Positions 1 through 64,000 of a stretch of 64,000 nt of DNA are shown here, piece after piece. Location of the stretch: NCBI RefSeq assembly GCF_947331465.1, contig NZ_CAMZOK010000001.1, positions 1,426,001 to 1,490,000 of the forward strand. The letters run 5' to 3'. Position numbers and translations under genes: made by a program. The number at the start of each line of letters is the position of its first letter. Position 1 is the stretch's first letter. The notes under the pieces were generated by a model. It worked only from the letters and a program-made list of their open reading frames with translations, had not been told where the DNA came from and did no database searches. Source of the stretch: Shimia sp. Alg240-R146 (GTDB taxonomy: Bacteria; Pseudomonadota; Alphaproteobacteria; Rhodobacterales; Rhodobacteraceae).

Positions 1-1
1 C

Positions 2-340
2 CCGAGTTGGCGGTTGCGCGATGCCAAACTCGGCGACGATTCCATCTCGCAAGCTGTAAGGGCGAACTTCCATTCAGATCGGTCTGGCGACATCTACATT
101 GTATTTGAGCCGCATTGGTTCATTGCAGATTTTGATGGTCTGACCGTGGCCAGCGCGCATGGCTCTCCGTGGGCGTATGACTCCCATGTTCCGATCATCG
201 TCGCAGGCCCGGGCATCACACAGGCTCGCGTTTCGCGGCGGGTGGAAACCGTGGATGTGGCCGCCACCATTGCGACTTATCTTGGTACAAAACTGCCCTC
301 CGGCGCCTTTGGTGCGCCGCTGGTCGAAGTCTTTCCCTAA
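2..340 (+). CDS. Alkaline phosphatase superfamily hydrolase, C-terminal part (partial)
   Basis: Open frame running in from before the window and ending at 340; the visible 112 or so residues are the C-terminal end of a phosphodiesterase/alkaline-phosphatase/sulfatase-fold enzyme. The signature is HGSPWAYDSHVPIIVAGPGI, where the HGSP and DSH histidines match the late metal-binding segment of this superfamily. The family hydrolyses phosphate or related esters with two metal ions, usually in the periplasm; signal peptide and nucleophile lie outside the window, so substrate cannot be judged. It ends 26 bp before the MoxR gene on the same strand and may be the first visible gene of that operon. 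Family call is good, specific enzyme unknown. Confidence 0.75.
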   Translation, partial: PSWRLRDAKLGDDSISQAVRANFHSDRSGDIYIVFEPHWFIADFDGLTVASAHGSPWAYDSHVPIIVAGPGITQARVSRRVETVDVAATIATYLGTKLPSGAFGAPLVEVFP

Positions 341-366
341 ATCCGCACGACAGCAGGAGTAAGCGC

Positions 367-1344
367 ATGTCCCCCCTTGATCAGATCGCAGCCCTGCGTA
401 CGCGTATGGGCGAAAGCATTATTGGCCAACGCGACGTGATCGAGCGGTTGATTATTGGATTGCTGGCAAATGGCAACTTGTTGATTGAAGGTTTGCCCGG
501 GCTCGCAAAAACGCGCGCGGTCAAGGCTTTGTCCACCAACCTTGAGGCCGAATTTTCCCGCATCCAGTTTACGCCTGATATGCTGCCCGCTGATGTGACC
601 GGCACCGAGGTGTATCACCAAACGTCGGAAGGCGCCGAGTTCCGCTTTGAGGCCGGACCGATATTTGCCAACGTTGTTTTGGCGGATGAGATCAACCGCG
701 CCCCTGCGAAAGTGCAGGCCGCCCTTTTGGAAGCGATGGAAGAGCGGCAGGTCACGGTTGCGGGAACGACTCACAAAATGCCCCCGCTTTTTATCGTGAT
801 GGCGACACAAAACCCGATTGAGCAGGAAGGCACATATCCATTGCCCGAAGCGCAGATGGACCGCTTCCTGATGCATGTCCAGGTGCTTTACCCGTCCGTT
901 GAGGACGAGGTGGAGGTGATCCGGCTGGTGCGGCGCGAAGAGCAACAGACGCATGACAAAAGTGGAGCAACGGCACCCGAAGCGATTGCGCAGGACATCG
1001 TGTTTGCAGCACGGGCCGAGATCGGCAAAACCCACGTATCGGACGCGATGGATCGGTATATGGCCGATCTGGTGCAAGCAACGCGCACGCCGGCCGCGCT
1101 GTCGGAAGATCTTGCACGGTGGATCGATGTGGGTGCCAGCCCGCGGGCGTCGTTGGCCTTGGACAAATGTGCGCGGGCGCATGCGTGGTTGCAAAGCCGG
1201 GATTATGTCGATCCGGTGGATGTGCGCGCCATTTTGCATGATGTATTCCGGCACCGTTTGACCTTGTCGTTTGAGGCACAAGGCGACGGTGTGTCAGCCG
1301 ATCAGGTGATCGACGAGATCGCGGCGCAAGTCGCTTTGCCCTGA
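367..1344 (+). CDS. MoxR-family AAA+ ATPase
   Basis: 325-residue MoxR ATPase. The Walker A loop is EGLPGLAKT at residues 41-49 (the degenerate form typical of MoxR proteins), Walker B is VVLADEIN at about 103-110, followed by sensor segments around ATQNPIEQEGTYPLPEAQ and an arginine-rich lid. MoxR proteins work as chaperone-like ATPases together with VWA proteins, helping cofactor insertion or assembly of periplasmic or membrane complexes (methanol dehydrogenase is the classic client). The start has a good ribosome site (GGAG) 9 bases upstream. It opens a tight run with DUF58, DUF4381, two VWA genes and BatD, so it is the motor of that system. The client here is not shown by sequence; the octaheme cytochrome and the upstream phosphatase-fold enzyme are candidates. 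Confidence 0.93.
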   Translation: MSPLDQIAALRTRMGESIIGQRDVIERLIIGLLANGNLLIEGLPGLAKTRAVKALSTNLEAEFSRIQFTPDMLPADVTGTEVYHQTSEGAEFRFEAGPIFANVVLADEINRAPAKVQAALLEAMEERQVTVAGTTHKMPPLFIVMATQNPIEQEGTYPLPEAQMDRFLMHVQVLYPSVEDEVEVIRLVRREEQQTHDKSGATAPEAIAQDIVFAARAEIGKTHVSDAMDRYMADLVQATRTPAALSEDLARWIDVGASPRASLALDKCARAHAWLQSRDYVDPVDVRAILHDVFRHRLTLSFEAQGDGVSADQVIDEIAAQVALP

Positions 1345-1353
1345 GGCGAACGC

Positions 1354-2298
1354 ATGGCCGAAAAAACACGAGATTTTGATCCAAGGATACACGCCGATCA
1401 CGCCCACCTGCGACGGCTGTCAGGCGCCGCGCGGGGCTTGTCTTTGCTGCCGCGCCAACCGGTGCGGTCTGTTTTGAACGGGCGGCATACATCGCGGTTG
1501 CGGGGGCGGGGACTGAATTTCGAAGAGCTGCGGAATTACCAAATCGGGGATGATACGCGCACCATCGACTGGAAAGTCACAGCGCGTACAGGCAGCCCTT
1601 ATGTGCGGGTTTATACCGAAGAACGGGATCGGCCGGCCTTGTTGGTGGTTGATCAGCGGATGAGCATGTTTTTTGGCAGCCAACACACGATGAAATCGGT
1701 GACTGCCGCAGAGGCTGCGAGCTTGGCTGCATTTCGTATTCGGGCACAGGGTGACCGGGTTGGCGGCATCGTGTTTTCTGATGAATCCGTCGCAGAGTTA
1801 CGGCCCAAAGCGTCCGACATGGCGTTGAGCCGGGTTGTGTCTGCTATTGCCGATGCCAACTGTGCGCTGCGGGCGGACCGGATTGTGGCGCAGTCCATGC
1901 CGCTTAATCGCCCGCTGGAAGCGGCCGCGAGGATTGCCACAACCGGCAATCTTATCTTGGTGTTCTCTGACTTTGCCGAAGCGGACGGCAAAACCGAAAG
2001 CCTGGTGCGGCGCATGGCGGCGCACAACGATGTGATGCTGTTTCCTGTGACGGACCCCACAGAAAGCCGTTTGCCGGATGACCTTCGCATGGTGGTTTCG
2101 GACGGGCAGTTGCAGGCGGATTTGAACCTTCGCGAGGGCGAGAGTGCGGCCCGTCTTGGATCGTTCACGCGTGGGAGGGTGGCCCAATCTATCGGGTGGG
2201 CCGGCAAATATCGCATTCCGGTTCTGCCGCTGACCACGTCTCGCGACACGGTGCCGCAAATGCGGGAGCTGTGGGGGCTTAGAGGTGGTGGGCGCTGA
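1354..2298 (+). CDS. DUF58 domain protein (MoxR/Bat operon)
   Basis: 314 residues. The central block RGRGLNFEELRNYQIGDD followed by IDWKVTARTG is the hallmark of DUF58 proteins, which carry a degenerate VWA-like fold and almost always sit next to a MoxR ATPase. No membrane segment is evident, so it is probably cytoplasmic and links the ATPase to the membrane VWA partners. It starts 9 bases after moxR and its TGA overlaps the next ATG by one base (TGATG), which points to translational coupling. Exact biochemical role is unknown in the family. Confidence 0.9.
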   Translation: MAEKTRDFDPRIHADHAHLRRLSGAARGLSLLPRQPVRSVLNGRHTSRLRGRGLNFEELRNYQIGDDTRTIDWKVTARTGSPYVRVYTEERDRPALLVVDQRMSMFFGSQHTMKSVTAAEAASLAAFRIRAQGDRVGGIVFSDESVAELRPKASDMALSRVVSAIADANCALRADRIVAQSMPLNRPLEAAARIATTGNLILVFSDFAEADGKTESLVRRMAAHNDVMLFPVTDPTESRLPDDLRMVVSDGQLQADLNLREGESAARLGSFTRGRVAQSIGWAGKYRIPVLPLTTSRDTVPQMRELWGLRGGGR

Positions 2299-2780
2299 TG
2301 GCGGATACCCCTGACACCGATGGGCTTGGCCTTGTTGATATGCTGGACCTGCTCAAGCCGGTTCCGGAGCCCGAGGCGATTTCGATGATGCCGCAAACGC
2401 AGGGATGGATCTGGTTGGCGGTTGCGGTCGTGATCGTTTTGATCTGGGGCTGTGTGATTTTGGTTCGGCGTCGACACGCGTCTGCCTATCGCCGCGAAGC
2501 GCTTGCAGAATTGCGCTCCGCCGCGGCAGATCCTGTGAAGATGGCGAGCATCGTGCGCCGTGCGGCGTTGGTGGCTTTCCCGCGCCGGCAGGTTGCGGCT
2601 TTGGTGGGGCAGGATTGGGTGCGGTTTCTCAATGGCAGCTGCCCCGACGCGCCTTTCACGGGCAGCGCAGCGGAGGCATTTGTTGCGGCGCCTTATCAGC
2701 AAAACCCGCGCGCAAACCCCGAATTGGAGGGACAATGCCGTGTATGGCTGAGGACGCATAAAGCAGGGGCGGTGAAATGA
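2298..2780 (+). CDS. DUF4381 membrane protein
   Basis: 160 residues with one clear transmembrane segment at about residues 36-56 (WIWLAVAVVIVLIWGCVILV) followed by a basic cytoplasmic stretch and a helical domain ending in WLRTHKAG. This matches the DUF4381 proteins that sit between DUF58 and VWA genes in MoxR operons. It overlaps the preceding gene by one base and the following VWA gene by four (ATGA), so the three are translated as a unit. Function within the complex is unknown; single-pass anchoring is the obvious inference. Confidence 0.85.
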   Translation: MADTPDTDGLGLVDMLDLLKPVPEPEAISMMPQTQGWIWLAVAVVIVLIWGCVILVRRRHASAYRREALAELRSAAADPVKMASIVRRAALVAFPRRQVAALVGQDWVRFLNGSCPDAPFTGSAAEAFVAAPYQQNPRANPELEGQCRVWLRTHKAGAVK

Positions 2781-3763
2781 CTTATGCGCTGGCCTTTCCT
2801 TGGGCTTTTTTACTTTTGCCATTGCCGTGGTTGGTGTGGAAATTTGCGCCGCCACATCGCGAACAAAGCAAAGCCATTCGCATCCCGTTTTTTCGGCAAG
2901 TGACCGAGGCAGCAGGCGTCGAGGCCAAGGCGGGGGCTGCGGTTTTGGCGCGGCGGCGGGTGCAAATTGTGGTGGCGGTGCTGGCTTGGGGGCTGCTCGT
3001 GCTGGGATTGGCACGGCCTGAACAATTGGGCCAACTGACCACGATTGAAAAGGCTGCACGGGATCTGGTGGTAGCGGTTGATATCTCCGGATCGATGGAC
3101 GCGCACGACATGAAAAGCGACGACGGGAGCCCGCAACAACGCCTTGAGGTTGTCAAAGACGTGGTGGGAGAATTTATTGAGGCGCGCGCCGGCGACCGTG
3201 TGGCGCTGATTGTGTTTGGCACCCGCGCTTTTGTGCAAACGCCCTTCACCGAAGACCTTGCGGTGGTGCGCGATCTGCTTGACGCAACGACGGTCGGCAT
3301 GGCGGGTCCGGACACGGCAATTGGCGATGCCATTGGCCTTGCGATCCGTACTTTTGAAGCGTCCGAAGTGGAGCAGAGGCTCATGGTTTTGCTGTCTGAT
3401 GGGGCTGATACATCGAGCCGCATGTCGCCGGTGAACGCGGCCGAAATCGCCGCAGACAGAGGCGTGCGCCTGTTTACGGTTGGGGTTGGTGATCCAAAAG
3501 GTCGTGGAGATGATCGGGTTGACTTGCAGGCATTGGACGACATCGCGCAGCGCACCGGCGGGGCGTTTTACTATGCCACCGGCAAGGAAGGTCTGCGGGA
3601 TATCTATGACGAGATAGAACGGTTAAATCCGCGTGTCACGGAGACGCTGAGCTTTCAACCCAAGCGCCCGCTTGCGTGGATTGCGTTTGGCAGCGCGGCG
3701 GCCTTGGCGGTGTTGACGTTGTTGGGTTTGCTCGGGGTGGGATTTCGGAGGGCCAAAGCATGA
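2777..3763 (+). CDS. VWA domain membrane protein, BatA type
   Basis: 328 residues. Two N-terminal membrane segments (about 5-21 and 62-80), a VWA domain whose metal-ion-dependent adhesion site is intact (DISGS, D102-S106), and a C-terminal membrane segment (about 303-322). This is the BatA layout: the VWA domain lies on one face of the membrane between anchors and binds partners through a divalent metal. Start overlaps DUF4381 by four bases; stop overlaps the next gene's ATG. Together with the next protein it forms the VWA pair of the MoxR/Bat system. Confidence 0.9.
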   Translation: MTYALAFPWAFLLLPLPWLVWKFAPPHREQSKAIRIPFFRQVTEAAGVEAKAGAAVLARRRVQIVVAVLAWGLLVLGLARPEQLGQLTTIEKAARDLVVAVDISGSMDAHDMKSDDGSPQQRLEVVKDVVGEFIEARAGDRVALIVFGTRAFVQTPFTEDLAVVRDLLDATTVGMAGPDTAIGDAIGLAIRTFEASEVEQRLMVLLSDGADTSSRMSPVNAAEIAADRGVRLFTVGVGDPKGRGDDRVDLQALDDIAQRTGGAFYYATGKEGLRDIYDEIERLNPRVTETLSFQPKRPLAWIAFGSAAALAVLTLLGLLGVGFRRAKA

Positions 3764-5304
3764 TGGATGTGTTTTGGGACGCTGTGAGCGCGTTTCGGTT
3801 TCTGCGTCCGGCGGTTTTGGCGATGCTGCTGCCAATCGGTTTGCTTTGGTGGGGCATTCGGCGACGAATGGTGCGACCTGAGCAAGCGACACAGGGCATG
3901 GCACCACATCTGGCGCGCGCCCTGACAGTTGGCGAAGGTGCAAGCCAGCGTATTGTGCCGATTGACGGCGTTGCGATGTGCCTGATCCTACTTAGCCTTG
4001 CTGCGGCGGGGCCGTCGTGGAGTCGTGTGCCCAATCCGTTGCTGGCACAAACCGCGCCGTTGGTTGTCGCGCTGGAAGTCAGCCGGTCGATGGAGGCGCC
4101 GGATTTGCCACCCAGTCGGCTTGAGCGGGCGAAATTCAAAATCCTTGACCTTGTGCAAGCGCGCGCAGGGGCGCGAACGGGGTTGATTGCCTATGGTGGA
4201 ACAGCCCATCAGGTGGCGCCGCTCACCGAAGATCCGAATGTGTTGCGTGTGATGTTGGAGGCTTTGTCGCCCGCGGTCATGCCGACGCCGGGGGAAAACG
4301 CGACCGACGCGCTTGCGCTGGCAAAAGCCGCTTTGGAAAGCAACCAGACGCCCGGCGCGATCTTGTTTGTGCTGGACGATTTGAGCGCGACGGATGCCCC
4401 AGCTTTCGCCGCAGAGATGGAGGCCGATGGCGTGCCGGTGATCTTTTTGGTGGCAGCACCAAAAGGCGAGGCGATCGGTGCTTTGGAACGGCTACCCGGC
4501 GCCACGATCGTACCACTGAGCGCGGATGACGCGGATGTCAAAGCCATAGAGCGGGCGACGGCTTCGGCATATCGGGCTGCGCTTTTAGGAGACGAGCGTC
4601 TGGAGTGGGATGATCGGGGCTGGGTTTTCGGCTGGTTGGCGATGCCGCTGTTGCTGATTTGGTTTCGGCGCGGATGGACGATGCGCTGGGCGGTTTATGT
4701 TTTGCTGTTGGGGGGGGGCATAGCGCCGTCACCGGTGCGGGCAGATGTGCTGGATTGGTTTTTCACGCCGGACCAGCGCGGCATGATGGCCTTTCGCGAT
4801 AAGAACTATACCGACGCGGCGGAGTTGTTTCAAAACCCGATGTGGCGTGGCTATGCGCTCTTCAAATCGGGCAATTATGAAGAGGCCGCCGAGCATTATG
4901 CCCGCATCGACACGCCAGAGGCCGCATTTGCCGAGGGCATGGCGCGCCTTAGAAACCGCCAATACAGGCCTGCGATTGCAGCCTATGAGAAGGCTTTGAC
5001 ATTGCGTCCGGATTTCGCTGAGGCCGAATGGAACCTGCAGGTCAGTCGCGCAATTCTGGAATATGTGGAAGCGACGCGTGAAGCAGGCGACACCGGCGAA
5101 GAAGCAGGCATCGGTGCGGATGACGTTGTGTTTGACAATGAAGCCAAACGTGGGGCGCAGACGGACTCGGATTTTTCCGAACAGGAAGATGCGCCGGCGC
5201 CGATGCAGACTGCCGAGCAGTGGATGCGGTCGGTGGACACCGATATGGGGGATTTTCTGCGCACCCGATTTGTGCAGGAGAATGCCGCGAGGGATCAGCC
5301 ATGA
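3760..5304 (+). CDS. VWA/TPR membrane protein, BatB-BatC type
   Basis: 514 residues from the ATG at 3760, chosen because GGAGGG lies just upstream and it overlaps the previous stop (ATGA). Order: N-terminal membrane helix, VWA domain, further membrane helices at about 290-330, then tetratricopeptide-like repeats (around residues 345-430, for example GNYEEAAEHYARID and RPAIAAYEKALTLRPDFAEAEWNL), and an acidic tail. This is a fusion of BatB and BatC functions. The MIDAS motif reads EVSRS instead of DxSxS, so the first metal ligand is glutamate; metal binding may be altered. Partner of the BatA-type protein and BatD. Confidence 0.88.
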   Translation: MMDVFWDAVSAFRFLRPAVLAMLLPIGLLWWGIRRRMVRPEQATQGMAPHLARALTVGEGASQRIVPIDGVAMCLILLSLAAAGPSWSRVPNPLLAQTAPLVVALEVSRSMEAPDLPPSRLERAKFKILDLVQARAGARTGLIAYGGTAHQVAPLTEDPNVLRVMLEALSPAVMPTPGENATDALALAKAALESNQTPGAILFVLDDLSATDAPAFAAEMEADGVPVIFLVAAPKGEAIGALERLPGATIVPLSADDADVKAIERATASAYRAALLGDERLEWDDRGWVFGWLAMPLLLIWFRRGWTMRWAVYVLLLGGGIAPSPVRADVLDWFFTPDQRGMMAFRDKNYTDAAELFQNPMWRGYALFKSGNYEEAAEHYARIDTPEAAFAEGMARLRNRQYRPAIAAYEKALTLRPDFAEAEWNLQVSRAILEYVEATREAGDTGEEAGIGADDVVFDNEAKRGAQTDSDFSEQEDAPAPMQTAEQWMRSVDTDMGDFLRTRFVQENAARDQP

Positions 5305-6551
5305 TCCGCGTGTTGTTAGCCCTGTTGATGTTCGGATTCGCCGGCGAAATCCACGCGCAGGACACGTCTCAGCCGCCGGTGATCGTGCGTTCGGTGTTGC
5401 CCGAGGAAACGCCGGTTGTGGGTCAGGCGATACTTCTGAGAGTGACGGTTTTGGTGCCCACATGGCTGCCGCAGCCGCCGCAATTCCCGTCACTCGAAAC
5501 TCCGAACCTGATTGTGCGCTTGCCATCGCGCGCCACCAATCCGGTCAGTGAAACCATTGAGGGAGAAACCTGGTCGGGTGTCAGCCGCGCCTATCGCCTC
5601 TATCCTATGGTGCCTGGCAGGTTTTCGGTTGCCCAGAAGACAGTGAGCGTGACCTATGCCGACCCCAAAACACGCGCGCCGGTCTCAATAGACGTGCCGT
5701 TAGAGCCAATTGCCTTCGAGGCAACGGTCCCAAAAGGCGCCGAAGCGTTGGACCCCCTGATCGTCGCGCAAGGGCTCACGTTAACGCAAGATTTTGAGGG
5801 CACCGACGGGGTGCTCAGTCAAGGCGATGCCGTCACGCGCAAGGTCACAGCCAAGATCACAGGAAGCTCAGCCCTTTTCTTGCCCCCGCTGATTGCGCCG
5901 ATTGCGGGGGACGCAGCGCGCGCTTATTCCAAAGAACCCGCGGTGTCGGAAAGTGAAGATCGGGGCGTGCTGTCCGGCACACGAACCGAGACCACCAGCT
6001 ATGTCGCGCAATTCGGTGGCGTGCTGGAACTCGCCCCGATCGCAGTGCAGTGGTTCAGCACCGAGACGAACAAGGTCGAAACGACGCAACTGGAGGGCGC
6101 AACGGTCAAAATCGATGCGCCCACAGCGCCACTGGAGCCGGTGATCAGCCGACGGCAAATTGTAGCGGTTGTGATCGTGTTGGCCATTTTGGCGGCGACG
6201 CTGCGCATTCTGCAGCGGTTTGTTGCGCCGCCCGTGATTGCGGGGATGCGGCGCCGTCGGGATCGTCGGCTCAGCAGTGAAGCCTATGCCAGCTCATTGG
6301 TATCCAAGGCGATCCGCGCCCATGATCTTTCACGGGTTTATCGCGCATTGCCGCTTTGGGAGACACGCTGCCCCGGTCAATCCGGACACGGCTTGAAAAT
6401 CGCCTTGGCGGCGGTTGGGAAGGGACTTTATGGCAATGAAGCAGGCGACACCCGCGCATGGCGCGCACTGTCCGAAGCCTTCGATGCAGACCGCAACAGG
6501 CGACTGGCGCGGTCGCGACCTGGCGCTTTGCCACCGCTTAATCCGACTTAG
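5301..6551 (+). CDS. BatD family protein
   Basis: 416 residues from the ATG at 5301, which overlaps the end of the previous gene by four bases. A signal peptide (MIRVLLALLMFGFAGEIHA) is followed by a large periplasmic region of beta-sandwich type (QPPVIVRSVLPEETPVVGQAILLRV at its start), one membrane segment at about 286-305 (IVAVVIVLAILAATLRIL) and a cytoplasmic tail rich in arginine. This is the BatD/oxygen-tolerance family arrangement. It is the last gene of the coupled MoxR run; a 158-base gap follows before the cytochrome gene, in which I see no clear terminator. Confidence 0.87.
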   Translation: MIRVLLALLMFGFAGEIHAQDTSQPPVIVRSVLPEETPVVGQAILLRVTVLVPTWLPQPPQFPSLETPNLIVRLPSRATNPVSETIEGETWSGVSRAYRLYPMVPGRFSVAQKTVSVTYADPKTRAPVSIDVPLEPIAFEATVPKGAEALDPLIVAQGLTLTQDFEGTDGVLSQGDAVTRKVTAKITGSSALFLPPLIAPIAGDAARAYSKEPAVSESEDRGVLSGTRTETTSYVAQFGGVLELAPIAVQWFSTETNKVETTQLEGATVKIDAPTAPLEPVISRRQIVAVVIVLAILAATLRILQRFVAPPVIAGMRRRRDRRLSSEAYASSLVSKAIRAHDLSRVYRALPLWETRCPGQSGHGLKIALAAVGKGLYGNEAGDTRAWRALSEAFDADRNRRLARSRPGALPPLNPT

Positions 6552-6709
6552 CCGCATGCAACGCCAGAAAAGTTTCTCACTTTGTTTGCCAATGCGAGCT
6601 TTGCGTCCCTTTCATGCTAACGCATAGTTTGCGAGTGATTGAATTGACCTCCCGCGACGCCAAACAGGCGATGCTCAAAGCCACATGTCGGTGGCCAAAA
6701 AGGAACACT

Positions 6710-8668
6710 ATGGTTTTCAGGCGTTGTAACAGCGTGTTTCTTTGGATCTTTGCCTTATGCGTTGGTGTGGTTTTTGGATCGGGCGGGCCCGTAGTCGCGC
6801 AACAATTGAACGGCGAGACGCCAGCTTATCTCGGGTCCAAAGCCTGTGCGGACTGCCACACGGAGGCTTACTCGGCATGGCAAGACTCACACCATGCAAA
6901 TGCTTGGCGGCTTCCGGGACCTGACACTTTGGTGGGCGCTTTCAAAGGCGAGACGTTTTCCGACAACGGTATGCAAGCGACCTTTGCCAGAAATGCAGAT
7001 GGCTTGGCTGTTACCGTGCAGGAAAGTGATGGTAGCACCACCATTTACAGGGTGCATTCTGTCGGTGGCGTGCATCCGTTGGAACACCTGATACTAGAGA
7101 CCGGCGATGGCTTTTTGCAGAGTTTTGATATTGTCTGGGACGTGGAGCAGCGGCGTTGGTACCATCTTTACCCGGATCAGGATTTGCCGCCTGTTGATGG
7201 GTTTCACTGGTCGGGCGCGTACAAAAACTGGAACGCACGTTGCGCGGAATGCCACGCCACGGGATTTGAAAAAAACTACGACTTCGGAAACCGCAGCTAC
7301 GCCTCAACACAAGTTGAAATCGGTGTGGGGTGCGAGGCCTGTCACGGCCCTGGATCGGCCCATGTGGCCATTGCCGAGACGCTCGCAGCTGACGCGTCAA
7401 TGAGCGGACCGGAGTTCTGGGGATTTGCCGAAGTGTTGTCCAATCCGCAAGGTCAGATGGCGCAATGCGCGGGATGTCACGCGCGGCGCGAAGCTTTTGG
7501 CAACGGCAACCCAGTACCGGGCGTAGCTTTTGCAGACAGCTATAATCTCGCGATGTTGCGCCCGGGGCTTTACCACGCGGATGGGCAAATCCTCGACGAG
7601 GTCTACGTCTACGGGTCGTTTTTGCAGTCAAAAATGCACCAAAAGGGCGTAACTTGCGCCAATTGCCATACACCGCACGCCGCGACGACGGTTGCTGACG
7701 ACAATGCGGTTTGCACGCAATGTCACTCCGAAGCGGGCAATCCGGATTTCCCAAGCCTGCCCTTGGCCGAGTATGACAGCGAGGCGCACACCCATCATCC
7801 ACAAGACAGCGATGCCGCGAAGTGCGTGAATTGCCATATGACGGATCAGGTCTATATGGGCATCGATGCTCGACGCGATCATAGCTTTCGCGTGCCGCGT
7901 CCGGATCTAAGCGACGTGCTTGAGACGCCAAATGCCTGCACAACCTGCCACACCGACCAAGCCGCCGCATGGGCCGCAGACAAGATCAAAGCATGGTTCC
8001 CTGACGGACAATGGCAGCAGCCTCATTATGGCGAGGTTCTTGCCAAAGGGCGGCGAAGCCCGACGTCGGCCGCGCCCGAATTGTTGGGGTTGGCCCAAGA
8101 TTTTGCACAGCCTGACATCGTGCGTGCGACCGCGCTGTGGCTCCTGCGCGACGGGGCCATCAGCCTTGACGTCTCCGACTTAGGTGCCTTCATGGATGAT
8201 GCGGATTCACAAGTGCGCGTCGCAGCTATTTCGGCATTGCGCCAACGCGCGTCGGTGATCTCGGAGCCCTATTTGATCCGCGGATTGAACGACAACACCC
8301 GCGCTGTTCGGATTGCGGCCGCGCGCGCGATCCTAAGCCAGCAGCCAGGGCGTATGTCTGACGGCATTCGCGCACAGGTCGGCAAGGCCTATGCGGAGTT
8401 GGGCAGCGTTTTGCGGCATCAAATGGATTTCGCAGAGACCCACCTGCAAGTCGGCGGGTTTTCGATGGTCGCGGGCAACGTTCCGGCGGCAATTTCCGCA
8501 TTGAGCGAGGCGGTGCGCATTAACCCGCAAAATCCGCAAGCCTGGCACAGCCTTGTTCGAATGGTGGCGCAGACAGAAGGTCTGGAGGCCGCGCGAGAGC
8601 TTATGCGACAAGCGCTGTCGTTCAATCCAAACGACATCAGCTTGTTGTCTTTGGCGGCTGAATTTTAG
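6710..8668 (+). CDS. Secreted octaheme c-type cytochrome with HEAT and TPR repeats
   Basis: 652 residues from the ATG at 6710 (AAGGA upstream; the first residues form a signal peptide ending near VVAQQ). Eight CxxCH heme motifs are visible: CADCH (46-50), CAECH, CEACH, CAGCH, CANCH, CTQCH, CVNCH and CTTCH, all in the first two thirds. Then come HEAT-like repeats (VRVAAISALRQRA, VRIAAARAIL) and a TPR-like end (AAISALSEAVRINPQNPQAW). It is a periplasmic electron-transfer or redox enzyme related to the cytochrome c554-like multiheme group; an enzyme of nitrogen or sulfur oxide chemistry is possible but unproven. It follows the MoxR/Bat genes on the same strand, so it may be their client. Confidence 0.85.
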   Translation: MVFRRCNSVFLWIFALCVGVVFGSGGPVVAQQLNGETPAYLGSKACADCHTEAYSAWQDSHHANAWRLPGPDTLVGAFKGETFSDNGMQATFARNADGLAVTVQESDGSTTIYRVHSVGGVHPLEHLILETGDGFLQSFDIVWDVEQRRWYHLYPDQDLPPVDGFHWSGAYKNWNARCAECHATGFEKNYDFGNRSYASTQVEIGVGCEACHGPGSAHVAIAETLAADASMSGPEFWGFAEVLSNPQGQMAQCAGCHARREAFGNGNPVPGVAFADSYNLAMLRPGLYHADGQILDEVYVYGSFLQSKMHQKGVTCANCHTPHAATTVADDNAVCTQCHSEAGNPDFPSLPLAEYDSEAHTHHPQDSDAAKCVNCHMTDQVYMGIDARRDHSFRVPRPDLSDVLETPNACTTCHTDQAAAWAADKIKAWFPDGQWQQPHYGEVLAKGRRSPTSAAPELLGLAQDFAQPDIVRATALWLLRDGAISLDVSDLGAFMDDADSQVRVAAISALRQRASVISEPYLIRGLNDNTRAVRIAAARAILSQQPGRMSDGIRAQVGKAYAELGSVLRHQMDFAETHLQVGGFSMVAGNVPAAISALSEAVRINPQNPQAWHSLVRMVAQTEGLEAARELMRQALSFNPNDISLLSLAAEF

Positions 8669-8825
8669 CGGGGCAGGCTTTTTTTGAAACGCTGGACCTG
8701 ACAAAATGACGGCCTGCGTGTGACGTGGGAATTTGGCGGCGGGATTTTGCAGGACTTAGCCCTAGGCAAAAAGGGCGCGTAAGCGGTGATTGAATAATGC
8801 AATCCGCTGCTGCATTGTCCGCGCT

Positions 8826-9929
8826 ATGGAATTTTTAGACTTCGGACATAACCCGTGGCTTGTGGCGGTTTCTTTTGTCGTGGCACTGGTCGCAGGCGCC
8901 ACTGGTCTTTCGTTGACGCGGGACCTTTCGGAAAAGTCGGTGCCACAACGTAAGTTGGCCATCGCGTTAGGGGCCATCGCGTTGGGCGGCGGGATCTGGT
9001 CAATGCACTTTGTGGCGATGCTGGGTCTGAAGCTGCCGATCTTGTTTTATTATGACGCGGCTATCACGCTGGCATCCGCGTTAATCGCAATCTTGATGGT
9101 GGCGCTTGCGTTGGTGCTGCTGCATTTCGTGCAGCGCACACCGGTCACCATTGGGGCCGCAGGGGCGATAGTTGGCGCAGGCATTCTCACAATGCATTAT
9201 GTCGGCATGGCGGGAATGCAGTTGTGCCGCCCAATTTACACCGTGTCCGGCGTCGTTGGATCGTCGGTTTTGGCCATTGCGCTTTGTGTTCTTGCGATCG
9301 GGGTTGCCTATGGTGTGCGGTCTAACCGGACCATAGTGATCGGCACGTTATGTTTCGGCGCGGCGGTGTTCTCGGTGCACTTTCTGGCAATGCAGGGGAC
9401 CAATTTCGTCGCGCTCGACAATATTCGCGAATTTGGGCCGATGATTAGCAATGAGGTCATGGCGGTCGGCGTGATCCTGTCGAGTTTCGTGATCTTTGGC
9501 GCCTTCTTGTGGGTTGGGACGACCTATCTGGTTCCTGCACAAGGGGGGGCGTCGGAGACCTCTCTGTCAGACCCAATCGATCCTGATACCTTTGAGCCGG
9601 CGGTGGCGCGTATTCCTTGTGAACGGGATGGCGGCAAAGTCTTTATCGCGGCGACGGATGTGGTGTTCGTGCGCGCCGACGGGCACTACACCCAAGTCTA
9701 CACGAAGACGGACAAATACTTTTGTGTTTGGCCGATCACCGAAGCGGTCAAACGGTTGGTGCCATGTGGGTTCTTGCGGGTGCATCGCAGCTATCTCGTG
9801 AACCCAAAGAAAGTCGTGCGGTTTGAGCGCAGCAAAGACAAAGGGCAATGCACCTTTGGCGAGGGAGATTTGCCTCCGGTGCCGGTCAGTCGCTCCAACC
9901 TCAAAGAGGCGCAGACCGCCTTCGGGTGA
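8826..9929 (+). CDS. coxC: MHYT-LytTR membrane regulator of CO oxidation (CoxC type)
   Basis: 367 residues from the ATG at 8826, where the MHYT domain begins (MEFLDFGHNPW). Residues 1-230 hold seven hydrophobic helices with repeated motifs MHFVAM, MHYVGMAG and VHFLAMQG; in the MHYT family these histidines and methionines at the membrane face are proposed to bind copper and sense a diatomic gas such as O2, NO or CO. The C-terminal 100 residues are a LytTR DNA-binding domain (VRADGHYTQVYT, FLRVHRSYLVNP). The same MHYT-LytTR fusion is known as CoxC/CoxH in carboxidotrophic Oligotropha. It lies just upstream of coxM with a tandem repeat in between, so it probably controls the cox genes directly. 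Confidence 0.85.
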   Translation: MEFLDFGHNPWLVAVSFVVALVAGATGLSLTRDLSEKSVPQRKLAIALGAIALGGGIWSMHFVAMLGLKLPILFYYDAAITLASALIAILMVALALVLLHFVQRTPVTIGAAGAIVGAGILTMHYVGMAGMQLCRPIYTVSGVVGSSVLAIALCVLAIGVAYGVRSNRTIVIGTLCFGAAVFSVHFLAMQGTNFVALDNIREFGPMISNEVMAVGVILSSFVIFGAFLWVGTTYLVPAQGGASETSLSDPIDPDTFEPAVARIPCERDGGKVFIAATDVVFVRADGHYTQVYTKTDKYFCVWPITEAVKRLVPCGFLRVHRSYLVNPKKVVRFERSKDKGQCTFGEGDLPPVPVSRSNLKEAQTAFG

Positions 9930-9945
9930 GTAAGGCCAGCCGTGC

Positions 9946-9990
9946 AGGCGCAATTCGTGCGGGTTGAGGCGCATTTCGTGCAAAATGCGC
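9946..9990 (+). promoter_or_regulatory. Tandem direct repeat and hairpin, candidate LytTR operator of cox
   Basis: Two 15-base direct repeats, aggcgcaattcgtgc at 9946-9960 and aggcgcatttcgtgc at 9967-9981, differ at one base and are spaced exactly 21 bp, two helical turns. The second repeat also forms the left arm of a perfect 8-bp inverted repeat (gcgcattt 9969-9976, aaatgcgc 9983-9990). LytTR regulators bind pairs of direct repeats on one DNA face about two turns apart, and this site lies between the LytTR gene and coxM. Assignment as its operator is inference. Confidence 0.6.
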
Positions 9991-10076
9991 GAAAACAAGT
10001 TGCTATCTAAAGATTTGATCCAGCTGCGGATGCAGCCTCCTGACAGCCAGAACAATTGCTTAAGGGAGGAGAGGCA

Positions 10077-10931
10077 ATGATTCCAGCTGCCTTTGAATAC
10101 TATAGACCCAAGGATATGGCGGGCGTCTTGTCCGTCCTTGAGGAGCATGGAGATGATGCGCGCGTCGTGGCGGGAGGGCACAGCCTGATCCCGATGATGA
10201 AGCTGCGCATGGCCGAGGTGCCGCACCTGATCGACTTGCAGGATGTGGCGGGATTGACCGGCATTTCAATCGATGCAGGACGCGTTCGCATCGGTGCGAT
10301 GACGACCCAGCATGAAATCATCAATCACGCGGGCCTGTCCGACGTCGCACCCATCATGCGTGAAGCGTCGCTTCAGATCGCCGATCCACAGGTTCGCTAC
10401 ATGGGCACTGTTGGCGGCAACGTTGCCAATGGGGATCCGGGCAATGACATGCCGGGATTGATGCAGTGTCTCGATGCCACTTTCATTTTGGTGGGGCCGG
10501 ACGGTGAACGTTCGGTTGCCGCACGCGACTTTTATGAAGCCGCCTACATGACAGATCGCGCGGACGATGAAGTTCTGACAGCGGTCGAGTTTGCGGCATC
10601 AAAGGGCGGGTACGCCTATGAAAAGCAAAAACGCAAGATTGGTGACTATGCCACCGCGGCGGCGGCTGTGCTGATCACCAAAGACGGCGGGACATGCGCG
10701 TCAGCCTCGATTGCAATGACCAACCTTAGCGACACGCCGGTCTATTCGGTAGATGCGGGCGCGGCCCTTGTTGGGACGTCTTTGGATGAAGCGTCCATGA
10801 AAGCCGCTGTCGACGCGATGTTGGGAGACATCGATCCGACAGAGGACAACCGTGGCCCGATTGAATTCAAACGCCATGCAGCGTCGGTCATCCTGCGTCG
10901 CGCCATCGAAAACGCCTGGGACAGGGCCTGA
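10077..10931 (+). CDS. coxM: Aerobic CO dehydrogenase medium (FAD) subunit
   Basis: 284 residues from the ATG at 10077, preceded by a strong AGGGAGGAGAGG site. FAD-binding motifs of the molybdenum hydroxylase medium subunit are present: AGGHSLIP at residues 32-39 and [11 protein letters not shown] further on. The subunit takes electrons from the iron-sulfur subunit to FAD and passes them to the quinone pool. It is the first of the M-S-L structural genes, the order typical of form I (true) CO dehydrogenase clusters rather than the S-L-M order of form II homologues. 22 bases separate it from coxS. Confidence 0.95.
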
Positions 10932-10953
10932 CCTGAGCCTGAGGAGAGAGAAC

Positions 10954-11448
10954 ATGTCGAACAAAAAACACTTTAAACTGACCGTGAACGGCGAGGAGCA
11001 AGAGTTTCTGGCTGAGCCGCGTGAACTGTTGATCCACACATTGCGTGAGCGCCTGCGTCAAACAGGTCCTCACATTGGGTGTGAGACGTCACATTGCGGT
11101 GCCTGCACGGTGACGATGAACGGAAAATCGGTGAAAGCCTGCACCGTGTTTGTTGCCCAAGCCGATGGGGCAGACATCACCACCATCGAAGGTCTGGGCA
11201 ACCCTGACAGCCTGCACGTTCTGCAGGAAGCGTTCAAAGAGCACCACGGGTTGCAGTGCGGTTTCTGCACGCCGGGTATGATCACCCGCGCGTCCAAACT
11301 TCTGGAAGAGAACCCGACGCCAACCGAAGAAGAAGTTCGGTTTGGCATGGCCGGCAATATCTGCCGCTGCACCGGGTATCAGAACATTGTGAAATCCATC
11401 CTCGCTGCGGCGAGTGAGATGAATGCAGCCAAGGAGGCGGCAGAATGA
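10954..11448 (+). CDS. coxS: Aerobic CO dehydrogenase small (2Fe-2S) subunit
   Basis: 164 residues from the ATG at 10954, with GAGGAGAGAG just before it. Cysteines 43, 48, 51 and 63 form the plant-ferredoxin-type [2Fe-2S] site (CETSHCGAC) and cysteines 102, 105, 137 and 139 the second, helical [2Fe-2S] site (CGFC, CRC). It relays electrons from the molybdenum-copper centre in CoxL to FAD in CoxM. The stop overlaps the coxL start by four bases, so the two are coupled. Confidence 0.96.
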
Positions 11449-13871
11449 ACAAGGAGCTAACCCGCGAGGAACGCACCGACGCGCTGGGCGGCATGGGCTG
11501 CAAGCGCAAACGCGTTGAGGACGCCCGTTTCACCCAAGGCAAAGGCAACTATGTCGACGACATCAAACTGCCCGGCATGTTGCAGGGTGATTTTGTGCGC
11601 TCGCCCTATGCGCACGCTCGGATCAAATCGATCGATAGCAGCGCTGCAATGGCTTTGGACGGTGTGATTGCCGTTCTGACTGCCGAAGATCTTGCGCCGC
11701 TTGGTTTGCATTGGATGCCAACTTTGGCGGGCGACAAACAGATGGTTCTGGCTGACGGCAAAGTGCTGTTTCAAGGTCAGGAAGTCGCGTTTGTGGTCGC
11801 TAAGGACCGTTACATCGCAGCGGACGCTGTGGAACTGGTTGAAGTGGACTACGAAGAGCTGCCGGTTCTGACAGATCCGTTTGCGGCAATGGAGTCCGAC
11901 GTGGTTCTGCGCGAAGACCTGCTTGGCGAAGGCGGTAGCCTGCCGGACGGGGCTCATGGCCCGCGCAAACACCCGAACCATATTTTCACGTGGGAAGTTG
12001 GCGAGAAAGACGCCACCGAACAGGTGTTGGACGAGGCTGACGTGGTGGCCGAAGAAACGGTTTACTACCACCGCACGCACCCGTGCCCGCTTGAAACTTG
12101 CGGCTGCGTGGCGTCGATGGACAAGGTCAACGGCAAGCTGACATTGCATGGCACTTTTCAGGCACCGCACGCGATCCGCACCGTGGTCAGCCTGATTTCC
12201 GGCATTGAAGAGCACAACATCCGTGTGATTTCGCCCGACATCGGCGGCGGCTTTGGCAACAAGGTTGGGGCCTATCCCGGCTATGTCTGCTCGGTGGTGG
12301 CTTCTATCGTGACCGGCGTTCCGGTGAAGTGGGTCGAGGACCGGATGGAGAACCTGATGACCACGGCATTCGCGCGGGATTATCACATGACCGGCAAGAT
12401 TTCGGCCACCAAAGAAGGCAAAATCACTGGCCTGCATTGTCACGTGACAGCGGACCATGGTGGCTTTGACGCCTGCGCCGACCCGACCAAATTCCCGGCG
12501 GGTTTCATGAACATCTGCACGGGCTCATATGACATCCCAACTGCTTATTTGGCGGTGGACGGTGTCTATACCAACAAAGCGCCGGGTGGGGTCAGCTATC
12601 GCTGTTCCTTCCGCGTGACGGAAGCGGCCTATTTCATCGAGCGCATGGTCGAGGTTCTGGCGATCGAGTTGAATATGGACGCGGCAGAGCTGCGCCGGAT
12701 CAACTTTATCAAGAAAGAGCAGTTCCCGTATCAGTCCGCGCTTGGGTGGGAGTACGACTCCGGTGATTATCACACCGCTTGGGACAAGGCGCTGAAGGCT
12801 GTGGACTATGACGGTCTGCGGGCCGAGCAAGCCCAGCGTGTCGAGGACTTCAAAGCTGGCAAGACCCGCAAGTTGATGGGCGTTGGCCTGACGCATTTCA
12901 CCGAAATCGTCGGGGCAGGTCCGGTCAAGAATTGCGACATTCTTGGGTTGGGTATGTTTGACAGCTGCGAAATTCGCATCCACCCGACAGGGTCTGCGAT
13001 CGCGCGTCTGGGGACAATCTCGCAAGGTCAGGGTCACGCCACAACCTTTGCGCAGATCCTCGCAACCGAGATCGGCCTGCCTGCCGACAGCATTACGATT
13101 GAGGAAGGCGACACCGATACGGCGCCGTATGGTTTGGGCACCTATGGGTCACGATCTACACCGGTTGCTGGTGCGGCCACGGCGATGGCTGGTCGTAAAA
13201 TCCGCGCCAAGGCGCAGATGATTGCGGCCTACTTGCTGGAAGTGCACGATGACGACGTCGAATTCGACGTGGATCGGTTTGTGGTCAAAGGCGCGCCTGA
13301 GAAGTTCAAGACGATGAAGGAAATTGCCTTCGCCGCCTACAATCAGGCCATTCCGGGCATCGAGCCAGGTCTGGAAGCGGTCAGCTATTATGATCCGCCC
13401 AACATGACCTATCCGTTTGGCGCTTATGTCTGTGTGATGGACATCGATGTGGATACCGGTGTGACAGACATTCGCCGCTTCTACGCGCTGGATGACTGTG
13501 GCACGCGCATCAACCCGATGATCATCGAAGGGCAGGTGCATGGCGGTTTGACCGAGGCGCTGGCCGTCGCGTTGGGGCAAGAGATTGCTTATGACGACAT
13601 GGGTAACGTCAAGACCGGCACATTGATGGACTTCTTCCTGCCGACAGCGTGGGAAGTGCCAAACTATGAAACCGATCACACCGTGACCCCCAGCCCGCAC
13701 CATCCGATCGGTGCCAAAGGTGTGGGTGAAAGCCCCCATGTGGGCGGTGTGCCGTGTTTCTCCAATGCGGTGAATGACGCCTTCCGGGCCTTTGGGCTGC
13801 GTCACACCAACATGCCGCACGACCATTGGCGCATCTGGAAGACCGCCAACGATCTGGGCCTGCACGGCTAA
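11445..13871 (+). CDS. coxL: Aerobic CO dehydrogenase large (Mo-Cu) subunit, form I
   Basis: 808 residues, the usual length for CoxL. It binds molybdopterin cytosine dinucleotide and holds the Mo-S-Cu site that oxidises CO with water to CO2. The active loop reads SYRCSFR with the copper-ligating cysteine at residue 387; this is the form I motif AYxCSFR with serine for the first alanine. Cofactor segments [15 protein letters not shown] and the late GVGES (catalytic glutamate) are intact. Start is coupled to coxS and has AAGGAGG upstream. The cysteine loop and the M-S-L order argue for a genuine CO dehydrogenase rather than a form II homologue (AYRGAGR). Confidence 0.96.
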
Positions 13872-13926
13872 GAAAATGGCGCGCGCGGCCTTGGCCTGCG
13901 CGCGCTTCAAAAGACTTGAGGCTCTC

Positions 13927-14802
13927 ATGACCTGGACCGATCTGCAAACTGCCCTGGCGGCACAGAACTATGTGGCATCTGACGATTTGGCAGTGTCTTT
14001 GCATCTTGCTTTGTCGTTGCAACGTCCATTGCTGCTTGAAGGCGCAGCCGGTGTTGGCAAGACAGAGGTTGCCCGCGTGTTGGCCGCCGCTCAGGACAGC
14101 AAGCTGATCCGGTTGCAGTGCTATGAAGGGCTCGATGCGGCGCAGGCGATTTATGAATGGAACTATCAGCGTCAATTGCTGGCAATCCGCGCGTCGGCTG
14201 AGGCGGGCGAGACCGGTAAAGACGTCGAAGACAGGATTTTCTCCCGCGACTACCTGCTGGAACGCCCTTTGCTGGCGGCGATTACGCAAAAAACGTCACC
14301 GGTCTTGTTGATTGATGAAATCGATCGTGCGGATGAAGAGTTCGAGGCGTTCTTGTTGGAGGTCCTTGCTGACTATCAAATCACCGTGCCGGAATTGGGC
14401 ACAATCCCCGCGACCAGCGTGCCGACCGTGATTCTGACGTCAAACGGCACCCGCGACTTGTCGGATGCGTTGCGGCGTCGGTGTCTGTTTGCCTATGTCG
14501 AGTATCCCGACCGCGCGACGGAATTGGCGATCCTGCAAGCACGGTGTTCAGGGATTGAAGCCCGGCTTGCGGATCAAATCATCGGCTTTGTGCAGAACCT
14601 GCGCAAAGAGGAGCTGGAAAAAACACCGGGCATTGCGGAAACGCTTGATTTTGCCGCCGCTCTGGCAGGGCTGGGCATAGCGGATCTGACCACAGATCCC
14701 GCCACCTTGCAGGCCACGCTGACAACGCTGCTGAAAACTCAAAGCGACCGCGCCCACATTACCACCGAAGTTGCACAGCGCCTTGCCGGGAAAGCGGCAT
14801 GA
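13927..14802 (+). CDS. coxD: CoxD, MoxR-type AAA+ ATPase for CODH maturation
   Basis: 291 residues from the ATG at 13927, 55 bases after coxL. Walker A is GAAGVGKT (39-46), Walker B is LLIDEIDRAD at about residue 130, followed by the sensor segment ILTSNGTRDLSDALRRRC. In Oligotropha CoxD is a membrane-associated ATPase needed to introduce sulfur and then copper into the apo active site together with CoxE and CoxF. The frame is open further upstream, but the family starts at MTWTDLQ. Its stop overlaps coxE by four bases. Confidence 0.93.
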   Translation: MTWTDLQTALAAQNYVASDDLAVSLHLALSLQRPLLLEGAAGVGKTEVARVLAAAQDSKLIRLQCYEGLDAAQAIYEWNYQRQLLAIRASAEAGETGKDVEDRIFSRDYLLERPLLAAITQKTSPVLLIDEIDRADEEFEAFLLEVLADYQITVPELGTIPATSVPTVILTSNGTRDLSDALRRRCLFAYVEYPDRATELAILQARCSGIEARLADQIIGFVQNLRKEELEKTPGIAETLDFAAALAGLGIADLTTDPATLQATLTTLLKTQSDRAHITTEVAQRLAGKAA

Positions 14803-15986
14803 GCCGTGTTACCCGCTTTGCGGGTCGTGACCCCGGTGCCTCGGCGCGTATGGCGGGATTTATGGCGCATTTGCGCGACAACGGTCTGCGTCTCGGTGTG
14901 CAGGAAACCGAGGCGGCGCTGTCGGCGTTGACCTTCGTAGACGCAGCCAATCCGGACCAATCACGCCATGCACTCAAGGCCGTCTGCACCGGCTGCAAGG
15001 ACGAGGCGCTGCGGTTTGATGCGCTGTTTGACGCCTTTTGGATGGATGCGGGACGTGTCCGTCAAAAGGTGGTGCCCAAGATGATGCCCGCTGCCAAAGG
15101 CGATGACAGCGTAAAATCCTCACGCGACGCCAAAGGTCAGGACGCTGGAGGCGCCGGAGAGGCCACCGCGCCTGAAGGTGGCGACGGTGACGCGGACAGT
15201 GATGGAGAAGGCAAGCTGATTGCCACCGAGGTGCGCAACTTGTCGCGCCGCGACCTGCGCGATCTGGTGCGCGCCGAAGAAATTGCCGAGGCGGAAGCCG
15301 TTGCCCGTCGCCTTGGTCTGGCGTTGCGCGACCGCCGCTCACGCCGTCGGATCGCAGCCCGCAAGGGTGACCGCCTGCATTTCCGCAAGACCATCCGCCG
15401 CAGCCTTGCGACGGGCGGCGAACCGGTGCGACTGATCAAGCGCAAACGTCCGGACCGCAGCCGAAAGATTGTCACGCTTTGTGACGTATCTGGATCGATG
15501 AGTGTTTATGCGCAGGTGTTTCTGGCGTTTCTCGCAGGGCTGATGCGCAGCGATCCCAGTGCGGATGCCTATCTATTTCACACCCGGCTTGTGCGGATCA
15601 CCGAAGCGCTGCGCGACAAAGATGCGATGCGCGCGATTGGGCGTATGTCGTTGATGGCGGACGGGTTCGGGGGCGGCTCAAAAATCGGCGAAAGCCTTGA
15701 AAAATTTGCCAACACTTATGCGCGAAAGTTTGTCGATGGCCGGTCCGTGGTCATGATTTTCTCGGATGGCTATGATACGTCGGATCCGGATCGGCTTGGC
15801 GCTGCTTTGGCCACATTGCGCAAACGAGGGTGCCGCATCATTTGGCTCAACCCCCTAAAAGGTTGGAATGACTACGCCCCTGTGGCTGCGGGCATGGCCG
15901 CCGCGCTTCCCCATCTGGATCGTTTTGCCGCCGCCAACACTTTGGCGGACCTTGCGGCATTGGAAAAGGAGCTGGTGACACTATGA
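14799..15986 (+). CDS. coxE: CoxE, VWA-domain CODH maturation protein
   Basis: 395 residues. The C-terminal half is a CoxE-type VWA domain with an intact MIDAS motif DVSGSM beginning at residue 229; a charged, low-complexity linker lies at about 105-145 (KGQDAGGAGEATAPEGGDGD). It is the VWA partner of the CoxD ATPase; the pair is required for the copper step of active-site assembly. Start and stop both overlap neighbouring genes by four bases (ATGA), so D-E-F are translated as a coupled set. Confidence 0.93.
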   Translation: MSRVTRFAGRDPGASARMAGFMAHLRDNGLRLGVQETEAALSALTFVDAANPDQSRHALKAVCTGCKDEALRFDALFDAFWMDAGRVRQKVVPKMMPAAKGDDSVKSSRDAKGQDAGGAGEATAPEGGDGDADSDGEGKLIATEVRNLSRRDLRDLVRAEEIAEAEAVARRLGLALRDRRSRRRIAARKGDRLHFRKTIRRSLATGGEPVRLIKRKRPDRSRKIVTLCDVSGSMSVYAQVFLAFLAGLMRSDPSADAYLFHTRLVRITEALRDKDAMRAIGRMSLMADGFGGGSKIGESLEKFANTYARKFVDGRSVVMIFSDGYDTSDPDRLGAALATLRKRGCRIIWLNPLKGWNDYAPVAAGMAAALPHLDRFAAANTLADLAALEKELVTL

Positions 15987-16762
15987 CCCCTGCAGAGTTT
16001 CTAGACACCGATCTTGCGCGAACCGTCAGCGCCCTGCGCGATAAGGAAGAACCGTTTGCCTTTGCCACCATTGTGCGCACGGCGGGCACCACCGCGGCCA
16101 AACCCGGTGCGAAGGCCATTATTGGCGCCGAAGGCGTGATCCTTCATGGTTTTCTCGGCGGCGGCTGCACCCGCGGTGCGGTCAAACGCGCCACCCTCGC
16201 AGCGCTCAACTCCGGCGAGCCGCAACTGGTGTCTGTTGCGCCTGAAGATTTTTTGAACGAGATCGGGGTCAGTGCAGGCGCGATGGTGGACGGGGTGACG
16301 TATGCGCGCAACGGCTGTCCGTCTCGCGGCACAATCGACATTTTCATTGAACCCTGCCTGCCGATGCCCGAATTGACCGTGCTTGGCGCGTCGCCTGTGG
16401 CCGAGGCGCTTGCCGAGTTGGCGCCGCATTTTCACTGGTCTGTTTCCAGAGCTGTTGAGACGCCTGTCTTGGCCGGGAAATTGCAGGCGACTGTTGTTGC
16501 CACGCAAGGACAAGGCGATCTGGTTGCGCTGCAAGACGCGCTGCAACAAGGCGCGCGTTACGTAGCTTTTGTGGGTAGCCACAAGAAATATGCCTCTTTG
16601 TCGAAGAAACTCGCAGACGCAGGCGTGTCGCAAGATGACATCAAACGCGTGGTCGCGCCTGCGGGGCTCGATATAGGCGCCGTAACGCCTGAAGAAATCG
16701 CGCTCTCGATCTTGGGTGAATTGATCCAAATACGCCGAAGGCATCTGGAAAGGGGGGCATGA
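15983..16762 (+). CDS. coxF: CoxF, XdhC/CoxI family maturation protein
   Basis: 259 residues of the XdhC family. The N-terminal XdhC/CoxI part carries GGCTRGAVKRA, followed by a Rossmann-like part (ELTVLGASPVAEAL) and the C-terminal HKKYASLSKKLADAG segment common to XdhC proteins. XdhC-type proteins hold the molybdenum cofactor and assist its sulfuration before insertion into the large subunit; CoxF plays that part together with CoxD and CoxE. Overlaps coxE by four bases and is itself overlapped by the micropeptide ATG. Confidence 0.88.
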   Translation: MTPAEFLDTDLARTVSALRDKEEPFAFATIVRTAGTTAAKPGAKAIIGAEGVILHGFLGGGCTRGAVKRATLAALNSGEPQLVSVAPEDFLNEIGVSAGAMVDGVTYARNGCPSRGTIDIFIEPCLPMPELTVLGASPVAEALAELAPHFHWSVSRAVETPVLAGKLQATVVATQGQGDLVALQDALQQGARYVAFVGSHKKYASLSKKLADAGVSQDDIKRVVAPAGLDIGAVTPEEIALSILGELIQIRRRHLERGA

Positions 16763-16854
16763 TGCGTAAACTGCTGAAACGTATAGCTCGACGTTTGACG
16801 CCTTCCGCGGAGCAGGCCGAAGTTCTGGCCAAGATAAAATTTCCCTGTTGCTGA
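16759..16854 (+). CDS. 31-residue Cys-Cys-ended micropeptide overlapping coxF
   Basis: A short frame begins with ATGATG at 16759, overlapping the coxF stop (ATGA) exactly as coxE and coxF overlap their predecessors, and has AGGGGGG immediately upstream. It encodes 31 residues: a strongly basic amphipathic start (MMRKLLKRIARR), a middle helix (SAEQAEVLAKI) and the end KFPCC. It ends 18 bases before coxG. I do not recognise it. Coupled position and ordered composition argue for translation; a paired cysteine could bind copper, which the CODH site needs, but that is speculation. Confidence 0.5.
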   Translation: MMRKLLKRIARRLTPSAEQAEVLAKIKFPCC

Positions 16855-16872
16855 CGAAAGAAAGGAAACGCC

Positions 16873-17325
16873 ATGGAATTGGCTGATGAAATCACAATCA
16901 ACGCGCCCAAAGAGGCGGTGTATGCGGCCCTAAACGATCCTGAGATCCTGAAGCAGTGTATCCCCGGTTGCGAGGAGTTGATCAAGAAGTCTGACACGGA
17001 GTTGGAGGCCAAAGTTGTCCTCAAGGTCGGGCCGGTCAAAGCCAAATTCACCGGCGATGTGGTGTTGAACACAGAAGGCGCGCCGGACGCATTTTCCCTG
17101 ACGGGACAAGGCAATGGCGGCGCAGCCGGACACGCCAAAGGAGGCGCGGATGTTGTCTTGGTCACCGATGGTGATCAGACTATTTTGAGGTATGAGGCCA
17201 AAGCCCAGATCGGCGGGAAACTGGCACAGCTCGGCAGCCGCTTGATTCAAAGTACGGCCAAGAAATTGGCGGCTAAGTTCTTCAAATCGTTTGCGGATGT
17301 AATGGCGGAAGATCCTGTCGCCTGA
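16873..17325 (+). CDS. coxG: CoxG, SRPBCC-fold CODH-associated protein
   Basis: 150 residues of the CoxG family, starting MELADEITINAPKEAVYAAL with the sequence PEILKQCIPGCEE typical of the lipid-binding SRPBCC fold. AAAGGAAA lies upstream of the ATG. CoxG helps attach CO dehydrogenase to the membrane, and in mycobacteria it has been shown to carry quinone to the enzyme. The long C-terminal tail seen in some CoxG proteins is absent; here only the core domain remains. Last gene of the cluster, followed by a hairpin. Confidence 0.92.
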   Translation: MELADEITINAPKEAVYAALNDPEILKQCIPGCEELIKKSDTELEAKVVLKVGPVKAKFTGDVVLNTEGAPDAFSLTGQGNGGAAGHAKGGADVVLVTDGDQTILRYEAKAQIGGKLAQLGSRLIQSTAKKLAAKFFKSFADVMAEDPVA

Positions 17326-17346
17326 TCCGTTCTCTGGCGGGGCGGA

Positions 17347-17370
17347 CCCGGCCTTAGGTTAAAGGCCGGG
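17347..17370 (+). terminator. Hairpin after coxG
   Basis: Perfect 9-bp stem cccggcctt (17347-17355) and aaggccggg (17362-17370) with a 6-base loop, 22 bases after the coxG stop. No uridine run follows, so it may be a weak or Rho-assisted terminator, or act as an RNA end stabiliser between convergent coxG and eda. Confidence 0.5.
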
Positions 17371-17480
17371 CCGTCGCGGTCAGGGCTCAGTCACAAAAGA
17401 CGAGAGGCTTTGCCCCTTTTGGCCTTTGGCCAATTCACCCCAGGATATTTGAGGCAAAAAGAAGAGGTTGGTGGCCCTGA

Positions 17481-18128
17481 TCAGCGTGGAAGCACGGCGG
17501 CGGCGCGGGCGAGGGCTTCGATTTCGTCCCATTTGCCGTCCCTGACCAAAGCCGAGGGGGCGACCCAGCTGCCGCCTGCGCAAATGATGTTGGGAAGGCT
17601 CAGGTAATCCGTCGCGTTTTGCGGGTTTACGCCGCCTGTGGGACAAAAGCTGATTTGTGGCAAGGGGCTGGCGAGAGAGCCAAGAAATTTGGCGCCGCCT
17701 GCGGCCTCGGCCGGAAAGAATTTCAGCATGTCGTAGCCGCGTTCCAGAAGCGCCATGGCCTCTGATGCGCTGGCGGCACCCGGCAACAGTGGAAGGCCTT
17801 CGGCCTCGCAAGCATCCAGTAGAGTATCGGTTGCGCCCGGGGATACGCCAAAAGTGGCGCCTGCGTCCTTGGCAGCTTTGACATCATCGGGTGTCAACAA
17901 TGTGCCCGCGCCAACCATGCCGCCTTTGACCTCGGCCATGGCGGCGATTACGTCCAATGCGGCTGGCGTGCGTAGGGTGACTTCGAGGGCAGGCAGGCCA
18001 CCTGCAACCAGCGCCTCCGCCAGCGGTTTGGCGTGGGCCACGTCATGCACCACGAGCACAGGAACGATGGGGGCGGCTTCGCAGATTTTGCGGGCCTCGA
18101 TCGAGGCTTGCTGCGGGGTGATGGGCAT
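17481..18128 (-). CDS. eda: 2-keto-3-deoxy-6-phosphogluconate aldolase
   Basis: 215 residues from the ATG at 18128 (MPITPQQ); a TTG in the same frame 15 bases upstream is less likely because GGAGCC lies at ribosome-site distance from the ATG. It splits KDPG to pyruvate and glyceraldehyde 3-phosphate. The Schiff-base lysine motif LKFFPAEAAGG and the ACPTGGV-like segment CPTGGVNPQN are present. It follows edd by four bases and completes the Entner-Doudoroff branch of the gap-zwf-edd-eda operon. Confidence 0.95.
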   Translation of the reverse strand: MPITPQQASIEARKICEAAPIVPVLVVHDVAHAKPLAEALVAGGLPALEVTLRTPAALDVIAAMAEVKGGMVGAGTLLTPDDVKAAKDAGATFGVSPGATDTLLDACEAEGLPLLPGAASASEAMALLERGYDMLKFFPAEAAGGAKFLGSLASPLPQISFCPTGGVNPQNATDYLSLPNIICAGGSWVAPSALVRDGKWDEIEALARAAAVLPR

Positions 18129-18132
18129 AGTG

Positions 18133-19941
18133 TCAGGCTCCAAATACGGTTGCGCCGGTGTCGGCAGATGTCACGGCGTTGCGGAACAGGCCAAAGAGTT
18201 CGCGGCCGGTGCCATGTTGATAGGCAGAAAGGTCGGCAGTGACCACATCACGCTCAAGAAAACCCTCAGCAAGCACTTCGAGCGCGCCTGTGGTGGCGTC
18301 CACCCGCACCATGTCGCCGTCGCGCAGTTTGGCGATTGGGCCACCATCGAGCGCTTCGGGGACCACGTGGATCGCGGACGGAATTTTGCCTGACGCACCG
18401 GACATGCGCCCGTCGGTGACAAGAGCCACTTTTTGACCGCGACCTTGCATGATCGACAGGAACGGCGTCATGGAATGCAGCTCAGGCATGCCGTTGGCTT
18501 TCGGGCCTTGGAAACGGACGACAATCACCACATCCTCAGTCAGCTCGCCAGCTTTGAATGCCTCTTTGGCTTCGTTCTGGTCGTGGAATATGCGGGCAGG
18601 GGCCTCGATCACCCGGTTTTCAGTCGCCACGGCAGAGACTTTCATCACACCGGTGCCGAGGTTGCCGGTCAGGCGCGACAGACCGCCGGTCTCCTGAAAC
18701 GGGTTGTCGGCGGGCCGCACGATTTGCTCGTTCAGGCTGTCTTTGGGGCCTTCGCGCCACGTGAGCGCGCCGTTATCCAAGAAAGGTTCAGACGTGTAGC
18801 TGGCAAGGCCTGCGCCGGTGACGGTCTTGGTGTCGCCGTGCAGATAGCCTGCACCCAAGAGTTGGCCGATCATGTAGCCAAGTCCGCCGGCGGCGTGGAA
18901 ATGGTTCACGTCTGCCAAGCCGTTGGGATAGACGCGCGCGATCAGAGGCACCACGTCGGACAGGTCTGCAAAGTCCTGCCAATCCAGAATGACGCCGCCG
19001 GCGCGGGCCATGGCGATCAGGTGGATCAGAAGGTTGGTAGAGCCGCCCGTGGCCATAAGACCAACAATGCCGTTGGCGTAAGCTTTCTCGTCCAGCACGT
19101 CACAGACCGGCGTATAATCGTTGCCAAGGGCCGACAGCGACAGAGCACGTTTGGCGCCTTCGCGGGTCAGAGCGTCGCGCAGGTCGGTGCCGGGATTAAC
19201 GAAGGAGGAGCCGGGCAGGTGCAGGCCCATGAACTCCATCAGCATCTGGTTGGTGTTGGCGGTGCCGTAGAAGGTGCAGGTGCCCGGGCCGTGATAGGCG
19301 GCCATTTCGGATTTCAGCAGTTCGTCGCGGCCAATCTCTCCGGTCGCGAATTTTTTACGGACTTCGGATTTCTCGTCGTTGGAGATGCCGGAGGTCATCG
19401 GACCTGCAGGCAGGAAGACCGCCGGAAGGTGGCCAAATGCTTGTGCGCCGATGATCAGGCCGGGCACGATCTTGTCGCAAACACCAAGGAAGACGGTTGC
19501 GTCAAACACATTGTGCGACAGGGCCACGCCAACGCCCATTGCAATGGCGTCGCGCGAGAAAAGAGAGAGCTCCATGCCCGCTTCACCTTGGGTGACGCCG
19601 TCACACATGGCCGGAACGCCGCCCGCGACCTGTGCGGTGCCGCCAATGGTGCGGACTGCTTCCTTGATGGCGGCAGGATAGGTTTCAAACGGCTGGTGCG
19701 CCGAGAGCATATCGTTGTAAGCGGTAACGATGCCAAGATGACCAGCGCTTTGCGTTGCGAGCGCGTCTTGGTCTTCGCCGGTTGCCGCATAAGTGTGGGC
19801 CTGACCGGAACACGACAGATGCGCGCGGGCGGGGCCTTGTTTGCGGGCCTGGGCCATCCGCGCGAGATACGCGCCGCGGGTTGGCGCGCTGCGGGCGATG
19901 ATGCGGTCTGTGACCGCCTGCAAAGTTGGGTGGATCGGCAT
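18133..19941 (-). CDS. edd: Phosphogluconate dehydratase
   Basis: 602 residues, the standard length. It dehydrates 6-phosphogluconate to KDPG using a [4Fe-4S] cluster in the dihydroxyacid dehydratase/Edd family. Visible marks are the N-terminal [22 protein letters not shown], the cluster region [20 protein letters not shown] and [17 protein letters not shown] near the end. It is 41 bases downstream of zwf and four bases upstream of eda. Confidence 0.97.
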
Positions 19942-19982
19942 GGGAGCCTTCCTTCCTGATAAATCGCGTCTGTTTGGTGGCG

Positions 19983-21437
19983 TCAGGCGCCAATTGGGCG
20001 CCAGCGGCGTCCGTCGCGGTGCAAGAGCATAAGGGCTTCTTCGGGGCCGGAACTGCCGACATCATAAGGCACAGGGCGTTTGCCACTTTCTTGCCAATTG
20101 GCAATCAACGGGTCTGCCCAGCTCCAGGCAGCTTCGACTTCGTCTCCACGCATGAACAGCGTCTGATCGCCGCGGATCACGTCCATGATCAGCCGCTCGT
20201 AGGCGTCCTGCGTGTGCAAATCGGAACCAAGCGCGTCGGCGAATGTCATGTCCATATCGACCTCAGTCAGGCGCATGCCGCCGGGACCGGGTTCTTTGAT
20301 AGTGGTGCGCAGCGTGATGCCTTCGTCCGGTTGCAGACGGATGATCAGGGCGTTGCCTTTGCGTCCCTCCATCGGATTGGGAAATATCATGTGCGGCGGA
20401 TCGCGGAAAACCACAGTGATCTCGCTGACGCGGTCGCGAAGGCGTTTGCCGGTGCGCAAATAAAACGGTGTGCCGGCCCACCGCCAGTTGGCTATTTTGA
20501 GCTTCATGGCAATAAAGCTCTCGGTGCGGCTGTCGTCGTTTTCTACGTCTTCAAAATAGCTTGGTGCGTCGCGCCCTGCACGATATTGCCCGCGCACGAC
20601 GTCTTCGCTTTTGACCGGATCGAGCGCTTCGATCACCTTGACCTTTTCGTCGCGCACAGAATTGGAGGCAAATTTGGAAGGCGGCTCCATCGCGGTGAGG
20701 CACAAGAGCTGCATTAGGTGGTTTTGCACCATGTCACGCATTGCGCCGGATTGATCGTAGTAGCCGCCACGTCCGCCGACGCCGAGGCTTTCGGCGACGG
20801 TGATTTGGACATGGTCGATGTGTGTCGAATTCCACAACGGCTCAAACAAAGAATTGGCAAAGCGCAACGCCATGAGGTTTTGGACGGTTTCTTTGCCCAG
20901 ATAGTGGTCGATGCGATAGATTTGGTGCTCGGAAAAGTGGCGCAACAAATCCGTGTTCAGGGCTTGGGCTGAGGCGAGGTCGTGCCCGAAGGGCTTTTCC
21001 ACAACAATGCGACTTTCGGGCGTGGCGACGCCGTGGATGCTGAGCCGTTCAGCGATGGCACCAAAGAGCGATGGTGACACTGACAAATAGAACGTGCGGA
21101 TCACATCTTCGCGCAAGATACCTTTGAGCGCGTCCCAACCAGTGTCACCCATAGCGTCGATGTGGACATATTCCAGCCGGTCAAGAAAGGCTGTGAGCAT
21201 GTCGGCAGGACGATGTTCTTCGTCGAGGAATTCGGTGAGGGCCGCGCCAATCACTTTGCGGAATTCGGCGCTGTCAAAGTCGGAGCGGGCGGACCCGATG
21301 ATGCGCGCGCCTTCGGGCATTTGGCCCGATTTGAAGCGCAGGAACAGGCCCGGCAGGATCTTGCGCCGGGCCAGATCACCCGTCGCGCCGAAGATCACCA
21401 GATCGAATGGGGATACCGGGATGACGCGAGCGACCAT
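19983..21437 (-). CDS. zwf: Glucose-6-phosphate 1-dehydrogenase
   Basis: 484 residues. The Rossmann loop [11 protein letters not shown] near the N-terminus binds NADP, and the active-site motif RIDHYLGKE is intact (its histidine and lysine hold substrate). It feeds glucose 6-phosphate into the Entner-Doudoroff route of the next two genes. Six bases separate it from the gap stop upstream. The start [17 protein letters not shown] agrees with the family. Confidence 0.97.
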
Positions 21438-21443
21438 GTGTTC

Positions 21444-22451
21444 TTACCCTTTAAGCAATGCGGCGATGCGCCGGCCGGTGTCGAGCATGCGGTTGGAGAA
21501 CCCCCACTCGTTGTCATACCAGCTTACCACACGCACGAGGCCTTCGTCTGTGACGCTTGTTTGCGCCGGGGCAAAAATAGAAGAATGCGGATCGTGGTTG
21601 AAATCGATCGACACGAGCGGCGCGTCTTCATACCCAAGTACGCCCTTGAGGGGGCCTTCGGCGGCGGCTTTCATGGCGGCGTTGATGGCGTCCGTGGATG
21701 TGGTTTTCTCTGGTACGATCACCAGATCCACCATCGAAACATTGGCTGTGGGCACACGAATGGCGGAGCCTTCGAGTTTGCCTGCGAGTTCTGGCAGCAC
21801 CAGAGAGATCGCGCGGGCGGCGCCGGTGGACGTGGGGATCATCGACAATGCCGCGGCGCGGGCGCGGTAAAGATCCTTGTGGTTTGTGTCATGCGTCGGC
21901 TGATCCCCGGTATAGGCGTGGATCGTCGTCATGTAGCCGGTTTTGATGCCGACGGTGTCCTTAAGGACCTGCGCGACGGGCGCCAAACAGTTGGTGGTGC
22001 AGGATGCGTTGGAGACGATAATGTCATCCGCTGTGAGCGTGTCGTCGTTCACGCCAAACACGATGGTTTTGTCAGCATCTTTGCCCGGCGCGGAAACCAG
22101 CACACGTTTCGCGCCGCTTTTCAGGATCAGCTCTGCCTTGTCTTTGGCCGTGAAAATACCAGTACATTCAAAGGCAACATCCACGTCGGACCAAGGCAGT
22201 TCTTCGGGGTTGCGGATCGCGGTGAGACGGATCGATTGAGCGCCGACGGTCATGACGTCGCCGTCCAGCGAGACATCGGCGTTCAGGCGGCCGTGTACGC
22301 TGTCGTATTTCAGAAGGTGAACGAGGTGGTCGTTGGGGGACAGATCGTTGATCGCCACAACCTCGATATCATTTGCGCCGCTTTCGATCAGGGCCCGCAA
22401 AACGCCGCGGCCGATGCGGCCGAAACCGTTGATTGCAATCTTCGTGGTCAT
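21444..22451 (-). CDS. gap: Type I glyceraldehyde-3-phosphate dehydrogenase
   Basis: 335 residues with the catalytic cysteine motif SNASCTTNC, NAD-binding INGFGRIGRGVLRA, and the WYDNEWGFSNRM end. AGGAGTTTTAGG lies upstream of the ATG. As first gene of gap-zwf-edd-eda it handles the glyceraldehyde 3-phosphate made by Eda. It is divergent from the LacI-type regulator, and the space between them holds two palindromes. Confidence 0.96.
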   Translation of the reverse strand: MTTKIAINGFGRIGRGVLRALIESGANDIEVVAINDLSPNDHLVHLLKYDSVHGRLNADVSLDGDVMTVGAQSIRLTAIRNPEELPWSDVDVAFECTGIFTAKDKAELILKSGAKRVLVSAPGKDADKTIVFGVNDDTLTADDIIVSNASCTTNCLAPVAQVLKDTVGIKTGYMTTIHAYTGDQPTHDTNHKDLYRARAAALSMIPTSTGAARAISLVLPELAGKLEGSAIRVPTANVSMVDLVIVPEKTTSTDAINAAMKAAAEGPLKGVLGYEDAPLVSIDFNHDPHSSIFAPAQTSVTDEGLVRVVSWYDNEWGFSNRMLDTGRRIAALLKG

Positions 22452-22476
22452 CCTAAAACTCCTAACCCGTAGACAA

Positions 22477-22513
22477 GCGCAAATCGATTGCGCTACCGTT
22501 AGCGCTATCGGTA
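22477..22513. promoter_or_regulatory. Paired palindromes, candidate LacI-type operators
   Basis: Two adjacent palindromes lie in the gap/lacI divergent region. The first is gcgcaa-atcga-ttgcgc (22477-22493). The second, taccgttagc-gctatcggta (22494-22513), matches its own reverse complement except at one symmetric pair and has the core TAGCGCTA expected for LacI-family regulators; CceR of Rhodobacter, which controls Entner-Doudoroff genes, binds a site with such a core. Binding by the neighbouring LacI protein is inferred. Confidence 0.65.
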
Positions 22514-22608
22514 TACGCGTCCGAATTAATAATCAAGGGGATTGCGGCACAGTTTCCATCACAAGTTTTAAGCTTGCGGTTTGGGGGCAGGTGTCAGAGC
22601 ATCGCGCC

Positions 22609-23598
22609 ATGGGGAAAAAGCTTCTTTTGAAAGACATCGCCAATTTGGCTGGTGTGAGCGAAATGACCGCGTCGCGGGCGTTGCGGGGCGCACCGGATGT
22701 GTCTGTACGCACACGCGAAAAAGTCGAGCAGATCGCCAAAGACGTTGGGTATGTGCCCAATCGCATCGCGGGCGCGCTGGCGTCTAATAAGGTCAATCTT
22801 GTTGGTGTGGTGGTGCCGAGCCTGAATTCGTCGGTGTTCCCTGAGGTTTTGTCCGGTATTTCTTCGAAGCTGAAAGACACGCCGCTTAAGCCGGTGATCG
22901 GAGTCACGGCTTATGATTTGGACGAAGAAGAAGAAGTGATCCGCGAGATGCTGAGCTGGCGTCCGGCGGGCATTGTTGTTGCCGGGCTGGAACATACAGA
23001 CGCCGCGCGCAAAATGATGGCGAATGCGGATTGTCCGGTGGTTGAAGTAATGGATGTCGACGGAGATCCGGTCCGCCATTGTGTGGGCATTTCCCATCTG
23101 GCGGCCGGTCGGGCAATGGCGCGGGAAATTCTGGACGCAGGGTATCGGCGGATCGGGTTCATCGGGACAAAGATGCCGCAGGATTTCCGGGCTGAAAAAC
23201 GTTTGGCCGGTTTTTTGCAAGAACTTGAAAAGGCGGGTGTTTTGCTGGCCGATCAGGAATTGTACTCGGGTGCCTCGTCGATCGAAAACGGGCACCTGCT
23301 GACCAAAGACTTGTTGGCGCGGACGCCGGATCTGGAGTGTTTGTATTTCAGCAGCGATGTGATGAGCGTTGGCGCCTATATGCATTGCGTTGCCGCCGGA
23401 ATCTCGGTGCCGGATCAATTGGCTTTGGCGGGGTTTAATAACTTGAACCTGCTGCGCGGGCTGCCGATAAAGCTTGCAACAACGGACGCGCATCGGCTTG
23501 CGATTGGTGAGGCGGCGGCGCAAATTATTCTGGACGCGCCCAACGCCGCGCAATTGGTCCAGTTGGAGCCTCAAGCCATTCGCGGTCAATCGCTCTAG
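22609..23598 (+). CDS. LacI-family regulator of the Entner-Doudoroff operon
   Basis: 329 residues from the ATG at 22609; an in-frame GTG at 22591 with GGGGG before it is an alternative start. The N-terminal helix-turn-helix and hinge (LKDIANLAGVSEMTASRALRG, then NRIAGALASNK) are typical of LacI/GntR proteins, followed by a periplasmic-binding-like ligand domain (VGVVVPSLNSSVFPEV, GYRRIGFIGTK). Divergent from gap-zwf-edd-eda, it probably represses that operon and senses a sugar acid or sugar phosphate. It may be the counterpart of CceR/GntR regulators; this is not certain. It ends overlapping the convergent cbiX-like gene by four bases. Confidence 0.88.
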   Translation: MGKKLLLKDIANLAGVSEMTASRALRGAPDVSVRTREKVEQIAKDVGYVPNRIAGALASNKVNLVGVVVPSLNSSVFPEVLSGISSKLKDTPLKPVIGVTAYDLDEEEEVIREMLSWRPAGIVVAGLEHTDAARKMMANADCPVVEVMDVDGDPVRHCVGISHLAAGRAMAREILDAGYRRIGFIGTKMPQDFRAEKRLAGFLQELEKAGVLLADQELYSGASSIENGHLLTKDLLARTPDLECLYFSSDVMSVGAYMHCVAAGISVPDQLALAGFNNLNLLRGLPIKLATTDAHRLAIGEAAAQIILDAPNAAQLVQLEPQAIRGQSL

Positions 23599-24305
23599 GC
23601 GTTTTTACGTGACTCTTTAAGGGCTTGTGCGACCAACGCGGGCAAAGCTGCTGCGTGGCCCAATGGCGGTAGGCGAAGACCGGAAAAGCCGGCTGCGTCG
23701 AGGGCTTGTGGGATGTCAAACTTGCAATGCCCCCCTTCGAGGGCGAAAAACGGCAGGCACATGGCACGGTCGCCAAGGTCGCGGGCGGCGTCAAATATGA
23801 AGGGGCTTTCTTCGATAAGTCCCTGAACAATATCAATTTCTGGCAGCAACTCAGCGAGAGTACCGGCGAAATTTCGGGTAGATAGCGCGGCCTTGTCACC
23901 TTTGGCGGAGCCATGACCTGCGAGCAGGAGGTGCGTTTCGGATTCGGCCCAGTTTTGCGCGCTGAGATGATCTTGGATCAAAGCGGCGGCGAGGGGAGGC
24001 AGTTCGGAGTGGAACCCCAGCGGCGGTAAAATGCGCAGGTTCTGCCCCTTCAAGCGCCGCGGCAGGACGCGGCCGACAAACCATCCGTCAGCCATGAACA
24101 TCGGAAAGACCATTGCACCGTCATTCAAATTAAGCGCTTGATTTTCAAGGGCTTCCGGCTTGGCGATGGTGGCAGATTTTATGGCCCAATCCGGTAGCAA
24201 AGCGGCGACTTGCGCCGCAAATTCAGCCAGCCAAAGTTCGGGCGGTTCGGGATCTGAGGGCTGGCCGTGCGCTACGATCAGCGCCTGTTTTGGGGGTGTG
24301 GTCAT
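23595..24305 (-). CDS. CbiX/SirB-like sirohydrochlorin chelatase family protein
   Basis: 236 residues. Two related halves begin with KQALIVAHGQPSDP and HLLLAGHGSAKGD; the AHG and GHGS histidines are the metal-chelation positions of the CbiX/SirB class II chelatases, which insert cobalt or iron into sirohydrochlorin. Substrate metal and even activity are uncertain, since no cobalamin or siroheme gene is adjacent. It overlaps the upstream DUF4202 gene by four bases, so the two are coupled. Confidence 0.75.
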   Translation of the reverse strand: MTTPPKQALIVAHGQPSDPEPPELWLAEFAAQVAALLPDWAIKSATIAKPEALENQALNLNDGAMVFPMFMADGWFVGRVLPRRLKGQNLRILPPLGFHSELPPLAAALIQDHLSAQNWAESETHLLLAGHGSAKGDKAALSTRNFAGTLAELLPEIDIVQGLIEESPFIFDAARDLGDRAMCLPFFALEGGHCKFDIPQALDAAGFSGLRLPPLGHAAALPALVAQALKESRKNA

Positions 24306-24862
24306 ACGTCGAAAGCGGCCGCCAGATCAGCAGGCAGGTCGAATTCCGCAAGCGCGCGGACGCGGGCTTCGGCGGACATTTTGCGTGCAGTCTTGGCAAC
24401 GATATCGAGAATTTTTTCAGGCGAATGCTTACCGGAAAACGGAGCGAAATACCATTTGATGAAGACAAAACAGATAATGTCCTCAAGGGCTTGCACCTGA
24501 TCGTTGCGCTTGATGCCTTCTTTGCGCAACATGGCGGAAGCCTCGGCAATCTCATCTTCGCCATATCCGGCCTCGGCCATGAGTTCCCCCACACGTGTGG
24601 CATGATGCGCGCCAAGGTCGCGGCGCCATTTCAGATAGCCAGCGCGGCCTTCGGGGAAATCGGCGCGTTTCAGCACCCAGCGCTCGGTGTGCTGACCGCG
24701 GGCCGCAATCTGTAACACCTCGGAAGCATTGGGAAAAAGTCGATCACACTCGGCGCTCATGCGTTGACCGTAAAGCAAATCTTCGGGCTGACCTTCGTCC
24801 ATGCGGTGGTCTTTTGCATTGGCAGCATCAATGGCGGCGAGGACGGTGTCTAACTTGGACAT
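24302..24862 (-). CDS. DUF4202 domain protein
   Basis: 186 residues matching the DUF4202 family: LYGQRMSAECDRLFPNASEVLQIAARGQHTERW followed by RAGYLKWRRDL, a helical HD-like arrangement with conserved histidines but no demonstrated reaction. It is translated together with the CbiX-like chelatase, which suggests a link to tetrapyrrole or siroheme-dependent metabolism. A 35-bp dispersed repeat lies 65 bases upstream of its start. Confidence 0.8.
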   Translation of the reverse strand: MSKLDTVLAAIDAANAKDHRMDEGQPEDLLYGQRMSAECDRLFPNASEVLQIAARGQHTERWVLKRADFPEGRAGYLKWRRDLGAHHATRVGELMAEAGYGEDEIAEASAMLRKEGIKRNDQVQALEDIICFVFIKWYFAPFSGKHSPEKILDIVAKTARKMSAEARVRALAEFDLPADLAAAFDV

Positions 24863-24926
24863 GGGGCGCTCCGGTTGAAAGGTTTGGGGTGAATTTAGAG
24901 CGTGACGGAGACGGGCGAAAGGGCTG

Positions 24927-24961
24927 TCTGCATCGCGTCGGTATTGCCTCGGTAACGCGAC
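24927..24961. repeat. Dispersed 35-bp intergenic repeat, copy A
   Basis: This segment matches 50171-50205 at 30 of 35 positions. It contains the internal repeat GTCGGTATT followed by CTCGGTA about 11 bases later. Both copies lie between two minus-strand genes, just 5' of the downstream one. Function unknown. Confidence 0.6.
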
Positions 24962-25013
24962 GTTGTCGTTTGGCAGCTTTCTGAGCGCGGCGGAGGGCGA
25001 GCAGTGGCCGACT

Positions 25014-27227
25014 TTAGGTTTTTAAATCTGGAGCAACATGGGTTTCGAGCGCGGCCCGCAGAGCATCGAGATCCAGGGGTTTGTAGAGCAGCGGGGCGTT
25101 GAGCGCGGCGGCATCGGATTGCACGATGGGGTCACGGTTGGCGGTGATCACCACAGCCGGCAGCGCGCCGTAGGTGGCGCGCAAATCAGCGATCAGGCCA
25201 GTGCCGGTTGCGCCGTCGTCCAGCTGATGGTCGGCAAGGATCACGTCCGGGGCGATGTCGATTTCTTGAAGAAGCGCGACCGCCTCAGCATACCCTTCGC
25301 AGGCCAGCACATCCGCCCCCCAGTTCTCAAGTGTCATGGATATGGCGTTGCGCAGGTCGGTGTCGTTTTCCACCAACAGCACAATCCGGTGTGTCAGCGG
25401 CGTTTCTGCGATGCGGTCTTCTACCGCAGCGACGGACGCATGGCTGGGGGCAGCCAAAGGCAAATCGACAGAGATCCGGGTGCCAGAACCGGGGGTGGAT
25501 TGCAGCGTTAACGGGTGATCCAGCAGGCGGCAGGCGCGGTCGACAATCGCGAGACCGAGGCCAAGCCCCTCGGCGGGGCTGGCGGCGGCGTTGACGCGGT
25601 GAAATTCGTCAAAGACTTTGTCCTGTTGTTCCGGTGGAATGCCGGGGCCAGTGTCGTGGACGGTGACCACGACGCGATTGCGTTGGTGTCTGACGGTCAC
25701 CGACACGTTGCCTTGATCAGTATAGCGCAAGGCGTTGGAGATCAGGTTTTGCAAAATGCGGCGCAGGTAGGTGGCGTCGGACGTCACATGCGCCGCCTGC
25801 GAATTCACATCAAAGCGCAGTCCCTTGACAGCGGCCAGCGGGGCCATTTCATCGTGGAGTTGATGCAGCATCACGTCGATCGGGATTTCGGTGACATGCA
25901 CCGCGGCGCGGCCTGAATCCAGTCGCGAGATGTCCAGCAATGCGCCAAGGATGTGTTCGACGCTTTGCAAGGCGTTGCTGGCTTTGGAGAGGCGTTCGCG
26001 TTGGTCCGCGTCGGTCAGATCGGTGTCAAGCGACGCCATATATAGTTTGGCGGCGGACAGAGGTTGCAGCAGGTCATGACTGGCGGCGGCAACGAAGCGC
26101 GACTTGGAAGCATTGGCGCGTTCGGCCTCGGCCAGAGCGGCCTCCAGTTCCAGCGTGCGTTCGGTTACACGCTGCTCCAGTGTTTCATTGACCTGTGAAA
26201 TTGCGCGTATGGCGGCGCGTTCGGCGGTGATGTCGGTGAAGGAAATCACAAAGCCGCCGTCTGGCATTTGTTGGGCAAAGACCGCAAGAGTGCGGTCCTG
26301 ACCTATTTCAACCTCGAAGTTGAGCGGCGCACGGCGGCCTTTGCGGGCGGTCCAATGCGGGAGAGCTTCGGCATCTTGCGCAGAGGCAAAGGACACTTTG
26401 CGACGGAGTTGGTCAAAGATGGAGCCAAAGGTCTGCCCGACACGGAAGCGGCCGATCTGTATGGAGAGCAGTTCGCTCATGCGGCGGTTCCAGCCCACAA
26501 GGCGGGCCTCAGAATCAAAGATGCCAACGCCTTGGTTGAGATGCTCCAGCGTGGCTTTGATCAGCTGAGCCTGATCGTCCTTGAGACGTTCGCGTTCCTG
26601 ACGTTCCAGCAACATCATGTCGGTCACGTCGGTTTGCAAAACCACAGTGCCGCCGTCGCGCGTGCGATGTTCGCTGACTTGTAGCCAGCGATCGCCTGCC
26701 ATGCGGGCGTTGAACACCACGTGTTGTTCTTTGTGGCGTGCCATGCGTTGGGCGGCCCATTGCGCGGGGGTCTCGCCGTCGGGCAATTCCAGGTGCGGGC
26801 TTTGGGAGACAAGGTGCACGTAGTCACGGAAGGGCAGGCCTGGCTGAAAGCGGGTGTGCACGTCGCGCATGTGTTTGCCGAAGCGCGAGTTGCACATGAC
26901 GAGGTTTTCGTCGGCGTCAAAAAGAGCAAAGCCTTCTTGTACCGTTTCGATGGCGTTTGCGAGGTTGGCGCGGGCGGCTTCGGCCTCGGCGTTGGCTGTG
27001 GCCAGCTGGGCGTTGGAGGAATTGAGCAGGTCCAGCGCGTGTTCGAGTTCGCGGGTGCGGGCGCGGACTTCTTCTTCGAGCATCACGGCGCGCTCGAACT
27101 GTGCGTAGGCCATGCCGGAGGTGTCGGGACCTTGTTCGGCGCGGCGCATCAGCGTGTCGACAATGGTGAGCAGTTTCTCGTTTTGCCGCACAAGCGTGTC
27201 GGTTGGATTGATCAGCGAATTGGCCAT
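25014..27227 (-). CDS. PAS-domain hybrid histidine kinase/response regulator (NahK-like)
   Basis: 737 residues. Order: N-terminal coiled coil (about 25-95), a first PAS domain (about 95-210), a second PAS domain (about 225-345), a second short coiled coil, HisKA with phospho-acceptor in AAASHDLLQPLSAA (about 385), HATPase with NALRYTDQG, DTGPGIPPEQ and GLGLAIV, then a C-terminal receiver domain with the aspartate in ILADHQLDD. No membrane segment, so it is cytoplasmic. It starts one base after the FIST gene stop and lies downstream of a LuxR-type regulator; the arrangement resembles NosP-NahK, where a FIST hemoprotein controls the kinase. Confidence 0.9.
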   Translation of the reverse strand: MANSLINPTDTLVRQNEKLLTIVDTLMRRAEQGPDTSGMAYAQFERAVMLEEEVRARTRELEHALDLLNSSNAQLATANAEAEAARANLANAIETVQEGFALFDADENLVMCNSRFGKHMRDVHTRFQPGLPFRDYVHLVSQSPHLELPDGETPAQWAAQRMARHKEQHVVFNARMAGDRWLQVSEHRTRDGGTVVLQTDVTDMMLLERQERERLKDDQAQLIKATLEHLNQGVGIFDSEARLVGWNRRMSELLSIQIGRFRVGQTFGSIFDQLRRKVSFASAQDAEALPHWTARKGRRAPLNFEVEIGQDRTLAVFAQQMPDGGFVISFTDITAERAAIRAISQVNETLEQRVTERTLELEAALAEAERANASKSRFVAAASHDLLQPLSAAKLYMASLDTDLTDADQRERLSKASNALQSVEHILGALLDISRLDSGRAAVHVTEIPIDVMLHQLHDEMAPLAAVKGLRFDVNSQAAHVTSDATYLRRILQNLISNALRYTDQGNVSVTVRHQRNRVVVTVHDTGPGIPPEQQDKVFDEFHRVNAAASPAEGLGLGLAIVDRACRLLDHPLTLQSTPGSGTRISVDLPLAAPSHASVAAVEDRIAETPLTHRIVLLVENDTDLRNAISMTLENWGADVLACEGYAEAVALLQEIDIAPDVILADHQLDDGATGTGLIADLRATYGALPAVVITANRDPIVQSDAAALNAPLLYKPLDLDALRAALETHVAPDLKT

Positions 27228-27228
27228 A

Positions 27229-28410
27229 TCAGGCGCTTTCGGGCGGGTAGATCGCGACGCCGGTGAAGGTCTGGTTCACGTGCATCGAGTTGAGCTGTTC
27301 GCCGTAGGTGGAGAAGCCGACAACGTTGTGGCGGGCCATGACCTCAGAAAGGCCGGTGGTCATCTGTTTCTGTGTGGCCTCGACCCGGCGCAGCAGGCAA
27401 TCACAGCCGAGGATCATGTCGGGCGATCTGGCGTTGGATAGGGCGGAGAGTTCGCGGTCCAGATGGGCGACCATGTCTTCGGGTTCAGCCAGCGTCAGCA
27501 CCATGCCTTCGTCGATGGCAGAGAAGAACACCAGATCGCCATTGTCCGCCACGCGCTGAATGGCGCGGACGTGGGTTTGATCGCCGATGCGCACCACAAC
27601 GGGGTGGGCCGCAAAGGTGAAGGTCGAGAGTTGTTCCGGGTCTTTGCCGAGAATGCGGGCGTATTCGCGGGCGGCGGGTTCGGCGTTGATGTCGTGCACC
27701 AACCGTTTGGCGGGGTCGGCCGCGGTGACAACCATGCGGGCGTCGGTGGGTTGCAGGTGATCGGTTTTAAAGACGCGCACCGGACAATTGGAGCGCACCT
27801 GCACAAGGATTGCGGCGTTGTCGTGGATTTGGCCGCCATGGATCAGGTGGGTTTGGTCGAAGTCTTCGCCGTCGCCGGCAGATCCGCCAAAAAGGGGCAC
27901 AGGGCCGAGGCCGAGCGCGATTTCATTGACCAAAGCGTCTTCGCGCAGCGACAGGCCGTCAACCATCAGAAAGGCAAATTCAGATTGCCAGTCAGGGTGG
28001 CTGGTGGCCAGAGCGTTGCGGTTCTGGATCATCTGCGAAATGCGGTCTGAGGCGCGGATGTCGTTGAGGTCGTCAATCAAGAGCGTGCTGGCGGCAAAAT
28101 GCGCATTAGGGAAGCCGATGGCGACGATTTCACCTTCGGTATAGCCTTCGGCGCCAAGCTCGCCTGCCGTGGTGCAGCCGACCACTTGCGCTGCGCCGAA
28201 ACGGCCTTGAGCGGACTTCAGAAACGCGGGCAGGGGTGTTTGCGGGGAGAGGAAGAGGATCACCAGCGCCAGCGGGTCGCTTCCGAGCGCGGTCACCAGA
28301 CGATCTATGGCGTCCGGCGCCTCGCAGGGGGCAAACCCACGACGCACAAGTCCAGCGGCCTCCTCCTTCCGCTGAACAGGGTGGCGGGACTGGTCGGTCA
28401 CGCCGTCCAT
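27229..28410 (-). CDS. FIST-domain sensory protein (NosP-like)
   Basis: 393 residues with FIST_N (about 35-235, VVGCTTAGELGAEGYTEGE) and FIST_C (about 240-370, LVHDINAEPAAREYARILG, then DMILGCDCLLRR). FIST proteins bind small ligands; in Pseudomonas the FIST protein NosP is a heme-based nitric oxide sensor next to the hybrid kinase NahK. Here too it is followed one base later by a PAS hybrid kinase. Heme binding cannot be shown from the sequence. The start has GGGAGGAGA at a suitable distance. Confidence 0.87.
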   Translation of the reverse strand: MDGVTDQSRHPVQRKEEAAGLVRRGFAPCEAPDAIDRLVTALGSDPLALVILFLSPQTPLPAFLKSAQGRFGAAQVVGCTTAGELGAEGYTEGEIVAIGFPNAHFAASTLLIDDLNDIRASDRISQMIQNRNALATSHPDWQSEFAFLMVDGLSLREDALVNEIALGLGPVPLFGGSAGDGEDFDQTHLIHGGQIHDNAAILVQVRSNCPVRVFKTDHLQPTDARMVVTAADPAKRLVHDINAEPAAREYARILGKDPEQLSTFTFAAHPVVVRIGDQTHVRAIQRVADNGDLVFFSAIDEGMVLTLAEPEDMVAHLDRELSALSNARSPDMILGCDCLLRRVEATQKQMTTGLSEVMARHNVVGFSTYGEQLNSMHVNQTFTGVAIYPPESA

Positions 28411-28478
28411 TATGTGATCTCCTCCCTTTGGCGGTCTCTCCCCAGGACCGCCCGCGCAGCTTAGGCGCGTGATGTGGC

Positions 28479-29156
28479 TTAGCGCAAGTACTCGTCGAAG
28501 CTGGCTTCTTTGGCGATCAGCACCGCTTGGGTGCGGGAATGAACGCCAAGTTTACGCATGATTGCAGTGACATGGGCTTTGACCGTGGTTTCGGCAATCG
28601 ACAAGTCAAAAGCGATTTGTTTGTTGAGTTTGCCTTCGCATATCAATTCGAGGATGCGCGACTGTTGCGTGGTCAACGAGGCAAGGCGGGCGACCGCCTC
28701 TTGGGTGGCGGTGTCGGCCTCGGTCATATGGTCTTCGGGCACGAAAGTTTCGTTTCGCCCGATGGTTTCAAGCGCGCGGCGGAACATGTCACGTTGGCTG
28801 TGTTTGGGCACAAAACCGGCCGCACCTGCAGAGAGCGCGGCATTGATTGTTCGGGCGTCGGCCATGGAGGACACCACAAGGATCGCGGCGCGGGTGGCCT
28901 TGCGCAGACGGATCAGCCCGTCAAAGCCGTTGACGTCCGGCAGATTGAGATCAAGCACGACGATGTCTGGTGTGCTGTCGTCAAGTGCGGTCAGAGCCTC
29001 TGCCAAGCTGGCGGCGGTGGTGACGATCTCGACTGGCGAGACCGCCTGTAAGGTCATCACCAATGCGTCGCAAAACAGCGGGTGGTCGTCGACCACGAGG
29101 GCTGTTTTGAAGCGGTTACGCAACGATTGGCGAGCAAGATCAGGCATTTGGGTCAT
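28479..29156 (-). CDS. NarL/LuxR-type response regulator
   Basis: 225 residues: receiver domain with acidic pair DD (23-24) and phospho-acceptor D69 in VVLDLNLPD, then a LuxR helix-turn-helix (LTTQQSRILELICEGKLNKQIAFDLSIAETTVKAHV split over the last 70 residues). It precedes the FIST and hybrid kinase genes in the same direction with a 68-base gap, so it is the likely output of that phosphorelay. Target genes are not evident. Confidence 0.92.
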   Translation of the reverse strand: MTQMPDLARQSLRNRFKTALVVDDHPLFCDALVMTLQAVSPVEIVTTAASLAEALTALDDSTPDIVVLDLNLPDVNGFDGLIRLRKATRAAILVVSSMADARTINAALSAGAAGFVPKHSQRDMFRRALETIGRNETFVPEDHMTEADTATQEAVARLASLTTQQSRILELICEGKLNKQIAFDLSIAETTVKAHVTAIMRKLGVHSRTQAVLIAKEASFDEYLR

Positions 29157-29326
29157 GTCACAAGAGTTAGGCGGTCAGCCTAACAAAGTGCAAGGCGAAT
29201 CCAAGGGGGCCAAAGGTCGTAGCGGTCAGGTGGTGTTGGGCGGGAAGACGCGTATGGCGCGACGGGTTCTTGTCTGGTGCGAAAGCTGGGTTAGGGTGGC
29301 GTAGGTTGTGTGAGAAAAGGTGCGAG

Positions 29327-30076
29327 ATGGCTCAGTTTTGGAAAATCGGTCTTGTGGCGGCGGCATTGTTTGGCGCGGCGGGTGTGGCAGTGGCGGAGAT
29401 CCGGGACCTGAGCGGCAGCGTGAGCTATCGCGAGCGGATTGCGATGCCGGAAGGTGCGAGAGTCGAGGTGTCGTTGCAGGATATTTCTCTAGCCGATGCG
29501 CCGTCGGTTGAGTTGGCGCGGATTGTGTTGCGTCCTGAGGGCAATGTGCCGGTGGCGTATCGAATGAGTTATGACGATGCGATGGTGCGCGACGCGCACA
29601 GCTATGCGGTGCAGGCCAAGATCGTGGTGGACGGCGACGTGTTGTGGCGCACGACATCGGTGTTTCCTGCCTTAACGCGAGGGGCACCGGAGACCGTGGA
29701 TGTGATGTTGGAGAAGATGCCGATGCAAGAAGCCGCAGAAATGCCAGATGTTTTAACATCATCGGAGTGGCTGGTGGTGGTCCTTGATGGCAAAGAGCTG
29801 CAGTCCGAAAGGCTACCGCAGATGCGCTTTGACGCGGATGGGCGCGTGAGCGGCAGCAGTGGGTGCAATCGCTTTACCGGCAGCGTGGACATAAGCGCAG
29901 GAGGTTTTGCGTTTGGGCCGTTGGCCAGTACGCGCATGGCGTGCCCCGCGGCATTGGGCGCGCAGGAAACGCAGTTCTTTGCCGCGCTGGAGCGGGTGAC
30001 AGGATATAACGTGCAAAACGGTGCCGCGTTGGTGGATGCGGATGGTCGCGAGGTTATGCGGTTGATGGCGGAGTGA
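29327..30076 (+). CDS. Secreted YbaY-META two-domain protein
   Basis: 249 residues from the ATG at 29327 (AAAAGG upstream; an open extension upstream lacks a site). A signal peptide ends at about VAVAE; residues 25-130 match the YbaY/type III secretion lipoprotein domain (LSGSVSYRERIAMPEGARVEVSLQD) and residues 145-245 a META/HslJ domain (SGSSGCNRFTGS, then LASTRMACP). Both domains occur in envelope stress or heat-shock proteins of unknown action. No lipobox cysteine is seen, so it is probably periplasmic. Confidence 0.8.
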   Translation: MAQFWKIGLVAAALFGAAGVAVAEIRDLSGSVSYRERIAMPEGARVEVSLQDISLADAPSVELARIVLRPEGNVPVAYRMSYDDAMVRDAHSYAVQAKIVVDGDVLWRTTSVFPALTRGAPETVDVMLEKMPMQEAAEMPDVLTSSEWLVVVLDGKELQSERLPQMRFDADGRVSGSSGCNRFTGSVDISAGGFAFGPLASTRMACPAALGAQETQFFAALERVTGYNVQNGAALVDADGREVMRLMAE

Positions 30077-30169
30077 GCGGCGGTTTGCGTTGACATGTCG
30101 CGCCATAAGGCCGCGTTGCGTGCACGTGGTTTTGGCAGCTAGGAAAGGCTCAGAAAAGGGAGCGACACC

Positions 30170-30355
30170 ATGCTGCAATTGAGCCTGATCCTGCATCTGT
30201 TTATTGGCGCCACCCTGTCCGGCGTGGCCATCGTGGTTGCATTGGTTGCCGGATTTGGCGGGCTGTGGACCATCCTTGGAGCCGCCGTCGCAGGCTTTCT
30301 GATCGCCTTTCCGATCAGCTGGGTCATCGCCAAACGGATTTACGACGCAGAGTGA
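30170..30355 (+). CDS. Small inner-membrane protein, 61 residues
   Basis: ATG at 30170 preceded by AAAAGGGAGCG. Two hydrophobic helices (about 5-28 and 31-53) joined by a GFGGLW turn, then a basic end KRIYDAE. Small proteins of this form are common in Rhodobacteraceae, where they are sometimes mislabelled as CTP synthetase; nothing in the sequence supports that. Function unknown. Its end overlaps the convergent hydrolase gene. Confidence 0.7.
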   Translation: MLQLSLILHLFIGATLSGVAIVVALVAGFGGLWTILGAAVAGFLIAFPISWVIAKRIYDAE

Positions 30356-31110
30356 GACAGCCATGCCTCGACCGAGGCGACAAATTCGCGCGGCTTTTCC
30401 GCGTGCAGCCAGTGGCCCGCGCCAGTGATTTTGGCGAAACGGGCCTTGGGAAATTTTTCGCGGATCGTTGGGCGGTGTTCGGGTGCCACATAGTCCGAAT
30501 TTGCGCCGGACAGAAACAAGGTTGGACCCTCGAACCGACCTGAGATGTCCGGAAAAGAAAGAATCTTCGGCATCTCGGTGTCCAGCACATCAAGATTTAG
30601 ACGCCAGCGCTGTTCTTTGACATCCAGCGATTGTGTGAAGAAGCTTTGTAATGTGGTGTCAGGAATATGAGCGGCCAATTGTGCCGAAGCATCGGCCCGT
30701 TTTGTGACTTTGGTGAGATCAACCGACCGCATGGCTTGGATGTTTTGGTTCTGATCGTGGCCGTAGGTCACTGGGGCGATGTCAGCCACGATCAGGCGGT
30801 TGACGAGATCAGGGCGGGTGAGCGCAAGAACCATGGCTGCCTTGCCGCCCATTGAATGCCCGCACACGTCCATGCGTCCGCCAAAATGCGTGATGACCTC
30901 AGCCAGATCGGCGGCCATATCTTCGTAGGTGTGACTGTCAAACCATGGCGAGTTGCCATGGTTGCGCTGATCCACGGCGATCACGCGGCGGTTTGGCGAC
31001 AGCCGTTTGGCAATCGCGCCCCAGTTGCGGCCAGAACCAAACAGGCCATGCACAATCAGGAGCGGCGGTTCGTTGGTGTTGGCGGGACCGTGGTCAATAA
31101 CATTCAGCAT
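30340..31110 (-). CDS. Alpha/beta hydrolase, YbfF-type esterase
   Basis: 256 residues from the ATG at 31110 (MLNVIDHG); the frame is open further upstream but the family begins here. The oxyanion and nucleophile regions are LLIVHGLFGSGRNW and GHSMGGKA (serine nucleophile), with the acid in SGANSDY and the histidine in GAGHWLHAEKP. This is the YbfF-like esterase group hydrolysing short acyl esters or thioesters; natural substrate is unknown. Cytoplasmic, monocistronic, divergent from the next small gene. Confidence 0.9.
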   Translation of the reverse strand: MLNVIDHGPANTNEPPLLIVHGLFGSGRNWGAIAKRLSPNRRVIAVDQRNHGNSPWFDSHTYEDMAADLAEVITHFGGRMDVCGHSMGGKAAMVLALTRPDLVNRLIVADIAPVTYGHDQNQNIQAMRSVDLTKVTKRADASAQLAAHIPDTTLQSFFTQSLDVKEQRWRLNLDVLDTEMPKILSFPDISGRFEGPTLFLSGANSDYVAPEHRPTIREKFPKARFAKITGAGHWLHAEKPREFVASVEAWLSHSAS

Positions 31111-31184
31111 ACGGCAATGAATAGTGCGCAATGGTGCGGGGTTCCAGAGTTGAGTGTGACGCGGCAAGGCCTTAAACAGGCGGG

Positions 31185-31559
31185 ATGATGGATGCAGAGA
31201 CTCTTGATCAAGAAACGCGCGCTGTGCTGGCTTTGGCAAAGGCCAAGTTCGGCGTGCGCAGCAAGTCATTGACCAAAGCGATGAAAAAGATCGGGCGACG
31301 GGTTCCGAACTGGCTGCACAAAGAGGCCGCAGTGATCGAGGAGGCCCGCGGGTTGATCGGCCATCCCAAGCTGGCGCGTCAGATGGATGACGCGCGGGTG
31401 CGAAAAGCGTTTGAGTCGATCTCGGCGCATCTGAAAACCGTGGATCGGCGTGAGCGCCGTGTTGACCGGATACTGGATGTGCTCGGCTCGCTGAGCTTTA
31501 ACCTGATTGTGTTGACGGCGCTGGTGATCCTGTTTCTGCGCTGGCAGGGCTATATTTAG
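31185..31559 (+). CDS. Uncharacterised protein with C-terminal membrane anchor
   Basis: 124 residues from ATG at 31185 (a second ATG follows at once). A basic helical region (SLTKAMKKIGRRVPNWLHKEAAVIEEA) is followed by a C-terminal membrane helix (about 100-118, FNLIVLTALVILFL). This is the shape of small tail-anchored cytoplasmic proteins in Rhodobacteraceae; I do not recognise a family. Its stop overlaps the stop of the convergent DUF817 gene. Confidence 0.7.
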   Translation: MMDAETLDQETRAVLALAKAKFGVRSKSLTKAMKKIGRRVPNWLHKEAAVIEEARGLIGHPKLARQMDDARVRKAFESISAHLKTVDRRERRVDRILDVLGSLSFNLIVLTALVILFLRWQGYI

Positions 31560-32404
31560 GGGCGCCTGTGGTCGCGCATGAGCGCATCGCGGAAGACCAC
31601 TGTGACCGTGGTGAAACTGACATAAAGCAAGAGATACCAGCTGCCCATTTTGGCGAGGCTGACCCAGTCGTTGGCGGATTGGCCGTGATAGAGCCAAACC
31701 TTGGTGGCAGTGCCAATGTTTTCAGCGAGCCACAGGAAGATGCTGGAGAGAAATGCTGCGAGTGGCAGTGGCATCCAATACCAGTTTGCGCCGATGCGGA
31801 AGTAAATGCGGGTCTTGAGAAAGAGCAGAACGGTGGCCGCAAACAATGCCAGCCGGATGTCCGGCAGGAAGTGATGCGCGAAGAAGTTGGCATAGATCGC
31901 GCAGGCCAGCAGCATGGTTGCCCAGAAAGGCGGATAGGGTGTGAAGCGCATGTCAAACAGCCGGATAGCACGGGCCATGAACGAGCCGACAGACGCGTAC
32001 ATGAACCCTGAATACAGCGGCACGTTCCAGAGTTTGATCAGCCCGTCACCGGGATAGGCCCAGCTGCCGGCGTTGACCTTGAAGATCTCCATCGCGGTGC
32101 CGGTGAGGTGGAAAAGAAGGATCACGCGGGCCTCGCGCCAGCTTTCCATGCGCAGGGACAGGAACAAAACCTGCAAAGCGATGGCGTAAATCAGCAGGGC
32201 GTCGTAACGCGCGATCGACCAATCCGGTTGCCAGATGCGATTGGTTGCGATCATGCCCAGGAGCAGCGCACCACCAAACAGACCCGCCCAAAGCATCTTG
32301 AGGCAGAACATCACAAGTTCTGTGAGTGCTGTAGGCAGGCGCGCGCGCATCCAGTCGCCTAGGGCGCGTTCCAGCAGGCGGGTGTTTGACAGCGTGCGGG
32401 TCAT
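31556..32404 (-). CDS. DUF817 integral membrane protein
   Basis: 282 residues from the ATG at 32404, which shares a base with the upstream stop (TAATG). About seven to eight hydrophobic helices run from residue 38 onward (MLWAGLFGGALLLGM, YDALLIYAIALQVLFL, MLLACAIYANFF). The motifs FHLTGTAMEIFKVNAGSW and WAYPGDGLIKLWNVPLYSGFMYASVGS characterise the DUF817 family. No function is established. Translationally coupled to the glycosylase-like gene. Confidence 0.85.
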   Translation of the reverse strand: MTRTLSNTRLLERALGDWMRARLPTALTELVMFCLKMLWAGLFGGALLLGMIATNRIWQPDWSIARYDALLIYAIALQVLFLSLRMESWREARVILLFHLTGTAMEIFKVNAGSWAYPGDGLIKLWNVPLYSGFMYASVGSFMARAIRLFDMRFTPYPPFWATMLLACAIYANFFAHHFLPDIRLALFAATVLLFLKTRIYFRIGANWYWMPLPLAAFLSSIFLWLAENIGTATKVWLYHGQSANDWVSLAKMGSWYLLLYVSFTTVTVVFRDALMRDHRRP

Positions 32405-33588
32405 TATGCGGGGGCGGGCTCGGGGGTTTTGTCGCAGGACCACAAGATGTCACGCACGCCAATAAAACGGCTCATGCGCTCCAACTCGGCGTCGAGTTTT
32501 GCGGCACGGGCGTCGGTCCATTTCACGCCGCCTTCGGCCCAGAGACGGGTGATGGAAAGCGTACCTTTTTTGCGGTCGGCTTTTGCTTCCAAGCGTCCCA
32601 CGAAACGGTCCCCTTCCAGAAGCGGATAGACGTAGTAGCCCCAGATGCGTTTGGCGGCGGGCACAAAGATTTCAATGCGATAGTCCATGCCAAAAAGACG
32701 GGACAGCCGGTCGCGATCGCGGATCACCGGATCGAAAGGGTTGAGAATGCGCAGGCGCGATGTTGGCGCGGGCGTGTCTGCGATACGGTCAGCGATTTCG
32801 GGCGGGGCCAGCATCGGCAACCATTGGCGGTTGGCGGTTTGTACCTCGACCTCGATCAGGTTCGAGTTGGCCACCCAATCTTTGACGTCGGCGGTGTCTA
32901 CGGCCTCCCAAAACCGTTTGATGTCGCCAGTTGTGGCAAAGCCAAGACGGGCGACGGCCTCGGTGCAAAGCCAGTCTTGCTGCGTGGCCGCTGGCATATC
33001 GGCGTCGCGGATGTGGTCGGGAATGACCCTGTCAGGCAGGTTGTAGAACTTTTTGAAGTTCTGGCGATAGCAGGTGGCCAAGTCACCCGCGTACCACATG
33101 TAATCCAGCGCCTGTTTGTGCGGCGGGCGCGACCACATTTCCTTGGGGCCTTCGATTTTTGTGTCAAAGGCCTCGGTCGAAAGGGCCCCTTCGGCGGCGA
33201 TGCGGCCTTTGATCTCGTCCAGATCCACCTTGGACAGCGCGGTTTTGAACCAGCCTTTGGCGTCCATACGGTCTTTGCGGCGGCTAAATTGCGCGCGCCA
33301 GTAGGGATAGGTTTCGATTGGTAAAACGCTAGCGTCATGGGTGAAATGTTCAAAAACCGCGCGATCTTCGGCCAAGAGTTTGTCCAGCATCGGCTCGCGG
33401 TAGTTTTGGTTGCGCGACCAAAGAATATGGTGATGCGCGCGCGACAGAACTTGAATGCTGTCGAGCTGAACAAAGCCGAGCTTTTGGATTGTGGCCAGCG
33501 GGTCAGCGGGGCCTGTAGGGGTTTCAGAAAGACCTTGATTGGAGAGCCACAAGCGGCGCGCGTCGCGGTTGAAAATTCGATAAACCAT
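32404..33588 (-). CDS. YcaQ-type winged-helix DNA glycosylase
   Basis: 394 residues of the HTH_42/YcaQ family, monofunctional glycosylases that remove bulky alkyl lesions and unhook interstrand crosslinks. The catalytic signature of the YcaQ branch, Q-hydrophobic-D, is QLD at residues 41-43 (in FVQLDSIQVLSRAHHH), followed by WSRNQNYRE and LLAEDRAVFEHFTHDAS typical of the family. Length is normal. It may act in repair of natural-product crosslinks. It precedes DUF817 in the same transcript. Confidence 0.88.
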   Translation of the reverse strand: MVYRIFNRDARRLWLSNQGLSETPTGPADPLATIQKLGFVQLDSIQVLSRAHHHILWSRNQNYREPMLDKLLAEDRAVFEHFTHDASVLPIETYPYWRAQFSRRKDRMDAKGWFKTALSKVDLDEIKGRIAAEGALSTEAFDTKIEGPKEMWSRPPHKQALDYMWYAGDLATCYRQNFKKFYNLPDRVIPDHIRDADMPAATQQDWLCTEAVARLGFATTGDIKRFWEAVDTADVKDWVANSNLIEVEVQTANRQWLPMLAPPEIADRIADTPAPTSRLRILNPFDPVIRDRDRLSRLFGMDYRIEIFVPAAKRIWGYYVYPLLEGDRFVGRLEAKADRKKGTLSITRLWAEGGVKWTDARAAKLDAELERMSRFIGVRDILWSCDKTPEPAPA

Positions 33589-33922
33589 CGCGGCACGCTA
33601 GCGCGGTGTTTGGAACAAAGAAAGAGCAATTTTGCCGTGAAAGAGAGGTGTTATGAGGCGGGGCGCGTGGGGTGCATGAGCCAACTTGTCGGCAAAAAAA
33701 AGGGAACACTTCGGCAAAGAGATGCCGGTCGCCGTCGCGCAGATGATGCTAGGCTTTTTCTTGGCCGCGATTTTGTTAAGACCGCCCAACAGGCCAGCAC
33801 CAGTTCGCAACTATGTGCGGTGCCTATGTCCAAAATAATGACATTCAAAGTGAAAGAAGTCTGCTGTGGGAGCCATCGCGTGGTGCCTGCTCTTTGCCGC
33901 TTTGAAATAAATAAGGTGAAGA
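33589..33922. other. 334-bp intergenic region
   Basis: Contains the promoter area of the YcaQ gene (minus) and of the 64-residue gene (plus). A very short frame at 33722-33838 (+) would encode 38 residues with one hydrophobic stretch (MLGFFLAAILL), but coding support is weak. No repeat, tRNA or hairpin of note was seen. Confidence 0.4.
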
Positions 33923-34117
33923 ATGGAAGATACTTTGTACGTTGCTGAAACGGATGAATTCGGCGAGTTGGCTTGCGTTTGGGTGAGGCCCAAGGGCGCC
34001 AAGAGCGCACGGGTTTTTAACCCGTCCAAGGATTCATATGACCCGCAAAAGGCTGCCAATTTTTCAGGTTCTGCCGCTGCCAATATTATTGGTTGGTTGA
34101 AGGCCCAGTCTGAATAG
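33923..34117 (+). CDS. Hypothetical 64-residue protein
   Basis: Short acidic-to-neutral protein beginning MEDTLYVAETDEFGE and ending WLKAQSE, with AAGGTGAAG close before the ATG. No signal peptide or membrane segment. I do not recognise it. It stands alone in a region of lower GC than its surroundings, so it may be recently acquired or simply fast evolving. Confidence 0.45.
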   Translation: MEDTLYVAETDEFGELACVWVRPKGAKSARVFNPSKDSYDPQKAANFSGSAAANIIGWLKAQSE

Positions 34118-34288
34118 ACATTGGACCAATAAGTCGCCTCGGCAGTGTGCAAAGAAAGACTGTGCCCGCATTCTATGTTGGTCCTAGCAATCCCGGAAAC
34201 AGACAGTGGGTCGATTTCGGTGAATTCTCATGCTGAGCTCTTTTTGGCCGAATATCGCGCCTGGCTCGGACGACTGCTAGAATACCTG

Positions 34289-35077
34289 TTACAACGACAG
34301 GCGCATTTCAGACTGCACGATAAAGCGATGAGCCCCAAGCTCCTGCAGAAGGGAAAACAAGGCGCTGTCAGCGGAATCGACATTGACCAAGGTTAGCGAC
34401 CCGACTGTGGCTGCCGTAGCGATGACGTCTTCCAAAGCCGAAGTTTCGCTGGCGGCAATCTGATGCACGAGGCCACCTGCACCGATGATGACGCCGCCTC
34501 TGTCATGCAGGAACGACGTCAGCTGTGCGCCGCAAATGGTTTCCTTGGCATTCTGCCAAGTTGGCTTCCATGACGAATACCGCTGAATGATATTGGCAAC
34601 GGTGCCGAAATCCGACAATTCGCATGAGGACCGATCGGGAGATGGATGATCAAGCCGGTAGCAATCGAGCTTTCTGGTCACAGCAAAGCCCAGCTTCCGA
34701 TAAAGACGCTCCGCGCCAGTATTTCCCTCGATGACCTCGAGCCAGAAGCTATCGGTTCCGGAATTTTGCGCCGCTTGGATCGCCGCCTTGCCCAAACGGG
34801 ACGCCAATCCCTGGCCTCTGGAGCCAATCCGAGTTCCGCTGCCGATCAGATACCGTTTGGTGCCGCGCTTTGCGACATTCCAAAAGCCCACGATGTCACC
34901 TTCTTCGACGGCGACAAAAGATGCTTCGGGGTCAAAGCCCCTCGAGGTCAGTGCGGCTCTGAACGTTGCCGCATCCGGTTGTAAGGGAACGATATAGTCA
35001 GAAAACGCGGCAAGCATGGCGCCGTGCAAGTCACCTAGATCAAGACCGGATTCAGAAAAGGAAACAATTCGTGTCAT
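34289..35077 (-). CDS. GNAT-family N-acetyltransferase
   Basis: 262 residues. The acetyl-CoA loop is RIGSRGQGLASRLG at about residues 83-96, followed by LEVIEGNTGAERLYRKLGF, the standard GNAT beta4-alpha3 to beta6 order. The C-terminal 110 residues look like a second, degenerate GNAT-like half. The acceptor (small molecule or protein) cannot be told. Base composition is slightly more AT-rich than neighbours, and it has no operon partner. Confidence 0.85.
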   Translation of the reverse strand: MTRIVSFSESGLDLGDLHGAMLAAFSDYIVPLQPDAATFRAALTSRGFDPEASFVAVEEGDIVGFWNVAKRGTKRYLIGSGTRIGSRGQGLASRLGKAAIQAAQNSGTDSFWLEVIEGNTGAERLYRKLGFAVTRKLDCYRLDHPSPDRSSCELSDFGTVANIIQRYSSWKPTWQNAKETICGAQLTSFLHDRGGVIIGAGGLVHQIAASETSALEDVIATAATVGSLTLVNVDSADSALFSLLQELGAHRFIVQSEMRLSL

Positions 35078-35283
35078 CTTCGTGCTTTCTTTAGACCTGC
35101 ATCTAATTCTCTAACTAAACTCGGTCAACTCGGCATTTCTTGTTTATGGTTCGACACGTTTAAAACGGACACTCGCACAATCGCAGCGTAAGGGCGCCTA
35201 GAGCCGCAAAGCAGACTTAAGTTCAGTCCGCGGCGATTGTTCGGTTTCCTGTTCCCAGCACCGTTTGCGGACATACCCAAAAG

Positions 35284-35320
35284 AAAAGGCCGCCTCCAGT
35301 TTACCTAGAGACGGCCTTTT
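35284..35320 (-). terminator. Rho-independent terminator of glyA
   Basis: Stem aaaaggccg (35284-35292) with cggcctttt (35312-35320), extended by three more pairs after one mismatch, 18 bases beyond the glyA stop. On the minus strand a T-rich stretch follows the stem. Confidence 0.75.
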
Positions 35321-35338
35321 GATTTTCGAACGCCGTTT

Positions 35339-36631
35339 TTACAGGTTCGGGTACATCGGGAATTTGGCGCAAAGGTCTGCGACCTTGGCTTTGACGGATG
35401 CCTCAACCTCGGCATTGCCTTCTTCGCCATTAGCGGCCAGCCCGTCGACCACTTCGACAATCATGTCGGCAATTGCGCGGAACTCGTCTTCGCCAAAGCC
35501 GCGGGTCGTCCCTGCGGGCGTGCCAAGGCGAATGCCGGAGGTGACCATCGGCTTTTCGGGATCAAACGGGATGCCGTTTTTGTTGCAAGTGATGAACGCG
35601 CGCCCCAAGGCTTTCTCGGTGGCGTTGCCTTTTACGTTTTTGGGGCGCAAATCGACCAACATCACGTGGGTGTCGGTGCCACCGGTGACGATATCAAGGC
35701 CACCTTTCATCAGCTGATCGGCCAGAGCCACAGCGTTAGCGCGGACCTGCTTTTGATAGGTTTTGAACTCGGGACGCAGTGCTTCGCCAAAGGCGACAGC
35801 TTTGCCAGCGATCACGTGCATCAAGGGACCACCCTGAATGCCTGGGAAGATCGCGGAGTTCACTTTCTTGGCGATGGCCTCATCGTTGGTGAGGATCATG
35901 CCGCCGCGCGGGCCGCGCAGGGTTTTGTGGGTAGTGGTGGTGGCCACGTCTGCGTGCGGGAACGGCGAGGGGTGCTCGCCTGCCGCAACCAGACCGGCGA
36001 AGTGCGCCATGTCGACCATCAGATAGGCGCCCACGCTGTCAGCGATTTCGCGGAACTTGGCAAAGTCGATCTGACGCGGGATGGCGGAGCCACCGGCGAT
36101 GATCAGCTTGGGTTTGTGTTCGGTCGCAAGTGCCTGCACCTGATCGTAGTCAAGCAGGCTGTCTTGTTGGCGCACGCCGTATTGGATGGCGTTGAACCAT
36201 TTGCCGGATTGGTTTGGCTTGGCGCCGTGGGTCAGGTGGCCACCGGCGTCCAGCGACATGCCCAGAATGGTGTCGCCGGGCTGCAGAAGGGCGGTGAAAA
36301 CACCTTGGTTGGCTTGGCTGCCGGAGTTGGGTTGTACGTTGGCGAAGTCGCACCCAAAGAGTTGTTTGGCGCGGTCGATGGCGAGGTTCTCGGCCACGTC
36401 GACATATTGGCACCCACCGTAGTATCGGCGACCGGGATAGCCCTCGGCGTATTTGTTGGTCAGCACGGAGCCCTGCGCCTCCATCACCGCCGCGGAGACG
36501 ATGTTTTCGGAGGCGATCAGCTCGATCTCGTCGCGCTGGCGGCCCAGCTCGTCGGTCATCGAGGCAAAAAGCTCGGGGTCACGGGAAGACAGGGACTCTG
36601 TGAAAAAGCCGGCGTCGCGGGTCGCAGTCAT
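35339..36631 (-). CDS. glyA: Serine hydroxymethyltransferase
   Basis: 430 residues, normal length. It interconverts serine and glycine with tetrahydrofolate, using pyridoxal phosphate bound to the lysine of [13 protein letters not shown]. Other marks are [10 protein letters not shown], the [10 protein letters not shown] segment and [12 protein letters not shown]. It is monocistronic with its own terminator. No glycine riboswitch is recognisable in the 180 bases upstream. Confidence 0.97.
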
Positions 36632-36813
36632 GGATGCATCTCCAGATCAGGTGTTCACGTTGGCCGCTAGGTAAAGGAAAGATGACAGAGACGGAAGGTC
36701 ATAAAACGACGCAATGTCTTGTCTGAACGCCGCGAATGGTGCAGGGGATAAACATATGCCGCCATAGGAAACATTGGCGCAGCTCGGAAACGATCTCGGC
36801 GGATTTGGTAGAG

Positions 36814-37575
36814 ATGCAGAAAAGAATCGCCTTTTTGGCCAGCCGTGCCCCCGTGGCACAGACTGCGCGCGCGGCTTTGATCGGTCGATATGGCGATTGT
36901 GCGCCGGATGGTGCGGACGTGATTGTCGCCTTGGGAGGCGACGGTTTCATGCTCGCAACTTTGCATGACACACAGCATTTGCCTGCGCCGGTTTATGGCA
37001 TGAACCGTGGCACCGTCGGGTTTTTGATGAACAGCTATGGCGAAGGCGATCTGTTGGAGCGGCTTGAGGCGGCAGAAGAAGAGGTGTTGAACCCGCTGTC
37101 GATGCGCGCGACCTGTGCGGACGGGACCATCCATGAGGCGCTTGCGATCAACGAGGTTTCGCTTTTGCGCGCGGGTCCGCAAGCGGCCAAGCTGCGCATA
37201 ACGGTCGACGGACGGTTGCGCATGGAAGAGCTGGTTTGTGACGGCGCTTTGGTGAGCACGCCAGCGGGATCGACCGCGTATAACTATTCTGCACATGGAC
37301 CGATCCTGCCGATCGGGTCGGATGTGCTGGCGCTGACAGCCATTGCGCCGTTCCGCCCGCGTCGCTGGCGCGGTGCGTTGTTGCCCAAGGCAGCACAGGT
37401 GCAATTTGACGTGGTGGAGCCGGAAAAGCGTCCAGTGATGGCGGATGCCGACAGCCGGTCGTTTGAAAACGTGACCTGCGTGGAAATTCGCTCCGAACCC
37501 TCGGTTGCGCATAAGATCCTGTTTGATCCGGGCCACGGCTTGGAAGAACGACTGATCCGCGAACAATTTGTGTAA
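36814..37575 (+). CDS. nadK: NAD kinase
   Basis: 253 residues from the ATG at 36814 ([10 protein letters not shown]); the open frame extends upstream to 36736, but the family starts at this beta strand. It phosphorylates NAD to NADP. The GGDG motif ([10 protein letters not shown]), the INE motif (AINEVSLLR) and [19 protein letters not shown] are all intact. Divergent from glyA, stands alone. Confidence 0.95.
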
Positions 37576-37793
37576 GCCAAATGTGCGCCTTGCAGGCGCG
37601 CCGGTTGCCCTTGGGTTTTGCCGGCGACAGGCGCCTTTAAGCTAAGCGGTTCATCTGGTGAACAGGTGTATAGTGTGGCAATTGGCCATTTGCCAAGATC
37701 GACCGACGAATCGGGAGGACTGCGCGCGGTGTGGCGTCGAATTTCGGAGGCGTTGATTGCTGATCATGCAGCACCACTTGGAGGCCGTATCAC

Positions 37794-38966
37794 ATGACGA
37801 CACTTTTCTTTGTCACCTTTCTGCTGCTGATATTGGTCGAACTGATCAAGGGGCTTAGCGCCAACGGTACGCCGCCAATTTTGCAGAAATTTGCGTGGCA
37901 AATGGATCTGGCGCATTTCATGTGGTCCAACATTCGGATGTTCCGCATAATCTTGGCCATCGCGCTGGTGGTCTTTGCATCACAAGCCATGGCCGTGGCG
38001 CCGGTGGCTGTGGTGTTGGGCACGCTCATTTTGGGCGCAGTTTGGGCGGGCATCTATTGGGTCTTCAACCACTTTTGGGTGGGTAAGGTGAAGTTCCTGC
38101 CGATTTCGCAAAAAGTGTTTGTGGGCGCGGGTGAGAACAAGGTTGATCCGCAGTTGCAAGTGGTCGGCGTGGAGCGCGATGGCGTGCAGAAGGCTTATCC
38201 GGTCAACATGCTATTTTATCACCACCAGATCACAGACGAGATCGCGGGTAAGCCGATCTGGGTCACTTATTGCGGGCTGTGCCGCTCGGGGCGGGTCTAT
38301 GACATCGATGTGGACGGAGGCGGGCTCGCGTTCTCACTGGTCGGTGCAATCAGTTTTAACGCGGTGTTCAGTGACACCCGAACCGGCAGTTGGTGGCGTC
38401 AGGAAACAGGTGAGGCGGCCAAGGGGCCGATGCAAGGCCGGCAGTTGGAGGACATCGCCTTTGAGCAGATGAGTTTGGAAAACTGGCTGGCCAAATACCC
38501 GGACAGCACTGTGTTGCAATATGATCCGGCGTTTGTAGGCAAATACAACTTTTTGGCCAAGCTGCTGAACTATGAGGCGAGCTTGCCGGGTTGGCACCGG
38601 CAGGAGACGCCGCCACTGGTGATCGGGGTCGAAACCGGAGGTGCTGTGCGAGGGTATGACTGGGGCGAGTTGCAAAAAGCGCGGATGGTGATGGATCAAG
38701 TTGGTGAGACACCGCTGCTGGTTATGAGCGATGCGGCCGGCACGTCGGGGTTTGTTTATGATCGGCGCATTGACGGCGCTGCGCTGGAGTTTGAACGCGC
38801 AGACGGCGAACTGCGGGATTTGGGGACGGGGTCGGTCTGGGATGATTTTGGGCGCTGCGTTTTAGGCAAGTTGCAAGGCAAACAGCTTGGACAACTGCAA
38901 AGCTATCAGCAGTTCCTACGGGCCTGGATCACCTTTCACCCAGAGACCACGTTTTATACTTTCTGA
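37794..38966 (+). CDS. DUF3179 membrane-anchored protein
   Basis: 390 residues; GGAGG lies nine bases before the ATG. Two or three hydrophobic helices occupy about residues 1-85 (TLFFVTFLLLILVELI, FRIILAIALVVFA, VAVVLGTLILGAVWAGIYW), then a DUF3179 domain (about 105-385). The domain signature is VTYCGLCRSGRVYD with a CxxC pair, followed by FSLVGAISFNAVFSDTRTGSWWRQ and the late TYF-like FYTF end. The family is extracytoplasmic and of unknown function; a redox or metal role for the CxxC pair is possible. No operon partner. Confidence 0.85.
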   Translation: MTTLFFVTFLLLILVELIKGLSANGTPPILQKFAWQMDLAHFMWSNIRMFRIILAIALVVFASQAMAVAPVAVVLGTLILGAVWAGIYWVFNHFWVGKVKFLPISQKVFVGAGENKVDPQLQVVGVERDGVQKAYPVNMLFYHHQITDEIAGKPIWVTYCGLCRSGRVYDIDVDGGGLAFSLVGAISFNAVFSDTRTGSWWRQETGEAAKGPMQGRQLEDIAFEQMSLENWLAKYPDSTVLQYDPAFVGKYNFLAKLLNYEASLPGWHRQETPPLVIGVETGGAVRGYDWGELQKARMVMDQVGETPLLVMSDAAGTSGFVYDRRIDGAALEFERADGELRDLGTGSVWDDFGRCVLGKLQGKQLGQLQSYQQFLRAWITFHPETTFYTF

Positions 38967-38999
38967 GTGATACAGCCGAGGCAGGACGATGCTGCCCCG

Positions 39000-39872
39000 T
39001 CATTTCCCGGCGCCAAACGTCGGGGCCGTGATGCCATGCCGGTCCAGCGCTGCACCAATGCGAGAGGCGGCCTGACGCATGTCGTTCAAGCTGTCTAAGG
39101 CCAACACTTCTTCGAGGTTGGTGTCTTCGCGCAGCCAGAGGATGCTGAGCGTGCCGTGAATGCCGGACCGCGACAGGATCGGTACAGCAATTGCGGTAAT
39201 GTCGGGGCCGGGGTCAAAGGCGTAATGCAGGAAGTAATCCGCGTCGCGAAGGCCATAGCCACGTTGGCGCGTTCGGTCCAGTTCTTCTTCCAGTCGGCCA
39301 GAGTCCAGCCATGGCCGGTTTTCCTTGATGTCCTGCAAGCGGATGGTTTGCACGTGAAATTCCCGCACTTCTGGGCTTGAAAACGCCAGAAAAGCGCGGC
39401 CGTGGGCAGAGCGCAGCATGGAAGGCCGAATGCCCAAGGAGGTACGCCCTGGCGCCATGGGGCCGCGAATTCGCGTGCTTTCGACGATTTCCATCTTGCC
39501 GGGCCCTATCAAAGCACAAAGGTCTGAGGGAAAGCCCAGCAATCGGCCCTTCATTTCCAACAAAATCGGCGCGGCGATTTCCGCCAGTGGGTGGGCGCGG
39601 GCGTTGGCGCCAAGCACCTCACCAAGCGAATGGGCGAGTTCGTAGTGACCTTCGACGATGTTGCGGCGCACCCATCCGCGGTCCTGCAAGGTTGCGAGAT
39701 TGCGCAGCAAGGTGGCGTTGCTGAGTCCGGTCGCTGCCCGTAGATCCGCGAGCGTGGACAGTCCGAAATTTGACAGGTGTTCGACAATCGACAGCCCGCG
39801 ATCGAGCGCGCGAATACGCTTTGGTCCGTCGAGGTCAGTCAATGGGTTCTCCGGTTCATCTGGTGAACTCAT
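39000..39872 (-). CDS. IclR-family transcriptional regulator
   Basis: 290 residues: winged helix-turn-helix at about 22-80 (IVEHLSNFGLSTLADLRAATGLSNATLLRNLATLQ) and a GAF-like effector domain (about 95-275). IclR proteins control catabolic operons in response to an aromatic or carboxylic effector. It is divergent from the sulfatase gene with 95 bases between starts, so it most likely regulates the organosulfate cluster. Confidence 0.9.
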   Translation of the reverse strand: MSSPDEPENPLTDLDGPKRIRALDRGLSIVEHLSNFGLSTLADLRAATGLSNATLLRNLATLQDRGWVRRNIVEGHYELAHSLGEVLGANARAHPLAEIAAPILLEMKGRLLGFPSDLCALIGPGKMEIVESTRIRGPMAPGRTSLGIRPSMLRSAHGRAFLAFSSPEVREFHVQTIRLQDIKENRPWLDSGRLEEELDRTRQRGYGLRDADYFLHYAFDPGPDITAIAVPILSRSGIHGTLSILWLREDTNLEEVLALDSLNDMRQAASRIGAALDRHGITAPTFGAGK

Positions 39873-39967
39873 GAATAGCGTAGGCCAAGTCGGCTTGTCA
39901 AAGTGAGGAAACGAATCAGAAAAATGACACTGCGGGATTGCCCCCGCGACGGGGAAATTTGAAAGCC

Positions 39968-41611
39968 ATGAATATCCTGTTCATCATGTATGACCAGCTG
40001 CGTTTTGACTATTTGTCCTGCGCGGGTCATCCGCATTTGCACACACCGAATTTTGATCGGGTCGCGGCCATGGGGGTGCGGTTTTCCAACGCTTATGTGC
40101 AATCTCCGGTCTGTGGCGGGTCGCGCATGTGTTTTTACACTGGGCGCTATGCGTCCAGCCATGGTGCTCAGTGGAACGGGTTTCCTTTGCGGGTGGGCGA
40201 ACAGACGCTTGGCGATCATCTGCGCCGCGAGGGCATGGATTGCTGGCTGATTGGCAAGACGCATATGAAGGCGGATGCCGAAGGCATGGCGCGGCTGGGC
40301 CTGGCAGCCGACAGTATGATCGGCGCGCGGCAGGCGGAATGCGGCTTTGACGCTTGGGTGCGCGATGACGGGCTGTGGGGCTATGGGCCAGACGGTTTTT
40401 ATGACGAAAAACGCTCGCCTTATAACGAGTATTTGAAGTCCAAAGGCTATGAGAGCGAGAACCCTTGGGCGGATTTTGCCAACTCCGGCGTTGAGGGCGA
40501 TGAGATTGCCTCGGGCTGGATTTTCCGCAACGCCGACAAGGCAGCCAACATTCGCGAAGAAGATAGCGAGACGCCTTGGCTGACCACCAAGACAATCGAG
40601 TTCACCGAACAAGAACACGCGCGCCCGTGGTTGGCGCATGTCAGTTTCATCAAGCCGCATTGGCCCTATATCGTGCCCGCGCCCTATCATGACATGTATG
40701 GGGCGAACCACGTGCCTGCCGCAGTGCGCCACGATGTCGAGCGCGAGGACGCTCATCCGGTGTTTGGCGCCTATCAGGGCAACAAGATCGCACAGGCGTT
40801 TCAGCGCGATGAGGTGCGCCAAAAGGTGATCCCGGCCTATATGGGGCTGATCAAGCAATGCGACGATCAACTGGGCCGGCTGTTGGACCACTTGGAAGCG
40901 ACGGATCAGTTGAGCAGCACCATGATCGTGCTGACGTCCGATCATGGCGATTACCTTGGCGATCATTGGTTGGGTGAGAAAGATCTGTTCCATGAGCCAT
41001 CGGTCAAGGTGCCGATGATCATCTATGATCCGCGCGTGCAAGCGGATGCGAGTCGAGGCAGCACCTGTGATGCGCTGGTGGAATCCATCGACCTGGCTGC
41101 GACATTTGTTGAGGCCGCAGGCGGCAAAGTGCCGGACCATATCATCGAGGGTCGGTCGTTGATGCCGTGGTTGCGGGGCGAAACTCCGGATTGGCGGGAT
41201 TACGCGATCAGCGAGTTTGACTATTCCGCCACGCCGCAAGCCGTGAAGCTGGGGTTGGAACCGCGCGATGCACGGCTGTTCATGGTGTTTGATGGCCGTT
41301 TCAAGCTGATGCATGCCGAAGGTGGGTTCCGCCCAATGTTGTTTGATCTGGCCGAAGACCCCGAAGAATTCCACGATCTGGCCAAGGGCGACGCCCATGA
41401 GGCCGAGATCGACCGGCTATATGACCATTTGGCGGAGTGGGGTCGACGGATGAGCCAGAGGGTGACCCGTTCGGACGACGACATCCGCGCGATGCGCGGC
41501 CGTTCCATGCGACGGGGTATTTTGCCGTTTCTGGCTGACGGCACGGAAGTCGATGAAGAGCTCTTGTCCAAATATCGGGGCAAGGCAAAGCAGAGGTACA
41601 CACCGCAATGA
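39968..41611 (+). CDS. Type I sulfatase/phosphonate monoester hydrolase family
   Basis: 547 residues from the ATG at 39968 (MNILFIMYDQLR). Metal ligands are seen in MYDQLRFD and later in TSDHGDYLGDHWLGEKD. The formylglycine position is C49 in CGGSR, whereas the usual motif is CxPxR or CxAxR; the glycine at the third place is unusual and bears on whether C49 is modified. No signal peptide, so it acts in the cytoplasm. It overlaps the next gene by four bases and shares its operon with an alkyl-sulfatase-like hydrolase and a TRAP transporter. Substrate: a sulfate (or phosphonate) monoester, not further defined. Confidence 0.85.
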   Translation: MNILFIMYDQLRFDYLSCAGHPHLHTPNFDRVAAMGVRFSNAYVQSPVCGGSRMCFYTGRYASSHGAQWNGFPLRVGEQTLGDHLRREGMDCWLIGKTHMKADAEGMARLGLAADSMIGARQAECGFDAWVRDDGLWGYGPDGFYDEKRSPYNEYLKSKGYESENPWADFANSGVEGDEIASGWIFRNADKAANIREEDSETPWLTTKTIEFTEQEHARPWLAHVSFIKPHWPYIVPAPYHDMYGANHVPAAVRHDVEREDAHPVFGAYQGNKIAQAFQRDEVRQKVIPAYMGLIKQCDDQLGRLLDHLEATDQLSSTMIVLTSDHGDYLGDHWLGEKDLFHEPSVKVPMIIYDPRVQADASRGSTCDALVESIDLAATFVEAAGGKVPDHIIEGRSLMPWLRGETPDWRDYAISEFDYSATPQAVKLGLEPRDARLFMVFDGRFKLMHAEGGFRPMLFDLAEDPEEFHDLAKGDAHEAEIDRLYDHLAEWGRRMSQRVTRSDDDIRAMRGRSMRRGILPFLADGTEVDEELLSKYRGKAKQRYTPQ

Positions 41612-42876
41612 CAGCCCATCCTGATCTGATCGCGCAAGGCGAGCAAACCCGCAAAGACATCATAGAGCTGGCGCCCGGTATCTGGACCGCTGTCGGCTAT
41701 GCGGCATCAACCGTGCACATGATCGAAGGGGCGGAGACCGTCACCATCATCGATACAACCGAGACCACGAAGGCGGCGGAGAACGTCTTCGCCGAGTTTC
41801 GCAAGCTGACTGACAAACCGGTGGGGCGGATCATCCTGACCCACAGCCATCGGGACCATATTTCAGGCGCAAGCGTGTTTGCCGAAGGGCGCGATGTTCC
41901 GGTGATTGCGTCGCATCTGTTCAAATCCGATCTGGTGGATGTGGACGAGAGCGCGATCGCCGCCAATAAAGCGTTGATGCGGCGCACGATGATGCAATTT
42001 GGTATCGGGCTGGCACCTGAGCAGCGCATCAGTCTGGGAGTTGGCCCCGGAGATCGTCCGATGGAAGGCATGGGGGCAGGCTTCATCGCGCCCACACAGT
42101 TGATTTCGCAGGATTGCGAGATTGACCTGGACGGAGTTGCCGCGCGTCTGATGCATGCGCCGGGTGAGACAGACGACCATTTGGTGGTCTGGTTGCCAGA
42201 TTTGAAAATCCTGTTTTCCGGGGACAACTGGTACCACGCCTTTCCTAACCTCTACGCCATTCGCGGCACGCCGTACCGCGATTTTCAGGCTTGGGCCGAC
42301 AGTCTGACGCTGATGGCCGACCTTGGGGCCGAGACTATGGCGCCAGGCCATACGCGTCCGGTTGTGGGCGCAGAAAACGTGGTTGATGTGCTCACATCAA
42401 CCCGCGACGCAATCCTGTACGTGATGCGCGCCACCGCCGACGGCATGGACGCAGGTCAGTCGCTGGATGACATCTGCGCGGCGATGGCCTTGCCTTCCGA
42501 GATCGCAGACAAGCCGTGGCTGAAAGAGTTTTACGGCAAGGCCGCGTGGTCGGCGCGGGCTTTTGCGACGGGCACTTTGGGGTGGTATGATGGCAACCCG
42601 ACCCACCTTGGCACGCTGTCCAGCGCGACGCGGGCAGGCCATGTGGCGGAGCTGGCAGGTGGCGTTGAGGCCTTGATGGCCAAAGCGCAGGACACGGACG
42701 ACATGCAATGGCGGTTGGAGCTTTGTGATCACCTGATCGCGCTGGGCGCACCCGCAGAAACGCTCAAGGCCGACACGATGGAAGCGCTTGCAGAAATCGA
42801 GATCAATGCCACTGCGCGCAACACGTATTTTTGGGGTGCAAAACAACTGCGTGACAAGATTGAGGGCCGAGGATGA
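41608..42876 (+). CDS. MBL-fold alkyl-sulfatase-like hydrolase with dimerisation domain
   Basis: 422 residues. The N-terminal metallo-beta-lactamase domain carries THSHRDHISG (residues about 75-84; zinc ligands), APGETDDH, FSGDNWYHAFPN and APGHTRPV. The C-terminal 150 residues (WLKEFYGKAAWSARAF, GWYDGNPTHLG) are the alkyl sulfatase dimerisation domain. SdsA1-type enzymes cleave the C-O bond of alkyl sulfates to sulfate and alcohol. It lacks their final sterol-carrier-like domain and signal peptide, so it is a short cytoplasmic form. Overlaps both neighbours by four bases. Confidence 0.87.
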   Translation: MTAHPDLIAQGEQTRKDIIELAPGIWTAVGYAASTVHMIEGAETVTIIDTTETTKAAENVFAEFRKLTDKPVGRIILTHSHRDHISGASVFAEGRDVPVIASHLFKSDLVDVDESAIAANKALMRRTMMQFGIGLAPEQRISLGVGPGDRPMEGMGAGFIAPTQLISQDCEIDLDGVAARLMHAPGETDDHLVVWLPDLKILFSGDNWYHAFPNLYAIRGTPYRDFQAWADSLTLMADLGAETMAPGHTRPVVGAENVVDVLTSTRDAILYVMRATADGMDAGQSLDDICAAMALPSEIADKPWLKEFYGKAAWSARAFATGTLGWYDGNPTHLGTLSSATRAGHVAELAGGVEALMAKAQDTDDMQWRLELCDHLIALGAPAETLKADTMEALAEIEINATARNTYFWGAKQLRDKIEGRG

Positions 42877-44987
42877 GCCATCCGATCCAAGTTCCGGGTT
42901 TCCACAAAAAGGTAGCCGACATTGCGTCGTTCCTGTTTGTGCTGCTGATCCTGATCTTTGCGGCATCGGGGCCAATCAGCGATTTGGTTCGCTGGGTGAT
43001 TGAGACGACCACGCCGGGGTTTGACGAGCTGTCGCGTCGCGATCAGCGCCTGTTGCTCAAGACCCATTGGCTGGGCGCGGCATACCGCACGATCGAGCAA
43101 TCGCTCCTAACCCCGACAGGAATGATACTGGGTCTGCCGTTGGCGTTTGGTTTTGTGATTATGTCGCTGACCATGCACAAAACCGCTTGGATCAACTGGG
43201 CGCTGGCCGGTGTCTCAATTGTGGTTTTTGCGTTCTGGATCTCTAACCTGTTTGCCATCGACGGCGGGCTGTTGCCCACGGCGCGGTCGATAGATTACCT
43301 GCTGTTCCCGCTGATAACAGCGATCACGCTATATATGACATGGCGCGTCTATGGAACGTTCATCGTCGGGTTCTGTCTGTTCTGGGTGATCTATTTCTTT
43401 GTGCGTGGCTACCTGCCTGAATGGACCGGAATTTTTGCGGGATCCGAAAGCACATTTGCGCAGAGCATGCGCTCGATGGTGCTGAATTTCTGGGCCCAGA
43501 CGGGTGGCATGTTTGGCCAGCCAATCCAGGTTGTGTCGGGCAATGTGTTGATCTTTATCGTCTTCGGGTCTGTGTTGATGGCCAGCGGGGCGGGGGACTT
43601 GTTAATGAAGGTCGCCAACCGGCTGACCGGTGGTTTGACCGGCGGTGCAGCGCACGCGGCGGTGGCGTCTTCCGCACTGTTTGGCACCCTGTCGGGCGCG
43701 GCGATTTCCAACGTCGTTTCAACCGGTGTGATGACTATTCCGGTCATCAAGCGCTCTGGTTTCAAACCGGCGTTTGCCGCAGCTGTTGAGGCTGCGGCGT
43801 CGACCGGTGGGCAGGTTATGCCGCCGGTGATGGGGGTCGTGGCCTTTTTTGTCGCCGGCCAAATCGGGCTGGAGTATCGCTATATCGTTATCGCGGCGAT
43901 CATTCCCGCGGCGTTCTACTACCTTGGCACCTTTATGACGGTCTATTTCGAGGCCCGCCGTCAAGGTGTGGGACCGCTGCCCAACGATCAGCGGCCAAAG
44001 TTGAGCCGACCGGATCTGTTGCAATGTCTGGTGTTTGTCGTGCCGATCTTTGTGCTGAGCTACTTCCTGTTTGCGCAGCCATCAGTGCCCAAGGCCGGTT
44101 TCTTTGGTTTTGTGGCCGCGATCCTGAGTGCGCTGATCCTTTTTCCATCCTTTCGGGACCGCAAAAAGGTCTATCGGGCCTTTGTTGAAGGCGGGCGGAT
44201 GTCGGCCTCGATCATCCTGATCGTTGCTGCTATCGGCCTGATCGTCGGGCTGATCCAAGTCTCAGGGTTTTCGGGGCGGCTGTCGCTTTTGCTGGCGCAA
44301 TTGTCCCAAGGACCGCTGTTTTTGACCCTTGTTGTGGTTGCGCTGGGCTCGATCGTTTTGGGCATGGGCCTGCCGCCGGGGGCGACCTATTTCATCATCG
44401 TTATCGCGCTGTCCTCGGGCATCGAGGCGGTCGGCGTGGCGCCTTTGACGCTGCATCTGTTTGTGGTGTTCTTCGCGGTAATTTCCACGGTAACGCCACC
44501 TGTGGCGCTGGCCGCCTTTGCCGCGGCCCCGATTGCGGGCGCGGATCCGGTGCGCACCGGATTTCAGGCCGCAAGGCTGTCGCTTGCGGGGTTCCTGATC
44601 CCATTTGTTTTCGTTTATCACCCCGCGATCCTATACAAACTTCAGGTCATGTTTGCGTGGTTCGGAGAGGAGTTACCGCAATCGCGCGCCATGATCGATA
44701 TCACCACAGTCACATGGTTTGACCTTGGATGGATCGTGCTGGCCATGACCATTGCCCTTTGGCTTTTGACCTCAGCCCTGACGGGATTTGAGAAAAACCG
44801 CCTGAACCCCGTTGAAAGGGTTTTGCGTGCGGGCGTTGGTTTGTTGCTGCTTGTGCCGAACATGGCAATTGCCGGTTCTGCGCTGGGTGCAGCCATCGCA
44901 TTGATCGTTGTGCATCGTTTCTTGAAAGGCGATCCGTCGCCGATTGACGCGATGACGAAAGACTACGCATTAAATCAGGGAGGATAA
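42873..44987 (+). CDS. Fused TRAP transporter permease (DctQM, TAXI type)
   Basis: 704 residues with around 16 to 18 membrane helices. The DctQ-like part is fused in front of a DctM part with characteristic GGAAHAAVASSALFGTLSGAAISNVVSTG and LPPGATYFIIVIALSSG, the pattern of the TAXI-associated 4TM/12TM fused permeases. Uses the sodium gradient to import the ligand delivered by the next gene's binding protein. Sits in the middle of the organosulfate operon, which suggests a sulfated organic acid as cargo. Confidence 0.93.
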   Translation: MSHPIQVPGFHKKVADIASFLFVLLILIFAASGPISDLVRWVIETTTPGFDELSRRDQRLLLKTHWLGAAYRTIEQSLLTPTGMILGLPLAFGFVIMSLTMHKTAWINWALAGVSIVVFAFWISNLFAIDGGLLPTARSIDYLLFPLITAITLYMTWRVYGTFIVGFCLFWVIYFFVRGYLPEWTGIFAGSESTFAQSMRSMVLNFWAQTGGMFGQPIQVVSGNVLIFIVFGSVLMASGAGDLLMKVANRLTGGLTGGAAHAAVASSALFGTLSGAAISNVVSTGVMTIPVIKRSGFKPAFAAAVEAAASTGGQVMPPVMGVVAFFVAGQIGLEYRYIVIAAIIPAAFYYLGTFMTVYFEARRQGVGPLPNDQRPKLSRPDLLQCLVFVVPIFVLSYFLFAQPSVPKAGFFGFVAAILSALILFPSFRDRKKVYRAFVEGGRMSASIILIVAAIGLIVGLIQVSGFSGRLSLLLAQLSQGPLFLTLVVVALGSIVLGMGLPPGATYFIIVIALSSGIEAVGVAPLTLHLFVVFFAVISTVTPPVALAAFAAAPIAGADPVRTGFQAARLSLAGFLIPFVFVYHPAILYKLQVMFAWFGEELPQSRAMIDITTVTWFDLGWIVLAMTIALWLLTSALTGFEKNRLNPVERVLRAGVGLLLLVPNMAIAGSALGAAIALIVVHRFLKGDPSPIDAMTKDYALNQGG

Positions 44988-44989
44988 TC

Positions 44990-45970
44990 ATGCGTACTAC
45001 AATCCTGGCGGCGACTGCCGCGATGGCCCTTGGGCTCGCTCCGCTTCAGGCGGAAGAGGAAACGTTGAAAATGGCCACGATCGCGCCCAGCCTGAGCGCC
45101 GCGATTACCATGGCCACGTTTGCCAACATCGTGAATGACCACGTGGAAGGCACCGAGATCGAAGTGTCCGGCGGTGGCGCAGCGACGCTCCACATGGTCG
45201 AAGTGGCGCGCGGCAACCTTGATCTGTCGATGACCAGCCCGGTTGTTTACAACCTGATGTCCAGCGGCAAGGCGATGTATGCCAAAACGCCCGAAGCACC
45301 GGAGCTGGCAAAGAACCTCAAGCTTTTGATGTGGTACCCTTACGGCGCTTATCACTTCACCGTACGGGCAGACAGCGACATCAAAACGCTGGATGATCTT
45401 GAAGGCTCGACCGTCTTCTTGGGGCCAACTGGCGGCGGAGCCTATAATGGCGCCAAAGGCTGGATCGCGTCCACAACCGGGCTTGTAGCCGGTGAGGATT
45501 ATGAAGCGATCAAAGCCAATTGGCAGACAGGTTTCCAAGCCTTTATGGACGGCAAGATCGACGTCTACGTCACCGGCTGTCTTGATCCTTGTGGTCAGTT
45601 CATTCAGATCACAGAAACCGAGGAAATCCGTTTCCTTGAGCCGGAAAGCCATGAAGGCGAAGCGGTCGACAAGTTTCTGGGCAAGTTCCGCGCACGTGAA
45701 GATATCCCGGCCGGACTTTATGATAGCCAGATGAACGAAGGGCCTGTCACGTCTTGGGGCACCCATGTCGGTGTTGGCGTCCGCGCTGATCTGGATGAAG
45801 AGATTGTTTATAAGATCACCAAGGCGTTTTGGGACAATGTCGGTCAGGTGTCATCTGACGCACCTTGGGCCAAACGTTTGAGCGTGAAAGAAGCGGCGCT
45901 GAAACTGGGTATGATGGAGTTGCACCCCGGTGCGGCACGCTATTACCGCGAAGTTGGCGTGATCGACTAA
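44990..45970 (+). CDS. TAXI-family TRAP solute-binding protein
   Basis: 326 residues: signal peptide (MRTTILAATAAMALGLAPLQA), then a TAXI binding fold (LKMATIAPSLSAAITMATFANIVND, YGAYHFTVRADSDIKTLDDLEGSTVFLGPTGGGA). GGGAGG lies before the ATG, two bases after the permease stop. Periplasmic ligand capture for the fused permease. The ligand is unknown; cluster context suggests a sulfate ester. Confidence 0.92.
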   Translation: MRTTILAATAAMALGLAPLQAEEETLKMATIAPSLSAAITMATFANIVNDHVEGTEIEVSGGGAATLHMVEVARGNLDLSMTSPVVYNLMSSGKAMYAKTPEAPELAKNLKLLMWYPYGAYHFTVRADSDIKTLDDLEGSTVFLGPTGGGAYNGAKGWIASTTGLVAGEDYEAIKANWQTGFQAFMDGKIDVYVTGCLDPCGQFIQITETEEIRFLEPESHEGEAVDKFLGKFRAREDIPAGLYDSQMNEGPVTSWGTHVGVGVRADLDEEIVYKITKAFWDNVGQVSSDAPWAKRLSVKEAALKLGMMELHPGAARYYREVGVID

Positions 45971-45977
45971 GCCAAAT

Positions 45978-46010
45978 TCCGGCGCCGGTCACCTCCGGCG
46001 TCGGATTATT
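45978..46010 (+). terminator. Hairpin after the TAXI gene
   Basis: Stem tccggcgccgg (45978-45988) with ccggcgtcgga (45995-46005), 11 pairs including one G-U, six-base loop, then ttatt. It could end or attenuate the operon before the SDR gene. Confidence 0.5.
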
Positions 46011-46076
46011 CGATTTACGACATCAAAGATCCCGTAGGGGATTCCCACAACATCCAATTACATGAGGCCTTGACCC

Positions 46077-46844
46077 ATGCGCGTTGCATTGACGGGAGGC
46101 GCCACCGGTATCGGCGCGCAAGTGGCGGAAAAACTCAAGGCTGGCGGTCATGAGGTGACGGCCTTTGACATTTCCGAGCCTGCGGCGGCAGTTGATCGCT
46201 GGATACAGACCGACCTTAGCGATTCGGCGTCGATTGCGGCTGCGGTTGCTGCTGCGACGGGGCCTTTTGATGCGCTTATCAACAACGCGGGTTTGCCTCC
46301 GCGCGAAGGCCTGGAAGAGAAGATCTTGCAGGTGAACTATTTCGGATTGAAGGCCTTTCTGGATGGCATGCTCGAAAAGCTCGCTCCAGGTGCGGCCATC
46401 GTCAACACGGCCTCGCGCGCTGGGGCGATGTGGCGTCAGAACCTGGATGAAGTCAAAGCCTTGATGGCGATTGGCCCTGACGATGTGCCGAAATTCATCG
46501 CCGAGCGGTCGATGGGGGCCACCCGCGCCTATAACCTGTCAAAAGAGGCGGTGATCGTGCTGACCATGGCGGAGACCGAGACCATGATAGCCCGTGGGAT
46601 CAGAATGAATTCGGTCAGCCCTGCTGCGGTCAGCACCGGTATTCTTGATGATTTTGTTGCCGCATTTGGTGAGAAGGTCGCGCAAAATATCGCCCGCGTC
46701 GGACGACCCGGGCTGCCGGAAGAAGTGGCTGATGTGATCCTGTTTCTTATCAGCCCGCAGAGCAATTGGCTGCGCGGCACGGATATCGTGATTGATGGCG
46801 GCATGGGTGCTTTGGCGCAAACCGATATGCTTGGGCTGAAGTGA
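46077..46844 (+). CDS. Short-chain dehydrogenase/reductase
   Basis: 255 residues. NAD(P)-binding TGGATGIG (6-13), NNAG (LINNAGLPP), catalytic YxxxK in AYNLSKEAV and the C-terminal IVIDGGMGA. It resembles the 3-alpha-hydroxysteroid/coniferyl alcohol dehydrogenase branch (NTASRAGAMW). Placed last in the sulfatase-TRAP cluster, it could oxidise the alcohol freed by desulfation. The substrate is inferred only from context. Confidence 0.88.
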   Translation: MRVALTGGATGIGAQVAEKLKAGGHEVTAFDISEPAAAVDRWIQTDLSDSASIAAAVAAATGPFDALINNAGLPPREGLEEKILQVNYFGLKAFLDGMLEKLAPGAAIVNTASRAGAMWRQNLDEVKALMAIGPDDVPKFIAERSMGATRAYNLSKEAVIVLTMAETETMIARGIRMNSVSPAAVSTGILDDFVAAFGEKVAQNIARVGRPGLPEEVADVILFLISPQSNWLRGTDIVIDGGMGALAQTDMLGLK

Positions 46845-47009
46845 AGGATGCTCTTTTCTTTGATTGCTCAGAGCTGCGCGGATGCATGGCACGCTGGCAT
46901 TGGCAAAAAACAATCAGCCAGATCGTGACCCGCGCGCGTTAATGATTTAAGCTCTTTGAAAACTAAATGTGGGCATAAGATCCACATCCGACAAAGAGGT
47001 ATAGCAGTC

Positions 47010-48008
47010 GTGCAGGATTTTATTGCGAATTACCTGGACTATGTCCGGGGTTTCTTGGGGTCGATTTTTAACCCAAGGCAGCGAATATTTGTGCTGTATT
47101 TGGCGACGTCGATGATCTTTGCCTTCGGCGTCTACCTCGCGGCTCGAAAAGCGAAGCAAACCGAAGCCGCGTCATTCCTGAGCTTTCTGTTCCCCAAGTC
47201 GGTTTGGAGCCATCCGTCGGCTTGGCTGGATGTACGCTATTTCTTCTTTCACAAACTGATTGGTCATTTCCTTCTGTTGGGCGTTCTGGCGGCGGCGATG
47301 GCCTATGTCTTCAAAGGTATCACCGGTTCGCACATGACCCAATTGCCGGCCACGGTGGATGGCGGCGTGGGGCTGGGCATTGTGCTGATCTATATGTTTG
47401 TCACGGTTCTGGTTGGCGATTTGATTGGCTATATCGTGCATTATTTACAGCACAAGGTCCCGATCCTGTGGGAATTTCACAAGGTTCACCATTCCGCCGA
47501 GGTGATGCATCCGCTGTCCAATTATCGGGAACATCCGGTCGACAACCTGTTCTATTTGCTGGCGATTGGTGTCGGATATGGGGTGGTCACCGGTGTGACG
47601 TATAACCTGATTGGTGTGTTGCCAAACAAAATCACCATCATCGGCGTGCCGGTTTTGATGTTCCTTTTCAATGCCTTCGCCTACAATCTTCGGCACAGTC
47701 ACATCTGGCTGCGTTGGCCGGGCAACTGGTCCAAGGTCTTCCCGTCTCCGGCGCATCATCATGTGCATCACAGCTGTCATCCCGATCATTGCGACAAGAA
47801 CTTTGCCTTTATGTTTCCGATGTGGGACGTGATTTTTGGCACCTACACCATGCCCGAGGACAATAGGGACGTGAAATTTGGTGTTCTGGGAATGAAGTCG
47901 ATGGAGATGGACAGCGTCTGGAAGCTTTACGCTATGCCGTTTGCCAAAGCGGGTCGCAGACTTAAGCGCGGGGCGGCGGAGAAGAAACCGCGCTCGCCCG
48001 CAGAATGA
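47010..48008 (+). CDS. Sterol desaturase/fatty acid hydroxylase family membrane protein
   Basis: 332 residues from the GTG at 47010, which has AGAGGT upstream; an upstream TTG at 46956 lacks a site. Four or so membrane helices and the di-iron histidine boxes of the family: HYLQH, HKVHH in WEFHKVHHSAEVMHPL, and HHHVHHSCHPDHCDKNF. The family hydroxylates or desaturates lipids in the membrane. Substrate unknown; possibly a hopanoid, carotenoid or lipid acyl chain. Confidence 0.87.
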   Translation: MQDFIANYLDYVRGFLGSIFNPRQRIFVLYLATSMIFAFGVYLAARKAKQTEAASFLSFLFPKSVWSHPSAWLDVRYFFFHKLIGHFLLLGVLAAAMAYVFKGITGSHMTQLPATVDGGVGLGIVLIYMFVTVLVGDLIGYIVHYLQHKVPILWEFHKVHHSAEVMHPLSNYREHPVDNLFYLLAIGVGYGVVTGVTYNLIGVLPNKITIIGVPVLMFLFNAFAYNLRHSHIWLRWPGNWSKVFPSPAHHHVHHSCHPDHCDKNFAFMFPMWDVIFGTYTMPEDNRDVKFGVLGMKSMEMDSVWKLYAMPFAKAGRRLKRGAAEKKPRSPAE

Positions 48009-48059
48009 GGACATAGTCCAAGGGCGGCGCGGGGCGCGGCCTTTGGAGGTCGCTATGGT

Positions 48060-48569
48060 TTAGGCAGCTGCTCCGGCTTCTTCTTCGGCCGCCAAGGTCT
48101 CATAGTATCGGCGTACTGCCGCCCGTCGGCGAAGAATGACGAAAACGACCAGCCCCAGCAGAACAATGACGCCGCCAACAAGGGCCATGAAGGTGTAGCC
48201 GCGGGCGCGGTCGATGATTTGTGCTGCGGTCATTTCTGGCGCAGCGGGCACGTCTGCGGCGATGTCGCCGTCGGCTTGTGCCTGCACCAGTTGGAGGCCG
48301 GTGAGGGTAAAGTAGTCGTCAGACAGACATTGGTTTGGGGCAAGCACATAGCCTTTGGAAGTCACCCAAACGCCCTGTCCCAAGAGGCTGCGGCCTTGGG
48401 CCAGATGACACAGATCCAAGGCGGCACCGTTCATGTCGGTCAGGCCGGTTTCATCCACAAATGTCAGCGACAAAGAGGTTCCAAACGTGGGCGTGTCCTG
48501 CGCCACGGCCTGTGTTGGTCCGGTGACGGCAAAGAGAATTGTCAATAAAAACAGTCCGAACGCGCGCAT
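48060..48569 (-). CDS. Exported single-pass protein of unknown function
   Basis: 169 residues from the ATG at 48569, preceded by GGAGGCATCT. Signal peptide (about 1-23, FGLFLLTILFAVTGPTQAVAQ), an ectodomain of about 90 residues with two cysteines (LDLCHLAQ, APNQCLSDD) that could form a disulfide, a membrane helix at about 127-147 (ALVGGVIVLLGLVVFVIL) and a basic cytoplasmic tail. No family recognised. It follows the lpd terminator on the minus strand and is convergent with the desaturase gene. Confidence 0.75.
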   Translation of the reverse strand: MRAFGLFLLTILFAVTGPTQAVAQDTPTFGTSLSLTFVDETGLTDMNGAALDLCHLAQGRSLLGQGVWVTSKGYVLAPNQCLSDDYFTLTGLQLVQAQADGDIAADVPAAPEMTAAQIIDRARGYTFMALVGGVIVLLGLVVFVILRRRAAVRRYYETLAAEEEAGAAA

Positions 48570-48686
48570 AGATGCCTCCAATTGATGAAAGTGTCCTGCG
48601 ACCGCAAGTCGGAGAACGGGTTTGAAGTAGTCTGCGACAGATTGGCCGGGCACTGTGCGATGGCTGAGGCGGGATCGTGAAAAAAC

Positions 48687-48713
48687 AAAGGCGGGCCAAA
48701 ATGACCCGCCTTT
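48687..48713 (-). terminator. Rho-independent terminator of lpd
   Basis: Nine-pair stem (48687-48695 and 48705-48713) with a 9-base loop; on the minus strand it is followed by a run of six T. It lies 21 bases after the lpd stop. Confidence 0.85.
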
Positions 48714-48733
48714 TCATAGGTATGTTGTGCAAA

Positions 48734-50131
48734 TTAGCTGTGGATCGCGCCGTCACCACAGGCAAGTGCCGCTTCGCGCACGGCTTCGGAGAAGGTCGGG
48801 TGCGCGTGGCAGGTCAAGGCGATGTCCTGCGCCGATGCGCCGAATTCCATGCCGACACAGATCTCGTGGATCAGGTCGCCAGCGCCGGGTCCGATGATCG
48901 CGGCGCCAAGAATACGGTCGGTTTCTTTGTCCACGATCAGCTTCACAAAGCCTTCGCCCTGATGCACAGCCTTTGCGCGGCCGTTGCCCATGAAGTTGAA
49001 CTTGCCGACCTTGATCTTGCGACCTTCGGCTTTCAACGCGGCCTCGGTGGCGCCGACAGTGGCCACTTCAGGCGTGGTGTAGACCACGCCGGGGATCACG
49101 CCATAGTTCACATGGCCATGTTTGCCAGCGAGCACTTCGGCCACGGCCATACCTTCGTCTTCGGCTTTGTGGGCCAGCATCGGGCCTTCGATCACATCAC
49201 CGATGGCGTAGACGCCGGGCACGTTGGTGGCCCATTTGGCGTCCGTGGCGATCTGGCCGCGTTCGGTCAGCTTCACGCCCAATGCGTCAAGGCCAAGGCC
49301 CTCGGCATAGGGTTTGCGACCCGTGGCAACCAGCACAACGTCAGCGTCCAGTACCTCTTCGGTGTCCGGTGCTTTCTTGGTAGCGTATTTGACTTTGGCT
49401 TTGGTTTTGGTGGTTTCGACACCAGACACAGCCGCGCCCATTACGAACTTAAGACCTTGTTTTTCAAGGATACGCTTGAAGGTGCGTTGCACGTCCGCGT
49501 CCATGCCAGGGCACACCGCGTCCATGTATTCCACGACCGTTACGTCAGCGCCAAGACGCGCATAGACTGAGCCAAGCTCGAGGCCGATTACGCCCGCGCC
49601 GATCACGGCCATCTTCTTGGGCACTTTGGGCAGTTCCAGCGCGCCGGTGCTGTCCACGACGATGCCTTTGTCGTTGTCGACCTCAACACCCGGCAGGGAT
49701 GACGGCACGGAGCCCGAGGCAATCACGATGTTTTTGGTGGCGTGGACGTCATCGCCAACTTTGACCTGACCTGCGGCAGGGATCGAGGCCCAGCCCTTGA
49801 GCACGGTGATCTTGTTCTTTTTCATCAGAAAATCGACGCCGGATGTGTTCTGGCTGACCACGTCCTGCTTGTAAGATTTCATCTGGTTCCAGTCGACCGA
49901 CTGGGTTTTGCCCTTCAGGCCCATCGAGGCGAAGTTGTGCTCTGCTTCGTGCAGCATGTGGGTCGCGTGTAAAAGCGCCTTTGAGGGGATACAGCCGATG
50001 TTGAGGCAGGTGCCGCCGAGCGTTTCGCGGCCTTCGACGATGGCCGTCTTGAGGCCCAGTTGGGCGCAGCGGATGGCGGACACATAGCCGCCGGGGCCAG
50101 CGCCGATGATGATGACGTCATATTGGGACAT
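48734..50131 (-). CDS. lpd: Dihydrolipoyl dehydrogenase (E3)
   Basis: 465 residues. FAD-binding GAGPGGY (10-16), redox-active disulfide C42/C47 in [15 protein letters not shown]-binding [10 protein letters not shown], and the C-terminal HAHPTFSEA with the active histidine-glutamate. Reoxidises the lipoyl arms of the 2-oxoglutarate dehydrogenase made by sucAB just upstream. A 227-base gap with a terminator and a dispersed repeat separates it from sucB, so it likely has its own promoter. Confidence 0.97.
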
Positions 50132-50170
50132 GGGTCATTTCCTTTGATTTGGGACGGACGAATTCTGGGG

Positions 50171-50205
50171 TCTGCGTCGCGTCGGTATTACGTCGGTATC
50201 GTGAC
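50171..50205. repeat. Dispersed 35-bp intergenic repeat, copy B
   Basis: Matches 24927-24961 at 30 of 35 positions. Within it GTCGGTATTAC and GTCGGTATCG stand as a direct repeat with an 11-bp period, one helical turn. It lies 40 bases upstream of the lpd start and after the sucB terminator; the other copy holds an equivalent place before the DUF4202 gene. Confidence 0.6.
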
Positions 50206-50321
50206 TGTGGAGGTCACGTCAATTCTAGGGAGGGAAAGACAGCTTTTCGCTTTGGTCACAGCAGACATGTCTTGCTACCGAATGAGGTGCCGCTGACAAA
50301 AATGAACGGCGGAGAAAAAGA

Positions 50322-50350
50322 GGGGCGCCAGATCAAGTGATCGGCGCCCC
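50322..50350 (-). terminator. Rho-independent terminator of sucB
   Basis: Stem ggggcgcc (50322-50329) with ggcgcccc (50343-50350), and an inner gatca/tgatc pairing; on the minus strand it is followed by ctctttttc. It is eight bases after the sucB stop. Confidence 0.85.
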
Positions 50351-50358
50351 GTATCAGA

Positions 50359-51852
50359 TCAGAGATCCATCAGCAGGCGGCGTGGATCTTCGAGCGCTTC
50401 TTTCACGCGTACGAGGAAGGTCACGGCGCCTTTGCCGTCGACGATGCGGTGGTCGTAGCTGAGTGCCAGATACATCATCGGGCGGATCACAACTTCGCCG
50501 TTGATCGCCATCGGGCGGTCCTGGATTTTGTGCATGCCAAGGATGCCGGATTGTGGCGGGTTCAGGATCGGCGAGGACATCAGCGAGCCGTAGACACCGC
50601 CGTTGGACAGGGTGAACGTGCCGCCCTGCATTTCCGCCATCGACAGTTTGCCGTCACGGGCGCGGCGGCCTTTTTCAGAAATCGCTTTTTCGATCTCGGC
50701 GAAAGACATGCTGTCGGCGTCTCGGATCACAGGCACAACCAGACCGGTGGGCGTGCCAGCGGCGACACCCATGTGCACGAAGTTTTTGTAGACGATGTCG
50801 GTGCCGTCGATTTCGGCGTTCACTTCGGGCACTTCTTTCAGTGCATGACAGCAGGCCTTGGTGAAGAAGGACATGAAGCCCAGACGCACTCCGTGCTTTT
50901 TCTCGAACTGGTCTTTGTACTGGCTGCGCAGCGCCATGACCTCGCCCATGTCGACCTCGTTATAGGTGGTCAGCATGGCGGCGGTGTTCTGGCTCTCTTT
51001 CAGACGCTTGGCGATGGTCTGACGCAAACGGGTCATTTTCACGCGCTCTTCGCGGGATGCGTCGTCGGCGGAGATCGGTGCGCGTGGTGCGGCAGCGGCG
51101 GCAGGTGCCGGGGCTGCGGCTGGGGCCAGTGCGGCTTTCATCACGTCTTCTTTCATGATGCGGCCATCGCGGCCTGTGCCGGTGACAGCAGCCGAATCGA
51201 TGCCTTTTTCCGCCATCATCTTGTTGGCAGAGGGCGCGTTTTCGACATCTGCGGACGCCGCAGGCGCGGCAACAGCGGCAGGCGCAGCAGCCGGGGCGGC
51301 GCTTGCCGTGGCGCCGCCGATCACGGCGAGTTTGGCAGAGGCGTCAACCGTGGTGCCTTCGGGCGCGACGATCTCGCTCAGCACACCGGCCGCAGGGGCA
51401 GGCACTTCGACGGAGACTTTGTCGGTTTCCAGCTCACAGAGCATCTCGTCTTGTGCGACGGTGTCGCCCACAGCTTTGAACCAAGTGGAGACGGTGGCCT
51501 CGGTCACGGATTCGCCAAGGGTCGGGACCATCACGTCGACTGCGTCGCCGCCAGATGCTGCCGCACCCGGATTTCCGGTGTCTGTGCCTTTGGCGACAGG
51601 AGCCGGTGCCGCGCCTTCGCCTGCGTTGATCATCGCGAGCAAAGCATCAACGCCCACGGTTTCGCCTTCGGCTGCAACGATCTCGCCCAGAACGCCAGCA
51701 GCAGGGGCAGGGACCTCAACGGTCACTTTGTCGGTTTCCAGCTCGCAGAGCATTTCGTCGACAGCAACCGCGTCTCCGGGTTTTTTGAACCAAGTGGCGA
51801 CGGTGGCTTCGGTGACGCTTTCGCCAAGGGTGGGGACTCGTACTTCGGTCAT
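50359..51852 (-). CDS. sucB: 2-oxoglutarate dehydrogenase E2, two lipoyl domains
   Basis: 497 residues. Lipoyl domain 1 (1-76, lysine K42 in ETDKVTVEV), alanine/proline linker, lipoyl domain 2 (about 105-180, K145 in ETDKVSVEV), a second linker, the peripheral-subunit-binding domain (205-240, [13 protein letters not shown]) and the catalytic domain with HRIVDG (H468, D472). It transfers succinyl groups to CoA. Most E2o proteins have one lipoyl domain and about 400 residues; the duplication is real here and adds the extra 100. Three bases downstream of sucA. Confidence 0.96.
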
Positions 51853-51855
51853 GGA

Positions 51856-54816
51856 TCAGTTTCCTTCCATGGAGAGCGCGGCATTCACCAGCGCTGCTTG
51901 TTGGGCTTTGTGTTGGCTTGCGAGACCGGTTGCGGGCGACGCCGAAGCGGCGCGGCCTGCATAGACCGGACGGGTGTGTTTGGCTTTGATGCGTGTAAGC
52001 GCCCATTCGATGTTGGGTTCGATAAAGGACCATGCACCCTGATTTTTAGGCTCTTCCTGACACCAGACCATCTCGGCGTTTTTGAAGCGTTCCAGTTCCT
52101 TGATCAGCGAATGCGCCGGGAACGGGTAATACTGTTCAATCCGCATCAGATAGATGTCGTCGATGCCGCGTGCGTCGCGTTCTTCGAGCAGGTCATAGTA
52201 GACTTTGCCCGAGCACATCACGACACGTTTGACGTCTTTGTCTTTCTTGAGCTTGGTGTCGGAGTGACCTTTTTCGGCGTCATCCCACAGCACGCGGTGG
52301 AAAGAAGACCCGTCAACAAAGCCCTCGGCCTCCGAGATCGCCAATTTGTGGCGCAGGAGAGACTTGGGTGTCATCAGGATCAGCGGCTTGCGGAAGGTGC
52401 GGTGCAGCTGACGGCGCAGGATGTGGAAATAGTTCGCCGGTGTGGTGCAGTTCGCCACGATCCAGTTGTCGCCACCACACATCTGCAGGAAGCGTTCCAG
52501 GCGTGCCGAGGAGTGCTCGGGGCCTTGGCCTTCAAAGCCGTGTGGCAGAAGCACTGTCAGGCCCGACATGCGCAACCATTTGCTTTCGCCGGAGCTGATG
52601 AACTGGTCGAACATGATCTGCGCGCCGTTGGCAAAGTCGCCAAACTGCGCTTCCCACAGGGTCAGTGCGTTGGGTTCTGCCAGAGAGTAGCCGTATTCAA
52701 ATCCAAGCACCGCATATTCCGACAGCGCGGAGTCGATGACTTCGTACTGGCTTTGGCCTTTGCGGATGTTGTTGAGCGGGTAGTAACGCTCTTCGGTGTC
52801 CTGGTTGATGATGCCGGAGTGGCGTTGCGAGAAGGTGCCGCGGGTGGCGTCCTGACCGGACAGGCGTACCGGATAACCTTCCGCCATCAGAGACCCAAAT
52901 GCCATTGCCTCAGCTGTGGCCCAGTCGAAGCCGGTGCCGGTTTCAAACATCTTGCCGCGGGTGCCCAGCAGGCGGCCGATGGTTTTATGAACCGGGAAGC
53001 CTTCGGGAACGGTGGACAGGGCTGTGCCAATCTCGGCCAGCGTTTCGGGCTTGATCGAGGTCTGGCCGCGATCGTAGTCGTCTTTCTGTTTGTCCAGATG
53101 CGACCAGCGCCCGTCCAGCCAGTCGGCCTTGTTGGGTTTGAAGTCTTTGCCCACTTCGAACTCTTCGTTCAGGTGCGCTTGGAACGACGCCTTCATATCC
53201 TCGATTTCGCCTTCGGGGATCAGACCGTCTTTGACCAGACGTTCGGTATAAAGCGTCAGCGTGGTCTTATGCTTTTTGATGTTCTTGTACATCACCGGGT
53301 TGGTGAACATGGGCTCGTCGCCCTCGTTGTGACCAAAGCGGCGGTAGCAGAACATGTCGATGACCACGTCCTTGCCGAACTTCTGGCGGAACTCGGTGGC
53401 GACTTTGGCCGCGTGTACCACGGCCTCGGGATCGTCGCCGTTGACGTGGAAAATCGGCGCCTCGACCACCAACGCGTTGTCGGTGGGATAAGGCGAGGAG
53501 CGCGAGAAGTGCGGCGCGGTGGTGAAGCCGATCTGGTTGTTCACCACGATGTGCATGGTACCGCCGGTTTTGTGGCCACGCAGGCCAGAGAGCGCGAAGC
53601 ATTCCGCCACAACGCCCTGACCGGCAAAGGCTGCGTCGCCGTGCAGCAGGATCGGCATGACCGAGGTGCGGCTGTCGTCGTTGCGCTGGTCTTGCTTGGC
53701 GCGCACTTTACCAAGCACCACAGGGTTCACCGCCTCAAGGTGCGAGGGGTTCGCGGTCAGCGACAGGTGCACGGTGTTGCCGTCAAATTCGCGGTCAGAG
53801 CTGGCGCCGAGGTGATATTTCACATCGCCCGAGCCGTCGACGTCTTCCGGTTTGAAGCTGCCGCCCTGAAACTCGTTGAAGATCGCACGGTAGGGTTTGG
53901 CCATCACATTGGCGAGCACCGACAGGCGGCCACGGTGGGGCATGCCGATGACGATTTCGCCAACGCCAAGGCTGCCGCCGCGTTTGATCACCTGCTCCAT
54001 CGCCGGAATGAGGCTTTCGCCGCCGTCCAGACCAAAGCGTTTGGTGCCCATGTATTTCACATGCAGGAATTTCTCAAAGCCCTCGGCCTCAACCAGCTTG
54101 TTGAGGATCGCCTTGCGGCCCTCGCGGGTGAAGGTGATTTCTTTGTCGTAGCCTTCGATGCGTTCTTTTAGCCAGCCCGCTTCTTCGGGGTTGGAGATGT
54201 GCATGTATTGCAGCGCGAAGGTGCCGCAATAGGTGCGCTTCACGATGTCCATGATCTGGCGCATCGTGGCGATGTCCAGTCCGAGAACCTTGTCGATAAA
54301 GATCGGGCGATCCATGTCGGCGTCGGTGAAGCCATAAGATTTCGGGTCCAACTCTGGGTGCGGGGTCTGATCGCGCATGCCCAGCGGATCAAGGTCGGCA
54401 ACCAAGTGGCCGCGAATACGGTAGGCGCGGATGATCATCAGCGCGCGGATGCTGTCCAGAACGGCACGTTTGATGGCTTCGTCTGAGACCTCAACGCCTT
54501 TCTCGGCGGCTTTCTCTTTGATCTTTTTGCCTGCAGCTTTGGCTTCGACAGGCTCTACCCATTCACCAGTCAGGGATTGGGTCAGATCATCTGCAGGCTG
54601 CGGTGGCCAATCGGCGCGGGCCCAGCTGGGGCCAGCGGCCTCGGCCTTGACGTCGAGTTCGGCATCGCCAAGCTGGCGGAAGAACTCTTGCCAAGCCGCG
54701 TCGACCGCATTGGGGTCGGCGGCATAGCGGGCATACATCTGTTCGAGATATTCCGCATTGTGCCCCTGCATGAAGGAGGAGGCGTGGAAGATGTCGTTCG
54801 GGCTTTGATCTGTCAT
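51856..54816 (-). CDS. sucA: 2-oxoglutarate dehydrogenase E1
   Basis: 986 residues, standard length. Thiamine diphosphate-dependent decarboxylase of 2-oxoglutarate. Marks include the N-terminal E2/E3-binding start (NAEYLEQMYARY), GMPHRGRLSVLANV, LHGDAAFAGQGVVAE (cofactor aspartate), FSQRHSGI and VLLPHGFEGQGPEHSSARLERFLQ. Its ATG overlaps the stop of the sulfotransferase-like gene by four bases, so its translation is tied to that gene. Confidence 0.98.
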   Translation of the reverse strand: MTDQSPNDIFHASSFMQGHNAEYLEQMYARYAADPNAVDAAWQEFFRQLGDAELDVKAEAAGPSWARADWPPQPADDLTQSLTGEWVEPVEAKAAGKKIKEKAAEKGVEVSDEAIKRAVLDSIRALMIIRAYRIRGHLVADLDPLGMRDQTPHPELDPKSYGFTDADMDRPIFIDKVLGLDIATMRQIMDIVKRTYCGTFALQYMHISNPEEAGWLKERIEGYDKEITFTREGRKAILNKLVEAEGFEKFLHVKYMGTKRFGLDGGESLIPAMEQVIKRGGSLGVGEIVIGMPHRGRLSVLANVMAKPYRAIFNEFQGGSFKPEDVDGSGDVKYHLGASSDREFDGNTVHLSLTANPSHLEAVNPVVLGKVRAKQDQRNDDSRTSVMPILLHGDAAFAGQGVVAECFALSGLRGHKTGGTMHIVVNNQIGFTTAPHFSRSSPYPTDNALVVEAPIFHVNGDDPEAVVHAAKVATEFRQKFGKDVVIDMFCYRRFGHNEGDEPMFTNPVMYKNIKKHKTTLTLYTERLVKDGLIPEGEIEDMKASFQAHLNEEFEVGKDFKPNKADWLDGRWSHLDKQKDDYDRGQTSIKPETLAEIGTALSTVPEGFPVHKTIGRLLGTRGKMFETGTGFDWATAEAMAFGSLMAEGYPVRLSGQDATRGTFSQRHSGIINQDTEERYYPLNNIRKGQSQYEVIDSALSEYAVLGFEYGYSLAEPNALTLWEAQFGDFANGAQIMFDQFISSGESKWLRMSGLTVLLPHGFEGQGPEHSSARLERFLQMCGGDNWIVANCTTPANYFHILRRQLHRTFRKPLILMTPKSLLRHKLAISEAEGFVDGSSFHRVLWDDAEKGHSDTKLKKDKDVKRVVMCSGKVYYDLLEERDARGIDDIYLMRIEQYYPFPAHSLIKELERFKNAEMVWCQEEPKNQGAWSFIEPNIEWALTRIKAKHTRPVYAGRAASASPATGLASQHKAQQAALVNAALSMEGN

Positions 54817-55577
54817 TGTTTTGACCCCTGGGTTGGGATGGGCTGATGCAGTTGGGTTTGGGCGACTGGCTGCATCACGTTGTCGGCAGGTTCGGTTTGA
54901 TCGGGTGAAGGCGCATAGCCAAACCGCTCGAAACTCCAGTCATAATTGCGAAGGACCGCGTCGACAGCACGGGGCGTAAAGAAATCCGCTAGTGCAAAAT
55001 CGCCACGAGCGGTGCCGGTCGCTTTGGTGCGGGGCAGCGAGGTGTTTGCGGTCTCGATATTGTGCGCGTCGCATAGGGCGGCGAGATCACTTTCGAGATG
55101 TTCATAGCGAAGGCACTGATCCGGTACAAAAGAACCGTTGTCGAAAAAAATGTCACGGTCATCGGGGAAGTCGCTGTTGAGAATGAAATCTTCAACAGCG
55201 GCGCGCAGTTCGGGCAGAGCGGCTGGAGCCTGGCGATCGGCTTTGCGCAGACGCCAGTAAAAACCAGAGAGCATCCGGTCAAATGGATTGCGCACGGTGG
55301 TCACTTTACTGGCGCTTTGCCAGCGGGGTTCGCCCAGATAGGCACGCATTTGGGTGGAAGACAGGTGATTTTGCCACTTGTTGCGCCACCAAAGCAGGTT
55401 TGGTCGGGCGTTTTTACGACGCCCGACAATGCCGCGTTGATTGACAACAGCAGCAGTTTTTTCAGAAGGCGGGCCTTGGGTGATACCACAAACCTGTTGC
55501 AGGAACATCTCGACGGATGTTCCCGCTGTTTTCCTCGATTTGAGGAAAATAAGGTTATGGGTATGAGAGACCAGCAC
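54813..55577 (-). CDS. Sulfotransferase-family protein between sucD and sucA
   Basis: 254 residues from a GTG at 55577, eight bases beyond the sucD stop; this gives the family-typical start MLVSHTHNLIFLKSRKTAGTSVE. The 5'-phosphosulfate loop is KSRKTAGTS, and the 3'-phosphate loop is TTVRNPFDRMLSGFYWR. It should transfer sulfate from PAPS to an acceptor (sugar, lipid or protein tyrosine); the acceptor is unknown. It stands inside the TCA operon, coupled to sucA by an ATGA overlap. A longer start at 55643 would overlap sucD and is rejected. Confidence 0.8.
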   Translation of the reverse strand: MLVSHTHNLIFLKSRKTAGTSVEMFLQQVCGITQGPPSEKTAAVVNQRGIVGRRKNARPNLLWWRNKWQNHLSSTQMRAYLGEPRWQSASKVTTVRNPFDRMLSGFYWRLRKADRQAPAALPELRAAVEDFILNSDFPDDRDIFFDNGSFVPDQCLRYEHLESDLAALCDAHNIETANTSLPRTKATGTARGDFALADFFTPRAVDAVLRNYDWSFERFGYAPSPDQTEPADNVMQPVAQTQLHQPIPTQGSKQ

Positions 55578-55584
55578 CGACGCT

Positions 55585-56472
55585 TTAGCCGAGCTCGATC
55601 GCTTTGAGCACAGCTTCGCCCAAACCGGCGGGGCTGTCGGCAACCACGATGCCGGCTTCTTTCATCGCGGCGATCTTGTCGTCCGCGCCACCTTTGCCGC
55701 CAGCGACGATTGCGCCAGCGTGGCCCATGCGGCGGCCGGGAGGGGCCGTGCGACCAGCGATAAAGCCAGCAGTTGGTTTCCAGCGACCTTTCTTGCGCTC
55801 GTTGGCGAGGAAGTCAGCAGCTTCTTCTTCTGCAGAGCCACCGATTTCACCAATCATGATGATCGACTGGGTTTCTTCGTCGTCAAGGAACATGTCGAGG
55901 ATGTCGATGTGTTCGGTGCCTTTGATCGGGTCGCCGCCGATGCCCACAGCAGTGGACTGGCCCAGACCGATGTCGGCAGTCTGTTTGACGGCCTCATATG
56001 TCAGGGTGCCGGAGCGGGACACAACACCAACCGAGCCACGTTTGTGGATGTGGCCGGGCATGATGCCGATTTTGCACGCATCAGGCGTGATAACACCGGG
56101 GCAGTTGGGGCCGATGAGGCGGCTTGCGCTGCCTTGCAGGGCGCGCTCAACCTTCATCATGTCCAGCACGGGAATGCCTTCGGTGATGCAGATGATCAGT
56201 TCCATTTCAGCGTCAATCGCTTCGAGGATCGAGTCTGCCGCGAAGGGGGGCGGGACGTAGATCACCGACGCGTTGGCTTCGGTCACGGCCTTGGCTTCGT
56301 GCACCGAGTTGAAGACGGGCAGGCCAAGGTGGTCAACGCCGCCTTTGCCGGGTGTGACGCCGCCAACCATTTTGGTGCCATATGCGATGGCTTGTTCAGA
56401 GTGAAAGGTACCCTGCGAGCCGGTGAAGCCCTGACAGATAACCTTGGTGTTTTCGTCTACGAGAATAGCCAT
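55585..56472 (-). CDS. sucD: Succinyl-CoA ligase alpha subunit
   Basis: 295 residues. CoA-binding Rossmann part ([23 protein letters not shown]) and phosphohistidine H251 in [22 protein letters not shown] is the other family mark. With SucC it makes GTP or ATP from succinyl-CoA. Five bases after sucC. No unusual residues. Confidence 0.97.
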
Positions 56473-56477
56473 GGGTG

Positions 56478-57674
56478 TTATCCTTTCACCGCTTTGACAA
56501 TTTTTTCTGCACCGTCGCTGAGGTTGTCAGCGGCGATTACGTCAAGGCCGGAGTTGTTGATGATGGCTTTGCCTTCTTCAACGTTTGTGCCTTCCAGACG
56601 TACAACCAGTGGAACCTGCAGGCCGACTTCTTTGACCGCAGCGACAACGCCCTCTGCGATCACATCACAGCGCATGATGCCGCCGAAGATGTTCACAAGG
56701 ATGCCTTTGACCTGTGGGTCGGAGGTGATGATCTTGAAGGCTTCGGTCACTTTCTCTTTGGTGGCGCCGCCACCGACGTCGAGGAAGTTGGCAGGTTCAG
56801 CACCGTAGAGTTTGATGATGTCCATGGTGGCCATTGCGAGGCCCGCACCGTTCACCATGCAGCCGATTTCACCGTCCAGAGCGATGTAGTTGAGGTCATA
56901 CTTGGAGGCCTCAAGCTCTTTGGAGTCTTCTTCGGTTTCGTCACGCAGTTCAGCCACGGCGGGCTGGCGGTACATGGCGTTGCCGTCAAACGCGACCTTG
57001 GCGTCGAGCACTTTCAGATCACCGGAGCCTTCCAGAACGATCAACGGGTTGATCTCCAGCATCTCCATGTCACGCTCGATGAAGGCTGTGTAGAGTTGGC
57101 CCATCAGTTTCACACATTGTTTGACCTGCGCGCCTTTGAGGCCGAGGGAGAATGCAATGCGGCGGCCGTGGTAGGCTTGGTAGCCTGTGGCCGGATCAAC
57201 GGAGAAGGACAGGATTTTCTCGGGTGTGGCTTCGGCCACTTCTTCGATGTCCATGCCGCCTTCGGTGGAGCAGACAAACGAAACGCGCGATGTGGCGCGG
57301 TCTACCAGCAGAGCGAGGTAGAGTTCGTTTTCAATGTCTGAGCCATCTTCGATGTAAATGCGGTTGACCTGTTTGCCAGGGGCGCCGGTCTGGTGGGTCA
57401 CAAGGGTGCGGCCCAGCATCTTTTTGGCTTCTTCAGCGGCTTCTTCAACCGAGAAGGCAAGGCGGACACCGCCCTTTTCGCCTGCGTCGGCTTCTTTGAA
57501 GGAGCCTTTGCCGCGGCCACCAGCGTGGATCTGAGCCTTAACAACCCAAAGTGGGCCGTCAAGTTCACCAGCTGCGGATTTGGCGTCTTCTGCTTTGAGA
57601 ACTACGCGACCTTCGGACACCGGGGCGCCGTAGGAGCGAAGCAGGGCTTTCGCCTGATATTCGTGGATGTTCAT
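56478..57674 (-). CDS. sucC: Succinyl-CoA ligase beta subunit
   Basis: 398 residues from the ATG at 57674 ([19 protein letters not shown]), the conserved start; the frame stays open for another 146 codons upstream but without family similarity. An ATP-grasp domain (residues 9-230; [13 protein letters not shown]) and a C-terminal CoA-ligase domain ([33 protein letters not shown]) are complete. First gene of sucC-sucD-sulfotransferase-sucA-sucB; the 235 bases upstream hold the palindromes described below. Confidence 0.97.
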
Positions 57675-57749
57675 GGAACTGTCCCATCTTGCTGCGATTG
57701 GCGGAGTTTTGCCACGAATCTCAGATGGGAATATAGCGATTTCTTTAAT

Positions 57750-57801
57750 GTTAGCGCATTTTTGCCGTTTTGTGATCACAGTCGAAAAAAGTGTGATCAC
57801 A
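57750..57801. promoter_or_regulatory. sucC upstream operators: two TGTGATCACA palindromes and GTTAGCGC site
   Basis: Perfect 10-bp palindromes TGTGATCACA lie at 57771-57780 and 57792-57801, exactly 21 bp apart, about 100-125 bases upstream of the sucC ATG, separated by an A-rich spacer. Beside them, GTTAGCGCAT at 57750-57759 shares its GTTAGCGC core with the palindrome upstream of gap. The phasing suggests cooperative binding by a dimeric regulator. The protein is not identified. Confidence 0.65.
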
Positions 57802-57909
57802 AATTTGGTGGAGTCAGCGGTTTCTTGGTTTCCGCTCGGTAAACAAAGCCTGTCAGGCTTGATAGGTATTGGTCCAATTCGGAATCGGCGAAACGTGGAA
57901 CGGTGGCCG

Positions 57910-58701
57910 CTAGGTTGGATAGATCGCTGACAGGGGGCTATCTGTTTGGGCCTCGCGGGTGAAGGCAGCATCGGTCGGCGACAGAAGGTCAAACCGAGCC
58001 TGACGTGCCGCCGCGGCGTAGTCGGTTCCAAAGCTTTGGCGGCGGGCAAAGCCTCGGGCGTCGTTGCCGGGAAGCTTGGTTTGAGGCGGAAGTGCGATGC
58101 CAATTTTAGCAAGTGTGCCGGTCGGGTCGCTTGCGAGGTCTTCGTAGCGAATTAGGCTGCTGTTGGCATATCGGGACAGAAGGTTTGAGTATGCATTTGC
58201 TTTTGCGGCATGAAGGCGAGGCAAATTTGGCAAACTGCGCTGCTCAAGGCTGTCGCGGCCGACGCAAAGCCATTCCTGACGGATAAATCGGGAAAAATCG
58301 CGCGGGACCGGCTTCAAGGTATGAAATGGGTTGCGGTGCATAGATCGTAGCCAGACCGCTGGGTGGCGCAGGATGATCAAGACCGCCGGTTGATGGTGAT
58401 CGAGGAATTCGGTGTGAAAAGCTTCATTTGGTGCGGCGTGTTTCCAGCCGCCTGAAGTTGGCAGATCGCGCAAGTGCCAGCGATCCAGCGTTTCCTCTCG
58501 TGCGGCGGTGTAGGAGGTCAGGGCCTTCCATGGACTGTGAAACCGGGCCAAATCGCGCCATGTGAGCATTGGCAGATTGGGGTAAAGATGCAGGCCCGAA
58601 ATCTGCGACAGGATCCCGTCAAGCAGGTTGGTGCCGCTGTTGCGCTCGCCCAGAAGTTTGAGGCCGTTTGAGGTGTCCAGTTGGCGGTTCAGGCCGAGCA
58701 T
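57910..58701 (-). CDS. Sulfotransferase-like P-loop protein
   Basis: 263 residues. The start [25 protein letters not shown] places a P-loop-like [10 protein letters not shown] at about 18-27, the PAPS 5'-phosphosulfate site position, and [20 protein letters not shown] fits the 3'-phosphate loop of sulfotransferases. Acceptor unknown. It lies between mdh and sucC on the same strand, upstream of the sucC promoter area. It differs strongly from the sulfotransferase after sucD, so the pair is not a recent duplication. Confidence 0.75.
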
Positions 58702-58770
58702 GCAAAGGGCGTGCTTTCATTAAGTCCAAAGGTGGCGCGAGGATGCACCCGCGCCCAATGCGGCGCAACA

Positions 58771-58799
58771 AAAAAGCCCGCCGTAGTGGCGGGCTTTTT
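58771..58799 (-). terminator. Rho-independent terminator of mdh
   Basis: Twelve-pair stem aaaaagcccgcc (58771-58782) and ggcgggcttttt (58788-58799) with a 5-base loop; the A-run gives T residues after the stem on the minus strand. It lies 21 bases after the mdh stop. Confidence 0.9.
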
Positions 58800-58820
58800 C
58801 GATTGTTTGTCGGCTGCGGC

Positions 58821-59822
<1,002 letters not shown>

Positions 59823-59995
59823 TTAAGGCGAAATCGGCGTTGACGCAAGGGTTTGCAGGTGCAGCGAGGCTTCCCGTCGCACCCTGGACCGTCGATTCAA
59901 ATTTATATGTTCGATTTCAACGCTCGCTTGCATTGTCGTTTCAGCAAGGGATAAAGTTGGATGAAATCTATACCGAAAAATGAGGACAGACGAAT

Positions 59996-60199
59996 ATGAA
60001 CTCTGCTGCAAAAACGCTTATGGTTCTGGCTCTTGCGGGGATGACATTGTCAGCTTGCGGTAATGGCGGAAACACCACCAACGAGGTGTCGACCCAGACA
60101 TTGGGACAGGAATTGGCGGACCTTGAACGGGCCTATGCGGGCGGGTTGTTGTCCGAAAAAGAATACAACGAACAGCGCAAAAAACTTTTGAAAAAGTGA
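59996..60199 (+). CDS. Small SHOCT-type lipoprotein
   Basis: 67 residues; GAGGACAG lies before the ATG. A lipoprotein signal with lipobox LSAC (cysteine 21) is followed by a linker and a SHOCT motif (LADLERAYAGGLLSEKEYNEQRKKLL), a short helical oligomerisation element. No partner is evident. Probably anchored to a membrane; function unknown. Confidence 0.75.
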   Translation: MNSAAKTLMVLALAGMTLSACGNGGNTTNEVSTQTLGQELADLERAYAGGLLSEKEYNEQRKKLLKK

Positions 60200-60248
60200 T
60201 GCTGTTTCCTCCAATGGCGCGGCTTGATGGGCTGCGCCTGAGCGACGG

Positions 60249-60989
60249 ATGATTGATTCTTTTCAAGTGTTTGCGCTAGCGGCGTTGGCCGTTGGTTTCG
60301 CAGGTATTTCCAAAGCTGGATTCGGATCTGGCGCCGCCTTTGCCTCGGCGGCGCTTTTGGCGTTAGTGATGCCGCCCAAGGTGGCGCTGGGCATCATGTT
60401 GCCGTTGCTGATGCTGATCGATCTGGCCGCTTTGCGCCCCTTTTGGGGCAAGTGGAGCTGGCCCGACGCAAAGGTGCTGATTCTCGGTGGGGTTCCGGGG
60501 GTCGCGGCGGGCGTCTGGCTCTTTTCAGTGGCCAATGACGACGTACTTCGCCTTTTGATTGGTTTGGTGTCCGTAGGATTTGTGGCGTGGCAGCTGTGGA
60601 CCGGCGCAACCAAGCAGCGGGTGGTGCCGATTTGGGGTGGGCTTGTCGCGGGGTGCGTCGCAGGATTTACCAGCTTTATTAGCCACGCAGGTGGGCCGCC
60701 AGCAGCTGTTTATTTGCTGTCGCGCGGGCTCGGAAAAACCACGTATCAAGCCACCACGGTTTTGGTGTTTTGGGTCATCAACATTGCGAAATTTGTGCCT
60801 TACGCCTTTTTGGGCGCGTTCTCGTTGCAGACGCTTTGGGCAGATATCATCTTGGCGCCATTTGCAGTGTTGGGCGCGGTCGTCGGCGTGAAGGCCCACT
60901 ACGTTTTGCCGGAGCGGGCCTTTTTTGCAGTGACCTATGTATTGCTAACGCTCACCGGCGCGAAACTGATTTTCGATGCGCTAACTTAG
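60249..60989 (+). CDS. TauE/SafE family anion exporter
   Basis: 246 residues with seven to eight membrane helices; AGFGSGAAFASAALLALVMPPKVALGIMLPLL and FTSFISHAGGPPAAVYLL are the repeated TauE/SafE elements. Family members move sulfite, sulfoacetate or related anions out of the cell during organosulfur breakdown. No desulfonation gene is adjacent, so the cargo is open. Its end overlaps the convergent small gene by four bases. Confidence 0.87.
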   Translation: MIDSFQVFALAALAVGFAGISKAGFGSGAAFASAALLALVMPPKVALGIMLPLLMLIDLAALRPFWGKWSWPDAKVLILGGVPGVAAGVWLFSVANDDVLRLLIGLVSVGFVAWQLWTGATKQRVVPIWGGLVAGCVAGFTSFISHAGGPPAAVYLLSRGLGKTTYQATTVLVFWVINIAKFVPYAFLGAFSLQTLWADIILAPFAVLGAVVGVKAHYVLPERAFFAVTYVLLTLTGAKLIFDALT

Positions 60990-61297
60990 GCGCCGTCGTC
61001 TTGAGCCGGCAACGCCTCGGCGAGGTGTTCGTACGCCTGACCGCTGGCCACGAGGCAAGTGCTGCCATTGGGCAGGGTGACTGTGATTGTCCAGCTGCCG
61101 GAGATTTCGGAGGCAAAGACCTCGATGACCGCGCCTTGTTGGGCAATACCGAGTGCCTGACGGGTTTCGCCGTAACGTTCGGCAAGCTGGGTCAGAACGG
61201 TGTCGCGGGCTGCACAGTTTTCCTGGGCTTCGGAATGCGTGGCGGCCATGATCATAAGACCAAAGGCCATCGCCATTTTGAGATTGAAGTGTTTCAT
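60986..61297 (-). CDS. Small secreted protein of unknown function
   Basis: 103 residues: signal peptide (about 1-24, MAFGLMIMAATHSEA), then NCAARDTVLTQLAERYGETRQALG and FASEISGSWTITVTLPNGSTCLVASGQAYE. Two cysteines could pair. Similar small periplasmic proteins are widespread in Rhodobacteraceae and Rhizobiales, none with known function. Convergent with the exporter gene. Confidence 0.8.
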   Translation of the reverse strand: MKHFNLKMAMAFGLMIMAATHSEAQENCAARDTVLTQLAERYGETRQALGIAQQGAVIEVFASEISGSWTITVTLPNGSTCLVASGQAYEHLAEALPAQDDGA

Positions 61298-61534
61298 ATG
61301 CCTGTCCTTTCAAATGTCCTTGGCGCACGGCCATTGATTGGTGTTGGCTGGCTCTGTGTGCGCAAACGATGGGAAAATTCTGCGGGTCGGGGTGGAAATA
61401 TTGGTTAATGCGCCGCGCGGCTGGCCCGAGGAACGGTGCGTCACCTGTGGTTTTTCTGCGATGCGGCAATTTTGATCTTGAACTTATCTGAGAAAAATGC
61501 CCCATTCTGCGCAACAAAATTACGGAGAGAGATC

Positions 61535-62389
61535 ATGGATCAGCGCGCACGCCCCTTTCGGTCAGTACTTTATATTCCAGGATCGAAAGATCGGGCGCTG
61601 GAGAAGGCGCGCGGATTGCCGGTGGATGCGATCATCTTTGATCTTGAAGACGCCGTGTCGCCGGATGAGAAAGACAACGCGCGTGCCACATTGGCTGCAG
61701 CGCTGGACCAAGGCGGATACGGCAGCCGGATGCGGATTGTGCGGATCAACGGGTTGGACACGCAATGGGGCGAAGCTGATGCCATAGCGGCGGCCGATAT
61801 GGATTGTGATGCCGTGCTGTTGCCAAAGGTTGAGAGCACCGAACAACTGGACGCTCTAGTGGCGCTGATTGGCGACAAACCGATCTGGGCGATGATGGAA
61901 ACGCCGCGCGGTATGCTGAAGGCGGCTGAGATAGCGGCCTATCCGCAGCTCACAGGGTTTGTCATGGGTACCAATGACTTGGCCAAAGAATTGCAGACGC
62001 GTTTTCGTGCCGATCGCCTGCCAATGATGGCTGGGTTGGGGCTGTGCCTGTTGGCCGCCAAGGCGGAAGGCATTGTGATTGTGGACGGGGTATATAATGC
62101 GTTCAAAGATGCCGACGGGTTGAAGGTGGAATGCGATCAGGGCCGCGATATGGGTTTTGACGGCAAAACGCTCATTCATCCGGCACAAGTCGATGTGGCC
62201 AACGCGGCCTTTGCGCCAAGCGACGCTGAGATTGATCTCGCCAACCGGCAGATTGCTGCGTTTGAAGAGGTTGAGGCAAGCGGGCAGGGCGTCGCCGTGG
62301 TTGACGGCAAGATTGTCGAGAACCTGCATGTTGTCACGGCCCGCGAAATTTTGGCGAAGGCGGATGCAATTGCCGCGCTGGAAGGGTAA
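61535..62389 (+). CDS. mcl2: HpcH/HpaI-type CoA ester lyase, (3S)-malyl-CoA thioesterase-like
   Basis: 284 residues from the ATG at 61535 (ACGGAGAGAG upstream). FRSVLYIPGSKDRALEKARGLPVDAIIFDLEDAV and MMETPRGMLKA belong to the citrate lyase beta/malyl-CoA lyase fold with an acidic metal site. The length and start match Mcl2 of Rhodobacter, a (3S)-malyl-CoA thioesterase of the ethylmalonyl-CoA pathway, rather than the longer Mcl1 (about 318). Only the mch gene nearby supports the pathway assignment. Confidence in the family is high, in the exact reaction moderate. Confidence 0.85.
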   Translation: MDQRARPFRSVLYIPGSKDRALEKARGLPVDAIIFDLEDAVSPDEKDNARATLAAALDQGGYGSRMRIVRINGLDTQWGEADAIAAADMDCDAVLLPKVESTEQLDALVALIGDKPIWAMMETPRGMLKAAEIAAYPQLTGFVMGTNDLAKELQTRFRADRLPMMAGLGLCLLAAKAEGIVIVDGVYNAFKDADGLKVECDQGRDMGFDGKTLIHPAQVDVANAAFAPSDAEIDLANRQIAAFEEVEASGQGVAVVDGKIVENLHVVTAREILAKADAIAALEG

Positions 62390-62428
62390 CTCTGGTCCCA
62401 TAACCAAATAATCCAGCGAGGGAGCGAG

Positions 62429-62980
62429 ATGACTTTATTGGTTTTGGGAGTACTTTTGTGGGCCGGAGCCCATTTCTTTAAACGCGCGATGCCCGGTGTA
62501 CGGGAGCCGATGGGAGACAAAGGCAAAGGCGTTGTTGCGCTGGCGCTTGTGGTGTCGATCGTGCTGATGGTGCTTGGCTATCGGGCCGCAGAGGTTACGG
62601 ACACGCTGTGGTCGACGCCAAGTTTTGCGAAACATATCAACAACCTCGTGGTGCTGATTGCGATCTTTATGATGAGTCCGGCGCCACGCAAAGGCAAACT
62701 CTTGAATGGTGTGCGCCACCCGATGCTGATCGGTTTTGCGCTTTGGGCGGCGGCACATGTGTGGGTCAACCCCGACATGCCGTCGGTGGTGCTGTTTGGC
62801 GGGCTTTTGCTGTGGTCGCTTATTGAGATTGTTGTGATCAACAAGGCGGAAGGGCCTTGGTCGCCAACCGAGACCGGCACAATCGCCAAGGACGGCATGT
62901 TCATGGTTGCCTCAATCATCCTTTTGGTGGTGATCGGTCTTATTCACGGGCTGCTAGGCCCATCTCCATTTGGAGCGTAA
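62429..62980 (+). CDS. NnrU family membrane protein
   Basis: 183 residues with five membrane helices; LVLGVLLWAGAHFFKRAMPGVREPMGDKGKG and NGVRHPMLIGFALWAAAHVWVN are typical of NnrU, first found near denitrification genes in Rhodobacter but of unclear role. No nitrogen-oxide gene is adjacent here. GAGGGAGCGAG precedes the ATG. Same strand as mcl2 and DUF1737, likely one transcript. Confidence 0.88.
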   Translation: MTLLVLGVLLWAGAHFFKRAMPGVREPMGDKGKGVVALALVVSIVLMVLGYRAAEVTDTLWSTPSFAKHINNLVVLIAIFMMSPAPRKGKLLNGVRHPMLIGFALWAAAHVWVNPDMPSVVLFGGLLLWSLIEIVVINKAEGPWSPTETGTIAKDGMFMVASIILLVVIGLIHGLLGPSPFGA

Positions 62981-62984
62981 CGGT

Positions 62985-63188
62985 ATGAAACTCTATCGTT
63001 TTCTCTCCGAAGAGGACACATCTGCGTTCTGTCACAAAGTGACAGACGCGCTTAACAAGGGGTGGGAGCTGTATGGCTCCCCGACCCAAACCTTTTGCCA
63101 CAAGACCGGCGTGATGCGTTGCGGCCAGTCCGTGGTGAAAGAGGTGGACGGTACCTACACCCCGGAGACCAAACTGGGAGAACACTAA
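62985..63188 (+). CDS. DUF1737 domain protein
   Basis: 67 residues from the ATG at 62985 (MKLYRFLSEEDTSAFCHKV), a DUF1737 small basic protein with LNKGWELYGSPTQTF. Its TAA overlaps the mch ATG by one base (TAATG), so it is coupled to mch. Function unknown. Confidence 0.85.
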   Translation: MKLYRFLSEEDTSAFCHKVTDALNKGWELYGSPTQTFCHKTGVMRCGQSVVKEVDGTYTPETKLGEH

Positions 63189-64000
63189 TGGCCAAGACCA
63201 ATCCGGGCCGGTTTTTTGAAGACTACACGCTGGGTCAGGTGATCGAGCATGCGGTGCCGCGCACCGTGGGTGCAGGTGAACGCGCGCTCTATCATGCGCT
63301 CTATCCGGCGCGGCATGCGCTGTATTCCAGTGACGAATTTGCGCGGGCCTCTGGCCTGCCGCAGTCGCCGCTGGATGATTTGGCGGCATTTCACGTGGTC
63401 TTTGGCAAAACTGTTCCGGATGTGTCGTTGAATGCGGTGGCAAATTTGGGCTACGGCGAGGGCCGGTGGCTAAAGCCGGTTTATGCGGGCGACACGTTGC
63501 GTTCGTCGAGCGAAGTGATTGGTCTGAAACAGAACTCCAATGGCAAAACCGGCGTGGTTTATGTGCGCACGCGTGGCATGAACCAGCGCGACGAGGTTGT
63601 GATGGAATACGTGCGCTGGGTGATGGTGCGCAAACGCGATGTGGATGCGCCGGCACCGGAAACGGTGGTGCCTGAGTTGTCCAAAGTGATTGCCGCCCAA
63701 GATTTGGTGATCCCTGAGGGGCTGGATTTTTCAGGCTACGATTTTGCCCAAGCCGGTGAGACGCATCGCTGGGGCGACTATGACATTGGTGAAACCATCA
63801 ACCACGTCGATGGTGTGACGCTTGAAGAAGCCGAACATATGTTGGCCACGCGCCTTTGGCAGAACACGGCCAAAGTGCATTTCGATGCCACGTTCCGTCC
63901 CGATGGGCAGCGCCTGATCTATGGCGGGCACATCATTTCGCTGGCGCGGGCTTTGTCGTTCAATGGCTTGGCGAACGCGCAGATGATTGTGGGTCTGAAC
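63188..64000 (+). CDS. mch: Mesaconyl-CoA hydratase (partial)
   Basis: The first 271 codons of a MaoC-type double hot-dog hydratase; the frame runs off the window. MAKTNPGRFFEDYTLGQVIEHAVPRTV and VVFGKTVPDVSLNAVANLGYGEGRWLKPVYAGDTL closely follow Mch of Rhodobacter, which interconverts mesaconyl-C1-CoA and beta-methylmalyl-CoA in the ethylmalonyl-CoA pathway. The full family length is about 340, so about 70 residues are missing. Coupled to DUF1737 and near mcl2. Confidence 0.92.
   Translation, partial: MAKTNPGRFFEDYTLGQVIEHAVPRTVGAGERALYHALYPARHALYSSDEFARASGLPQSPLDDLAAFHVVFGKTVPDVSLNAVANLGYGEGRWLKPVYAGDTLRSSSEVIGLKQNSNGKTGVVYVRTRGMNQRDEVVMEYVRWVMVRKRDVDAPAPETVVPELSKVIAAQDLVIPEGLDFSGYDFAQAGETHRWGDYDIGETINHVDGVTLEEAEHMLATRLWQNTAKVHFDATFRPDGQRLIYGGHIISLARALSFNGLANAQMIVGLN

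What the first reader, a model, noticed from the sequence alone, without database searches (positions are those of the whole stretch)
16759..16854. Coupled 31-residue micropeptide ending in Cys-Cys inside the CO dehydrogenase operon
An ATG overlapping the coxF stop with a strong upstream ribosome site opens a basic amphipathic peptide ending KFPCC, placed between maturation genes coxF and coxG. Other gene junctions here use the same ATGA overlap, so it fits the coupled reading pattern. The terminal cysteine pair invites a metal-handling or membrane-tethering role in Mo-Cu site assembly. It is too short for automatic annotation and may be overlooked.
Basis: partly seen in the sequence, partly recalled or inferred. 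Interest (0 to 1): 0.72.

Follow-up and report, generated by a model that had tools for sequence, protein, structure and literature searches.

The report
Conserved Cys-Cys micropeptide paired with coxG
Marine bacteria that burn carbon monoxide carry a conserved but mostly overlooked gene of about 31 amino acids, ending in two cysteines, directly in front of the gene for the protein thought to link CO dehydrogenase to the membrane.

Summary
The frame at 16759-16854 (MMRKLLKRIARRLTPSAEQAEVLAKIKFPCC) belongs to a conserved small-protein family in form I (Mo-Cu) CO dehydrogenase clusters of the window's family (Rhodobacteraceae). I read the interval after coxF in 95 of 101 genomes, almost all different genera, whose coxL passes the form I cut-off. 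The peptide is in 66, and in 63 of the 75 with coxG nearby. The KFPCC codons show pN 0.03 against pS 0.86. No Pfam, NCBIfam or PDB relative was found. 1 of 5 plasmid records annotates it.

It goes with coxG, not with maturation genes. Its stop lies 11-19 nt before the coxG start in 61 of 66 loci, also where a MobA-like gene separates it from coxF. The two tend to be lost together. CoxG couples the enzyme to the membrane. Here CoxG lacks the C-terminal tail seen elsewhere, which in some Hyphomicrobiales form I clusters carries a Cys-Cys. My best reading is a trans-encoded CoxG accessory: a basic amphipathic membrane helix plus a thiol end. No product was observed and the function is inferred. 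AlphaFold did not dock it confidently. A copper role remains open.

The parts
16759..16854 (+). Micropeptide gene, 31 aa (30 aa if the second ATG at 16762 is used): MMRKLLKRIARRLTPSAEQAEVLAKIKFPCC, stop TGA
   Evidence: conserved frame in 66 of 95 family-set genomes read; pN/pS
16747..16757 (+). Purine-rich likely ribosome-binding site of the micropeptide, inside the 3' end of coxF
   Evidence: sequence
16762..16797 (+). Codons of the basic amphipathic N-terminal helix (MRKLLKRIARRL)
   Evidence: helical periodicity peaking at 90-100 degrees and mean net charge +4.4 over 67 homologues; helix in both AlphaFold models
16837..16851 (+). KFPCC codons, the conserved end
   Evidence: A4: both Cys invariant in 63 rows (rows were chosen by a Cys-Cys end), F and P at least 90%; pS 0.858, pN 0.028
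16861..16866 (+). Likely Shine-Dalgarno (AAAGGA) of coxG, in the 18-nt spacer after the peptide stop
   Evidence: the spacer holds 4 nt or more of AAGGAGG in 60 of 66 loci
16873..17325 (+). coxG, 150 aa, SRPBCC protein without the C-terminal membrane tail
   Evidence: PF06240 E 4.6e-34; PDB relative 8uds_D 'CoxG' E 2.3e-9
15983..16762 (+). coxF, XdhC family
   Evidence: PF13478, PF02625
14799..15986 (+). coxE, VWA CoxE-like
   Evidence: PF05762 E 5.9e-60
13927..14802 (+). coxD, MoxR-type AAA ATPase (start inferred)
   Evidence: PF07728; NF047784 MadB below its cut-off
11445..13871 (+). coxL, form I large subunit with YRCSFR signature
   Evidence: TIGR02416 1396 bits, cut-off 991; YRCSFR among the invariant columns 385-390 of A2
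10954..11448 (+). coxS, 2Fe-2S subunit (start inferred)
   Evidence: PF01799, PF00111
10077..10931 (+). coxM, FAD subunit (start inferred)
   Evidence: PF00941, PF03450

Best explanation
It is a genuine small protein, a trans-acting accessory of CoxG in form I CO dehydrogenase of this family. Shown: the frame is selected as a coding sequence, sits directly before coxG, and tends to be lost with coxG. Inferred: that it is translated (no product was observed), from the same message as coxG, and that it is ancestral in these clusters.

Inferred mechanism: its basic amphipathic helix lies on the inner face of the cytoplasmic membrane. Its TPEQAxxLAxIKFPCC part then holds CoxG, or the CoxG-CODH pair, there. 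In effect it supplies in trans the C-terminal membrane tail that this CoxG lacks and many other CoxG proteins carry. The terminal Cys pair serves as a thiol site, for Cu(I) binding or redox contact near the quinone-loading site.

I put about 0.97 on 'real conserved protein', 0.75 on 'functional partner of CoxG', and 0.4 on the membrane-tail mechanism.
For: Codon evidence. Peptide stop to coxG start 11-19 nt in 61 of 66 loci and 64 of 67 named loci, also when a MobA-like gene lies between coxF and the peptide (27 of 67 named loci). Presence tied to coxG: 67/79 with coxG against 3/20 without (Fisher p 7e-9). On the tree, 10 independent pairs differ in coxG; over 200 random pairings the median is 6 in which the peptide goes the same way, 0 the other way, 4 no difference.

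Form I CoxG of this family has 147-161 residues in the loci read. Seven of the eleven CoxG hits from eight genomes of the family whose cox cluster lacks coxG end in a linker plus KKKGWLKRL-like basic helix. CoxG of Afipia, Bradyrhizobium and Rhizobium SL42 and of L166/L273 and L274 ends in KKGWxKx, a hydrophobic span and a Cys-Cys, so both elements of the micropeptide recur there. Basic helical periodicity over 67 peptides. CoxG is thought to bring CODH to the membrane (PMC4240915), and CoxG homologues anchor a dehydrogenase in Sulfolobus (PMC11962113 passages).
Against: Two AlphaFold runs on stop-read-through forms gave no confident placement on CoxG: peptide residues 1-30 mean pLDDT 63-77 by block, pTM 0.73 and 0.68. 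No contact map was returned and the tether is short. 3 of 95 loci keep the peptide without coxG nearby (L069, L101, L156). 12 coxG loci have no intact peptide and no tail. Shinella, R. jaguaris and Deinococcus CoxG are also tail-less; no peptide was seen by Shinella or Deinococcus, and none was searched for in R. jaguaris. Two other form I CoxG proteins with long tails have no Cys-Cys (L164, L168). The peptide precedes coxG, so it is not simply a cut-off tail. The Fisher p-value ignores relatedness; the pairs test, which does not, has a median p of only 0.03 (range 0.004-0.6). Singly, only 42% of the helices beat their shuffles at p<0.1.
Confidence: 0.5

Rival explanations
1. A Cu(I)-handling peptide: the C-terminal Cys pair binds copper and passes it to CoxF or to CODH to build the Mo-S-Cu site.
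For: It is seen with form I, the Cu-containing type: of 62 genomes with a profile hit at E<=1e-3, 61 hold a coxL over the form I cut-off (in one, G379, the hit is not at the cox locus) and the 62nd hit is partial. Cys-Cys also sits in the CoxG tail of several Hyphomicrobiales form I clusters and in none of the 13 tails L275-L287. In O. carboxidovorans one passage reports CODH made without CoxG as deficient in Cu and fairly high in Zn (PMC4240915).
Against: [quoted passage not shown] The peptide follows coxG, not coxF. An intact peptide is absent from 29 of 95 form I clusters read, and two natural variants have one Cys replaced (L216 KFPSC, L110 FPRSC). No binding data.
Confidence: 0.25
2. A cis-acting leader (arrest or reinitiation peptide) whose translation sets coxG translation; the peptide itself has no later role.
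For: Nearly fixed place 11-19 nt before coxG whatever lies upstream. A conserved C-terminal end and variable N-terminus is the anatomy of arrest peptides (general knowledge). A ribosome at its stop would cover the coxG ribosome site (inference).
Against: Stop codon free to vary, TGA 25, TAA 23, TAG 10 of 58, and synonymous codons free. Frame kept with KFPCC/KLPCC in L069, L101 and L156, where no coxG follows, though L156 has only a CTG start. L069 and L156 are sisters on the tree (support 81), with CoxD/E end branches of 0.25 and 0.38. Basic N-half kept.
Confidence: 0.15
3. A chance open frame without a product.
For: Short, and mostly not annotated.
Against: pN 0.028 against pS 0.858 at the last five codons; 66 of 95 genomes read.
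Confidence: 0.01

Closest known systems
C-terminal tail of Hyphomicrobiales form I CoxG (Afipia carboxidovorans OM5 pHCG3, Bradyrhizobium, Rhizobium sp. SL42)
   Same: Basic stretch and a Cys-Cys, in the same operon and linked to the same protein
   Different: Part of CoxG itself, with a hydrophobic span before the Cys-Cys and more residues after it; no sequence homology demonstrated
KKKGWLKRL-type C-terminal end of other CoxG proteins in the same family
   Same: Basic helix-like end attached to the CoxG fold
   Different: No Cys-Cys; covalently attached; by eye the KKKGW motif is not in the micropeptides listed
Small operon-encoded accessory subunits of membrane oxidoreductases, such as CydX of cytochrome bd (recalled)
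   Same: About 30-40 aa, encoded beside the subunit it serves, long missed by annotation
   Different: CydX is a transmembrane helix; by eye this peptide has no transmembrane-length hydrophobic span
Ribosome arrest leaders, such as TnaC (recalled)
   Same: Short ORF just upstream of the served gene, conserved C-terminal residues next to the stop
   Different: Free choice of stop codon, conserved basic helix, kept in three loci without the downstream gene
Cox17-type KPCC copper site (recalled)
   Same: Pro-Cys-Cys preceded by a basic residue
   Different: Eukaryotic folded protein with further cysteines; resemblance of a few residues only

Membership tests
CoxG (PF06240) | SRPBCC domain of about 140 residues | tested here: not met
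   Micropeptide has no PF06240 match; the partner protein does
Known small-protein or domain families (Pfam, NCBIfam) | Score over a curated cut-off | tested here: not met
   63 members scanned: best Pfam E 0.0022 (HTH_OrfB_IS605, 3 members; HA, 4 members, best 0.0091), best NCBIfam E 0.054, one member (bit scores against cut-offs are shown only for the first member). The window peptide's two Pfam hits, 12.9 and 12.8 bits, are below cut-offs of 21 and 24
Proteins of solved structure | Sequence relative in the PDB | tested here: not met
   No hit at E up to 1 (window peptide alone)
Membrane-attached CoxG accessory | Basic amphipathic helix | tested here: met
   As a set: over 67 peptides (singly 42% at p<0.1); helix
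Membrane-attached CoxG accessory | Physical contact with CoxG | tested here: inconclusive
   AlphaFold on read-through forms: low confidence in the peptide, pTM 0.73 and 0.68
Membrane-attached CoxG accessory | Genetic linkage to coxG | tested here: met
   67/79 with coxG, 3/20 without; independent pairs, median 6 same, 0 opposite, 4 no difference
Membrane-attached CoxG accessory | Location at the membrane | not testable with these tools
   Needs fractionation
Copper chaperone | Cu(I) binding and transfer | not testable with these tools
   Only the kept Cys pair is shown
Arrest or leader peptide | Acts only in cis on the next gene | tested here: inconclusive
   Kept in three loci without coxG after it, which speaks against; no trans test possible
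Form I CO dehydrogenase cluster | CoxL over TIGR02416 cut-off with YRCSFR motif | tested here: met
   1396 bits against 991; motif columns invariant in A2

The most novel reading that the evidence does not exclude
Mo-Cu CO dehydrogenase has a previously undescribed micropeptide component: the membrane tail of CoxG exists as a separately translated 30-residue protein whose terminal Cys pair is a copper or redox site specific to the Mo-Cu (form I) enzyme. Electron or copper traffic at the membrane in marine CO oxidation would then depend on an overlooked gene.
Probability: 0.25. Interest if true: 0.82.

Novelty: new variant of a known kind. Interest (0 to 1): 0.64.

Why it matters
Bacteria of this family with form I CODH are among the marine CO oxidisers, yet how the enzyme meets the quinone pool is still being worked out. 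A conserved gene missed by annotation in this step would change knock-out, expression and reconstitution work. A synthetic coxMSLDEFG set copied from these clusters would leave it out. It also makes a test direct: two cysteine codons to mutate, one membrane fractionation, one metal analysis.

Tried and rejected
Chance ORF: rejected by the codon test. Continuation or split of CoxF: rejected, since the five CoxF proteins printed from clusters outside the family do not end in its motif and the peptide leaves coxF when a MobA-like gene is inserted. Helix-turn-helix or sigma-factor relative: Pfam hits weak, the window's below cut-off. RNA element under the codons: synonymous sites vary freely. Bradyrhizobium's 41-aa ORF after coxG (WP_019200211.1) as a counterpart: no Cys-Cys, unlike. 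G379's profile hit (E 3e-8): ends FSRCCDD, lies about 43 kb from coxL, no cox genes beside it; left unexplained. G368's hit is partial, with no cox genes in the 6 kb fetched. Weak hits ending in Cys-Cys away from cox genes: G081 (three stops inside), G086 and a second hit in G030; taken as chance. 'KFPCC' in papers: two papers, unrelated by title. Exact tail-for-peptide exchange as a strict rule: rejected, since tail-less CoxG without peptide exists. Two AlphaFold jobs did not settle docking.

Full report
What is there. The window holds a form I cox operon on the + strand: coxM, coxS, coxL, coxD, coxE, coxF, the micropeptide, coxG. CoxL scores 1396 bits on TIGR02416 against a cut-off of 991. 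The micropeptide frame starts at ATG 16759, overlapping the coxF stop, and ends with TGA at 16854. Relatives favour the next ATG, 16762. An 18-nt spacer with AAAGGA leads to coxG at 16873. The genome looks like a relative of Shimia: the closest named contig (Shimia sp. SK013, 535,136 bases) has the same length as contig C12 of G008, a same-genus genome. That identification, and the family name Rhodobacteraceae for family f1, are inferences from the named relatives.

Is it conserved? With the peptide alone, 18 of 100 related genomes matched at E<=1. In 14 of the 18 the match is the same frame beside cox genes, in 4 it is not. 21 of the 100 hold a coxL over cut-off: the 14 above, four more with a divergent form ending FPKCC found by reading the gap (G014, G003, G012, G017), one without it (G029), and two not readable.

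In the family-wide set of 394 genomes (393 genera), a profile of 20 peptides hit 62 genomes at E<=1e-3. 61 of these are among the 101 with coxL over cut-off, though in G379 the hit lies about 43 kb away from it; the 62nd (G368) is a partial match. I read the stretch after coxL in 95 of the 101, from loci (analysis). Left out were G325, G308, G162, G041 and G407, cut by contig ends, and G032, where no coxF or coxG was found in 5.6 kb. 'Without coxG' means no tblastn hit at 1e-6 in the stretch fetched, mostly 7.5 kb after coxL. One such locus (L144) has only about 850 nt after coxF before its contig ends.

Of the 95, 63 have coxG and peptide, 3 peptide only, 12 coxG only, 17 neither. One search, whose table also counts the four same-genus FPKCC loci, gives 67/3/12/17. 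One counted peptide has no ATG/GTG/TTG/CTG start in its frame (L111), for one a TTG start was chosen (L104), and one has only CTG (L156). Among 80 named loci, which overlap the first set in part, coxG was found in 72 and the peptide in 67 of these. coxF without coxG was found in 5, none with peptide. In 3 no coxF was found: two contigs end early, L207 does not. Of the 5 with coxG and no peptide by the pattern, L216 has the whole peptide ending KFPSC, L240 reads LPCC with five more residues, L202 looks like a decayed remnant, and L195 and L253 show nothing. In the family set L110 ends FPRSC and L088 reads FPCC without a stop.

Selection. For 47 of 58 FPCC-type members, pS is 0.728 and pN 0.225 for the last 17 codons, 0.858 and 0.028 for the last five. 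In the two other forward frames pN exceeds pS. All 69 peptides parsed end in Cys-Cys; 54 end FPCC, and 11 have one more basic residue (FPKCC, FPRCC, HPKCC, HPRCC or YPRCC). The search pattern required Cys-Cys at the end, so that count is by construction; the two replaced-Cys cases were found by eye.

Which gene does it go with? Peptide stop to coxG start is 11-19 nt in 61 of 66 loci and 64 of 67 named loci, median 13 in both. In 22 of 69 loci the peptide starts more than 250 nt after coxF. In 27 of 67 named loci a MobA-like gene (PF12804 in the L031 copy) intervenes, and the peptide stays beside coxG. On a CoxD+CoxE tree (100 rows, drawn with a midpoint root) the peptide occurs on both sides of the deepest split of the 99 rows other than the long-branched L067, with the extra-basic-residue forms on one side. 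This suggests one ancestral peptide and many losses (18 changes at least). 10 independent pairs differ in coxG; in the median of 200 pairings the peptide goes the same way in 6, the other way in 0 and does not differ in 4 (median p 0.03, range 0.004-0.6). Three loci keep it without coxG nearby (L069, L101, L156). Two of their genomes, G309 and G168, hold one other CoxG elsewhere, and G059 holds two. Roseivivax THAF197b keeps it beside a coxG that matches over only 60 residues and is not annotated.

Outside the family. In 385 Alphaproteobacteria, 16 hold form I coxL, 12 of them outside the family. With the peptide profile, 9 of the 385 matched at E<=0.01; the 6 outside the family all stop short of the Cys-Cys columns. 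The single-sequence search had two weaker hits outside the family that do end in Cys-Cys (G081, with three stops inside, and G086, inside a 524-residue frame); neither is at a cox locus.

CoxG there differs at its C-terminus. Afipia, two Bradyrhizobium (identical protein accession) and Rhizobium SL42 have a basic KKGWLKK-like stretch, a hydrophobic span and a Cys-Cys. L166/L273 (one locus) and L274 have the same (CoxL of L274 was not checked). L164 and L168 have tails without Cys-Cys. Shinella and R. jaguaris have no tail. CoxG of Burkholderiales and of L162 is a more distant kind without Cys-Cys. 13 CoxG hits of the same order as L274 (L275-L287) have hydrophobic tails without Cys-Cys. Seven of eleven CoxG hits from eight genomes of the window's family whose cox cluster lacks coxG end in KKKGWLKRL-like helices (L174, L176-L181). 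Form I CoxG of the family has 147-161 residues.

How it may work. The N-terminal half is basic (mean net charge +4.4, range 0 to 8) with helical periodicity peaking at 90-100 degrees. 92.5% of 67 peptides have a moment above the middle of their shuffles, though only 42% reach p<0.1 singly (2 of 69 dropped as too short). AlphaFold on stop-read-through forms gives two short helices and a loose Cys-Cys end, without confident placement. CoxG mutants of O. carboxidovorans grow slowly on CO and lack particulate CODH; one passage reports the enzyme as deficient in Cu, another as complete (PMC4240915, abstract and passages). Sulfolobus CoxG homologues carry a dehydrogenase to the membrane (PMC11962113, passages). 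A marine survey citing Kropp et al. 2025 calls CoxG menaquinone-binding (PMC13240472, passages; Kropp itself not seen). From this I infer a membrane helix supplied in trans to a tail-less CoxG, with a thiol end of unknown chemistry.

Known or new? No Pfam, NCBIfam or PDB relative. Paper searches showed no report of the peptide in their listings (capped lists of titles and abstract starts), nor did the passages opened from PMC4240915, PMC11962113, PMC13240472, PMC5036791 or PMC4103551. Most subscription journals are not in that library.

Noticed in passing
L030, L033, L037, L289, L273, L274 (coxG C-termini): CoxG tails in several Hyphomicrobiales form I clusters and two related loci carry a Cys-Cys after a hydrophobic span, with nearby His and Cys; not seen in the 13 other tails L275-L287.
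   Followed up: partly
L031:13301-13912 and 27 of 67 named peptide loci: A MobA-like NTP transferase gene (PF12804) is inserted between coxF and the micropeptide in many cox operons of this family; possibly the MCD cofactor cytidylyltransferase.
   Followed up: partly
L022:3001-3300 (Roseivivax sp. THAF197b pTHAF197b_a): coxG matches over only 60 residues while the micropeptide is intact and unannotated.
   Followed up: no
L150, about 5000-5100 (G379:C1:2111420-2111515, minus): A peptide-like frame MRRLQIARLRRRFGLTEEQARTLAPMVFSRCCDD about 43 kb from coxL with no cox genes beside it.
   Followed up: partly
L216 and L110 (before coxG): Natural variants with one of the two cysteines replaced: KFPSC and FPRSC.
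   Followed up: no
L088 (before coxG): FPCC read in frame into coxG without a stop: a possible fusion or a decayed copy.
   Followed up: no
window 8790-9929: MHYT plus LytTR protein directly upstream of coxM, a likely CO- or redox-responsive regulator of the operon.
   Followed up: no
window 6614-8668: Large multihaem cytochrome c554-like protein with TPR repeats upstream of the cox operon.
   Followed up: no
L028 (G032:C300:1860-7500): A partial form I coxL at a contig start with no coxF or coxG match in the next 5.6 kb.
   Followed up: no
L207 (uncultured Tateyamaria sp. isolate 4-94): Form I coxL with no coxF match although about 8 kb of sequence follows it.
   Followed up: no
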